From assembly GCA_002737365.1 (NCBI GenBank), contig NSIL01000022.1, positions 1 through 44,369 on the forward strand: a stretch of DNA of 44,369 nt, written 5' to 3'. This DNA is from Acidobacterium sp. (GTDB lineage Bacteria; Acidobacteriota; Vicinamibacteria; Vicinamibacterales; UBA2999). The first letter of the stretch is position 1. Every line of letters starts with the position of its first letter. The notes below the pieces were generated by a model, which saw only the letters and a program-made list of their open reading frames with translations, ran no database searches and was not told the origin of the DNA. This document shows positions 1 through 44,369 of this stretch, in pieces. The translations under genes were made by a program, and so were the position numbers.

Positions 1-233
1 ATGTGGCTCGACTTGCACCCAAACATGAGGCTCGTGGAGATGTGCGTTGCAGATGTCGATGACGAGCCTCAAACCCCTCTCGGAAAAGGCGGTCCGGTCG
101 CCCTGGCGAAGCCCATCGACCGAGTTACATGCACGTCAGCCCCTCGGCGTCGGGCCAAGCCATCCACGCGCTGGACCAGCGCGTGGCGGGGGCGCGGGGA
201 GGGATTGGGGAAACAGCGTAGGAGGAAAGCGGT
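1..233. other. Left-edge stretch with no confident gene
   Basis: I recognise no gene here. Open frames exist on both strands, but they are arginine- and proline-rich and look like chance frames in GC-rich DNA. The most protein-like reading is on the minus strand from a TTG at 72-70 running off the window edge. It has a GAGAGG-like ribosome site just upstream and gives a peptide of about 24 residues beginning MRLVIDICNAHLHEP. It could be the start of a gene continuing left, but the fragment is too short to identify. Confidence 0.3.
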
Positions 234-256
234 AAGTGCCTTTTGCGCAGGCACTT
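234..256 (-). terminator. Probable terminator of tmRNA
   Basis: On the minus strand, a perfect 7-bp stem (AAGTGCC / GGCACTT) with a 9-nt loop begins four bases after the CCA end of the tmRNA. The following sequence is moderately T-rich rather than a clean T tract. Position and symmetry fit an intrinsic terminator or a 3' end processing hairpin for ssrA. Confidence 0.55.
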
Positions 257-259
257 AAA

Positions 260-610
260 TGGTGGAGGCGGCGGGAGTTGAACCCGCGTCCGAGAACACG
301 TCGTCGCAGACCACTACGTGCGTGTCTCCGTTCTCGTGTCGCAGCCGGTTAGAAACGGAGCCAAGTGCCCCGGCCGCCATCCCCGATGTGTCTCACTGCC
401 ACGCCTCAAGGCAGAACGTGGCGGCCAGCCTACTAAATGACGATCAATCCCGAGCCGTAGGCGCTCTCAAGTTGATCGCTCACCGGTATTAAGCGGCGAG
501 AGCGTAGTCTGCGTTCGCAGTTACGTTGTTTTTCCACGGGATTTACGAGGTGCATGGGCCTCGGCACGCGTTCCGCGATCCCGCACCCCCGTCGAAGCCA
601 GATCGCCCCC
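260..610 (-). ncRNA. ssrA: Transfer-messenger RNA (tmRNA)
   Basis: tmRNA rescues stalled ribosomes and adds a degradation tag, working with SmpB. The 5' end reads GGGGGCGATCTGGCTTCGAC, the classic tmRNA start. The 3' end carries a T-arm (GGTTCAACTCC) and an encoded CCA at 262-260. The 7-nt 5' end (610-604) pairs fully with the 3' acceptor strand, with one G-U pair. The tag frame lies at 518-489: GCG AAC GCA GAC TAC GCT CTC GCC GCT TAA, giving ANADYALAA, with the conserved YALAA end recognised by ClpXP-type proteases. The size of 351 nt is normal for a one-piece tmRNA. A hairpin follows the 3' end. VapBC lies upstream on the other strand. Confidence 0.95.
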
Positions 611-749
611 AAACAGGTGTACCCAGCCATAGCGGATGAAACCCGCGACGGCTGGAATCGCTAACTACTCCTCTAGTGTAGGCCCTTCCGCGCGTGATTG
701 ATAGCCCGGCCTGGCCAGTCCCTGAGCTTGACCTCTACACACAAAACAC

Positions 750-971
750 ATGGTGTTACACATCTCCATTCGGACCAATATCGACATCAATGAAGACTTG
801 ATGCAGCAGGCCATGGCCAGCAGCGAGGCGACCACCAAGCGCGGCGTCGTCGAAGAAGCGTTGCGGTTGTTGGTCCAGACCCGCAGCCAGGGCCGGTTGC
901 GCCGCTTGCGCGGCAAGGTCGCCTGGGACGGCGACCTGAGTGCCTCGCGGATCCAGCGCACCGGCAAGTAG
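750..971 (+). CDS. vapB: VapB-type antitoxin
   Basis: This 73-residue protein has the N-terminal ribbon-helix-helix pattern of VapB antitoxins: RTNIDINEDLMQQAM, then TTKRGVVEEALRLLV. Antitoxins of this kind bind their own promoter as dimers and neutralise the partner VapC through the C-terminal tail. The stop lies six bases before the start of the PIN-domain toxin at 978, so the two are almost certainly co-transcribed. The start is uncertain. ATG at 750 adds six residues (MVLHIS) before the usual family N-terminus, and no clear ribosome-binding site precedes it. A small palindrome GTGTTACAC at 753-761 overlaps the start and could be part of an autoregulatory operator (inference). Confidence 0.85.
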   Translation: MVLHISIRTNIDINEDLMQQAMASSEATTKRGVVEEALRLLVQTRSQGRLRRLRGKVAWDGDLSASRIQRTGK

Positions 972-977
972 TCGCCA

Positions 978-1373
978 ATGGTCATCGTCGACACGTCGGT
1001 CTGGGTCGACTACTTCAACGGCCTCGAGAACCCCGAGACCAATTGGCTCGAAGCGCGGCTCGATCAGGACCGGCTGGGCCTCACGACGATCATTCTGACC
1101 GAGATTCTCAAGGGGATTGGCGATGAGAAGACGGCCTCGCTGGTCGTCGCCGAGCTTCGCCAGTTCGCCATCTTTGAGGGGATGGGCCAGTCGCTGGCGA
1201 TCCAGGCCGCAGCGAACTATCGCGCCCTGCGCAAGCGCGGAAAGACCCCGCGAAAGACCATCGATGTTCTGATTGCCACGTTTTGCATCGAAGAGCAGCA
1301 CTTGCTTCTGCATCGTGACCGCGACTTCGATCCGTTCGAGGAACTGCTCGGCCTCAACGTCATTCACCCCTGA
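978..1373 (+). CDS. vapC: VapC PIN-domain ribonuclease toxin
   Basis: This 131-residue PIN-domain protein is a predicted Mg2+-dependent endoribonuclease; VapC toxins usually cut tRNA or rRNA and so inhibit growth. The acidic residues expected at the active site are visible: Asp5 in the opening IVDTSVWVDYF, Glu42 in LTEIL, Asp96 in the KTIDVLIA helix, and Asp114/Asp116 in the HRDRDFDPF segment. Length is typical and the gene looks intact. It follows the antitoxin with a 6-nt gap. Its 3' end overlaps the convergent GT87-like gene by 10 bp, so there is no room for an intergenic terminator. Target specificity cannot be inferred from sequence. Confidence 0.9.
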   Translation: MVIVDTSVWVDYFNGLENPETNWLEARLDQDRLGLTTIILTEILKGIGDEKTASLVVAELRQFAIFEGMGQSLAIQAAANYRALRKRGKTPRKTIDVLIATFCIEEQHLLLHRDRDFDPFEELLGLNVIHP

Positions 1374-2647
1374 GAGCGCTCCTCTTGGAGAGGGATCGTC
1401 AGGTACTGCCACAAGACCAGGCCCAGCAGAATCAGCGTGCCCGGCAGCACGGCCAGGCTCAGGAAATAGAGGCGCCAGAGATCGATCCCAAGCAGGCGGC
1501 TCGCGAAGCTGGGAGGCACGAGGAAGCTGGCCAGCAGCCAATAGGCCAGCGCCCACAAGCTCAACTGCCGCCACGGCCACACCGGCCCCCTGGTCAAGAA
1601 CACCAACAACGCGTTGAGAGGCAGGATCAACGCCGCCAGATAGTAGTAGTGCGCGTAGAAAAACGTCGATACCACCAGCACGATCACACTCAGTTCCCAG
1701 ACCCTGCGCCATCGCTCGGACCGGACCGGCAGCGGCCCCGCGCGTTCGAGCCTGACGAACCCGTAGATCGACAGCCCGGCCGTGAGCAGCGCCAACACGA
1801 TGAAGGCGACCGGCGGCGAGAACGGCACGACCCGCGACAAACCACACAGCGCGATGCGCACGCTCACGCCCTGGCCGGTCTCGGTATACCGCAGCAGCGG
1901 TACCAGGCCGTCGCAGAACGCGTTCGTCGAGGCAAGGCTGGTTAGCTGCCCGGTGGCCATGCCGGGGATGTGGTTGTTGACGAACCCTTCGAGCCCGAAC
2001 AGCCAGTGGGCGAGGGCCAGCATCGCGCCGCCGACGGCGACGAAGCCGGCCAGGCTGGCCCACCAACGGCGGGCGATCAAGTACGGCACGGCCACCAGCG
2101 GCAGGTACTTGTAGAGCGTCACGTACGCCAGCAGTCCGCCGAGCAGCGCCAGCCGCTGCCGGACCGCCGCCAGCAACGCCAGCGTGAACGCCAGCACGAT
2201 CAGCACTTCAAACTCGCGAGCCATCCAGGCCTGCAGGAGCGGAAAGAACAACAGCGTGCTGATCACTACCGGCGCCCACGCCACCGGCTCGCCATGCACG
2301 TCGCGAAGCAGCCGGTGCATCAGGACCGCGATCAACACGATCGCGAGGGCATAGACCACCAGCAGGACGCGCGCGATCGCCTGATACGTGTCGAGGTAGA
2401 CCAGCGGATAGAGCGTGAGGTACTGCGTCGGTCCCCGCAGGTAGGCGGCGCTGCGGCCCTGGATGTGTTCGAGGTCAGGACTGTTCCAGAGCGCCGGATT
2501 CACCGTCTCGGCGTACGCCCCAGGCAGCGAGGCGTAGAAGTCGCCGCGGTAAAAACGCGTGCCGGCTTCAAACGCCACTGCGAAGCGTGCGACCGCCAGC
2601 ACGAGCAACGCACCGACCAGATACTTCTTGAGGCGGGAGCGGGTCAT
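1364..2647 (-). CDS. GT87-like membrane glycosyltransferase
   Basis: This is a 427-residue integral membrane protein with about ten hydrophobic segments and an N-terminal positive patch (MTRSRLKKYL). The layout and motifs resemble GT87/DUF2029 polyprenyl-phosphate-dependent glycosyltransferases of the GT-C fold: a first periplasmic loop rich in Tyr and Asp, a central YKYLPLVAVPYLIARRWW segment, and the late FFYAHYYYLAALILPLNALL helix. Such enzymes move mannose-like sugars from a lipid carrier to glycolipids or glycans outside the membrane. The start at 2647 was chosen because its ATG overlaps the upstream stop (ATGA), showing translational coupling in a three-gene operon. The substrate is unknown. 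Confidence 0.7.
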   Translation of the reverse strand: MTRSRLKKYLVGALLVLAVARFAVAFEAGTRFYRGDFYASLPGAYAETVNPALWNSPDLEHIQGRSAAYLRGPTQYLTLYPLVYLDTYQAIARVLLVVYALAIVLIAVLMHRLLRDVHGEPVAWAPVVISTLLFFPLLQAWMAREFEVLIVLAFTLALLAAVRQRLALLGGLLAYVTLYKYLPLVAVPYLIARRWWASLAGFVAVGGAMLALAHWLFGLEGFVNNHIPGMATGQLTSLASTNAFCDGLVPLLRYTETGQGVSVRIALCGLSRVVPFSPPVAFIVLALLTAGLSIYGFVRLERAGPLPVRSERWRRVWELSVIVLVVSTFFYAHYYYLAALILPLNALLVFLTRGPVWPWRQLSLWALAYWLLASFLVPPSFASRLLGIDLWRLYFLSLAVLPGTLILLGLVLWQYLTIPLQEERSQG

Positions 2648-3738
2648 GCCGTCGAAATGGCCGTCGGGGACGAGCGCCAATGCCAGAACACCCACGCCGC
2701 CATAACCAGCGCCGGTCCGAACAGGAAGGACGCCGCCGGCAGCCATTCCGTGCCGGTGCCGATCCTGGCGGTGAGTGCGCCGTTGGTCATGACGGCGCCC
2801 AGGGCGACCGCCGGCGGTACCCGCGACAGTGCGAGGGTGGCCAACGGGACCACGACGAAGAAAGTGTTGGCGAGCGCGCGCTCCGGGTTCTGGACGTAGT
2901 TCAACGCCAGGAACGGCAACACCGCGCCGAGCGCCAGTTGGCGCAGGTCGCGCGGCGCCGTGCGGTAGCCGGCGATGGCAAAGAGCCACGCGAAGCCGAA
3001 CGGGGCAAAGAGCCGAAACGCCTTCCGGACGACACCCGGGTTGCCGCGCCACCACAGCGCCAGCCAAGATCCTTCAGAGAAGCGCGCGGCCGCGTTCCGG
3101 GTGATGCCCCACCCGAAGTACGTGTCCATCACCCAGTGGAACGCCAGCAGTGCCGTTGCCGCGATGCCGGCCTGCACCACCCACCAGCGCCAACCCGGAC
3201 GACGGCGGTCGAGCAATGCCGCCAAGCCGGCCGCCCCGCTCACAAGCACGACCGTTTCCTTTGCAAACAGGCCGACCAGTCCAGCGGCCAATGCGGCGCC
3301 CGGCCGATTGGCGAACCAGAGCCAGGCCAGACCGGCCGCGAACACAAACACCATGGGATCGGCGGAGTAGGGATCGAGTGCGGTGAATGCGAATCCGAAC
3401 GACGATTGCACCATGGCGGTGGCGAGGAAAGGCGCCGGCCAGCCAGTCACCAGGCCGGCCGTCGTCACGGCCACAAGCGAGCCGGCGGCCGTATTAGCGG
3501 CCCACTGGTATCCGCGCCAGCGGACTTCCGAATCCACGGGAATCTGTTCGAGCAGCACGGGAACCAGAACCCGATAGCAATACACCGTCCACCCACACCC
3601 GGGTTCGAGCGGGTGGTGGCCAACCCACTCGTATTCCTGGCGATCAGTGAGCTTCGGTGAGGCGGCCGTCAACTGCACCACAGCCGCCAGCAGCGCGTTC
3701 AGCAGGATGATGGCGCCGACGCGCGCGGCTACGGTCAT
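2644..3738 (-). CDS. Multi-pass membrane protein, possibly GT-C-like
   Basis: This 364-residue protein has about nine to ten hydrophobic helices. I do not recognise the family with certainty. A large first loop with acidic and aromatic residues (LTDRQEYEWVGHHP), a LVGLFAKETVVLV segment similar to the GKE(T/S) loop often seen in bacterial GT-C-like membrane proteins, and its coupling to a GT87-like gene suggest a sugar-transfer role. It lies between the spermidine-synthase-like gene and the GT87-like gene, with ATGA overlaps on both sides (3738/3735 and 2647/2644), so all three are probably made in fixed proportion. A longer reading from an upstream start would run through the coding region of the preceding gene, so ATG 3738 is preferred. 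Confidence 0.65.
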   Translation of the reverse strand: MTVAARVGAIILLNALLAAVVQLTAASPKLTDRQEYEWVGHHPLEPGCGWTVYCYRVLVPVLLEQIPVDSEVRWRGYQWAANTAAGSLVAVTTAGLVTGWPAPFLATAMVQSSFGFAFTALDPYSADPMVFVFAAGLAWLWFANRPGAALAAGLVGLFAKETVVLVSGAAGLAALLDRRRPGWRWWVVQAGIAATALLAFHWVMDTYFGWGITRNAAARFSEGSWLALWWRGNPGVVRKAFRLFAPFGFAWLFAIAGYRTAPRDLRQLALGAVLPFLALNYVQNPERALANTFFVVVPLATLALSRVPPAVALGAVMTNGALTARIGTGTEWLPAASFLFGPALVMAAWVFWHWRSSPTAISTA

Positions 3739-4409
3739 GACGACAACCGCCCCAGGAAGATCGTATGGCGCGGCCCGCCCTTCTTGAGGCGGGCACGAAC
3801 GCGCTCGACCTCCACCTTGAAGCCCGCGTATTTCAACCGTTGCTCGAACCGGCGATCCTCCCACGCTGACCACACCGCCAGCACGCCACCCGGCTTGAGC
3901 GCGGCGCGAATGGTCGCAATGCCGCGGTCGTTGTAGAGCCCGGCATTACTGGATTCGGTAAACGCCTCTGGGCCGTTGTCAATGTCGAGCAGGATCGCGT
4001 CGAAGCGGCCGGCGCTCGAGCGCAGCGTCGCGATCACGTCCTTGACCTCGATCGTGACCCGCTTGTCAGCGGTCGGCTGGTCGGCCAGCGCGGCCAGCGG
4101 ACCGCGGTGCCATTCGACGATCGCGGGGATCAGTTCCGAGACGATGACGGTGGCGTCGGCGGGGAGCAGGTCGAGCGTGGCGCGCAGGGTGTAGCCGAGG
4201 CCCAGACCGCCGACCAGCACACAGGCGCCGCCCAGGGAAGACAAACGCTTGCCGGCCATCTCGGCCATGGCCTCTTCGGAGCCGTGCATGCGGCTCGACA
4301 TCAGGATCTTGCCGCCCGCCATGATCACCAGCTCCGTATCGCGGCGGGTCAGCGACATCAGCGTGCCGTCCGGCGTGCGGGCTTCGGCGAGCAGCTCCCA
4401 GGGTTTCAG
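3735..4409 (-). CDS. Spermidine-synthase-like SAM-fold protein
   Basis: This protein of about 224 residues has the Rossmann fold of the spermidine synthase/SpeE-like methyltransferase group: a glycine loop in VLVGGLGLGYTLRATL, an acidic strand end in VSELIPAIVEW, FDAILLDIDNGPEAF, and LKPGGVLAVWSAW. The upstream part RMHGSEEAMAEMA is also typical of this group. It lacks enough family signature to claim true aminopropyltransferase activity. No ATG or GTG fits the conserved start; the best choice is CTG at 4409, preceded by GGTGATC, an exact complement to the 3' part of the anti-Shine-Dalgarno region, at suitable spacing. A TTG at 4487 would give a 26-residue extension crossing the promoter region. 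It heads an overlapping operon with two membrane proteins. Confidence 0.75.
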   Translation of the reverse strand: MKPWELLAEARTPDGTLMSLTRRDTELVIMAGGKILMSSRMHGSEEAMAEMAGKRLSSLGGACVLVGGLGLGYTLRATLDLLPADATVIVSELIPAIVEWHRGPLAALADQPTADKRVTIEVKDVIATLRSSAGRFDAILLDIDNGPEAFTESSNAGLYNDRGIATIRAALKPGGVLAVWSAWEDRRFEQRLKYAGFKVEVERVRARLKKGGPRHTIFLGRLSS

Positions 4410-4428
4410 TCGATCACCACGACGAAAG

Positions 4429-4436
4429 TGTATAAT
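4429..4436. promoter_or_regulatory. Overlapping divergent -10 elements
   Basis: On the plus strand TATAAT occupies 4431-4436. On the minus strand TATACA occupies 4434-4429. The two -10 boxes share bases, so RNA polymerase probably cannot use both at once. The minus box would start transcription about 13 nt before the CTG start of the spermidine-synthase-like gene. The plus box would serve the decayed gene at 4514 and perhaps the lytic transglycosylase behind it. No good -35 hexamer is visible on either side. Confidence 0.4.
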
Positions 4437-4513
4437 GCCCGCGGACGGACGTTTCGAGCGAATCCCAGCCGCTGCTGGCGTCCCCAACGGCCCACCCCGG
4501 GTCAGGAAACAAA

Positions 4514-4821
4514 ATGTCGTTCGAAGATCGGGTTCGGTTCTCCGTCGACCAGGCGCTCAGTACGCTCGTCAAGCAAGTTGTGGATGAGGCCGCGGACGAG
4601 CGCGACGCCACCACTCGTGCCGCGCGTGAATCTGCGTTTGCCGAAGCGGAACAGGCGGCGCAAACACGCGTCGCTGACGCCGAAGCGCGTGTGCGCGCCA
4701 CCATGGACGAGGCGATCGCGGCGGCTGCGCCCGGCGGACGGCCCGGCTTTTGACCTCGGAGATTCGGCTCTTCCATGAACCGGCCGGTGGCGATGCGGCG
4801 TTGCTTGGGAACATGGCGTAG
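4514..4821 (+). pseudogene. Remnant of a helical coiled-coil protein
   Basis: An ATG at 4514 opens a 79-residue frame ending at 4753. It is almost wholly helical and rich in Ala, Glu and Arg (MSFEDRVRFSVDQALSTL, then EAEQAAQ-type heptads). The frame stops abruptly after a Gly/Pro-rich turn. In the next frame, from about 4738 to the stop at 4819-4821, the DNA reads ARLLTSEIRLFHEP. I recall that as the C-terminal signature of longer Acidobacteria proteins that begin with this same N-terminus. The simplest reading is an in-gene deletion plus frameshift that joined the two ends. The memory of the family is not checked. A small functional helical protein of 79 residues remains possible. Confidence 0.5.
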
Positions 4822-4826
4822 ACAAC

Positions 4827-6923
4827 GTGCCGACACAGTTTGAGACAAGAGTTCGGACCGTCGCGCTTGGCGTGGTGCTGATCGCTGGTGTGACGGTTGT
4901 GGCGCAGCAGCGGCTGGCGCCGACGGTGCATCCACCGGTGCCGGCGGACCTGTCGTCGATGTGGTTTGCGACGGCGGCCGCGACGACCATGGAGCCGGCG
5001 CTGACCAACTTCGTGAAGGGTGTGCGGCTGCTCGAAGACCGCGACAACGCCGAGGCGGCGCTGCCGCTGGTCAGCGCGCCTGCGCTCGCCTCGACCGCGC
5101 TCGCCGACTACGCGCGGTACTACGCGGGCTTGTCGCTGCTAAAGCTCAAGCGCTACGCCGCCGCCGACGGCGCCTTCGCCGCCTTGGCCGGCCGCAAGAT
5201 CGATGGCCACCTGCCCGAAGATGCCGCCTTCCGCCAGGCCGAAGTCCGCCAGGCGCAGCGAGACTTCACTGGCGCCGTCGTGATCTACGAATCGCTCGTC
5301 GGCCGGACGCTGGCGCGTCCCCAGGTCGCCTGGCTGCAGCTGGGGTTGACCGCCGGCCAGGCGGGGCAGCCCGCGCGCTCGGTTGAAGCCCTGCGACGCG
5401 TCTATTACGACTTTCCAACCAGTGTCGAAGCCGACACGGCAGCGAAGGAGCTTGACCGGCTGACCGTCGACGCCGACGCCGCGCTGGCTCCCAAGGAACT
5501 CGCCCGCGCGGACGCGCTGTACCGCGCGCGCCGCTGGTCCGCGGCGCGTGATTCCTACGAAGTGGTCCAGCCGTTCGTCTCTGGCGCCGATCGCGCGAGG
5601 GTCGACGTGCGCATTGCCGGCTGCGACGTCGGTCAGGGCCGCTTTCGCGAGGGTCGCGATCGCGTGATGCCGCTCATCGACGGTCCGTCCGGTGAAGAGG
5701 CCGCTTTCCACCTGGTCGTCGCGACGCGCGGCCTCAAGCAGAAGGACGAGCACGTCAAGCGGTCGCGCGCATTCGTCGCCCGGTACCCGGCCAGTCCGTT
5801 CGCCGACGAAGTCCTCAACAACCTGGCCTCGGCGTTGATCATCGACGATGAGGACGGACAGGCGGATGCCGTGTTCCGGGAAGTGGTGGAGAAGTATCCG
5901 TCGGGCCGGTTCGCCGAGCGTGCGTTCTGGAAGGCCGGCTGGTGGGCCTATCGGCAGGGACGCTTCCAGGATGCCGCGCAACTATTCGACCGCGGTGCCG
6001 CGCAGTTTCCGCGCTCCGACTACCGGCCGTCGTGGCTCTACTGGAGCGGGCGAGCCTGGCTGCAAAGCAACGATGCCGAGACCGCGGCGGCACGCCTGCA
6101 ACTGGCCGCGACGGATTATCACAACTCCTATTACGGCCGGCTGGCGGTGAGGCAATTGGCCAGCGGGCGCGGTGCGGCGATCACGCCGTCACTGCAGCGC
6201 CAGCCGGTGCCGGTCAGCGTGCCGACCGCCCAGCGCATTGCCCTGCTGCTGGCCACCGGCCTCAACCAGGAAGCGATGAGCGAACTACAGTATGCCCAGC
6301 GCGTGTGGGGCGACTCGCCGCAGCTGCAGGCCACCATCGCGCTGACCCATCGCCGATTGGGCAACGTGCGCGCCGGCATCAACACCATGAAGCGCGCCTA
6401 TCCGCAGTACCTCGCGGCTGGCGGTGAGACACTGCCGAGCGAAATCCTGCAAGTGATCTTCCCGTTGGACTACTGGCCCTTGCTGCAGAAGTACGCGGAG
6501 CAGCGCGGCCTCGATCCCTACGTGGTGGCCGCCCTGGTGGCGCAGGAATCGAACTTCGATCCGGCGGTCGTCTCGCCCGCCAATGCGTGGGGTCTGATGC
6601 AGGTGTTGCCGAACACCGGCCGCAGCCTGGCCCGCAAGCTCGGCGTGCATCCGTTCTCGACCAAACGCCTGACCGAGGCGGAGGTCAACGTGCGACTAGG
6701 CACACAGTTCTTTGCCGACTCGATTCGCAGGTTTGGCGGTGTGCATTTCGCGCTCGCGGCCTACAATGCCGGTGACAGCCGCGTCGCCTCGTGGCAGCGC
6801 GAGCGACCGGGCATGCCGCAGGACGAGTTCATCGACGACATCCCGTTCCCAGAGACGCAGAACTACGTCAAGCGCATCCTCGGGACGGCAGAGGACTACC
6901 GCTCGCTCTACGGTAAGAATTAG
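4827..6923 (+). CDS. slt: Soluble lytic murein transglycosylase (Slt family)
   Basis: This 698-residue exported protein cuts the MurNAc-GlcNAc bond of peptidoglycan, leaving 1,6-anhydro ends. It has a hydrophobic signal segment (VALGVVLIAGVTVV, residues 11-24), a long helical TPR-like region (about 50-530) resembling the U-shaped domain of Slt70, and a C-terminal GH23 SLT domain (about 545-690). The catalytic Glu is E574 in ALVAQESNF. The family motifs NAWGLMQVLP and ALAAYNAGDSRV follow it. The start is GTG at 4827, without an obvious ribosome-binding site. The aminotransferase starts 15 nt after the stop, so the two may be co-transcribed although their functions are unrelated. Confidence 0.9.
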   Translation: MPTQFETRVRTVALGVVLIAGVTVVAQQRLAPTVHPPVPADLSSMWFATAAATTMEPALTNFVKGVRLLEDRDNAEAALPLVSAPALASTALADYARYYAGLSLLKLKRYAAADGAFAALAGRKIDGHLPEDAAFRQAEVRQAQRDFTGAVVIYESLVGRTLARPQVAWLQLGLTAGQAGQPARSVEALRRVYYDFPTSVEADTAAKELDRLTVDADAALAPKELARADALYRARRWSAARDSYEVVQPFVSGADRARVDVRIAGCDVGQGRFREGRDRVMPLIDGPSGEEAAFHLVVATRGLKQKDEHVKRSRAFVARYPASPFADEVLNNLASALIIDDEDGQADAVFREVVEKYPSGRFAERAFWKAGWWAYRQGRFQDAAQLFDRGAAQFPRSDYRPSWLYWSGRAWLQSNDAETAAARLQLAATDYHNSYYGRLAVRQLASGRGAAITPSLQRQPVPVSVPTAQRIALLLATGLNQEAMSELQYAQRVWGDSPQLQATIALTHRRLGNVRAGINTMKRAYPQYLAAGGETLPSEILQVIFPLDYWPLLQKYAEQRGLDPYVVAALVAQESNFDPAVVSPANAWGLMQVLPNTGRSLARKLGVHPFSTKRLTEAEVNVRLGTQFFADSIRRFGGVHFALAAYNAGDSRVASWQRERPGMPQDEFIDDIPFPETQNYVKRILGTAEDYRSLYGKN

Positions 6924-6938
6924 CTAACCAGGACACCA

Positions 6939-8102
6939 ATGTCTCGAGTGCGTAGCGCGAAGCGGGTCACCTCATTTGCGGATTCGGTGTTTGGCGAGAT
7001 GACCCGTCTGGCAAAGCTGCACAACGCCGTCAACCTGTCCCAGGGCTTCCCTGATTTCGAGGCGCCGATGGCTGTCAAGGAAGCCGCCTGCGCAGCCATT
7101 CATCAGGATCAGAACCAATACGCGCCTCCCTACGGAACGCGCTCCTTGCGCGAGGCCATCGCCGCCGACTTCGCCGCCCGCCACGGTATGCCGATCGTCG
7201 CCGACGAGCAGGTCACGGTCTGCTGCGGGTCGACCGAAGCGATGATGGCGGTGATGATGGGCTGCATCGATCCGGGCGACGAAGTGATCGTCTTCGAGCC
7301 CTGCTACGAGAACTACGGCCCCGACGCGATCATGGCCGGGGCGCAGCCGAAGTTCGTGCGCTTGCGCGCCCCTAGCTGGACCTTCGATCCCGACGAACTG
7401 AAGCGCGCCTTCTCCAACCGTACCCGCGCCATCGTCATCAACTCGCCGAACAATCCGACCGGCAAGGTGTTCACGCGCGCGGAGCTCGAAATGATTGCGA
7501 GCCTGTGCCTGCAGTGGGACGTGCTGGCCATCTCCGACGAGATCTACGAGCGGATTGTCTACGACGCGCGGCCGCACGTCTCGATCGCCTCACTGCCCGG
7601 CATGGCGAATCGCGCCGTCGTCACCAGCGGCCTGTCGAAGACCTACAGCGTGACGGGGTGGCGCATTGGGTGGGCGATTGCGCCGGCTGCGCTCACCGGC
7701 GGCATTCGCAAGATTCACGATTTCCTGACCGTGGCGGCCCCCACGCCGTTCATGGATGCCGGGGTGGTGGCGCTGTCGATGCCGCCGGAGTCGTACGTGG
7801 CGTTGGCCGCCGACTACCAGGCCAAGCGCGACCTGATGCTCGACATCCTGACCCGGCACGGCTTTGCCACCTACCAGCCCGGTGGCGCGTACTACGTGAT
7901 GGTGGACGTCGCGAAGTTCGGGTTCAGCAGCGACACCGAGTTCGCCCTGCACCTGGTGAAAGACATCGGCGTCGCCACGGTACCGGGCAGCAGCTTCTAC
8001 AGCGACCCGGCCTCGGCGCCGCAGACCGTGCGGTTCTGCTTTTCGAAGCGCACCGAGACGCTGCAGGAAGCCGACCGGCGGTTGGCGGCGTTGTCGCGCT
8101 AG
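6939..8102 (+). CDS. Class I/II PLP-dependent aminotransferase
   Basis: This 387-residue fold-type I aminotransferase resembles the methionine/kynurenine aminotransferase group (YbdL/KAT-like): opening AVNLSQGFPDF, NQYAPPYGTRSLREAI, then VINSPNNPTGKVF and ISDEIYERIVYD. The PLP Schiff-base lysine is K234 in SGLSKTYSVTGWRIGW. The phosphate-binding Arg lies in the same block, and the C-terminal Arg that binds substrate carboxylate is in TVRFCFSKR. It probably moves amino groups from Met, Gln or aromatic amino acids to a 2-oxo acid in the cytosol; the exact donor is not decided by sequence. The ATG at 6939 has an AGGA ribosome site six bases upstream. The gene converges with the membrane protein at 8138. 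Confidence 0.9.
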   Translation: MSRVRSAKRVTSFADSVFGEMTRLAKLHNAVNLSQGFPDFEAPMAVKEAACAAIHQDQNQYAPPYGTRSLREAIAADFAARHGMPIVADEQVTVCCGSTEAMMAVMMGCIDPGDEVIVFEPCYENYGPDAIMAGAQPKFVRLRAPSWTFDPDELKRAFSNRTRAIVINSPNNPTGKVFTRAELEMIASLCLQWDVLAISDEIYERIVYDARPHVSIASLPGMANRAVVTSGLSKTYSVTGWRIGWAIAPAALTGGIRKIHDFLTVAAPTPFMDAGVVALSMPPESYVALAADYQAKRDLMLDILTRHGFATYQPGGAYYVMVDVAKFGFSSDTEFALHLVKDIGVATVPGSSFYSDPASAPQTVRFCFSKRTETLQEADRRLAALSR

Positions 8103-8104
8103 GC

Positions 8105-8123
8105 CGCAGATTCAACGCAGATT
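8105..8123 (+). repeat. Direct repeat of CGCAGATT
   Basis: CGCAGATT occurs at 8105-8112 and again at 8116-8123, an 11-bp period, in the 35-bp gap between two convergent genes. Its role is unknown; it could be a chance pair or a short member of a dispersed repeat family. Confidence 0.4.
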
Positions 8124-8137
8124 ACGGAGACAGGCTG

Positions 8138-9805
8138 CTAGCGCGGCCAGCCGACGATTTCAAACAGCCAGACGTCGCCGGTCTTGTCGATCGGCCTGAG
8201 GTAGTTCGCAAACGCCTCAATCTTGCCGAGCACTTCTTCGTGGGAGGGACCGGCATAGCGATCCAGATGGAACACCACGTAACGGGCGCCGAGCCCCTTG
8301 AGCACGTCGAAGGACTCCAGCGTGGGGAAGCCGCGCAGAATCAAGCTGTTGTCGCGGAAGTCCTGCGGAATGTGATCGCTGTAGCCGTTGATGAGCGGCT
8401 GCCAGTGCGCCGTGGACGCCAGCATGTACTCGGCGTGGCCATGGTAATTGAGGTTGTTCGCCCAGTACGGGAAGACGGCGACCGGTGCCACCGGCAGGCG
8501 CGCCAGTGCCTGATACGCCGAGGGGGTGGGCGGCGCTTCGCGCAGGCCAATTGGCGCCTGTGCCAGGTCGGCCAGCGCAAGCACCATCAGCCCTGCCACC
8601 AACCAGGTGGCATTCCGCCACCGCTCAAGTAGCCGGGCCATGGCGATCGACGCCAGCACAGTGAGGCACAGCGTGACCACGATGCCGGTGCGGCCGGGCG
8701 CGCGCAGGAACGAAAATACCGGCACGGTGGCGTACAGCACCGAATACAAACCGGCTTTCGGACCAAAGGTGATCCAGAACGACACCAGGCCCGTGATGAT
8801 GTACGACAGCACGACGCCACGATCGAGGCGCGAGTCAGTTGATGAAGGCTCGTGGCCAGTTCTGGCCGCGGTCAGCTGCCAGCCGATGAAGGCGCCGGCC
8901 AGCCCGAGCACCAGTGCCACGACACCGGGGAACAACACCTCGCTGCGACTGGGGTCGAGTGCCCAGCGATGCGCCCAGGCTCCCGATGCCGTCCAGGCCA
9001 CAAGATTCGCCGAATAGGTCTGAGCGCCCGCGAGCGTGCGCGCAAATCCCGTCTCGCGCTGCAAGGCGATGTAGGGCAGGAAGAACGGGACCGTGAGTCC
9101 AATCGAGACGACGGCTGCGCCACCGATGGCCGCCCAATATCGCCACTCGCGCCATCGGCCACGGGTGATGGCGATCACGATGCTGCTGATGCCCACCGCC
9201 ATGCCGCCGAAGATGCCGTAGTAGGCACACGCGAGACCCTGGAACCACAGGATGGCGCCGAGAGCCACGGTGCGGCCCACGGTGGTGCGATCCACCAATC
9301 GATGAAACGCCAGCATGCAGAACGGCAGGCCGCCGACCAGCAGCAACTGGATGTGGGCGAATCGCACAAACACGAACGGGCAAAACGCGAACAGCACCGC
9401 CGCCACCATGGCCGCCTGGCGGCTGCCCGTCAAGTAGCGGCACAAGTAGTAGGCGCCGGCAAACGACACCACGAACGAGACCAGCAGAACGAAGTTGTGG
9501 GTGGCGTACGGGTTCTTGGTGAGCAACCACACGGGCACGCCCACCACGCCGGCGGCGATGTTCGCTTCGGAATACGCCAGCGCGTCCTGGTGCGGATAGA
9601 AGATGTTGGCGCGGAACAGGTGCAGCGGATCGGTGGTCAGCGCGTGCGCCACCCATGACACGACCCAGATACTCCAGCGGCCATCGTTGTTGTCGACGCG
9701 ACCGACGTGATCGAAGCCGACGATGAGCGGATAGGTCATCAGGATGACGAGGAGCACGGCGCCCAGCAGCACCATGACCAGCTCGCGAGAGCCTCGAAAG
9801 CGCAT
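8138..9805 (-). CDS. Large multi-pass membrane protein, GT-C/YfhO-like
   Basis: This 555-residue protein has about ten to twelve hydrophobic helices and a C-terminal soluble part of about 110 residues. A short N-terminal helix is followed by a loop with DNNDGRWSIWVVSWVAHAL, then NIFYPHQDALAYSE. Acidic residues in that first external loop and the overall layout recall GT-C glycosyltransferases or YfhO-like proteins. The tail (SFDVLKGLGARYVVFHLDRY) resembles the end domain of such proteins. I cannot name the family with certainty. It is divergent from a SAM methyltransferase across a 44-bp gap, so a joint role in glycan or lipid modification is possible but only inferred. Confidence 0.6.
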   Translation of the reverse strand: MRFRGSRELVMVLLGAVLLVILMTYPLIVGFDHVGRVDNNDGRWSIWVVSWVAHALTTDPLHLFRANIFYPHQDALAYSEANIAAGVVGVPVWLLTKNPYATHNFVLLVSFVVSFAGAYYLCRYLTGSRQAAMVAAVLFAFCPFVFVRFAHIQLLLVGGLPFCMLAFHRLVDRTTVGRTVALGAILWFQGLACAYYGIFGGMAVGISSIVIAITRGRWREWRYWAAIGGAAVVSIGLTVPFFLPYIALQRETGFARTLAGAQTYSANLVAWTASGAWAHRWALDPSRSEVLFPGVVALVLGLAGAFIGWQLTAARTGHEPSSTDSRLDRGVVLSYIITGLVSFWITFGPKAGLYSVLYATVPVFSFLRAPGRTGIVVTLCLTVLASIAMARLLERWRNATWLVAGLMVLALADLAQAPIGLREAPPTPSAYQALARLPVAPVAVFPYWANNLNYHGHAEYMLASTAHWQPLINGYSDHIPQDFRDNSLILRGFPTLESFDVLKGLGARYVVFHLDRYAGPSHEEVLGKIEAFANYLRPIDKTGDVWLFEIVGWPR

Positions 9806-9837
9806 CAGATCGGTATGGTAACATGCTGATTCACCTG

Positions 9838-9843
9838 TAGTTA
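9838..9843 (+). promoter_or_regulatory. Candidate -10 box for methyltransferase gene
   Basis: TAGTTA preceded by TG ends exactly six bases before the GTG start at 9850. If used, transcription would begin at or next to the start codon, giving a leaderless mRNA. The hexamer is a weak match at its last base, and no clear -35 is seen. Confidence 0.3.
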
Positions 9844-9849
9844 CCTGCC

Positions 9850-10605
9850 GTGAATCGCTTACTTGAACTGACCTATCGCGCTGAACAATCGCACTTCTGG
9901 TTTCGTGGCTTCCGGCAGTACATGTCGCCGGCGATTGCGCGGGCCACGGCGGGGGTGACCGCGCCGCGCATTCTCGACTGCGGCTGCGGCACCGGCTCCA
10001 ATCTCGACATGCTGCGGCCGTACGGGCGCGCGGTCGGGTTTGATCTCACCAGCATCGGCCCGGCGTTCGCCCGTGAGCACGGGCACCAGGTGGCCCAGGC
10101 AAGCATTGCGCAGATCCCATTTGTGACGGCTGCCTTCGACCTGGTGACCTCGTTCGATGTCTTCCAGTGCCTGCCGGACGCGGTCGAGCGCGATGCCATC
10201 GCCGAGATGTCGCGCGTGCTCAAGCCGGGTGGCTGGCTGTTACTGCACGTCGCGGCCCTGGCGATGCTGCACGGCCGGCACTCCGTGCTATCCGCGGAAG
10301 TGCGCCGTTACACGCCATCGCGCCTGCGCGCGATTGTCGAGCGTGGCGGATTCCGCATCGAGCGTCTGACGTTCGATCACGCCAGCCTGTTGCCGATCAT
10401 GCTGCCGGTCCGCCTGTGGCATCGGTGGTCGGCGGCGAACGGGGAAGTGGCGGCGGGCGAAGGGGAGATCACGGTGCCGGCGGCGCCGATCAACGCCGCC
10501 TTGACGGCGCTGGTGTCGCTCGAAGCGCTCGCCCTGCGGGCCGTCAACATGCCGGTCGGCGGCTCGCTGATGTGCCTGGCCCGCAAGCCGGGATCATCCG
10601 GCTGA
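9850..10605 (+). CDS. Class I SAM-dependent methyltransferase
   Basis: This 251-residue cytosolic protein has a standard Rossmann methyltransferase core: motif I in ILDCGCGTGSNLDML, an acidic motif II region (AVGFDLTSIGPA), DLVTSFDVFQCLPD and LKPGGWLLLHVAA. The opening YRAEQSHFWFRGFRQYM matches the SAM-methyltransferase group often found with sugar-lipid and polysaccharide genes. The substrate is not predictable. GTG at 9850 is the start. The last codons and the TGA stop are supplied by a palindromic repeat (10596-10613), so the C-terminal end (GSSG) may be of repeat origin. It is divergent from the membrane protein at 8138-9805. Confidence 0.85.
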   Translation: MNRLLELTYRAEQSHFWFRGFRQYMSPAIARATAGVTAPRILDCGCGTGSNLDMLRPYGRAVGFDLTSIGPAFAREHGHQVAQASIAQIPFVTAAFDLVTSFDVFQCLPDAVERDAIAEMSRVLKPGGWLLLHVAALAMLHGRHSVLSAEVRRYTPSRLRAIVERGGFRIERLTFDHASLLPIMLPVRLWHRWSAANGEVAAGEGEITVPAAPINAALTALVSLEALALRAVNMPVGGSLMCLARKPGSSG

Positions 10606-10622
10606 AGCCGGATACTACATTC
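10596..10622 (+). repeat. REP-like palindrome, copy 1
   Basis: The palindrome ATCCGGCT-GA-AGCCGGAT is followed by ACTACATTC. A second copy at 19500-19526 matches 24 of 27 bases, including the non-palindromic tail ACATTC. The stop codon of the methyltransferase gene (10603-10605) sits in the loop of the hairpin. Conservation beyond the stem marks it as a dispersed repeat and not a chance hairpin. Confidence 0.7.
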
Positions 10623-10630
10623 GATGTGGC

Positions 10631-10648
10631 GTCCGCCTGCTGGCGGAC
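10631..10648 (-). repeat. GC-rich hairpin between convergent genes
   Basis: A perfect 7-bp stem GTCCGCC / GGCGGAC with a 4-nt loop lies directly beside the stop codon of the outer-membrane gene (10649-10651). No T tract follows on either strand, so it is not a typical intrinsic terminator. It may protect the 3' end or be a repeat element like its neighbour at 10596. Confidence 0.5.
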
Positions 10649-11478
10649 CTAATACCGAATGACAGACCCGAAGTAGATGCCCGCGAATTCTAGGTTGGCG
10701 CCGTCGCGGGTGGCTTCGTAGAGAATGTCGACCTTGCGGTAGCCGAGTTGCGCGCCGACATAGCGGTTGAAATTGTAGGTCGCGTTGAAGTCGTAGTCAG
10801 TGTAGCTGCCGCGTCCCTCGAGCTGTGTGGCCAGGCTTTCGGGCATCCGGAAGAATGAAATCTCACCGTTGATGGCCAGATTCCGCTGAGGATAGGCCCG
10901 AGCCACGAAACCCAGCGTCGGAATGGGCGCGGTCGCCCTGGTGAATTCAATACCGATTGGGCTTCGCAACTCGACATCGACATTGGTGTACTTCAGGTCA
11001 ACCAGCACGCCGATGAAGCCCTTCGACCGGTAGATGAAATCGTATTCGTAGCCGACGCGGTAGGTGTCGAAGTTGGCGGTCGTCTGCACCGGCAAGCCGA
11101 GGTTGAAGGTCTGGCCGTTGAACACGAACGAACGCCTGACCGTCGCGTCAGCCTCGTATTGAATCGGCAAGCGTTCGAAGCGCAGGCGATGTTTCTTGCC
11201 TGGACGCAGCACCACGTTGATCTTGCCCAGTCTCTTCTGCTCGATGCCGAGGTCCTGGATCAGGTCCACGTCGCTGCCGAGAATATCCAGCGACTCCGAG
11301 TTCACAATCAGCGTCGGGGATGGGTCCCACCAGCCGTAGGCCAACTCAATGCGATACTGCTCGCCGACCGGCTCGGTTTGCGGACGCCGGTACTGCGCTC
11401 GGGCCTCTGACGCCGACCCCAGGCATACCAGCGCGGCCAGACCGAACCACACCGACAACCGGCAGGCAGACATTCGTA

Positions 11479-11482
<4 letters not shown>
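10649..11482 (-). CDS. Predicted outer-membrane beta-barrel protein
   Basis: This 277-residue protein is unrecognised at family level. It starts with a signal peptide (basic start, then VWFGLAALVCLGSASEARA, with cleavage probably after ARA before QYRRPQ). The rest has alternating hydrophobic and aromatic strands with many Tyr, Phe, Asn and Gly, such as ANFDTYRVGYEYDFIYR and the closing GIYFGSVIRY. The aromatic C-terminus resembles a barrel-assembly signal. It would be a porin-like or structural outer-membrane barrel of about 10-12 strands. The ATG at 11482 overlaps the stop of cstA (ATGA), so it is translationally coupled to an inner-membrane transporter, an unusual pairing. Confidence 0.7.
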
Positions 11483-13317
<1,835 letters not shown>

Positions 13318-13340
13318 GGGGCGAGATGATATCAGCCCTT

Positions 13341-13359
13341 CGACTCGGCATGCGAGTCG
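13341..13359. repeat. Short palindrome upstream of cstA
   Basis: A perfect 7-bp inverted repeat (CGACTCG / CGAGTCG, loop GCATG) lies 24 bp before the cstA start. Its position would suit an operator or a 5' leader hairpin, but nothing else identifies it. Confidence 0.35.
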
Positions 13360-13416
13360 CAATTGACTCGCCCGCCTCGCGCTCAGGGCAGGCCCTTCGA
13401 CCGGCCGTGCCAGCAG

Positions 13417-13436
13417 GGCGGGACTTTAGTCCTGCC
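13417..13436. repeat. Palindrome after the 3D-domain gene
   Basis: A 9-bp stem, GGCGGGACT / AGTCCTGCC with one G-T pair, surrounds a TT loop just beyond the stop of the 3D-domain gene. No T run follows on the minus strand. The CTAAAG core seen on the minus strand resembles the loop of the REP-like copy at 19500. Confidence 0.45.
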
Positions 13437-14020
13437 TAACCGTCCTGGCGAGTGGCGTCAGAGGACGGCAGGGTCGCCGGCGCCGGGGGCGCGGGACCGG
13501 CGGCGGGAGCCACCGGCCGTTTTGTGTCGGCCTGGCGTTTGCGGAACAGTGAATCGACCATGCCGGGGATGCTGTTCTGCGGGTTCCAGCCCAGGCGCAG
13601 GACGGTCAATCGAATCGGCCGCCGGCCAAAGACCAGCGCTTCCTTGCAGCTCCACAGGTAGAGGTCGACGGTGCGGCCACGAACCGCGGGGCCGGTATCC
13701 ATCACCGTCCACACACCGTTGTATCGAGGATTGGGCGTCTCGAGCCGGACCACGCTGCCCACGGGGAGCACGGCCGGGTCGGCGGCGGCCACGCCAGTAC
13801 GCACGCCGACGCCCGACGCGGTCGTCTCGCCCTTGCAGTAGGCCGTTGCGGTGAACTGCAGCCGGGAACCGGCCTGCGGCAAGATGGTCGCCTCGACCAG
13901 CGACGCCTCGTTGGCCGACGTTCTGGAGTCGCGCGCCGTGATCTGGTACAGCAACACGAATCCCGCCACGACCAGGAGGGTCGCGAACGCCTTGCGCCAA
14001 TTTGAGTCAGCGATTTTCAA
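13436..14020 (-). CDS. 3D-domain (DPBB) periplasmic protein
   Basis: This 194-residue membrane-anchored or secreted protein has a hydrophobic N-terminal segment (ATLLVVAGFVLLYQIT). A 3D domain of about 90 residues follows: FTATAYCKGETTASGVG, then the three conserved aspartates in AAADPAVLPVG, WTVMDTGP and RTVDLYL. This double-psi barrel fold also forms the core of MltA-type lytic transglycosylases and YuiC-like muralytic enzymes, so a cell-wall role is likely but unproven. The C-terminus is a Pro/Ala tail, probably disordered. The start is TTG at 14020, overlapping the thiL stop (TTGA), so it is coupled to thiL. Confidence 0.8.
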   Translation of the reverse strand: MKIADSNWRKAFATLLVVAGFVLLYQITARDSRTSANEASLVEATILPQAGSRLQFTATAYCKGETTASGVGVRTGVAAADPAVLPVGSVVRLETPNPRYNGVWTVMDTGPAVRGRTVDLYLWSCKEALVFGRRPIRLTVLRLGWNPQNSIPGMVDSLFRKRQADTKRPVAPAAGPAPPAPATLPSSDATRQDG

Positions 14021-15018
14021 GGGCGATTCTCAAAGTGTTCGTATCCCGGTGGCAACGCTTCGTCCCGGCCGTCGCGTTCCACCACCAACTCGCTCGGGTC
14101 CTTCAGCCAGACGCCAATCCGCGTCATCACCGGGTTCGCCACGTGCCGCCGGACGTGGCGCAGCCGCCCGCCCTTCTTGGGGACGGCAAACAGCAGCTCA
14201 TAGTCCTCGCCGCCGGTGACCGCCGCCATCACCGGATCAACCCCGCGCGCCTGCCACCAGGCGGCGGCGCCCGGTTCGGTCGGGAGGGCACTGGCGTCGA
14301 TTCGCGCGCCGCACCCGCTCGCCGCGCCGATCTGCCGGATTCCATCAGCGAGGCCGTCGCTCAAATCGATCGCCGCCCTGGCCGCACGACCACGGCCCAT
14401 TGCGACACCGAGACGGACACGCGCCTCAGGCGTTCTCTGCTTCGCAATGCAGACGGGATCGGGGATCCGGGATCCGGGATCCGAAAGCATCTCCAGGCCT
14501 GCCCTGGCGCCGCCGATCGTGCCGCTGATCCAGATCTCGTCGCCAGCGACCGCACCACTGCGCGTCAGCCACTTTCGCGACGCGACCGAGCCGCCGACCG
14601 TGACATCCACAACCAAAGGTCCCGTCGTGCGCGTAATGTTGCCGCCCACCACCGACACCCCGTACCGAACGGCCAACGTCGTCAGGCCATCCACCAATTC
14701 TTCGACGTCGGACACCGGCCAACCAGCCGGCAGCACCAGCGACAGCAGCGCCCATTGGGGCGTCGCCGCCATGGCCGCCAGGTCGCTCAAGTTCACAGCA
14801 AGCGCCTTGTGGCCAATGTCGGCCGGCGCAAAGTGGGCGCGGGAAAAGTGCACCCCCTCGACCACAGCGTCGGTGGTGACCACCAGGCGTTCGTTCCGAA
14901 CCGGCGCCAGCACGGCCGCGTCATCACCCGGCCCGACCAGCACCTGGGCCGATGGGCGGGGCAGACGTGCCAGCAGGCGCCCCAGAAGGGCGTGCTCGCC
15001 CAGGTCTGAAACGGTCAA
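14017..15018 (-). CDS. thiL: Thiamine-monophosphate kinase
   Basis: ThiL phosphorylates thiamine monophosphate to thiamine pyrophosphate with ATP. The 333-residue product has the family signatures: SDLGEHALLGRLL at the start, VGPGDDAAVL, VVTTDAVVEGVHFSR, the KALAVNLSDLAAMAA block, VVGGNITRT, AAIDLSDGLADGIRQI and TGGEDYELLFAVP. A longer frame to 15138 exists, but it runs through the 6S RNA gene. The TTG at 15018 gives the expected N-terminus and has GGGAAA upstream. Inside the gene an in-frame tandem heptad repeat (14455-14482) adds a DPGSRIPDP insertion to the middle of the protein. It is coupled to the 3D-domain gene downstream. Confidence 0.92.
   Translation of the reverse strand: MTVSDLGEHALLGRLLARLPRPSAQVLVGPGDDAAVLAPVRNERLVVTTDAVVEGVHFSRAHFAPADIGHKALAVNLSDLAAMAATPQWALLSLVLPAGWPVSDVEELVDGLTTLAVRYGVSVVGGNITRTTGPLVVDVTVGGSVASRKWLTRSGAVAGDEIWISGTIGGARAGLEMLSDPGSRIPDPVCIAKQRTPEARVRLGVAMGRGRAARAAIDLSDGLADGIRQIGAASGCGARIDASALPTEPGAAAWWQARGVDPVMAAVTGGEDYELLFAVPKKGGRLRHVRRHVANPVMTRIGVWLKDPSELVVERDGRDEALPPGYEHFENRP
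14455..14482 (+). repeat. Heptanucleotide tandem repeat inside thiL
   Basis: Four consecutive 7-mers, GGGATCG then GGGATCC three times, lie in the thiL coding region and encode the SDPGSRIPDP stretch on the minus strand. ThiL proteins usually have a short linker here, so the repeat seems to have expanded or inserted without breaking the frame. Confidence 0.75.
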
Positions 15019-15027
15019 AAATTTCCC

Positions 15028-15194
15028 GCTTTGCCGTGTGGGGAGGATTGCTGAACCTGCATAGCAGGTGGAGTCGCTGTAGTAACCACGTTTTAGGCTT
15101 CCTCTCCGCGGAGGCATGCACACCACATGGCTTCGCAACTCGCTTGGTTAAAACATCGGCTCAGACAAGCCTCCGAAACCATCACGAGCAAAGC
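15028..15194 (-). ncRNA. ssrS: 6S RNA
   Basis: 6S RNA binds housekeeping RNA polymerase by mimicking an open promoter. Two blocks match my memory of the E. coli RNA closely: CTGAGCCGAT (minus strand, 15164-15155) and GAAGCCTAAAAC (15101-15090). Closing helices can be traced: GCTTTGC with GCAAAGC (15194-15188 / 15034-15028), CGTG with CACG, GGAGG with CCTCC (15174-15170 / 15046-15042), and CTGAGCC with GGTTCAG. The length of about 167 nt fits the class. It lies downstream of zapA, the classical 6S locus. A short T run (ATTTTT) after the terminal helix overlaps the thiL start, so transcript ends are approximate. Confidence 0.87.
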
Positions 15195-15240
15195 AGGAGA
15201 GTGGATCTTAGGCTTCCCAGACCTCGCGGTCAAGCAAGCC

Positions 15241-15537
15241 CTACTTGGCGAGGGCTAGGGCCTGGTCGACGATTTTCTCGAGCTCTTCGGCCCGGGCCGC
15301 GAGGCTGCCGGAGCTGCTCGTCAGCGAAGTCCGGGTCCGGAAAAACTCATCGGTGATGTTCAGCGCCGCCAGCACGGCCAGCCCGACGGCATCGCTCGAG
15401 GGCGAGGTCTTGGCGGCCAGCTCCATCCGCGATTCCACAAACGTCGCCAGTTGCTCGACATACCGCGGGTCGAGCGCGGTCTTGATCGGGTACTTCTGCC
15501 CGTAGACCTCGACGTGGACGACGACTGGTTCGGCCAT
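15241..15537 (-). CDS. zapA: Cell division protein ZapA
   Basis: This 98-residue protein binds FtsZ filaments and promotes Z-ring bundling. The N-terminal VVVHVEVYGQKYPIKT is the ZapA beta-hairpin/globular part, followed by DPRYVEQLATFVESRM. The second half is the long helix (AVLAALNITDEFF, then AARAEELEKIVDQALALA) that forms the antiparallel coiled-coil tetramer. Length is normal. It lies 23 nt after a ZapB-like coiled-coil gene and 46 nt before the 6S RNA, a conserved arrangement. Confidence 0.92.
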   Translation of the reverse strand: MAEPVVVHVEVYGQKYPIKTALDPRYVEQLATFVESRMELAAKTSPSSDAVGLAVLAALNITDEFFRTRTSLTSSSGSLAARAEELEKIVDQALALAK

Positions 15538-15560
15538 GGACGGTTTCGTGACTGACCGGG

Positions 15561-15836
15561 TCAGAGGTTCAGGCCGTCGAGCTGCTGCAGCATCTCGGTG
15601 ACCCGGCTTTTGATGAGTTCGCGCTCTTCTCGCAGGGTCGAGACCTCGGCGCCCGCGTTTTCGGCCGATGCGATCCGGCCTTTGAGGGCTTCGATCTCAC
15701 CCTTCAGCTTGCCGTTCTCTTCACCGGTCCGCGCCTGCTCGGCCTTGATGCGAACGATGGTGTTGACCAGCAGCTTGATCTTCTCTTCGAGGCGGTCGAT
15801 TGATTCCAGCCCCGGGGTCGTCGTCTTGGTCGCCAT
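15561..15836 (-). CDS. ZapB-like coiled-coil protein
   Basis: This 91-residue protein is nearly one continuous coiled coil: SIDRLEEKIKLLVNTIVRIK, then ENGKLKGEIEALKGRI and TLREERELIKSRVTEMLQQL. The sequence pattern, short length, ending with a hydrophobic residue (DGLNL), and position just before zapA suggest the ZapB-like partner that links the Z-ring with other division factors. Coiled coils are poor for homology, so the name rests mainly on context. Confidence 0.7.
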   Translation of the reverse strand: MATKTTTPGLESIDRLEEKIKLLVNTIVRIKAEQARTGEENGKLKGEIEALKGRIASAENAGAEVSTLREERELIKSRVTEMLQQLDGLNL

Positions 15837-15868
15837 GTAGAAAGAACCTCTCCAGAACCTGTCTGAAC

Positions 15869-17917
15869 CTATCGCTGAGTCGCCGCTAAGTCTCGCGTCA
15901 GCGCGTCGATGATGTGCTGCATGCCGGCCTGCACTTCTTCGTCGGTGAGCGTGCGCTCCGGCGACTGGAAGGTGAGGCGGAACGACAAGCTGATCTTGCC
16001 GTCGGGAATGCCCGTGCCCTGGTAACGATCGAATTCGCGCACTTCGCTCAGCGTCACGGGTGCAGCCGAACGAATGGTGCCACGAACCGTCCCGGCAGAC
16101 AAGGTGTCGTCCACCAGCATCGAGAGGTCGCGCACCACCCAGGGATAACGCGGCAGCGGCGTCGCGCGCAGGGTCTCGGCCGGCGCGGCGGCGGTGAGCG
16201 CGTCAAGGTTGAGCTCGCCGACGTAGACGGCGTCGCCCGACGGCAGGTCGCGCCGGTCGCCGACCCCCGAGTCGAGCAATCCGCACACGCCAATAGTGCT
16301 GCCGTTGACGGCGATCGCGGCTGAGCGGCCCTTCACCAGGTACGGCACGTCCGCTGCGACGAAGGTGAGCGTGACCAGGCTCACGGCGGCGAGTTGTTCG
16401 ACCACGCCCTTCAGGTCAAAGAAGTCGACCTCGCGGCGCGCGCCGCTCCAGTGATCGGCGGTTGCCAACCCAGTCCACGCGAAGCCCACGCCGCGTGTCT
16501 CAGCGCGGGGCGAGAAGCGCGTGCCGATTTCGAAGAGCTGCACGTCGCGGCGGCCGTGCCGGCGATTGTGGCTCACCGCATCGATCAGGCCGGGGAGTAA
16601 GCTCGGCCGCATCACGGCGAACTTCTCCGACAGCGGATTGGCGAGCGCGACCGGCGAGTCGCCGGCGAGAAACGGTTCCGCCGCGATCGCTTCGACGAAC
16701 GCGAATGTGATGGCTTCGGAGAAGCCCATGCCGAGCAGCGCGTTGCGCACGCGGCGATCGCGCACGATGCGCGGGTCGGATGAGGCCGGTGCCTGCTGCA
16801 CGCCCGGGAAGGTGCTCGGCAAGTGCTCGAAGCCGTGATGCCGTCCGACCTCTTCGATCAGATCCACCTGGCGCTTGATGTCAACCCGCCACGACGGCGT
16901 CGTGACTGTCCAGCCGTCGCTGGGATGCCCGTCTCCGTAGGGCCCCCCTGTATGGGGGGCCACCGTGAATCCCAATGACCTCAAAATCCGCTCGACGTTC
17001 GCGTCGGGCACGTCCATCCCGAGCAGGCCGGGCAGGCGTGCCCGCTCGAGCACGAGCGAAGCCGCCGGTTGCGGGGCGGGATACACATCCTGAATGGTGC
17101 CGCTGGCCTTGCCGGCGCCAATCTGTTCCAGCAACTGGCATGCGCGCGCCATCGCCCGCGCCGGCGCAGTCACATCCATGCCGCGCTCGAAGCGCGTCGA
17201 CGCGTCGGTCTTCAGTCCCAGAGCCTTGCTCGTGGCGCGCACCGATGACGGCTTGAAGTACGCCGCTTCGAAGACAATGCGCTTCGTGACGGCCGACACT
17301 TCTGAATCGGCGCCGCCCATCACGCCGCCAATCGCCTGGGCGCGCGAGGCGTCGGCAATGACCAGCATCTCGGGTGTGAGCGAACGCACCTTGCCGTCGA
17401 GCGTCGTGATCGATTCACCAGACTTCGCGCGCCGGACGACGATCGCGCCGCCGCCGAGTTTGGCGAGGTCGAAGGCGTGCATCGGCTGGCCGAGTTCGAG
17501 CAGAACATAGTTAGTGATGTCGACGACGTTGCTGATCGAGCGGATGCCGCAGGCGGTGAGGCGGTCCTGCAGCCACTGCGGCGAGGGCCCGACCGTGACG
17601 TCGGCGACCGCACCGGCGTAGCGGGGGCACAATTCCGGCGCCTCGATGGTCACGGCGACGCTGGCGCCAATGGTCAACGGCGGGGCAGCGGGCACCGTGA
17701 GCGGGCGGTTGTACGCCGTGGCAATCTCGCGCGCGATGCCGATCATCGACAGGCAGTCGGGACGATTCGCGGTGACGTCGAAATCCATAACCACGTCATC
17801 GCCATGCGACTCGAGGCCTTCGAGTGCGAGGCCGCGCACCGACAGCAGCTTGCCAATGTCTTCGGCCGGTTCGGGCACGTCCACGAACTCACGAATCCAC
17901 GAGAGCAGGACCTTCAT
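15869..17917 (-). CDS. pheT: Phenylalanyl-tRNA synthetase beta subunit, short form
   Basis: PheT pairs with PheS as an (alpha-beta)2 enzyme that charges tRNA-Phe. The 682-residue product is about 110 shorter than the usual form. After the N-terminal B1 part (MKVLLSWIREFVDVP...GLALEGLESHGDDVV) it runs directly into MDFDVTANRPDCLSMIGIAR, so the EMAP/OB-type tRNA-binding (B2) domain is absent. The B3/B4 editing region, the B5 domain and the catalytic-like core (SEKFAVMRPSLLPGL) follow. The C-terminal FDX-ACB anticodon-binding domain (PRYPWVVRDLSMLV...ERTLTDEEV) is complete. ATG 17917 overlaps the pheS stop (ATGA). A palindromic repeat is embedded in frame at 16937-16961. Confidence 0.95.
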   Translation of the reverse strand: MKVLLSWIREFVDVPEPAEDIGKLLSVRGLALEGLESHGDDVVMDFDVTANRPDCLSMIGIAREIATAYNRPLTVPAAPPLTIGASVAVTIEAPELCPRYAGAVADVTVGPSPQWLQDRLTACGIRSISNVVDITNYVLLELGQPMHAFDLAKLGGGAIVVRRAKSGESITTLDGKVRSLTPEMLVIADASRAQAIGGVMGGADSEVSAVTKRIVFEAAYFKPSSVRATSKALGLKTDASTRFERGMDVTAPARAMARACQLLEQIGAGKASGTIQDVYPAPQPAASLVLERARLPGLLGMDVPDANVERILRSLGFTVAPHTGGPYGDGHPSDGWTVTTPSWRVDIKRQVDLIEEVGRHHGFEHLPSTFPGVQQAPASSDPRIVRDRRVRNALLGMGFSEAITFAFVEAIAAEPFLAGDSPVALANPLSEKFAVMRPSLLPGLIDAVSHNRRHGRRDVQLFEIGTRFSPRAETRGVGFAWTGLATADHWSGARREVDFFDLKGVVEQLAAVSLVTLTFVAADVPYLVKGRSAAIAVNGSTIGVCGLLDSGVGDRRDLPSGDAVYVGELNLDALTAAAPAETLRATPLPRYPWVVRDLSMLVDDTLSAGTVRGTIRSAAPVTLSEVREFDRYQGTGIPDGKISLSFRLTFQSPERTLTDEEVQAGMQHIIDALTRDLAATQR
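16937..16961 (+). repeat. Palindromic repeat inside pheT
   Basis: GTAG is followed by GGCCCCCC-TGTAT-GGGGGGCC, a perfect 8-bp stem. The same arrangement, GTAG plus GGCTCCCC-TTCAT-GGGGAGCC, occurs at 19411-19435. The stem difference (T-A against C-G) is compensatory. On the minus strand it encodes part of the PHTGGPYGDG insertion in PheT. Confidence 0.75.
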
Positions 17918-18972
17918 AGTCCGAACTGCTCCAGGAAGCGGAGATCGTTCTCGTAGAACAGGCGGATGTCTTCCGCGCCCCACTTGAGCAGCGCAACGCG
18001 CTCGACGCCCATGCCAAAGGCGAAGCCGGTGACTTCGTTGGGGTCGTAACCGACCGCTTCAAACACGGCGGGGTGGACCATGCCGCTGCCGAGAATCTCA
18101 ATCCAGCCCGTGCGCTTGCACATGCTGCAGCCGGAACCCTTGCACTTGATGCACTGGATGTCGACTTCGGCGCTCGGCTCGGTATACGGGAAGAAGCTGG
18201 GGCGGAAGCGGATGCCGATGCCCGTGCCGAACAGCGCTTCGGCCATCGCGGCCAGCGTGCCCTTGAGGTCGGCGAGCGTCACGCCCTTGCCAACGACCAG
18301 TCCTTCGACCTGGTGGAACATCGGCGTGTGCGTGAGGTCGAGGTTGTCCTTGCGATAGACGGGACCGATCGCCACCAGCCGCACGGGCGGCGCGTGCTGC
18401 TCCATGTGGCGAATCTGCATGGCGCTGGTGTGGGTGCGCAACAGCGTCAGCGGCTGACCTGCCCCAATCCTCAAGGGTTCGGCGAGGTACAGCGTGTCCT
18501 GCATGTCGCGCGCCGGGTGTTCCTCCGGCATGTTGAGCGCCTCGAAGTTGTGGTAATCGTCCTCGATCTCGGGACCTTCGAGCACCTGGTAACCCAGGCG
18601 CGTGAAGATGGCGCCGACTTCATCGCGGATCAGGCTGAGGGGATGACGATGACCGAACGCGGGCCGGCGGCCGGGCAGCGTGATATCCACCGCGTTGGCG
18701 GGCTGGCGAGTGGCCGCGAGCGCGGCTTCGCGCTCAGTGATCGCGGCCTCGACTTCGTTCTTCAGTTCGTTGGCGCCGCGGCCGAACGCCTTCTTCTGTT
18801 CCGGCGTGGCGGTGGCGAGCGCCTCCATGAAGGCGGCGACCCAGCTGCCTTTGCGGCCGACCCAGCGCATCCGCAGGGCCTGCAGCTCGGCATCCGTACG
18901 CACATCGGCCAGCTCGGCGCGGAACAGTTCCCGCGCCCGATCTGGGCCGATGGACGTATCGATGGGGGACAC
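17914..18972 (-). CDS. pheS: Phenylalanyl-tRNA synthetase alpha subunit
   Basis: This 352-residue catalytic subunit has an N-terminal helical coiled coil (residues 1-90) that contacts tRNA and a class II synthetase core: motif 2 in RLVAIGPVYRKDNLDLTHTPMFHQVEG, and motif 3 in FAFGMGVERVALLKWG. An insertion carries four cysteines, C274, C277, C282 and C285 (CIKCKGSGCSMC), just before the TGWIEILGSGMVHP strand. This is a probable metal-binding knuckle found in some bacterial lineages. The start is GTG 18972, overlapping the rplT stop by one base. Coupled to pheT by ATGA. Confidence 0.96.
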   Translation of the reverse strand: MSPIDTSIGPDRARELFRAELADVRTDAELQALRMRWVGRKGSWVAAFMEALATATPEQKKAFGRGANELKNEVEAAITEREAALAATRQPANAVDITLPGRRPAFGHRHPLSLIRDEVGAIFTRLGYQVLEGPEIEDDYHNFEALNMPEEHPARDMQDTLYLAEPLRIGAGQPLTLLRTHTSAMQIRHMEQHAPPVRLVAIGPVYRKDNLDLTHTPMFHQVEGLVVGKGVTLADLKGTLAAMAEALFGTGIGIRFRPSFFPYTEPSAEVDIQCIKCKGSGCSMCKRTGWIEILGSGMVHPAVFEAVGYDPNEVTGFAFGMGVERVALLKWGAEDIRLFYENDLRFLEQFGL

Positions 18973-19334
18973 TAGGGCGCCGGAGTTGCGGCCTTGGCTT
19001 TTTCGACCAGCTTGGTAAACGCCGCGGGTTCGCGCGCCGCAAGTTCGGCCAGGCTCTTGCGATCGAGTTCGATGCCGGCGGCCTTCAGGCCGCGCATGAA
19101 CACGCTGTAGGAGAGACCGTTTTCACGCGCCGCCGCGTTGATGCGGATGATCCAGAGGCCGCGGTAATCCCGCTTCTTGCGCTTGCGTCCGACGTAAGCA
19201 TAAACGCCCGCCTTCTCGGCGGCCTCTTTCATGAACTTGTAGAGCTTGCTCTTGTTCTGGAAGAAGCCCTTGGTGATCTTCGAGAGCTTCTTGCGCTTCT
19301 GACGACGTACGGTACCGCGTTTGACGCGAGGCAT
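18972..19334 (-). CDS. rplT: 50S ribosomal protein L20
   Basis: L20 binds 23S rRNA early in 50S assembly. The 120-residue product has the basic N-terminal extension ([16 protein letters not shown]) and the globular part with [25 protein letters not shown]-type and [20 protein letters not shown] blocks. Length is normal. In many bacteria rpmI and rplT are nearly adjacent; here 192 bp with two palindromic repeats separate them. It is followed at once by pheS. Confidence 0.97.
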
Positions 19335-19410
19335 GACTGTCCTGCTGCGAAATTGGGGGCCGGTGTGTCACCGGACTTGAGCCAGTGCTAAATGCCCTGG
19401 CGGGCGCTTC

Positions 19411-19435
19411 GTAGGGCTCCCCTTCATGGGGAGCC
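19411..19435 (+). repeat. Palindromic repeat between rpmI and rplT
   Basis: GTAG followed by GGCTCCCC-TTCAT-GGGGAGCC forms a perfect 8-bp stem. It shares sequence and layout with the element in pheT at 16937, with a compensatory base-pair change. The gap 19335-19526 holds nothing else recognisable apart from the REP-like copy at 19500. Confidence 0.75.
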
Positions 19436-19499
19436 GTCCTGGGTGTCGCAGCGAAAATGCCCCAAGCCGCTGCCGCGACGCGCCCGATGTTGCTGGTCT

Positions 19500-19526
19500 A
19501 TCCGGCTAAAGCCGGATGCCACATTC
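19500..19526 (+). repeat. REP-like palindrome, copy 2
   Basis: ATCCGGCT-AA-AGCCGGAT followed by GCCACATTC lies directly against the stop codon of rpmI (19527-19529). It is the second copy of the element at 10596-10622. In both cases the element touches the stop codon of a gene. Confidence 0.7.
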
Positions 19527-19733
19527 TTATTTGTACGGAAGCATCAGGTTGATCTTCCGGGCGTCGCCCGGCGTCACCACCTTTGAGCCACGCGCGTGGC
19601 GCTTGCTCTTGGTCGTCTTGCTGGTCAGGATGTGGCGCTTGAACGCGGCACTGCGCATGACCTTGCCGGTGCCGGTCTTCTTGAACCGCTTGGCCGCGCC
19701 GCGGTGGGTCTTTAACTTCTGCTTCTTCGCCAT
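19527..19733 (-). CDS. rpmI: 50S ribosomal protein L35
   Basis: This 68-residue, very basic ribosomal protein shows the family pattern [20 protein letters not shown], then [14 protein letters not shown] and [10 protein letters not shown]. It lies 6 bp after infC. In the L35/L20 operon of other bacteria, L20 represses translation through an mRNA structure; no matching leader is apparent here, and palindromic repeats are inserted between rpmI and rplT. Confidence 0.97.
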
Positions 19734-19739
19734 AAATCT

Positions 19740-20336
19740 TTATTCCTTAGCGGCCGTCTCGGCCACTTCTGGTTTCTTGGCGGCCGGCTTCGGCTGCCCC
19801 TTCTTGCCCGTCAGGATCGTGTGCATCTGATTGCCTTCTTGACGGGGCATGGTCTCGGCCATGGCCACTTCTTCAAGATCCTTAATCAGGCGCATCAAAA
19901 TTCGGTGGCCAATCTCCGGGTGCGCCATTTCGCGCCCACGGAAGAAAATCGTCGCTTTCACCTTGTCGCCGTCTTCAATGAAGCGCTCGATGTGGTGCTT
20001 CTTGAACTGGTAATCATGCTCGTCCACCTTGGGACGGAACTTGATCTCCTTGACCTCGATCACCTTCTGGTGCCGCTTCGCCTCGCGGGCGCGCTTCTGC
20101 TCCTGGTACTGATACTTGCCATAGTCCATGATCCGGCAGACGGGCGGCACGGCCGTGGGGGAAATCTCCACCAGGTCGAGGCCTTTCTGCCGGGCAAGAA
20201 TCAGGGCCTGGGGCGGCGGCATGATGCCCAGCTGCTGCCCCGCGTCGTCAATTACGCGAATTTCCCTGACGCGAATCCGCTCGTTGATGCGGAGACGGTC
20301 GTCACGACGAGTCGGGCGAGATCTATCGAAGGCGAT
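19740..20336 (-). CDS. infC: Translation initiation factor IF-3
   Basis: IF-3 keeps 30S subunits free and checks start-codon fidelity. The protein of about 198 residues has the N-domain (RRDDRLRINERIRVREIRVI, PPVCRIMDYGKYQYQE) and the C-domain (EIKFRPKVDEHDYQFK, IFFRGREMAHPEIG). The start is an ATC codon at 20336-20334 with a perfect GGAGG six bases upstream. The next ATG upstream would extend into thrS and add residues foreign to the family. A non-AUG start is the basis of infC autoregulation in E. coli (AUU), so AUC should work likewise. A short Lys/Pro/Ala tail (KKGQPKPAAKK) follows the C-domain. Confidence 0.95.
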   Translation of the reverse strand: MAFDRSRPTRRDDRLRINERIRVREIRVIDDAGQQLGIMPPPQALILARQKGLDLVEISPTAVPPVCRIMDYGKYQYQEQKRAREAKRHQKVIEVKEIKFRPKVDEHDYQFKKHHIERFIEDGDKVKATIFFRGREMAHPEIGHRILMRLIKDLEEVAMAETMPRQEGNQMHTILTGKKGQPKPAAKKPEVAETAAKE

Positions 20337-20358
20337 AAGGTTCCTCCAGCGACAAAGA

Positions 20359-22293
20359 TTACAAGGATAGCGCTTTAGACCGGACTTCGGCAAGCGCGTC
20401 GGTCAGGAACTGACCGACGGGACGGGCGCCCAGGTCCCCTTTGGCCTTGCTACGCACGGAAACGGCCCGATCGGCTGCCTCGCGGTCGCCAATGACCAGC
20501 ATATAGGGCACTTTTTGGAGCTGAGCCTCCCGAATCTTGTAGTTCAGCTTTTCCACCCGATCGTCCAACTTGACCTTGAGCCCAGCGCCGTCAAGCAGCG
20601 CGACGACCTCCTTGCCGAAGTCGTTGTGACGGTCGGCAATCGGCAGGACGATGACCTGCAGGGGGGCCAGCCACAGCGGGAACGCCCCGTTGAAGTGCTC
20701 GATCAGAATGGCGATGAACCGCTCGAAGCTGCCGAAAATGGCGCGGTGGATGACCACCGGCCGGTGATCGGTGTTGTCGGCCCCGGTGTACTTCAGGTCG
20801 AACCGTTCCGGCGCGACGTAATCGAGCTGAATGGTGCCGCACTGCCACTTGCGGCCAATCGCATCGGTGATGTCGAAGTCGATCTTGGGCCCGTAGAACG
20901 CGCCGTCGCCGGCGTTGACCGTGTAGGCCTGGCCGGCCTTCTCAAGGCCTTCCTTGAGCGCGCCCTCGGCGCGATCCCACAGGGCAATCTCGCCGATGTA
21001 CTTCTCGGGGCGCGTCGACAGCTTCGCCGTGTAGCTCAAGCCGAAGTCGCCGTAGATCCCCTGGATCAACTTCAACAGCGCTTCCACTTCGCTCGCGATC
21101 TGCGACTCCATCACGAAGCAATGCGCATCGTCCTGCGAGAACTGGCGCACGCGCGTGAGGCCGCCGAGCACACCCGAGGCTTCGTTGCGGTGCAACGGCG
21201 TCTGCTCGTGGAAGCGAATCGGCAGTTCCTTGTAGCTGTGCTTCTCAGAGGCGTACAACAGGTAATGGCCCGGGCAGTTCATCGCCTTCAGGCCCATCTC
21301 GTCGCCGTCAGCCGACTTCACCAGGAACATGTTCTCGCGGTAATGCGACCAGTGGCCCGACAGCTCCCACAGCGCCTTGTTATAGACGATGGGGGTCTTC
21401 ACCTCGTCGTAACCGGCGGGGAACAGGCGCCCGCGCATGTAGTCGGCGAGCGTGTTGTAGAGCGTCGTGCCCTTGCCCAGCCAGAAGCCGGCGCCCGGCG
21501 CCCAGGGGTGGAACGTGAACAGGCCAAGTTCCTTGCCCACCCGGCGGTGGTCGCGCTTCTTGGCTTCTTCAATGCGCGTGAGGTGCTCGTCCAGTTCCTT
21601 CTGCGAGAAGAAAGCCGTGCCGTAGACGCGCTGCATCGGCTGGTTGGCGGCGTCGCCCTTCCAGTAGGCGTTGCTCGTCGTCGTCAGCTTGAAGGCCTTC
21701 AGCTTGCTGGTCGAGGGGACGTGCGGGCCGACGCAGAAATCCAGGAACGTCTCTTTGTCCTTGATGGTGTAGACCGAGACGTGCGACTGCCCGGCCGTCT
21801 TCTCGTCGATCAACTGCACCTTGAGCGGTTCGCCGCGCCTGGTGAAGAAGTCGATGGCGTCCTGACGCGGCCAGCTCTGGCGCTCGTAGACGAGGTCCTG
21901 CGAGGCCAGGTCCTTCATCTTCGCCTCGATCGCATCGAGGTCTTCCTGCACGAACGGCCGTTCGACAACAAAGTCGTAGTAGAACCCGTCATCGATGGGC
22001 GGACCGATGCCGCACTGGACCTTGGGGAACAGTTGCGTGACGGCGGCCGCGAGCAGGTGCGCCGTCGAGTGGCGATAGAGCTCAAGCGCCTCGGGGTTCT
22101 TGTTGGTCACAATCCGGACGGCGGCATCCGCGGTGAGCGGATACGTGAGGTCGACCATCTTGTCGCCGACAAACGCGGCGAGCGCGGCGTCGGCGAGACG
22201 AGGCGAGATGGCCTCGGCGACCGCCCTGACGGGCGCGCCGGATTCGACTTGTTTCGTCGACCCGTCGGGGAGTGTGACTGTGACTTGAGTCAT
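20359..22293 (-). CDS. thrS: Threonyl-tRNA synthetase
   Basis: This 644-residue class II synthetase charges tRNA-Thr. In order it has an N-terminal TGS domain (VTVTLPDGSTKQV), the N2 editing domain with HSTAHLLAAAVTQLFP and the zinc-like HVSVYTI/FLDFCVGPHVPST region that removes mischarged Ser, and the catalytic core. In the core the Zn ligands lie in MGLKAMNCPGHYLLY and the HRNEASGVLGGLTRVRQFSQDDAH block. The C-terminal anticodon-binding domain follows (PLWLAPLQVIVLPI...VRSKAKGDLG). ATG 22293 was chosen over an earlier ATG because it gives the standard TGS start. tRNA-Val lies 71 nt upstream and infC 22 nt downstream. Confidence 0.97.
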   Translation of the reverse strand: MTQVTVTLPDGSTKQVESGAPVRAVAEAISPRLADAALAAFVGDKMVDLTYPLTADAAVRIVTNKNPEALELYRHSTAHLLAAAVTQLFPKVQCGIGPPIDDGFYYDFVVERPFVQEDLDAIEAKMKDLASQDLVYERQSWPRQDAIDFFTRRGEPLKVQLIDEKTAGQSHVSVYTIKDKETFLDFCVGPHVPSTSKLKAFKLTTTSNAYWKGDAANQPMQRVYGTAFFSQKELDEHLTRIEEAKKRDHRRVGKELGLFTFHPWAPGAGFWLGKGTTLYNTLADYMRGRLFPAGYDEVKTPIVYNKALWELSGHWSHYRENMFLVKSADGDEMGLKAMNCPGHYLLYASEKHSYKELPIRFHEQTPLHRNEASGVLGGLTRVRQFSQDDAHCFVMESQIASEVEALLKLIQGIYGDFGLSYTAKLSTRPEKYIGEIALWDRAEGALKEGLEKAGQAYTVNAGDGAFYGPKIDFDITDAIGRKWQCGTIQLDYVAPERFDLKYTGADNTDHRPVVIHRAIFGSFERFIAILIEHFNGAFPLWLAPLQVIVLPIADRHNDFGKEVVALLDGAGLKVKLDDRVEKLNYKIREAQLQKVPYMLVIGDREAADRAVSVRSKAKGDLGARPVGQFLTDALAEVRSKALSL

Positions 22294-22364
22294 GGGAACT
22301 TGTGGTTCGCCTACGCGCTGTGCGCTTCGGCGAGACAACCTTCGCCTGTTACTTGAGCGAAGGT

Positions 22365-22441
22365 TGGTAGGCGCGAATAGATTCGAACTATCGACCTCCT
22401 CCGTGTCAGGGAGGCGCTCTAACCAACTGAGCTACGCGCCT
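22365..22441 (-). tRNA. tRNA-Val (GAC)
   Basis: The 77-nt cloverleaf includes an encoded CCA (22367-22365). The 5' AGGCGCG pairs with 3' CGCGCCT; the D-arm reads GCTCAGTTGGTTAGAGC, the anticodon stem CCTCC / GGAGG has loop CTGACAC with anticodon GAC, and the T-arm contains GTTCGAATC. It stands alone between hup and thrS on the same strand. Confidence 0.96.
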
Positions 22442-22495
22442 GTCTCGTCTCGAATTTCGGCCCAAAGCCGACAGAAAATTATATCAGGGATGGCG

Positions 22496-22768
22496 TCAGT
22501 TGACGGCTTTTTTCAGCGCCTTACCTGCCGAGAACCGAACCGCCTTGCGCTTGGGGATGCGAATGGTGCCGCCGGTGAGGGGATTGCGGCCTTTCCGGGC
22601 CTTGCGGATCGAGGTCTTGAAACTGCCGAAACCGACGAAGGTGACGGCGTCGCCCTTCTTGAGAGCCTTGGTCACCGTGGCGAGAAAAACGGTGACGATG
22701 CGTGACGCCTGCGCTTTGGTGGTGCCCGTGTCCTTGGCGATCTTCGCGATCAGGTCCTGCTTATTCAT
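22496..22768 (-). CDS. hup: HU-family DNA-binding protein
   Basis: This 90-residue histone-like protein bends and compacts DNA as a dimer. It shows the complete HU/IHF pattern: MNKQDLIAKIAKDTGTTKAQ, VTFVGFGSFKTSIRKAR, the DNA-contacting arm with GRNPLTGGTIRIPKRKAVRF, and SAGKALKKAVN at the end. The motif GRNP(x)TG and the Pro at the arm tip are intact. Its ATG overlaps the stop of the S41 gene by one base (TGATG), so it is probably co-translated with it as well as having its own promoter. Confidence 0.97.
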   Translation of the reverse strand: MNKQDLIAKIAKDTGTTKAQASRIVTVFLATVTKALKKGDAVTFVGFGSFKTSIRKARKGRNPLTGGTIRIPKRKAVRFSAGKALKKAVN

Positions 22769-23940
22769 CAGGCCGCGGCCTTCACGGCCAGCGATTCAAT
22801 CGCCTTGTCGAGCATGGCGTCGGTGGTGGGCGGGGCCTGGCCAAACTCCACATCAGGCTGGTCCACCGGCAGGTCGGGGACCAGGCCCTTCTCGTGGATG
22901 GCCACGCTGTCGGGCGTCAGGTAGATCAAGTGGGTCAGCATCAGCGCACTGCCGTCGGGCAGCCGAACCAGTTTCTGCCGCGCCGCGCGGCCGAACGTTC
23001 GCTCGCCGACCGTCGAGGCGCGCTTGTTGCCCGACAGTGCCGCGGTAAAGACTTCAGCGGCGCCCGACGTGCCGTTGTCCGTCAGCACTGCCATCGTCAG
23101 CGTGATGGCGCCATCGCCGGCGGCGGCCAAGACCGCTTCCTTCTCTTTGCCGCGATCCTGCCGATAGGTGAGCACGCCCGACTTGACGAACAGCCGCGCG
23201 GCCGCGAGGCCGGTGTCGGTCTCGCCGAAGGCGGTACCGCGAAGGTCGAGGATCAGGCGCGTCGCGCCCGCCTTGGACAACGACGCGACTTCAGCCTTCA
23301 ACTGATCCGAGGTGGCCTTGGTGAACTCCGCGACGCGGAGGTAACCAATGCCGGGCGCCGCAAGGCGCGACTTGACCGGCGCGGCGGGCAAGTCTTCGCG
23401 GCCGAGCTCGAGGTCGTGCGGCTCGGCGGCGTTGCCGCGCAACACCGTGAGGCGCACCTTGGTGCCGGCCTTGCCCCGTAGCAGACGCTGACCTTCGTAA
23501 ACCGTGCTGTCGCGTGTCGACTGGCCATCGATGGCACGGATGTAGTCGCCGGCCATCAGTCCGGCGCGCGCCGCAGGCGAGCCGTCACGCGAGGCAATCA
23601 CGCGGAGGTAGTACTGACGCGTCAGCTCAAGTCCGGTCTGCGCCGAGCCACCGGCATCGCCCTTGTCGAGCACTTTCACCTGCGCCACGTCGAGATAGGC
23701 ACTATCGGGATCCAGACCATCCGCCAGACCGTGCATGGCGCCGAGCATGACCTTGTCGATGTTCACTTCCTCGACGTAGTTGCTGTTGATCAGCGAGACG
23801 ACGTCCTCGAAGATGCGGAGATACTGATAACTGTCTTCGCGGGCCAACGCGCTCTTGCCCAAAAAGCCGCCGATGGCGGCGAACGCAATGACGGGAACCG
23901 ACACCGCCAAGACGAGAACCCGGCCGCGAATCTTCATCAT
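22768..23940 (-). CDS. S41/CtpA-like protein, catalytic dyad replaced
   Basis: This 390-residue exported protein has a signal or anchor helix (VLVLAVSVPVIAFAAIGGFLG), a short N-terminal helical part (YLRIFEDVVSLINSNYVEEV), a PDZ domain (about 95-175; LRVIASRDGSPAARAGLMAGD) and a C-terminal S41 peptidase domain. By alignment with E. coli Prc, where Ser430 and Lys455 are 25 apart, the matching positions are Gly293 (in TSGAAE) and Arg318 (in RTFGRAA), also 25 apart. A Ser sits one residue earlier (S292). It is therefore either a pseudoprotease or a variant subgroup. Start 23940 follows a GGAGGA site and overlaps the EnvC-like remnant (ATGA). Confidence 0.88.
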   Translation of the reverse strand: MMKIRGRVLVLAVSVPVIAFAAIGGFLGKSALAREDSYQYLRIFEDVVSLINSNYVEEVNIDKVMLGAMHGLADGLDPDSAYLDVAQVKVLDKGDAGGSAQTGLELTRQYYLRVIASRDGSPAARAGLMAGDYIRAIDGQSTRDSTVYEGQRLLRGKAGTKVRLTVLRGNAAEPHDLELGREDLPAAPVKSRLAAPGIGYLRVAEFTKATSDQLKAEVASLSKAGATRLILDLRGTAFGETDTGLAAARLFVKSGVLTYRQDRGKEKEAVLAAAGDGAITLTMAVLTDNGTSGAAEVFTAALSGNKRASTVGERTFGRAARQKLVRLPDGSALMLTHLIYLTPDSVAIHEKGLVPDLPVDQPDVEFGQAPPTTDAMLDKAIESLAVKAAA

Positions 23941-24146
23941 TTTCTCCTCCGCCATTGTACGGGATCGACCGGTCGGCCGTCGATGCGCACTTCGAAGTAC
24001 AACGCGGCTTCTCCGGCCAGGTGCTCACGGGCGATCTCGCGTTCGAGCTCGAGCCTCCGCAAGTCGCCGAACACCGTTCGCGCCTGCGCGGCCAGCACCA
24101 TCATGGCGAAGACCACCGCGCCGAGCGCACCAACCCCAAGCCTCAA
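23937..24146 (-). pseudogene. Reduced EnvC/M23-like gene, ends only
   Basis: The frame ends with AGEAALYFEVRIDGRPVDPVQW, the hallmark C-terminal strand of EnvC-type M23 murein hydrolase activators. Only about 45 residues precede it: a hydrophobic helix (LGVGALGAVVFAMMVLAA) and a short charged helix (LRRLELEREIAREH). The coiled coil and the LytM domain, normally about 300 residues, are gone. The gene still lies directly before the S41 gene, where EnvC usually lies, and overlaps it by ATGA. I take it as an in-frame internal deletion. Because the frame and coupling are kept, a small translated product with a role in expressing the S41 gene is possible. The start (TTG 24146) is uncertain and overlaps the heptad repeat. 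Confidence 0.6.
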
Positions 24147-24158
24147 GCCCCAAGCCTC
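24131..24158 (+). repeat. Heptanucleotide tandem repeat before ruvX
   Basis: Four 7-mers, CAACCCC, AAGCCTC, AAGCCCC, AAGCCTC, lie between the EnvC-like remnant and ruvX. The same AAGCCYC unit recurs at 27314-27334 upstream of tlyA. Confidence 0.75.
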
Positions 24159-24172
24159 ATTCGTTTGCGAAT

Positions 24173-24178
24173 TATACT
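24173..24178 (+). promoter_or_regulatory. -10 box of ruvX, predicted leaderless
   Basis: TATACT is followed by exactly six bases and then the GTG start of ruvX at 24185. A start site at the usual distance would coincide with the G of GTG. No ribosome-binding site is present. The -35 region is poor. Confidence 0.5.
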
Positions 24179-24184
24179 GGCCCC

Positions 24185-24634
24185 GTGCGTGTCCTGGGCA
24201 TCGACTATGGCGCGCGTCGCATCGGCCTGGCGCTGAGCGACGCCACCGCGACCCTGGCCTCGCCGTGGCGGCTGTTGCCACGGCCGCCGTCAGACGCGGA
24301 GACCATCCGCCTGATCGTCGCCGAAGTCACGGCACTGGCCCAGGCCGAAGACGGACTTGAAGCCGTGGTCGTCGGCTGGCCGCGGCGGCTCGACGGCACC
24401 CCCAACAAGCAAACCCCAATCGTCGAGACCTTCGCGCGGACACTGGAATCTAAGGTCACCGTGCCGGTGGTGCTGCAGGACGAGCGTCTGTCCAGCGTGG
24501 AGGCAGAGTCGCGCCTTGCGGTGGACGAAAAAGACTGGCGCAAGCGCAAGGCCAAGTTGGATGCGGCCGCTGCCGCGGTGATTCTGCAGGACTATCTCGA
24601 TGCGCGGCCTCGCGCCACCTCCGACAGATTCTGA
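24185..24634 (+). CDS. ruvX: RuvX/YqgF-family Holliday junction resolvase
   Basis: This 149-residue RNase H-like protein acts in pre-16S rRNA 5' processing and possibly Holliday junction resolution. The pattern is complete: VLGIDYGARRIGLALSD with catalytic Asp, VVVGWPRRLDGTPNKQT, VVLQDERLSSVEAE with conserved Glu, and KLDAAAAAVILQDYLD with the final Asp. GTG 24185 was chosen because the family begins directly with the first strand; a longer in-frame reading would pass through the promoter and tandem repeat. mltG starts two bases after the stop, forming a ruvX-mltG operon as in many bacteria. Confidence 0.94.
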   Translation: MRVLGIDYGARRIGLALSDATATLASPWRLLPRPPSDAETIRLIVAEVTALAQAEDGLEAVVVGWPRRLDGTPNKQTPIVETFARTLESKVTVPVVLQDERLSSVEAESRLAVDEKDWRKRKAKLDAAAAAVILQDYLDARPRATSDRF

Positions 24635-24636
24635 AC

Positions 24637-25695
24637 ATGATGCGATGGCTCGGACGACTGGCAATCCTGCTCGTGATTCTCGGTGTCGTCGCCGGCGGTG
24701 GCGCGTGGTGGGCCTACACACGCGTCCAGGCGCCCTATCGGGGGGCCGCTGACGCCGAAACCTTTGTGGACATCCCGGCCGGCACGGGGCCGATCGGGAT
24801 TGGCGCGCGGCTCGTCAGCGCCGGCGTCGTGCAAGACGCCTGGACCTTTCGGGTGGCCGTGCTGCTCAGCGGCCGCGCTCGCGAACTGAAGGCCGGTGAG
24901 TATCGCTTCGACGCGCCCATCACCGCCCTCGAGGTCGTCGACACGATCGCGCGTGGCGACGTCGACACGCGGATGCTGACGTTCCGCGAGGGCCTGACGA
25001 TGGCGGAAATGGCGGTGGTCTACGAGCAGCGCGGATTTGGCGTCGCGGCGGATTTCATCACCGCCGGGCGGAATGCGAGCCTGATCAACGACCTCGACCC
25101 CACGGCGCGCGATCTCGAGGGCTACCTGTTTCCAGAGACCTACGCGCTGCCGCGCCACACGCCCGCCGCTCAGCTGGTGGCGCAGATGGTGGCCGGCTTC
25201 AAGAAGGCCTTCGACGAGGGATTGCGGTCGGCCGCGGCCGCCGACGGGTTGACGGTGCGGCAGGCCGTGACCGTGGCGTCGTTGGTGGAAAAAGAGACGG
25301 CAAGTGGCGACGAGCGGCCGCTCGTGGCCGCGGTGTATCGCAATCGGATGAGAAGTCGGATGGGGATGCAGGCTGATCCCACCGTGATCTACGCGCTGCA
25401 GAAGGCCGGGAAGTACGACGGCAACCTGTCAAAGGCTGACTTGCAGTTCGACTCTCCGTACAATACGTATCGCTATGCGGGGCTGCCGCCGGGTCCGATT
25501 GCGGCGCCTGGCCGGGCGTCGTTAGTGGCGGTGGTGAATCCGGCCGCCGTCGACTACCTGTATTTCGTCAGTCGCAACGACGGCACGCATGTCTTCGCGA
25601 CGACGCTGGCCGAGCACAACAAGAACGTCTTCACCTGGCAGGTTGAGTACTTCAGGAATCTTCGCCGGGCTCAGGGGTCGGGCACCCGGAAGTAG
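24637..25695 (+). CDS. mltG: Endolytic murein transglycosylase MltG
   Basis: This 352-residue inner-membrane enzyme cleaves nascent glycan strands and sets their length. It has one N-terminal membrane helix (RLAILLVILGVVAGGGAWW), a LysM-like region (IPAGTGPIGIGARLVSAGVV), then the YceG catalytic domain: LFPETYALPR, ASLVEKETA with catalytic Glu218 (the same number as in E. coli), VYRNRM, MGMQADPTVIYAL and SPYNTYRYAGLPPGPI. The final FATTLAEHNKNV block is also typical. The gene is intact and co-transcribed with ruvX. Confidence 0.95.
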   Translation: MMRWLGRLAILLVILGVVAGGGAWWAYTRVQAPYRGAADAETFVDIPAGTGPIGIGARLVSAGVVQDAWTFRVAVLLSGRARELKAGEYRFDAPITALEVVDTIARGDVDTRMLTFREGLTMAEMAVVYEQRGFGVAADFITAGRNASLINDLDPTARDLEGYLFPETYALPRHTPAAQLVAQMVAGFKKAFDEGLRSAAAADGLTVRQAVTVASLVEKETASGDERPLVAAVYRNRMRSRMGMQADPTVIYALQKAGKYDGNLSKADLQFDSPYNTYRYAGLPPGPIAAPGRASLVAVVNPAAVDYLYFVSRNDGTHVFATTLAEHNKNVFTWQVEYFRNLRRAQGSGTRK

Positions 25696-25714
25696 CGGCG
25701 GTCTTTAGGTCCGC

Positions 25715-26578
25715 TTAGCGCTCGTTCCACTTGAGCTTCTGACGCAGCACTTCGAAGTAACTGCGTGCCGACGCCCGGACCAGGCGCAGCGGCCGTTCGG
25801 CCCTGGTAATGGCGACCTCGTCCCCGTCGGCCATTTCGAAGCCGGTCTGTCCATCGAGGGTGACGTAGACGTTGCCGGCGTTGGTGCCGGTGGACTTCAC
25901 CCGCACCTCGCGTTCGGCCGGAATCACGATCGGGCGGTTGGTGAGCGTGTGCGGCGCGATCGGCGTCAGCACCAGCGCGTCCATGGCCGGGTGAATGATC
26001 GGGCCGCCGGCGGCCAGGTTGTAGGCGGTGGACCCGGTCGGACTCGCGACGATCAGGCCGTCGGCCTTGACCGAGGTCACGAACTGGTCGCCGACCGAGA
26101 CCTCAAGCTCGATCATGCGCGACAGCGCCGTGCGCGTGAAGACCACGTCGTTCAGCGCCAGGTGCGTGGCGGTGCCACTCGCGCGGGTGGCCACCGCCCG
26201 CAGCATCATGCGCTGATCGTGCGAGGCGCGGCCGTTCAGCACCGCGTCGAGCGAGGCGTAAATTTCAGGGCGGGTGATCTCGGTCAGAAATCCGAGGGAG
26301 CCAAAGTTTACCGCGAGCAGCGGGATGTCGAGACCCGCCTCGGCGGTAGCCTTGGCCACGGCCAGCAAGGTGCCGTCGCCGCCCAGCACCAGGACCAGAT
26401 TCAGATCGGCCGGCAGCGTCGAGCGGGTGACGACCGTCCGCGTCCCCGGCGGCAGCAAGTCTGACGCTTCCTCGGTCCAGACGCCGTCCACCGCGTGGTT
26501 GTGCAACCACTGCTCGACGCCGACCAGCGTGTCGCGGGCCTCGCTGAGCCCGGGTTTGACCGCAATACCTATGCGCAT
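25715..26578 (-). CDS. nadK: NAD kinase
   Basis: This 287-residue kinase makes NADP from NAD, using ATP or polyphosphate. The GGDGT loop is at residues 66-70 (LVLGGDGTLLAVAKA). NFGSLGFLTE, the ALNDVVFTR substrate loop (Asp where Glu is common), VKADGLIVASPTGSTAYNLAAGGPI and the C-terminal beta-sandwich with LDGQTGFEM are all present. The start overlaps the end of tlyA by 10 bp, and the gene closes the xse-ispA-tlyA operon. It converges with mltG across 19 bp. Confidence 0.95.
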   Translation of the reverse strand: MRIGIAVKPGLSEARDTLVGVEQWLHNHAVDGVWTEEASDLLPPGTRTVVTRSTLPADLNLVLVLGGDGTLLAVAKATAEAGLDIPLLAVNFGSLGFLTEITRPEIYASLDAVLNGRASHDQRMMLRAVATRASGTATHLALNDVVFTRTALSRMIELEVSVGDQFVTSVKADGLIVASPTGSTAYNLAAGGPIIHPAMDALVLTPIAPHTLTNRPIVIPAEREVRVKSTGTNAGNVYVTLDGQTGFEMADGDEVAITRAERPLRLVRASARSYFEVLRQKLKWNER

Positions 26579-27312
26579 CGGAGGTGCATCAGGAATTCCT
26601 GGTTGCCATGCGCGCCGGTGATCGGCGATTCGATCAGGCCGACGCGCCTCAATCCTACTTCAGCCGCCGCGGCGGTGACTTCCTCGACCACCCGCCCGTG
26701 CACGTCGGAATTCTTCACCAGGCCGCCCCGGCCGACGTCCTTGCGGCCGGCTTCGAACTGCGGCTTCACGAGCGCGATCACCTCGCTGCCCGGCGCGACC
26801 AGGGCGGGCAAGACCGGAAAGATGTGACGCAGCGAGATGAACGAGACATCAATGCTGACACGCGTGATGGCGGCGCCGACATCGGGCAGGTCGCCCGGCT
26901 TGAGATGCCTGGCGTTGACGTGTTCGATCACTGACACGCGCGGGTCGCTGCGAATTTTCCAGTGAAGCTGGCTGTGGCCGACGTCGAGGGCGATGACGTG
27001 GCGCGCGCCGCGCTGTAGCCAGACGTCAGTGAAGCCGCCGGTGGACGCGCCGACGTCGAAGGCGACGCAGCCGGCCGCCTCGATGCCGAACGCCGCGAGT
27101 GCGCCCGCCAGCTTCACGCCGCCACGGCTCACCCACGGATGATCAGGGCCGATGACGCGGACGTCGGCGTCGATGGCCACCATGGTGCCGGCCTTGGCCG
27201 CGCCGTGGCCGTCGACGTCGACTTGGCCGGCCATGATCAGCGCGCGGGCTTTCTCACGCGTCTCGACCAGGCCCTTGTCGACCAGCAGCGTGTCGAGTCG
27301 CTGTCGCTTCAC
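26569..27312 (-). CDS. tlyA: TlyA-family rRNA methyltransferase
   Basis: This 247-residue protein has an N-terminal S4 RNA-binding domain (KRQRLDTLLVDKGLVETREKA) and a FtsJ-like SAM methyltransferase domain: WVSRGGVKLAGALAAF, CVAFDVGASTGGFTDVWLQ as the SAM loop, ALDVGHSQLHWKI, DVSFISL and ALVKPQFEAGR. TlyA proteins 2'-O-methylate rRNA in some bacteria; the older name is hemolysin. GTG 27312 starts exactly where the family begins, two bases after a heptad tandem repeat. Its 3' end overlaps nadK by 10 bp. Confidence 0.92.
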   Translation of the reverse strand: MKRQRLDTLLVDKGLVETREKARALIMAGQVDVDGHGAAKAGTMVAIDADVRVIGPDHPWVSRGGVKLAGALAAFGIEAAGCVAFDVGASTGGFTDVWLQRGARHVIALDVGHSQLHWKIRSDPRVSVIEHVNARHLKPGDLPDVGAAITRVSIDVSFISLRHIFPVLPALVAPGSEVIALVKPQFEAGRKDVGRGGLVKNSDVHGRVVEEVTAAAAEVGLRRVGLIESPITGAHGNQEFLMHLRCA

Positions 27313-27313
27313 C

Positions 27314-27334
27314 AAGCCCCAAGCCTCAAGCCCC
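27314..27334 (+). repeat. Heptanucleotide tandem repeat before tlyA
   Basis: Three 7-mers, AAGCCCC, AAGCCTC, AAGCCCC, fill almost all of the 28-bp gap between ispA and tlyA. The units match those at 24138-24158, in the same orientation and likewise just before a coding start on the minus strand. Confidence 0.75.
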
Positions 27335-27340
27335 AGGCCA

Positions 27341-28275
<935 letters not shown>

Positions 28276-28279
<4 letters not shown>

Positions 28280-28524
28280 GACTCGTCGTCGCCGTCGGGC
28301 AGGCGCAGCGACGCCGGCGCCGGCTTGAGCTCGCCGCGCTCGTTGACGATCTCGATGCGCTTCTCCGCCTCTTCGAGCCGGGAGTGACAGAAGCGCGACA
28401 ACTGCACGCCGCGCTCGTAGAGTTCGAGTGACTTCTCGAGCGCCAGATCGCCGTCTTCGAGCTTCTTGACGATGGCGTCGAGTTCCGCGATGGCGGCTTC
28501 GAAATCTTTGATCGTTGGATCCAT
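28276..28524 (-). CDS. xseB: Exodeoxyribonuclease VII small subunit
   Basis: This 82-residue helical protein binds along the long XseA subunit. The family pattern is clear: FEAAIAELDAIVKKLEDGDLALEKSLELYERGVQLSRFC, then RLEEAEKRIEIV. It has an acidic C-terminal tail. ATG 28524 lies 22 nt after the xseA stop; the 3' end overlaps ispA by 4 nt. Confidence 0.95.
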
Positions 28525-28546
28525 TGATGCCTTAGCTCACAGGAAA

Positions 28547-30010
28547 TCAGGAGGAGGTTACTTCTTTGACCGTCGCGGCGAAGGCGCCGCGTTGCAGGGT
28601 GACACTGACTTCGTCGCCCACGCGCAACGTGGCGGCATCCCGGATGATTCGCGTCCGGTCAGTATCCCACGTGACCGCGTAGCCGCGACCGAGCACGGCG
28701 AGCGGGCTCAGGCCCTCAAGGCGGGCCGCGAGGCTACCGAATCGCCCTTGTGAGGCGGTGACTCGCCGGCGCGCCGCGGCGGCCAGCTGGGCGTCACGCG
28801 AGACCAGCCGCGTGCGGATGGCGCCAAGACGATGGCGCGGGTCGAACTGGTCGAGCGATCGGCGCAACAGCTCGTGCCGGCGGCTGCGACGCGCCAGCGA
28901 CTGGCCGACGCCGTGCCGAAGGGCCGAGGCCAGTTCCGAGACGTGTCGGCCGCGGAAGGCGAGGCGTCCCGGAAAGCCCGAGTATCCCGGTCGCGCTTCC
29001 AGTGTATGCAAGCGCGACTCGAGGCGGCGCAACCGGTTGCCCATGGCCGCGTCGAGCCGCTCGCCAAGGCGATCGATGTGCGAAAAAAACTCGTCCTTGC
29101 GACGGACCACGAGTTCGGCTGCCGCTGACGGCGTGGCGGCCCGCAGGTCGGCCACGAAGTCGGCAATGGTGGTGTCGGTCTCGTGGCCGACGCCGGAGAT
29201 GACCGGCACCGGCGAGGCGGCAATGGCACGCGCCACGGCTTCTTCATTAAAGGCCCACAGATCTTCAAGCGAGCCGCCGCCACGCGCCACGATGATCACG
29301 TCGACCTGCGGGACGCGCCCGACCAGCTGGAGGGCGCGCGCCACCTCGGCGGCCGCGCCCTCGCCCTGCACGCGCGTCGGCGAAATCACGAGATGCGCGT
29401 TGGGATACCGGCGCCTGAGCACGCGCACCATGTCGCGCAATGCCGCGCCGTCGATCGAGGTGACCAGGCCGATGCGGCGGGGCAGGGCCGGCAGCGCCCG
29501 CTTGCGCGCCGCCTCGAACAGTCCCTCGGCCGCGAGCTTCTTCTTGAGTTGCTCGAACGCGACCTGCAGCGGGCCATAGCCCTGCGGCTCCAGGTGCTCG
29601 CAAATCAGTTGGTACTCGCCCTTGACGTCGTAGACGCCGATCTTGCCGCGCGCCACCACGCGCAGGCCGTCCTCGGGCTTGAACTTGAGATAGCGCAGCG
29701 AGCCGCGGAAGATCACCGCCTTGATCTGCGAGGCGCTGTCCTTCAGCGTGAAGTAAAAATGCCCGGTGTTCCAGAGTCGAGCATTGGAAATTTCGCCCTC
29801 GACCCACACGGCCTGGAATTTCGTTTCGAGCGTGTCGCGGATCGTGGCCGACAGCTCGCTGACGGTGAGCACTTGCCTGACTGGGGCGGCGGGCACCACC
29901 GGCCCGCCTTCGCTCGCGCGAGCGACCGGCGCGAGCTTCGGCGAGGTCTCGCCGGAGCGGCCTGTGGCCGCGGCGGCGGACGGCTCGTCGTCAAACGGCA
30001 GCTTGCTCAT
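28547..30010 (-). CDS. xseA: Exodeoxyribonuclease VII large subunit
   Basis: This 487-residue subunit degrades single-stranded DNA from both ends. After a low-complexity N-terminal extension of about 45 residues (Ala/Pro/Gly-rich), an OB-fold domain follows (VWVEGEISNARLWNTGHFYFTLKD). The catalytic region has RRIGLVTSIDGAALRD, VDVIIVARGGGSLEDLWAFN and SGVGHETDTTIADFVADLRAATPSAAAE. A long coiled-coil C-terminal half ends with LAVLGRGYAV. ATG 30010 overlaps the ymdB stop (ATGA). The N-terminal extension is probably disordered. Confidence 0.95.
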   Translation of the reverse strand: MSKLPFDDEPSAAAATGRSGETSPKLAPVARASEGGPVVPAAPVRQVLTVSELSATIRDTLETKFQAVWVEGEISNARLWNTGHFYFTLKDSASQIKAVIFRGSLRYLKFKPEDGLRVVARGKIGVYDVKGEYQLICEHLEPQGYGPLQVAFEQLKKKLAAEGLFEAARKRALPALPRRIGLVTSIDGAALRDMVRVLRRRYPNAHLVISPTRVQGEGAAAEVARALQLVGRVPQVDVIIVARGGGSLEDLWAFNEEAVARAIAASPVPVISGVGHETDTTIADFVADLRAATPSAAAELVVRRKDEFFSHIDRLGERLDAAMGNRLRRLESRLHTLEARPGYSGFPGRLAFRGRHVSELASALRHGVGQSLARRSRRHELLRRSLDQFDPRHRLGAIRTRLVSRDAQLAAAARRRVTASQGRFGSLAARLEGLSPLAVLGRGYAVTWDTDRTRIIRDAATLRVGDEVSVTLQRGAFAATVKEVTSS

Positions 30011-30834
30011 CGCGCCGCCGCCGACGCGCGGTCCGTGATTTCTTGAAGCTGCGCTTCCGTCACGGCGACGCGCTCGATCGCCGTCGCACGACCCGTGGCG
30101 GGATCGGTCGTAATCGTCACGCCATGCAGACGGGCATCACCAGTGGCCGGTTCGAAGCGGCCGGGTAAGCCGGTGACGAAACGCGCGATCACGGCGGTTT
30201 TGTCCATGCCGATCACGCCGTCGTGCGGACCGGTCATGCCGACGTCGCTGAGGCAGGCCGTTCCCCCGGGGAGAATGCGCTCGTCGGCGGTCTGCACGTG
30301 CGTGTGGGTGCCGACGACAGCGGCGACCTGGCCGTCGAGGTACCAGCCGAGCGCGACTTTCTCAGAGGTGGTTTCGGCATGCACGTCGACAAAGATCACC
30401 TGCGCGCCCAGCTCCTTGACGCGGGCGATCTCGCGAGTCGCGGCGCGGAACGGATCGTCGAGGGTATTGAGAAAGACGCGGCCCATCACGTTAATGACGC
30501 CGACCTTGACGCCGTTGCGGCTGAGGGCGACGAACGAGCCAAGTCCCGGCGTGCCATCCGGATAGTTGGCGGGACGAATCATCCGCGGTTCGGTCACGAT
30601 GAACTCGAGCGCCTCGCGCTTGTCCCACACGTGATTGCCGGTCGTGATCACGTCCACGCCCGCCGCGAAAATGTCGTTGGCGTTGTCGCGCGTGATGCCA
30701 TTGCCGCCGGCGGCGTTTTCACCATTTGCGATCACCAGATCGACCGCCAACGTCGCCGCTAGCGCCTTCAAGTGCTTGCGCAACAGATCGCGACCGGGCC
30801 GCGCGACGATGTCGCCGATGAAGAGCAGCTTCAT
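30007..30834 (-). CDS. ymdB: YmdB-family metallophosphoesterase
   Basis: This 275-residue calcineurin-like phosphoesterase belongs to the YmdB/TIGR00282 group, which hydrolyses 2',3'-cyclic nucleotide substrates in Bacillus and is often next to rny. Metal ligands are seen in FIGDIVARPGR, ANGENAAGGNG, TTGNHVWDKRE, VDVHAETTSEK and VVGTHTHVQTADE. The final GMDKTAVIARFV block is also typical. It overlaps hsp20 and xseA by 4 nt each, so it is part of a tightly coupled operon. No rny gene is visible in this window. Confidence 0.92.
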   Translation of the reverse strand: MKLLFIGDIVARPGRDLLRKHLKALAATLAVDLVIANGENAAGGNGITRDNANDIFAAGVDVITTGNHVWDKREALEFIVTEPRMIRPANYPDGTPGLGSFVALSRNGVKVGVINVMGRVFLNTLDDPFRAATREIARVKELGAQVIFVDVHAETTSEKVALGWYLDGQVAAVVGTHTHVQTADERILPGGTACLSDVGMTGPHDGVIGMDKTAVIARFVTGLPGRFEPATGDARLHGVTITTDPATGRATAIERVAVTEAQLQEITDRASAAAR

Positions 30835-31310
30835 TCGGTAGCCGTCGGCGCGCCGGTGTCGATGGGAACCAGCAGGCCCGGGCCGCGGCGTTCGTCACGG
30901 CGGGGCAGCACGACGTGTAACTCGCCCTGTGACAGCCGCGCGCGCGCCTGGCCGGCTTCGATCGCGCCGGCGATGCGGACGGCACGGGCAAAGCGCCCGA
31001 AGTCCCGCTCCACGAGGTGAAAACTGGCGGGCGTGTCCTTGGCCGGCGCCGGCCGTTCCTTCTCGCCGACGATCAGCACGACCCCTGACTTAATCAGAAT
31101 TCTGAGGGCATCAGCCGCCACGCCGGGGAGGTCGAGCACGATTTCGACGGTCCGGTCGGTTTCGAAGACGTCCACGACCGGCATGCATTCGCCGGCGACG
31201 CCGTGGCCGCGATCGGGGCGGCGCCGCGCCAACTCCTCGAGCAGCCGCTGGACGTCTTGCGCCAGGTCAGCCGGGTCGAGGTCCATCGAGGACGAGGAAA
31301 AAGCCGCCAC
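30831..31310 (-). CDS. Hsp20/alpha-crystallin small heat-shock protein
   Basis: This 159-residue ATP-independent chaperone has the alpha-crystallin domain at residues 43-130: PVVDVFETDRTVEIVLDLPGV, VLIVGEKERP, FHLVERDFGRFARAVRI and ELHVVLPRR. A variable N-terminal arm (DLAQDVQRLLEELARRR) precedes it. The C-terminal tail lacks a clear IXI motif, although VPIDTG could be a weak equivalent. GTG 31310 is the chosen start because a TAGAAT box lies exactly six bases before it; ATG at residue 9 is the alternative. First gene of the operon that runs to nadK. Confidence 0.88.
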   Translation of the reverse strand: MAAFSSSSMDLDPADLAQDVQRLLEELARRRPDRGHGVAGECMPVVDVFETDRTVEIVLDLPGVAADALRILIKSGVVLIVGEKERPAPAKDTPASFHLVERDFGRFARAVRIAGAIEAGQARARLSQGELHVVLPRRDERRGPGLLVPIDTGAPTATE

Positions 31311-31316
31311 GCATCG

Positions 31317-31322
31317 ATTCTA
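31317..31322 (-). promoter_or_regulatory. -10 box of hsp20 operon, predicted leaderless
   Basis: TAGAAT (minus strand) is followed by six bases and the GTG start of hsp20 at 31310, the same spacing as at ruvX. No ribosome-binding site is seen. The -35 region has no good hexamer, so an alternative sigma factor cannot be excluded. Confidence 0.45.
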
Positions 31323-31360
31323 GCGCGGTCCGAAACCTTTCAGGCTCCAGCAGCGTGCGA

Positions 31361-31409
31361 TTTAGTATGAGTGTATTAAGCTAAGATAAAATTATTGACG
31401 TGCACTCAT
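31361..31409 (+). promoter_or_regulatory. dnaK promoter region with inverted repeat
   Basis: This is an AT-rich island in otherwise GC-rich DNA. TAAGAT at 31382-31387 is a candidate -10. A 7-bp inverted repeat, ATGAGTG (31367-31373) and CACTCAT (31403-31409), flanks the predicted start site with a 29-bp spacer and could be an operator. It is not the canonical CIRCE element of HrcA. A leader of about 55 nt precedes the dnaK ATG. Confidence 0.45.
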
Positions 31410-31450
31410 GTTTGATCCACACTGGATTTGTCCGAGGGAGGACGCAGCAA

Positions 31451-33187
<1,737 letters not shown>

Positions 33188-33191
33188 GACC

Positions 33192-33234
33192 ACGCCCTCT
33201 CGCCACATATCTGGGCGAGGGGGCGTTTCCTTTT
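33192..33234 (+). terminator. Intrinsic terminator after dnaK
   Basis: A 13-bp stem, ACGCCCTCTCGCC (33192-33204) with GGCGAGGGGGCGT (33214-33226), one G-T pair and a 9-nt loop, is followed by TTTCCTTTT to 33234. It is the clearest rho-independent terminator in the window and sits 5 nt after the dnaK stop. Confidence 0.9.
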
Positions 33235-33254
33235 GGTGGGCCGGGGCCTCGTGG

Positions 33255-33260
33255 TAAGCT
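33255..33260 (+). promoter_or_regulatory. Candidate -10 box of RpoZ-like gene
   Basis: TAAGCT ends eight bases before the ATG at 33269, just after the dnaK terminator. A start site at normal distance would leave a leader of about one or two bases. Confidence 0.35.
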
Positions 33261-33268
33261 CAGTGGCT

Positions 33269-33559
33269 ATGTCAGAGACCGAAATCCCGCAGGCAGCCGA
33301 CGCCACCCCAGCGGATGAAGCGCCCATCGTTCACCCGAAGGCTGTGCCGATCGAAGGGCGGTTCCTTTATGTCGACGTGTCGGCCCTGCGCGCCAAGCAG
33401 TTGCGCCGCGGCGCCCGTGTGCGCCTCGACGCCGCGACCTTGGACATGCTGCCGGCGTCGAAGCTGATCAAGCCGGAACGTGTTGCCATGGAAGAGGTTA
33501 AGCAGAACCTCGTCCAGTGGAATCTGCCCGACTTCAAGGTCGTCGTCGACCTGCGATAG
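33269..33559 (+). CDS. RNA polymerase omega-like small protein
   Basis: This 96-residue protein has the pattern [23 protein letters not shown], then [20 protein letters not shown]. The (A)LRAKQLxxGA helix and the later (A)xEEV helix match the omega subunit (RpoZ), which wraps the beta' C-terminus and helps enzyme assembly. The N-terminal 35 residues are acidic and probably disordered. It stands alone between the dnaK terminator and the acyl-CoA synthetase gene, not beside gmk or relA/spoT, where rpoZ often lies, so the call is tentative. It may be a lineage-specific omega-like protein. Confidence 0.5.
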
Positions 33560-33660
33560 GGTGTCTGACCCCTTGCCCGGAACCGCCGGGCTCTGCTCCC
33601 CGTCTGTGTCAATTGAGGCGTTCATACGCCACGGCAAGTCTAAAGTCTCGCCTCTACCTG

Positions 33661-33666
33661 TATGAT
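33661..33666 (+). promoter_or_regulatory. Candidate -10 box of acyl-CoA synthetase gene
   Basis: TATGAT, preceded directly by TG, ends eight bases before the ATG at 33675. No ribosome site separates it from the start codon, again suggesting a leaderless or near-leaderless mRNA. The -35 is weak. Confidence 0.45.
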
Positions 33667-33674
33667 TTTGCCCG

Positions 33675-35270
33675 ATGCAGGTACCGTTAAGCCCCCTTGA
33701 GTTCATGCGCCGCTCGCGGCGACTGTACGCCAATCGCGAAGCCGTGGTCGACGGCGCCGAGCGCTGGACCTACGGCGAGTTCTTCGCGCGCTGCGACCGC
33801 TGGTCGTCGGCGTTACAACGGCTGGGTGTAAAGCAGGGCGACCGTGTCGCCTACATCGCGCCCAACACCCACGCGCAACTTGAGTCGTTCTACGCCGTGC
33901 CCCAGCTGGGCGCGGTCCTGGTTCCAATCAACTTCCGCCTGGTGGCCGACGACTTCCGCTACATGATTCAACACAGCGGCGCGACGGTCGTCTGCGTGTC
34001 GGCTGAGTACCTTGGCGCCGTGGACTCGATTCGTGCCGACCTGACGGACGTTCAACACTTCGTGACGCTGGAGAGGCCTGCCCACCATAGCTCCGAAGGA
34101 GCGACGGTGGGCTGGCTCGACTACGAGACGTTGCTGGCCGGCGCGTCGCCCGAATTCAGGCGGCCGGTCATCGGCGAGAACGACCTGCTGACCATTAACT
34201 ACACCAGCGGCACCACCTCGAGGCCCAAGGGCGTGATGATCACGCACCGTAACGCGTGGATGAACTGCGTCGGCATGCTCACGCATACGCCGATGACGCC
34301 GGCCGACACGTACCTGTGGACGCTGCCGATGTTCCACGCCAACGGCTGGACTTTCACCTGGACGGTGACCGCTGCCGGCGGACGGCATATCTGCCTGCCG
34401 AAGTTCGATGCGGCCACGGTGTTTCGCGTGGCGAAGGCCGAGCAAGTGACACGGCTGTGCGCGGCGCCGACGGTCTTGATCATGCTGGCCAACGCACCCG
34501 CCGAGGTTCGCCAGGGAGCGCCTCGCGGCGTTGGCGTGATGACGGCGGGAGCGCCCCCCGCGGCAGTGACGATTCAGCGGATTGAGGACGAATTGGGCTG
34601 GGTGGTCACGCAGATCTACGGCCTGACCGAGACAGCGCCGGCGATCAGCATTTGCGAGCCCCTGCCCGAGCACGCCGCGTTGTCGGCCGAAGGCCGCGCC
34701 AGGATCAAGGCGCGCCAGGGCGTCGAGCTCGTCACCTCCGGCGAGTTGCGAGTGGTCGATGACCAGGGGCACGAAGTACCCGCGGATGGGACATCCGCCG
34801 GAGAAATCGTGGCGCGCGGCAACGTGATCATGGCCGGCTATTACAACGATCCCGAAGCGACCGAGAAGTGCATGGCCGACGGCTGGTTTCACACCGGCGA
34901 CGCCGCCGTCGTGCACCCCGACGGCTACGTGCAGATTACCGATCGACTGAAGGACGTGATCATCAGCGGCGGCGAGAACATTTCATCGGTCGAAGTCGAA
35001 GCGATGCTGCTCGGTCACGAGGCGATCCAGGAAGTGGCGGTGGTCGGCCTGCCGAGCGAACAATGGGGCGAGACGCCGCACGCGTTCGTCATCTTCAAGA
35101 GCGGCCAGACAGCGACGCCGGAGGCGCTGCGCGAGTTCTGCCGCGCCAGCATGGCGCACTTCAAGGTGCCGCACGGCTTCACGCCGGTGACGGAGCTGCC
35201 GAAAACGGCGACCGGGAAGATTCAGAAGTTCGTGCTGCGCAAAGGCCGGCCAAACATCACCGCCCAGTAG
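33675..35270 (+). CDS. AMP-binding acyl-CoA synthetase (fatty-acid type)
   Basis: This 531-residue ANL-superfamily enzyme forms an acyl-AMP and then acyl-CoA. The P-loop-like motif is NYTSGTTSRPKGVMITHRNAW; further motifs are LPMFHANGW, QIYGLTETAP, the GWFHTGDAAVVHPDGYVQITDRLKD hinge block and ISGGENISSVEVE. The C-terminal catalytic Lys is in TATGKIQKFVLR. The block pattern resembles FadD3/FadK-like medium- to long-chain enzymes; exact chain length is not decided. The gene ends two bases before the convergent gatA stop. Confidence 0.92.
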   Translation: MQVPLSPLEFMRRSRRLYANREAVVDGAERWTYGEFFARCDRWSSALQRLGVKQGDRVAYIAPNTHAQLESFYAVPQLGAVLVPINFRLVADDFRYMIQHSGATVVCVSAEYLGAVDSIRADLTDVQHFVTLERPAHHSSEGATVGWLDYETLLAGASPEFRRPVIGENDLLTINYTSGTTSRPKGVMITHRNAWMNCVGMLTHTPMTPADTYLWTLPMFHANGWTFTWTVTAAGGRHICLPKFDAATVFRVAKAEQVTRLCAAPTVLIMLANAPAEVRQGAPRGVGVMTAGAPPAAVTIQRIEDELGWVVTQIYGLTETAPAISICEPLPEHAALSAEGRARIKARQGVELVTSGELRVVDDQGHEVPADGTSAGEIVARGNVIMAGYYNDPEATEKCMADGWFHTGDAAVVHPDGYVQITDRLKDVIISGGENISSVEVEAMLLGHEAIQEVAVVGLPSEQWGETPHAFVIFKSGQTATPEALREFCRASMAHFKVPHGFTPVTELPKTATGKIQKFVLRKGRPNITAQ

Positions 35271-35272
35271 CG

Positions 35273-36727
35273 TCAGGAGAATAAAGGAGCTTCGGTGTGA
35301 AACGCCGTGTCGCGCTGGTAGACGTCGGCGGCGCGCAACAGCGTCGCTTCGTCGAACATCCGGCCGGTCAACTGGAACCCGATCGGCAGGCGGTCGGCTG
35401 AGAATCCACACGGCACACTGATCGCCGGCAACCCCGTCAGGTTCGCGCTCACCGTGAAGATGTCGTTCAGGTACATCTGGATCGGGTCGCTGGTTTTCTC
35501 ACCAAGCTTGAACGCCGGTGTCGGCGTGGTCGGCGTCGCCACCACGTCAACTGAGGCGAACACCTGCTCGAAGTCGCGCCGCAGCAGCGTGCGCACCTGC
35601 TGCGCCTTCAGGTAGTAGGCGTCGTAGTAGCCGGCGCTCAGGACATACGTGCCGAGCATGATGCGGCGCTTCACTTCCGCGCCGAAGCCTTGGTCGCGCG
35701 AACGTTCGTACATGGTCAGTAGCGTGTCGTCTTTTTCAATCGTCGTACGGTGTCCATAGCGCACGCCGTCGTAGCGCGCGAGATTGGACGAGGCCTCGGC
35801 CGTCGCGATCAGGTAATAGACCGGAATGCCGTAGCCAGCATGTGGCAGCTCGATGTCCACCAGCGTTGCGCCGCGCGCCGCCAGCGTCTTCATGGCCTCG
35901 TCAAAGGCGGCGAGCACCGGCGCATCGACGCCCTCGCCGAGAAACGCCTTGGGCACGCCGATGCGCAATCCCTTGACCTCGCCGGTGAGGGCCGCCAGCA
36001 GATCCGGCATGGCTTCGGTCGATGACGTGGCGTCGTGACCATCGTGGCCGCCGATCACCTGGAACGCCAGCGCGGCGTCTGCCACGCTGCACGTGAGCGG
36101 GCCAATCTGATCGAGTGACGAAGCAAACGCCATGAGGCCGTAACGCGAGACGCGGCCGTAGGTCGGCTTCAGGCCGACGATGCCGCACAGCGCGGCGGGC
36201 TGACGAATGGAACCGCCGGTGTCGGAGCCGAGGGCGAGCGGCACCATGCGGCCGGCCACCGCGGCGGCCGAGCCGCCGCTCGATCCGCCAGGTGTGCGCT
36301 CGAGGTCCCACGGGTTCTTGGTCGCACCGAGCGCCGAGTTCTCCGTGGACGAGCCCATCGCGAACTCGTCGAGGTTGGTCTTGCCAAGCATCACGGCGCC
36401 GGCGGCTTCGAGCCGCTCGACGACCGTGGCGCTATAGGGCGGCACGAAGCCGCGCAGGATCTTTGATGAAGCGGTGGTCGGCACACCGGCCGTGCACATG
36501 TTGTCTTTGATCGCGACCGGGACGCCGTGCAGCGGTCCAAGTGGCTTGCCAGTGCGCTGATGGTCATCGAGCGAGCGCGCGCGATCGAGGGCTCGTTCCG
36601 CCGTCACCGTGTTGAACGCGCTAACCTTCGGCTCGAGGGCTATGATGCGTTCGAGATGGGCTTCGCATACCGCGACCGCCGTGGCCTCGCCGCTCGCGAT
36701 CTGTTTGGCCAGTAACGTCGCTGTCAT
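35273..36727 (-). CDS. gatA: Asp-tRNA(Asn)/Glu-tRNA(Gln) amidotransferase subunit A
   Basis: GatA releases ammonia from glutamine for the transamidation of misacylated tRNA. The 484-residue amidase-signature protein carries the Lys-cisSer-Ser triad: Lys in [15 protein letters not shown], the cis-Ser in [16 protein letters not shown], and the nucleophile in [32 protein letters not shown]. The C-terminal half ([21 protein letters not shown], then [14 protein letters not shown]) is typical. Its ATG overlaps the gatC stop by 4 nt. gatB is not in this window. Confidence 0.96.
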
Positions 36728-37014
36728 AACACCCGCGGAACCTTGAAGAGGCCGGCCTCGCGAGCTGCGTCCGGGGCGTTGCCCAGCAGGTCTTCGCGCG
36801 ACAGCGACGGCTGCAGCACGTCGTCGCGATCGACCGGGCGGTTCAGCACGTGGGAAGTGGGTGGCACACCAGTCGTGTCGAGCGAGTTGATCTGCTCAAC
36901 ATAGGTGAGGATGCCGCCCAACTGCCGCGTGAACAAGTCGAGTTCGTCGGCGGTCAGCTCGAGGCGAGCCAACTCCGCGATCCGCTTCACATCTTTCTGG
37001 GTGAGGGTAGACAC
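36724..37014 (-). CDS. gatC: Asp/Glu-tRNA amidotransferase subunit C
   Basis: This 96-residue protein wraps the GatA-GatB interface. Motifs: [43 protein letters not shown] and the closing [18 protein letters not shown] with the conserved FKVPR-x end. The start is GTG 37014. A perfect TATAAT lies ten bases upstream, so the leader is only a few bases. Followed by gatA with ATGA overlap. Confidence 0.95.
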
Positions 37015-37024
37015 GATCCCGAAA

Positions 37025-37030
37025 ATTATA
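37025..37030 (-). promoter_or_regulatory. -10 box of gatCA
   Basis: TATAAT on the minus strand, ten bases before the gatC GTG. It abuts a 9-bp tandem repeat (37031-37066), so the -35 region and the spacer fall inside the repeat array. Confidence 0.5.
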
Positions 37031-37066
37031 GTGCCTAAGGTGCCTAAGGTGCCTGAGGTGCCTGGA
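37031..37066 (+). repeat. 9-bp tandem repeat at end of RNase Z-like gene
   Basis: Four 9-mers: GTGCCTAAG, GTGCCTAAG, GTGCCTGAG, GTGCCTGGA. On the minus strand the units read CAG GCA CCT or TAG GCA CCT in the frame of the RNase Z-like gene, so a single C/T change in the unit makes the stop codon. The array lies between that gene and the gatCA promoter. Confidence 0.85.
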
Positions 37067-37913
37067 GTGCGATGAGTTCGTGTTCGTCCAGCAACCAGCA
37101 GTCTCCTGAAAAGCCGCTGGCCTTCACCTGTGCCCGCAGCGCCGGCAGCGCGGTCGCGCGATCGTAACGAATCGACAGGTGATAGAGGACGAGCGTCTTG
37201 ACGTTGGCGACCCGGCCGACCTCGAGCGCCTCCTCGGTGGTGGCGTGAATCGGGTATTTCCGGTCGGGCTCTTCGAGAAAGGTTGCATCGTGCACCAGCA
37301 GGTCGGCGTCGGCGACCAGCGCCGGATCGATCGGCATGGCATCGCCGGAATGCGCGAAGCGGACGTGGGCGATCTCTTCGAGCAGGGCATCGCGGCGGCC
37401 GTCGCGCGCGGCGGCTTCGACCTCGGCCTGGCTCATTGACGCGAATTCCCGCTTGAGACGTCGCTTCGTCTCGACGACGCGATAGCCGAGGGCCGGCTCG
37501 TCGGGAACGTGCCGAACGGCAAACGCCTCAAGCGTGCGCCCCTTGCCGAGCGGTATCGATGTCCCGGGTGTCGCGGCGATCCAGTTCAGCGGGAACACCA
37601 CGTCCGAGTAGGAGGTGCCCAGCAGGTCGCGCGCGGCCTGGACCCCGCGGGAGCGCTCGGGATAGATGATGGTCAGCGGCTTCTCGTTGGCCCCTTTGCC
37701 GAACCGGCGGGCGCCGATCAGGCCCGGCAATCCCAGCACGTGGTCGGAGTGGCCGTGGCTGATGGCCAGCACCGACGGCGAGAAGACGTTGGGGCCAAGG
37801 GCAAGCTGCAGCCCCTCGCCGGCGTCGACCAGTAGTTGCAGAGGGCGGTGCCAAAACCAGTTGGAGTACATCCCCCGGCTGAAGCCCCTGACGTCATCCA
37901 GCATCTGCACCAT
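37044..37913 (-). CDS. MBL-fold hydrolase, RNase Z-like
   Basis: This 289-residue metallo-beta-lactamase-fold protein has metal ligands H53, H55, D57 and H58 (SHGHSDHVLGLPGL), a later His in the HVPDEPALGYRV block, RFAHSGDAMPIDP, DLLVHDATFLEEPD and a final His in VLYHLSIRY. The pattern is that of tRNase Z and related enzymes, which trim tRNA 3' ends; the exact substrate is not certain because the flexible-arm region is atypical. The C-terminal LQAPQAP is encoded by a tandem repeat whose TAG unit ends the gene. Confidence 0.8.
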   Translation of the reverse strand: MVQMLDDVRGFSRGMYSNWFWHRPLQLLVDAGEGLQLALGPNVFSPSVLAISHGHSDHVLGLPGLIGARRFGKGANEKPLTIIYPERSRGVQAARDLLGTSYSDVVFPLNWIAATPGTSIPLGKGRTLEAFAVRHVPDEPALGYRVVETKRRLKREFASMSQAEVEAAARDGRRDALLEEIAHVRFAHSGDAMPIDPALVADADLLVHDATFLEEPDRKYPIHATTEEALEVGRVANVKTLVLYHLSIRYDRATALPALRAQVKASGFSGDCWLLDEHELIALQAPQAP

Positions 37914-37953
37914 GGTGATCCGAGCCGTGCCTGCGACGGCCTTTGGATCCGCC

Positions 37954-38370
37954 TTACTGAACGGCCACCAACTCGATGTCGAAGACCAGGGTCGAATTTG
38001 CAGGAATGCTGCCTTGCGCTTGCGAACCGTAACCGAGGCTCGGCGGAATGATCACCCGCCGCAGGCCGCCGACGCGCATGCCAATCACTCCTTGGCTGAA
38101 CCCGGCGATCACGCCCGTTCCCACCGTAAACGGTAAGGTCCCGGCATCGAAGCGGGTGCCCTTATTTTCGACCGCTGTCGCGCTGTAGAGGTAGCCCGCG
38201 TAGTTGACTGTGACTCGGCTACCGGTATTCGCCTGGGCGCCGGTGCCCACCCGGACGTCCACGGTCGAAAACGGCACGTTGGCGCTCGGGGCCGTGGGGG
38301 TGGAATCGCCGCCACAAGCCGAAACGCTGAGCGCGAGTAGCGCGGTCACCGCGTAGGGAATCAGTCTCAT
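37954..38370 (-). CDS. FKBP-type peptidyl-prolyl isomerase lipoprotein
   Basis: This 138-residue lipoprotein has a signal peptide with lipobox VSAC (Cys19) and a short Ser/Thr/Pro linker. One FKBP domain follows: GTGAQANTGSRVTVNYAGYLY, FTVGTGVIAGFSQGVIGMRVGGLRRVIIPPSLGYGSQAQGSIPANSTLVFDIELV. Residues that form the active pocket (Tyr, Phe, Val, Ile, Tyr in the usual order) are conserved. It probably helps fold periplasmic or outer-membrane proteins. It may be transcribed alone: a -10 box sits six bases before the start. Confidence 0.93.
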   Translation of the reverse strand: MRLIPYAVTALLALSVSACGGDSTPTAPSANVPFSTVDVRVGTGAQANTGSRVTVNYAGYLYSATAVENKGTRFDAGTLPFTVGTGVIAGFSQGVIGMRVGGLRRVIIPPSLGYGSQAQGSIPANSTLVFDIELVAVQ

Positions 38371-38376
38371 CTCCCT

Positions 38377-38382
38377 ATCTTA
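38377..38382 (-). promoter_or_regulatory. -10 box of FKBP gene, predicted leaderless
   Basis: TAAGAT (minus strand) is followed by AGGGAG and then ATG at 38370. The six-base gap equals that at ruvX and hsp20. AGGGAG could be read as a ribosome-binding site, but it touches the start codon and would be too close to work. Confidence 0.45.
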
Positions 38383-38471
38383 CCGAACACCATCCGAAAT
38401 TTTTCCGGCAGCGGTCTGTGTCATGATGTCTCTGGATTCAATCTTTTGACTTCAGGTGTCTCTGTTTGTCA

Positions 38472-38500
38472 TTGACACAAGTTCGCTCTGGGCTTAGCCT
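38472..38500 (+). promoter_or_regulatory. Sigma-70-type promoter of first TonB receptor
   Basis: TTGACA (38472-38477), a 17-bp spacer and TAGCCT (38495-38500) precede the receptor gene with a leader of about 85 nt. The second receptor has a similar arrangement (TTGACT, 17 bp, TAACCT). Confidence 0.5.
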
Positions 38501-38592
38501 GCCAGTTCTAAGGCGATCGGGTCACTGTCATCGGCTTGTCCGGCCTGCGCCTGGAGGCGCTTGACGGGATTGCAATTTCAGGAGGGGAAAGC

Positions 38593-41589
38593 ATGGCGCG
38601 AAGGGTCTTAGTACGGAGTCTCTTGGCTTTGGTGGCGGTGATCTGTCTGCCGACGATTGGCTACGCGCAAAGCGCCATTGCCGGCGTCGTGCGCGATGCC
38701 TCGGGCGCGACGATGCCCGGCGTCACGATTGAAGCCGCCAGCCCGGTGCTGATCGAAAAGGTCCGGACCTCGACGAGCGACGGCAACGGCGGCTACCGCA
38801 TCGGCGATTTGCGGCCGGGCATCTATACCGTCACTTTCACCCTGCCCGGGTTCAGCACGTACAAGCGCGACGCGTTCGAGCTGGTGGGCGACTTCACCGC
38901 CACACTGAATGCACAGCTCAAAGTGGGCACCCTCGAGGAAACCGTCACCGTGACCGGCGCCTCGCCAGTGGTCGACGTGTCCAGCGCGGCGCGCATTCAA
39001 ACCCTCGATCGCGAAACGCTCGATGCCCTGCCAACTGGGCGCAGCATCTTCTCCATGGCCCAACTCGTGCCGGGCGTCAACTTGAATGCGCCCGACGTCG
39101 GCGGTTCGCGCGCCATGCAGCAGACTTACATGTCCACGCGCGGCCTGACCTCCGCTAACAACATCGTCCAGGTGGACGGCATGATGATCAACGGCCTGGA
39201 TGGCGACGGCGCCGTGCAGCAGTACATCAACAACGCATTTGTGCAGGAAATATCCTACCAGACGGCCGGCGCCGGTACCGATGTGTCACCGGGCGGCGTC
39301 CGGGTCAACGTCATTGCCAAGGATGGCGGCAACCGGTTCAGCGGGTCGTTTTTCGGCGCCTGGACCGACGGCTCGTGGCAATCGAACAACTTCACCGACG
39401 AGTTGAGGGCCGCCGGCGCTCGCAGCGTCGACAAGATCAACAAGATCTGGGACTTCACCATGGGCGTGGGCGGTCCGATCAAGAAAGACAAATTGTGGTA
39501 CTACTTGGCGGGGCGCCACAACGGTGTCTACGCCCCGGTCGCCGGCACGTTCGTGGTGCCCGCCGGGTCCAAGGTCAACGATTGCCAGGCCGGCCGGGTG
39601 GCCTGCGAGCAGGGTGTCGACGACCAGCAGATCAAGAGCATCGTCGGCCGCCTGACCTGGCAGATGAGTCCGCGGAACAAGATTTCGGCGTACTTCGACG
39701 AGATCGATAAGTATCGCGGCCACGGCATGGGCGCGGGTGTCGACGTGGCCACGGCCTCGCAGGTCTGGACGTCGCCCCTCTACAACGACGCCGTGCTGAA
39801 GTGGACCAGCCCGGTGAATAACCGCCTGTTGCTCGAGGCCGGCTTCTCGTTCAACTACGAGGAGTACGTGGTCGTGAATCAGGAGGGCGTCAACAAGGAA
39901 CGCGGCACGGCGGCCTGGTATGCCGGCGCGTCCAGGCTCGACAACGGCACGGGCACCCTCACCAGCGGCTTTGGCTCCGGTCAGGGTGGGCGCTACCCCG
40001 ACCGCTTCAACATCGGGTCGTCGGCATCGTATGTGACCGCCGCCCACACCATCAAGACCGGGTTCCAGTGGAACTGGGGTCCCTACGAGAACACGCGCGA
40101 CACCAATGCCGACCTGCAGCAGGTCTACATTAACGGCGTACCGCAGTCGGTGAACGTCTTCAACACGCCGCTGCGCTACCTAGACAAGCTGAAGGCCGAT
40201 CTCGGCATCTTCGCCCAGGATTCGTGGAGCCTTGACCGACTGACGTTGAACTACGGCGTCCGCTGGGAGTATCACAACTCCGAGGTGGCCGTTGAAGAAT
40301 CACCCGCGGGACGGTTCATGCCGGCCCGCAAGTACGGGCCGATCCAGATGCCGATCTGGAAAGACTTCGCGCCCAGGTTCGGCGTCGTCTACGACGTCTT
40401 CGGCAACTCGAAAACGGCCCTCAAGTTCAGCTACAACCGCTACAACGAGGCACGGACGACCTTCTTCGCCGCCCGCTACAACCCGTTGACCGTGGCCGGC
40501 GCCAACTTGCCGTGGATCGACAGCAATGGCGACGACATTGCCCAGGGCGAACTCGGGTGCGTCTACCTGACGGCCGGCTGCGAGATCGACCTCTCGCGGT
40601 TGCCGTCGACCTTCGGGCAGCCGGCGAACAACACGGTTGACCCGAACTACAAACGCACCTACAACCTGGAAACGGCCGTCGGCATTCAGCACGAGCTGAT
40701 ATCGCGGGTGTCGGTGAGCGCGAACTACTATCGCCGGTCGTTCGCCAACCTGCTGGTGACCGACAACCTGCTGAGGACGCAGGCCGACTACCAGTCCTAC
40801 AATCTCTTCCACCCGATGACCGGCCAGTCGTTCCAGGTGTGGGACGTCAAACCGGCGGCCGCCGCCCTGGTCCGGAACTACGACACCAATTCGGATGGGC
40901 GCAGCCACATCTACAACGGCGTCGACCTGACCATCAACGCGCGGCTACCCGGTGGCGCCATGTTGTTCGGCGGGTATGTGGCGGAGAGGAACCTGCGCAA
41001 CGTCTGCGATGAACCGGACAATCCCATGAACCTGCTCTACTGCGACGATGCCAACAACGACATCCCGTGGGTGCAGACGTTCAAGATGTCGGGCACCGTG
41101 CCGCTGAAGTGGGGCATCTCGGTGAGCGCGACCTGGCAGGATCTGGCGGGTCGGGCCCTCGGGCTGACGACGACCACGGGCAACAAGATCAGCGGCCCTG
41201 GCTACGGCGACACGGGCAGTCCGGTCGGCACCAACTGGCAGATCACGCGCACCGGGCGCTATCCGGTCAATTGTCCGTCGCCGTGTCCCGCCGGGCAGTT
41301 GATCTTCCCTGCTGGCAGCACGCCCCTCACCTCGGCGTCGATCACGGTGCCGCTCAAGGCGCCAGGCACCGAGTTCCTTCAGCGTGTGCGTCAGCTCGAC
41401 CTGAGTTTCTCCAAGGCCTTCCAGGTGGGCGGCTCGCGTGTGTCGGGCCAGTTCGACATCTTCAACGCCGGCAACTCGTCGGCGGTGGCGGCGTATGCCT
41501 CGACGCTCTTCGATACCGCTGCCTACCTGCGGCCATCGAGCGTTCTCAACGGACGCATGTTCCGACTTGGTGCCCAGGTGAGGTGGTAG
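38593..41589 (+). CDS. Oar-like TonB-dependent receptor 1
   Basis: This 998-residue outer-membrane protein has a signal peptide (MARRVLVRSLLALVAVICLP...GYAQ), a carboxypeptidase-regulatory-like beta domain (about 27-105; SAIAGVVRDASGATMPGVTIEA, GGYRIGDLRPGIYTVTFTLPGF), a TonB plug (about 125-240; AQLVPGVNLN, NIVQVDGMMINGL, GGNRFSGSFF) and a long 22-strand-type barrel ending in GRMFRLGAQVRW, a typical aromatic assembly signal. Receptors of this SusC/Oar-like class import large substrates such as peptides or glycans; the ligand is unknown. ATG 38593 has a strong GGAGGGG site; upstream starts would lack a signal peptide. It is followed by a paralog. Confidence 0.93.
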   Translation: MARRVLVRSLLALVAVICLPTIGYAQSAIAGVVRDASGATMPGVTIEAASPVLIEKVRTSTSDGNGGYRIGDLRPGIYTVTFTLPGFSTYKRDAFELVGDFTATLNAQLKVGTLEETVTVTGASPVVDVSSAARIQTLDRETLDALPTGRSIFSMAQLVPGVNLNAPDVGGSRAMQQTYMSTRGLTSANNIVQVDGMMINGLDGDGAVQQYINNAFVQEISYQTAGAGTDVSPGGVRVNVIAKDGGNRFSGSFFGAWTDGSWQSNNFTDELRAAGARSVDKINKIWDFTMGVGGPIKKDKLWYYLAGRHNGVYAPVAGTFVVPAGSKVNDCQAGRVACEQGVDDQQIKSIVGRLTWQMSPRNKISAYFDEIDKYRGHGMGAGVDVATASQVWTSPLYNDAVLKWTSPVNNRLLLEAGFSFNYEEYVVVNQEGVNKERGTAAWYAGASRLDNGTGTLTSGFGSGQGGRYPDRFNIGSSASYVTAAHTIKTGFQWNWGPYENTRDTNADLQQVYINGVPQSVNVFNTPLRYLDKLKADLGIFAQDSWSLDRLTLNYGVRWEYHNSEVAVEESPAGRFMPARKYGPIQMPIWKDFAPRFGVVYDVFGNSKTALKFSYNRYNEARTTFFAARYNPLTVAGANLPWIDSNGDDIAQGELGCVYLTAGCEIDLSRLPSTFGQPANNTVDPNYKRTYNLETAVGIQHELISRVSVSANYYRRSFANLLVTDNLLRTQADYQSYNLFHPMTGQSFQVWDVKPAAAALVRNYDTNSDGRSHIYNGVDLTINARLPGGAMLFGGYVAERNLRNVCDEPDNPMNLLYCDDANNDIPWVQTFKMSGTVPLKWGISVSATWQDLAGRALGLTTTTGNKISGPGYGDTGSPVGTNWQITRTGRYPVNCPSPCPAGQLIFPAGSTPLTSASITVPLKAPGTEFLQRVRQLDLSFSKAFQVGGSRVSGQFDIFNAGNSSAVAAYASTLFDTAAYLRPSSVLNGRMFRLGAQVRW

Positions 41590-41665
41590 GGGTCGTTCTC
41601 ACAATCCATCACCAAACAAGAGTTCCTTTAATCCAACAACTTGGCGTGCCGGCGCCGGTTTTGGG

Positions 41666-41694
41666 TTGACTCCCTACGCCCGCCGGATTAACCT
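41666..41694 (+). promoter_or_regulatory. Sigma-70-type promoter of second TonB receptor
   Basis: TTGACT (41666-41671), a 17-bp spacer and TAACCT (41689-41694) lie in the 272-bp gap between the two receptor genes, giving a leader of about 160 nt. The match to the first receptor's promoter supports both. Confidence 0.5.
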
Positions 41695-41798
41695 CCCACT
41701 CGCGCTGCTATTTGGGTTCATTCCACGTTTGTCTATCGCCGGATCGGCCCCGGCCACACTAGGTTTCGATTCGAGTAAGTCGTTGTGTCCGGCGTTTA

Positions 41799-41816
41799 GT
41801 CGGCCGAAAAGCCGAC
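41799..41816. repeat. Hairpin in leader of second TonB receptor
   Basis: A 6-bp stem GTCGGC / GCCGAC with a CGAAAA loop lies in the predicted 5' leader about 45 nt before the start. It could shape the leader or be another small dispersed palindrome. Confidence 0.4.
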
Positions 41817-41861
41817 CTGTAAGCGACCGGATTTTGGTTATTGCAATTGGAGGGGAACAGC

Positions 41862-44369
41862 ATGGCGCGAAGAATGTTGGCGAGGACGTTGATGGCGTTT
41901 GCGGGGGCGGTACTCCTGTCGACCGCCACATACGCTCAGAGTGCGATTACCGGCGTCGTCAAAGACACCACCGGCGCGTCAATGCCCGGCGTGACCGTTG
42001 AGGCGTCGAGCGACGTCCTGATCGAAAAAGTCAAGGCGGCGACCAGTGACGAGAATGGCAATTACCGCATCGGCGACCTGCGGCCGGGCACCTATAACGT
42101 GTCCTTCACGCTGCCGGGCTTCAAGACCTTCCGTCGTGACGGCCTGCAACTGCAGGCGGAGTTCACCGCCACCATTAATGCCGAACTGGCGGTCGGCTCC
42201 CTCGAAGAGACGATCACGGTGACCGGCTCATCGCCGGTGGTCGACGTCACCACGGCGGCCAAGACCTCGGTGCTCGATCGCGAAGCCATCGACGCCATCC
42301 CCACCGGCCGCACCATTCAGGGCATGGCCCAGTTGGTGGTGGGTGTGAACCTGAGCTTGCCCGACACCGGTGGTGCGCGCGCGATGCAGCAGACCTACAT
42401 GTCGACCCATGGCATGTCGACGTCGAACACGACGGTGCTGGTGGACGGCCAGATGACCAACGGCCTGCAGGGCGATGGCGCCATCCAGAGCTACTACAAC
42501 GACTCGATGAACGCCGAGGTCAGCTACCAGACGGCCGGCATCGGCGCCGAGACCTCGTCGGGCGGCGTCCGCCTGAACATGATTCCGCGCGAAGGCGGCA
42601 ACCGCTTCAGCGGCGACTTCAAGGCGGTCAACCGCCCCGGTGCGTGGCAATCGAGCAACCTGACCGATCGGCACAAGGCCAAGGGCCTGACCTCCGGTAA
42701 CGCCATCGACCGCATCGTCGACTACTCCCTGGCGCTGGGCGGGCCGGTCAAGAAGGACAAGCTGTGGGTGTTCGGGGCGACTCGCTACAACTCGGTCAAC
42801 AACTTTATTCCCAACACGTTCTTTGATGATGGCAGCCCCGGCCTCGACGACCAGTACATCCTCAACGGCATGGCCCGGCTGACGTGGCAGGCGACCCCGC
42901 GCAACAAGTTCTCGGGCTACTTCGACGAGATTGACAAATTCCGCGGCCACGACATGCAGGCCAACTACGATCCGGAAACTGCGGCCACCGTATGGAATTC
43001 GCCGGCGTATCACACGACCGCTGTCAAATGGACCTCGCCCATCTCCAGTTCGCTGTTCCTGGAGGCAGGCTGGTCAAACAACACCGAGTACTACACCAAC
43101 GAGTACAAGGAAGGCATTGAGCAGCCGCGCGGCAGCGCGGCGTGGTTTGCCAAGGCGGCGAAGAACGAAGTCGACCTGGGCGGCTACACGCAAGCCGGTC
43201 CCGTCAACACCACCGAGAGCCCGGTGGCGTTCTACTGGAGCTTCGCGGCGACCTACGTCAAGGGCGACCACACCATCAAAATGGGCACCAACAACCGGCA
43301 GGGTACGTTCAAGCACACCCGCGAAGCCAATGCCGATCTGATCCAGCAGTACCGCAGCAGCAGCACCGGCATCCGCTGGTCGGTACCAGACAGCGTGCTG
43401 ATCCGGAATACACCGCTGGCCTATAGTGAGCGCCTTAACCGGGACCTGGGCATCTTCATCCAGGACTCGATTCGTCTCAACCGGCTGACCGCCAATGTCG
43501 GGCTGCGCTGGGAAACGCTGAACGCGAAGGTGCTGGCCGGCAAGTCGCCGGCCGGTCGCTTCGTCCCGGAGCGGTCGTTCGAGGAGATCGTGGACGTGCC
43601 GGCGTGGAGCGACTTCGCGCCCCGCATGGCCCTGGTCTATGACCTGTTCGGCAATGGCCGAACGGCGATCAAGTATTCGCTGAACCGCTACAACCTGTCG
43701 CGGACGACCGGCATTGCCGCCAACTACAACCCGTTGCTGAGCCAGACCGTCACGCTGCCGTGGCGCGACGTGAACGGCAACGGCCAGGCCGATGGCGCAC
43801 TCCGTTGCACCGGGTATCCGAGCGCGGACTGCGAAATTTCGTTTACCGGCCTCGCCGCCAACTACGGCACGGCTGCGCTCAACGAGTACGGCGAATATCC
43901 CCGCACCTGGAATCTCGAGCAGGGCATTGAGGTGCAGCATGAGCTGTTCAGCGGCATGTCGCTGTCCGCTGCCTGGTGGAAGGGCGACTTCCGCAACCTG
44001 ACCAACACCATCAACCGTGCCTGGACGGTGGCCGATTACACCCCGTACACGTTCTTCAATCCGCTGACCGGCGCGCCGTTCGAGGTGTATGCCCGTAGCG
44101 CCGAGGCGTCCGCCCGGCCCACCAGCAACCTCGACACCTACGACGAAGAGCGCGTCAACAAATACGAGTCGTTCGTCCTGGATGGCCGCTGGCGCATCCC
44201 GGGCGGCGGGCAGCTGAGCGGTGGCATGTCGTTCGAACGCGAACGCCTGAAGGCCTGCACCTCGCCGGACGACCCGAACTACGGCGGCAACGGCAAGGCC
44301 TTGTGCGACGAGTTCGCCCTCGACATTCCGTACCGGCCACAATACAAGCTGTCAGGCACGAAGGAAATC
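41862..44369 (+). CDS. Oar-like TonB-dependent receptor 2, partial
   Basis: A frame opens with ATG 41862 after GGAGGGG and stays open for 836 codons to the window edge. Layout equals that of receptor 1: signal peptide (MARRMLARTLMAFAGAVLL...TYAQ), regulatory-like domain (SAITGVVKDTTGASMPGVTV; GNYRIGDLRPGTYNVSFTLPGF), plug (TTVLVDGQMTNGL; GGVRLNMIPREGGNRFSG) and barrel. The N-terminal 100 residues are nearly the same as in receptor 1, and the barrel has diverged in loops. It is a tandem duplicate that probably differs in ligand. The C-terminal end is outside the window. Confidence 0.93.
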   Translation, partial: MARRMLARTLMAFAGAVLLSTATYAQSAITGVVKDTTGASMPGVTVEASSDVLIEKVKAATSDENGNYRIGDLRPGTYNVSFTLPGFKTFRRDGLQLQAEFTATINAELAVGSLEETITVTGSSPVVDVTTAAKTSVLDREAIDAIPTGRTIQGMAQLVVGVNLSLPDTGGARAMQQTYMSTHGMSTSNTTVLVDGQMTNGLQGDGAIQSYYNDSMNAEVSYQTAGIGAETSSGGVRLNMIPREGGNRFSGDFKAVNRPGAWQSSNLTDRHKAKGLTSGNAIDRIVDYSLALGGPVKKDKLWVFGATRYNSVNNFIPNTFFDDGSPGLDDQYILNGMARLTWQATPRNKFSGYFDEIDKFRGHDMQANYDPETAATVWNSPAYHTTAVKWTSPISSSLFLEAGWSNNTEYYTNEYKEGIEQPRGSAAWFAKAAKNEVDLGGYTQAGPVNTTESPVAFYWSFAATYVKGDHTIKMGTNNRQGTFKHTREANADLIQQYRSSSTGIRWSVPDSVLIRNTPLAYSERLNRDLGIFIQDSIRLNRLTANVGLRWETLNAKVLAGKSPAGRFVPERSFEEIVDVPAWSDFAPRMALVYDLFGNGRTAIKYSLNRYNLSRTTGIAANYNPLLSQTVTLPWRDVNGNGQADGALRCTGYPSADCEISFTGLAANYGTAALNEYGEYPRTWNLEQGIEVQHELFSGMSLSAAWWKGDFRNLTNTINRAWTVADYTPYTFFNPLTGAPFEVYARSAEASARPTSNLDTYDEERVNKYESFVLDGRWRIPGGGQLSGGMSFERERLKACTSPDDPNYGGNGKALCDEFALDIPYRPQYKLSGTKEI

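Follow-up and report, generated by a model that had tools for sequence, protein, structure and literature searches.

A CtpA-type protein of the S41 family with replaced catalytic serine and lysine, often encoded next to an EnvC-like gene in Acidobacteriota

The 44,369-nucleotide stretch of acidobacterial DNA analysed in this study (contig NSIL01000022.1; referred to below as the window) carries a gene for an S41-family protein of the CtpA type which, judging from its sequence, has very probably lost Ser-Lys proteolysis. C-terminal processing proteases control cell-wall hydrolases via degradation. The best explanation of our observations is that proteolysis was lost and the protein was kept, and that it binds without cutting, in a holding role in cell-wall control; we assign this explanation a probability of roughly 0.45. 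We put forward more tentatively a wider proposal, namely that the S41 proteins encoded at the envC-ctpA position in Acidobacteriota ceased to be proteolytic at an early stage, perhaps in a single event, and constitute a conserved, non-cutting holder of wall hydrolases beside a separate Ser/Lys CtpA. The original prediction, made from the letters of the window, had not recognized how widespread the disabled state is, nor the envC-ctpA-type arrangement, nor the shortened envC gene. The features of the window that are discussed in the text are summarized in Table 1.

Table 1. Location of the S41 gene, its neighbours and the functional positions of its product
Feature	Position	Strand	Remarks
tmRNA	260-610	(-)	tag ANADYALAA
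tRNA-Val(gac)	22365-22441	(-)	
HU-type DNA-binding protein	22496..22768	(-)	start overlaps the S41 stop (TGATG)
Putative S41/CtpA-type pseudoprotease	22768..23940	(-)	390 aa + stop; ATG at 23940, stop 22770-22768
Predicted hydrophobic N-terminal helix	residues 5-30 of the S41 protein		AlphaFold2 model
PDZ domain	residues about 100-180 of the S41 protein		sequence + model
S41 core	residues about 195-360 of the S41 protein		sequence + model
C-terminal helix	residues 375-389 of the S41 protein		model
Ser292 codon	23065..23067	(-)	one residue before the nucleophile position
Gly293 codon	23062..23064	(-)	nucleophile position (Ser302 of P. aeruginosa CtpA)
Arg318 codon	22987..22989	(-)	general-base (Lys) position
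Gln322 codon	22975..22977	(-)	third residue of the Ser-Lys-Gln set; Q in 134/151 orthologues
EnvC-like remnant	23937..24146	(-)	start TTG uncertain; stop overlaps the S41 start (ATGA)
RuvX	24185..24634	(+)	divergent neighbour
YceG-like protein (lytic transglycosylase)	24637..25695	(+)	divergent neighbour

The S41 gene and its predicted product

The original prediction placed an S41 protein at this locus; the gene is real, but its strand (minus) had been omitted. The ATG at 23940 is the preferred start codon, because it forms an ATGA overlap with the stop codon of the preceding small frame and has GGAGGAG ahead of it, and an alternative upstream ATG is possible at 23955. In Pfam, the protein matches Peptidase_S41 (PF03572; 3.8e-33, 114.9 bits against a cut-off of 24) and, at residues 116-168, between the N-terminal helices and the core, PDZ_6 (PF17820; 5.5e-13); by these values, both matches are well past the chance level. 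The two marks of the S41-family fold are therefore found in the window protein, i.e. a core that scores above the cut-off and a PDZ domain in its place. With the NCBIfam profile prc (TIGR00225) it obtained 195.2 bits, which is under the curated cut-off of 218.6.

The AlphaFold2 model of the protein (pLDDT 87.7, pTM 0.84) has values below 50 only at residues 1-34. Its fold matches include CtpA of H. pylori (Z 38.2), the CtpA-LbcA complex of P. aeruginosa (Z 37.3), CtpB S309A in the resting state (Z 35.6) and IRBP (Z 18.8). In the model, the helix 294-304 begins directly after G293, and R318 is located between the strands 308-312 and 320-326.

The gene was also compared with eight genes of the same genus, one of them partial (L070). 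The dN/dS values (Nei-Gojobori) of these pairs are 0.077-0.189 for the whole gene and 0.10-0.28 for the S41 core; by this measure, the gene is under purifying selection.

Residues of the active site

The register of the active site was taken from solved structures, by aligning the window protein with P. aeruginosa CtpA (7rpq) and with the S302A form of that enzyme (7rqh). The printed rows of the two structures show one visible difference, which faces G293, and the Lys of the FGKG motif faces R318; thus, the nucleophile and the base are both replaced. This bears out the earlier claim that both dyad positions (Gly293 and Arg318) are replaced, and the numbering given for S292, G293, E296 and R318 was correct, as was the spacing of 25 between G293 and R318. 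The description of the site as a dyad stands for Ser and Lys, but the catalytic set has three members, and the third of them (Gln322) is retained. The PDB title of an H. pylori CtpA structure, S300A/K325A/Q329A, names three catalytic residues, of which Q329 corresponds to Q322 by spacing.

Two further elements differ from those of Ser/Lys members. The LRNNPGG loop, whose residues N236 and G238 have an oxyanion role, is lost, and the window protein reads LRGTAFGE at this site. N236 and the first Gly of the loop (G238) are present in 24/24 Ser/Lys members, whereas position 238 is G in just 22 of the 151 Ser/Lys-less orthologues (a count that leaves out the duplicates L002 and L141, the loci L061-L159 and rows gapped at 293 or 318), and position 236 is T in 72 of them, S in 31, C in 15, V in 12, with other residues in the rest. 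D232, R234, E296 and G317 stay conserved while positions 293, 318, N236 and G238 change. The second altered element is the GLG loop of the PDZ domain, whose first Gly (101) has a role in peptide binding. This residue is G in 24/24 Ser/Lys members versus 29/151 of the other proteins and is Q in the window protein, while the second Gly (103), according to the alignment columns, is retained. The PDZ domain and the fold had been described as intact, which is right for the fold but not for this Gly. When compared with an active C-terminal processing protease (CtpA, CtpB or Prc), the window protein therefore has the Gln and is devoid of the Ser, the Lys, the LRNNPGG loop and the complete PDZ GLG.

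Distribution of the disabled state

Counting each genome once, the Ser/Lys pair is absent in 157 of the 159 Acidobacteriota genomes in which both positions are readable, in a sample that is uneven and favours genomes with strong matches. In the 159 genomes, 44 family codes are represented, and both genomes that retain the pair (G183 and G195; loci L255 and L250) belong to a single family, f41. Of 80 named loci taken as a further sample, which overlaps in part with the first, 79 are readable and none has Ser/Lys. A single-genome error or a recent mutation was considered and ruled out, since the disabled state is widespread among orthologues.

An orthologue was matched in 56 of 60 genomes searched, the genome of the window included (58 loci, as two genes are each divided between contigs), and none was found in the other four (G015, G016, G019 and G036), which are 78-87% complete. 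Both positions are visible in 54 of the 58 loci: position 293 is occupied by G (43), S (3), Q (3), N (2), R (2) or Y (1), and position 318 by R (50), S (2), L (1) or I (1). Among the 151 Ser/Lys-less orthologues, position 318 may also be L, A, S, M, E, V, Q, D, I, T or F, and position 293 ranges across the sets over G, C, N, Q, S, R, A, Y, E and K. A survey of homologues at the TSGAAE and FGRAA sites had been proposed as a check of the original prediction; it shows that G293 (120/151) and R318 (98/151) are common, but that S292 is present in just 54/151.

The named records with close homologues mostly bear the titles Acidobacteria or Acidobacteriota, and several of them Vicinamibacterales or Luteitalea. 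The locus was also present in metagenome-assembled genomes titled Cyanobacteria, Acidimicrobiia, Candidatus Sulfopaludibacter and Bifidobacterium breve (L064, L065, L070, L094, L101, L120 and L124), so that the titles of these records are probably wrong.

The genome from which the window originates (3.05 Mb, 54 contigs) encodes two S41 proteins, that of the window and a canonical CtpA with NSASASE and FGKA. Ser and Lys are retained in this paralogue (L001), in 20 fetched paralogues from other genomes and in L188; in the genomes for which this was looked at, the disabled protein is accompanied by a Ser/Lys paralogue.

The search of the phylum, performed with a profile of disabled members (E <= 1e-60), matched 110 of 199 genomes, 19 of them of the window's own class; 40 of the 91 matches outside this class were fetched. 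The search of the own class covered 149 genomes, and part of its matches were fetched. From the 89 genomes without a match at E <= 1e-60, 20 were searched at E <= 1e-5, which yielded 30 fetched loci. Five of these (L284, L286, L304, L311 and L312) have a strong EnvC match and all five are without Ser/Lys; four more (L288, L309, L310 and L313) are without Ser/Lys and without an EnvC match in the available flank. The remaining loci bear Ser and Lys, including L287, with a weak EnvC-profile neighbour (2.7e-8), and L308 (G197), a CtpA-sized frame with no EnvC in the available flank, which might be an intact orthologue. Because L308 and L287 bear both residues, an intact orthologue is possible in some of the weak-match lineages.

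Phylogeny and history of the loss

A quick tree of 100 rows was constructed, whose root was not inferred. In this tree, a branch with an SH-aLRT value of 100 separates the orthologues, including those of f41, from P. aeruginosa CtpA and the paralogues. P. aeruginosa CtpA, whose row in the alignment is one Ala short, pairs with L188 among the Ser/Lys paralogues, outside the clade of the window protein, which is therefore the counterpart of this CtpA by position and not by tree. The view that the two are orthologues was dropped, since the tree gives no such grouping.

Family f41 sits among disabled deep branches of the quick tree. A tree that holds all 78 disabled rows together was not rejected (p-AU 0.524, lnL 0.97 higher), so one loss, with f41 outside, fits equally well as repeated loss or regain; the deep part of the tree is weak, because several of its rows have long branches. 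It is possible that there was a single loss and that f41 is the lineage in which activity was retained.

Gene neighbourhood and the shortened envC gene

In many relatives, the S41 gene is directly preceded, on its own strand, by a gene whose coiled-coil product carries an M23 domain at its C-terminus. The protein of locus L062 matches Pfam M23 (5.5e-24), its PDB matches include EnvC (5.7e-20), and EnvC is also its best NCBIfam match (4.6e-24, 85.1 bits against a cut-off of 270). Of 159 genomes, 88 have an EnvC-like gene as the immediate upstream neighbour (the remnant in the window counted), none was found in 65 and 6 are undecided, a count in which distant EnvC genes may be missed, since the EnvC profile was built from members of the window's own order. 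The f41 loci (L250 and L255) also have an EnvC-like gene upstream, together with a second frame that is presumably RNase III.

The YceG-like neighbour at 24637..25695 is a protein that we take to be MltG. RuvX or MltG is encoded within 5 kb in at least 100 of 161 genomes, and in at least 78 of the 111 genomes with at least 2.5 kb of upstream sequence available; both counts are lower bounds, because many loci have a flank of 1.5 kb. A match to HU lies downstream in 40/161 genomes, in 38 of them on the same strand. MltG was found directly downstream, on the same strand, in all ten genomes of family f16 (loci L178-L187). P. aeruginosa has an envC-ctpA-PA5135 operon (PMC12569750); the arrangement itself is thus already known.

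In the window, the EnvC-like gene is shortened to an N-terminal piece fused in frame to the last residues, with approximately 834 nt (approximately 278 codons) gone. The remnant starts as does the coiled coil of its relatives (AQARTVFGDLRRLE) and continues with their final residues (ALYFEVRIDGRPVDPVQW). Compared with L062, its match breaks between 582 and 1417-1420, and the missing length of approximately 834 nt is a multiple of three. No Pfam match of its own was obtained for the remnant (23937-24146). In genomes of the same genus, the EnvC-like gene is near-complete in 7/8, and in the eighth (G003) it is cut by the end of the contig; the deletion in the window may be real or an assembly fault. 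Elsewhere in its own genome there are four M23 genes, three of which match the EnvC profile over the M23 part only, as well as one Amidase_3 protein, which belongs to a type of enzyme activated by EnvC (PMC12569750).

Proposed role and alternative explanations

We propose that this S41 protein lost proteolysis, yet was retained in the genome, and that it would be exported, as the predicted N-terminal hydrophobic helix suggests. The exported protein would still bind partners via its PDZ domain and cleft, and would hold them without cutting. Its likely partners would be cell-wall hydrolases or their activators (an EnvC-like LytM protein, an amidase or MltG), and such binding would restrain or place the hydrolases, so that the protein would be the naturally occurring equivalent of the engineered trap CtpA-S302A. 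Among the neighbouring genes are those for the lytic transglycosylase MltG and for a LytM protein resembling EnvC, which are of the kinds proposed as partners. EnvC cannot be the sole partner, since 65/159 genomes are without an adjacent EnvC-like gene and the window contains a remnant; tail binding may also differ, because the first Gly of the PDZ loop is lost (122/151 not G). Further points against the explanation are that the trap of P. aeruginosa works with the adaptor LbcA, that P. aeruginosa CtpA groups with L188 on the paralogue side of the tree, and that f41 (2 genomes) retains Ser-Lys. The original prediction had suggested a scaffold protein evolved from a protease. Its pseudoprotease part agrees with the 157/159 genomes without the pair, the purifying selection and the predicted CtpA fold, while the scaffold part is plausible and is what we infer.

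The protein could instead be a regulator of the other S41 protein of its cell, the Ser/Lys CtpA paralogue (G000:C12), acting through mixed oligomers or through competition for an adaptor or substrate. CtpA-type proteins oligomerise, the model shows helices at the N-terminus and one at the C-terminus, D374, L377 and A380 are 94-98% conserved, and both proteins are present in the same genome; however, the identity to the paralogue is 29% and the two genes are on different contigs, and we consider such regulation unlikely. Somewhat lower still is the probability that the S41 fold has become a binder of small molecules or lipids, as in vertebrate RBP3/IRBP. The model does match the IRBP module (Z up to 18.8), and RBP3 is described as being without the protease catalytic residues and carrying retinoid and fatty acid (PMC11750400), but CtpA matches far closer (Z 37-38) and the PDZ domain is kept.

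The remaining two explanations are much less probable than these. Shifted catalysis, in which Ser292 or another residue would be the nucleophile with a different base, had been raised in the original prediction. Ser292 adjoins the old nucleophile position and is Ser in 29/55 near relatives and 55/80 named loci, R318 is R in 50/54 near relatives, and family f16 has Cys at 293 in 10/10. In the 151 orthologues, however, the commonest residue at position 292 is A (73), followed by S (54), with V (11), G (5), T (3), Y (2) or another residue (3) in the rest, and none of these proteins has a Lys at 316-320; with Ser in so few of them, shifted catalysis via S292 is unlikely. The Cys293 of f16 is always paired with a second Cys in the loop 234-244 (10/10 versus 1/165 other sequences), which suggests a disulphide capping the dead site, and a role of this Cys293 as a nucleophile is possible. 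The least probable of all is a decaying pseudogene, with the EnvC deletion as a second step of the decay. The shortened EnvC in the window and the 4/60 genomes without an orthologue would agree with it, but dN/dS is 0.077-0.189, there are no internal stops in the listed matches and the branch of the window is short (0.08), and decay was rejected on dN/dS and the open frames.

Significance

The literature searched, in which most subscription journals are missing, yielded no pseudoprotease of Acidobacteriota at the envC-ctpA position, and among the matches listed for inactive S41/CtpA proteins most concern rhomboids. Disabled relatives of the S41 family are already known, e.g. RBP3 (PMC11750400). 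Bacteria that retain a gene of this kind in its known place after loss of the residues for cutting would demonstrate that binding by itself merits retention. If the wider proposal is true, wall hydrolases are controlled by sequestration instead of degradation across much of a phylum, and the pseudoprotease has outlived EnvC in some lineages, perhaps in that of the window. The disabled members, the f41 proteins with Ser-Lys and the Ser/Lys paralogue form natural matched sets with which holding could be separated from cutting. For annotators, it is of importance that profile searches label these proteins S41 peptidases, which they very probably are not.

Comparison with known systems

The S41 protein CtpA of P. 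aeruginosa, a component of the LbcA-CtpA complex, has the same domain order as the window protein, a matching fold (Z 37.3) and the best PDB sequence match (1e-47). It is active with Ser302 and a Lys, in place of which the window protein has Gly293 and Arg318. The ctpA gene adjoins envC, as do many relatives of the window gene (PMC12569750 for P. aeruginosa). The engineered inactive form CtpA-S302A traps MepM without degrading it (PMC6050968). The window protein is similarly without the nucleophile and with the fold kept, trapping being putative in its case; CtpA-S302A, however, is a laboratory mutant that keeps the Lys and works with LbcA, whereas the window protein represents a natural state in which the Lys and the loop are also gone. 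Vertebrate RBP3/IRBP shares with the window protein an S41-type fold without the protease residues (PMC11750400), but it is a ligand carrier of the eye, has no envC setting and reaches a Z of only up to 18.8. The EnvC-linked S41 proteins of f41 (L255 and L250) resemble the window clade in their side of the tree, in KRFGY within the PDZ domain and in the EnvC-like gene upstream; they differ in having kept the Ser, the Lys, the N-x-GG loop and the PDZ GxG, and are presumably active.
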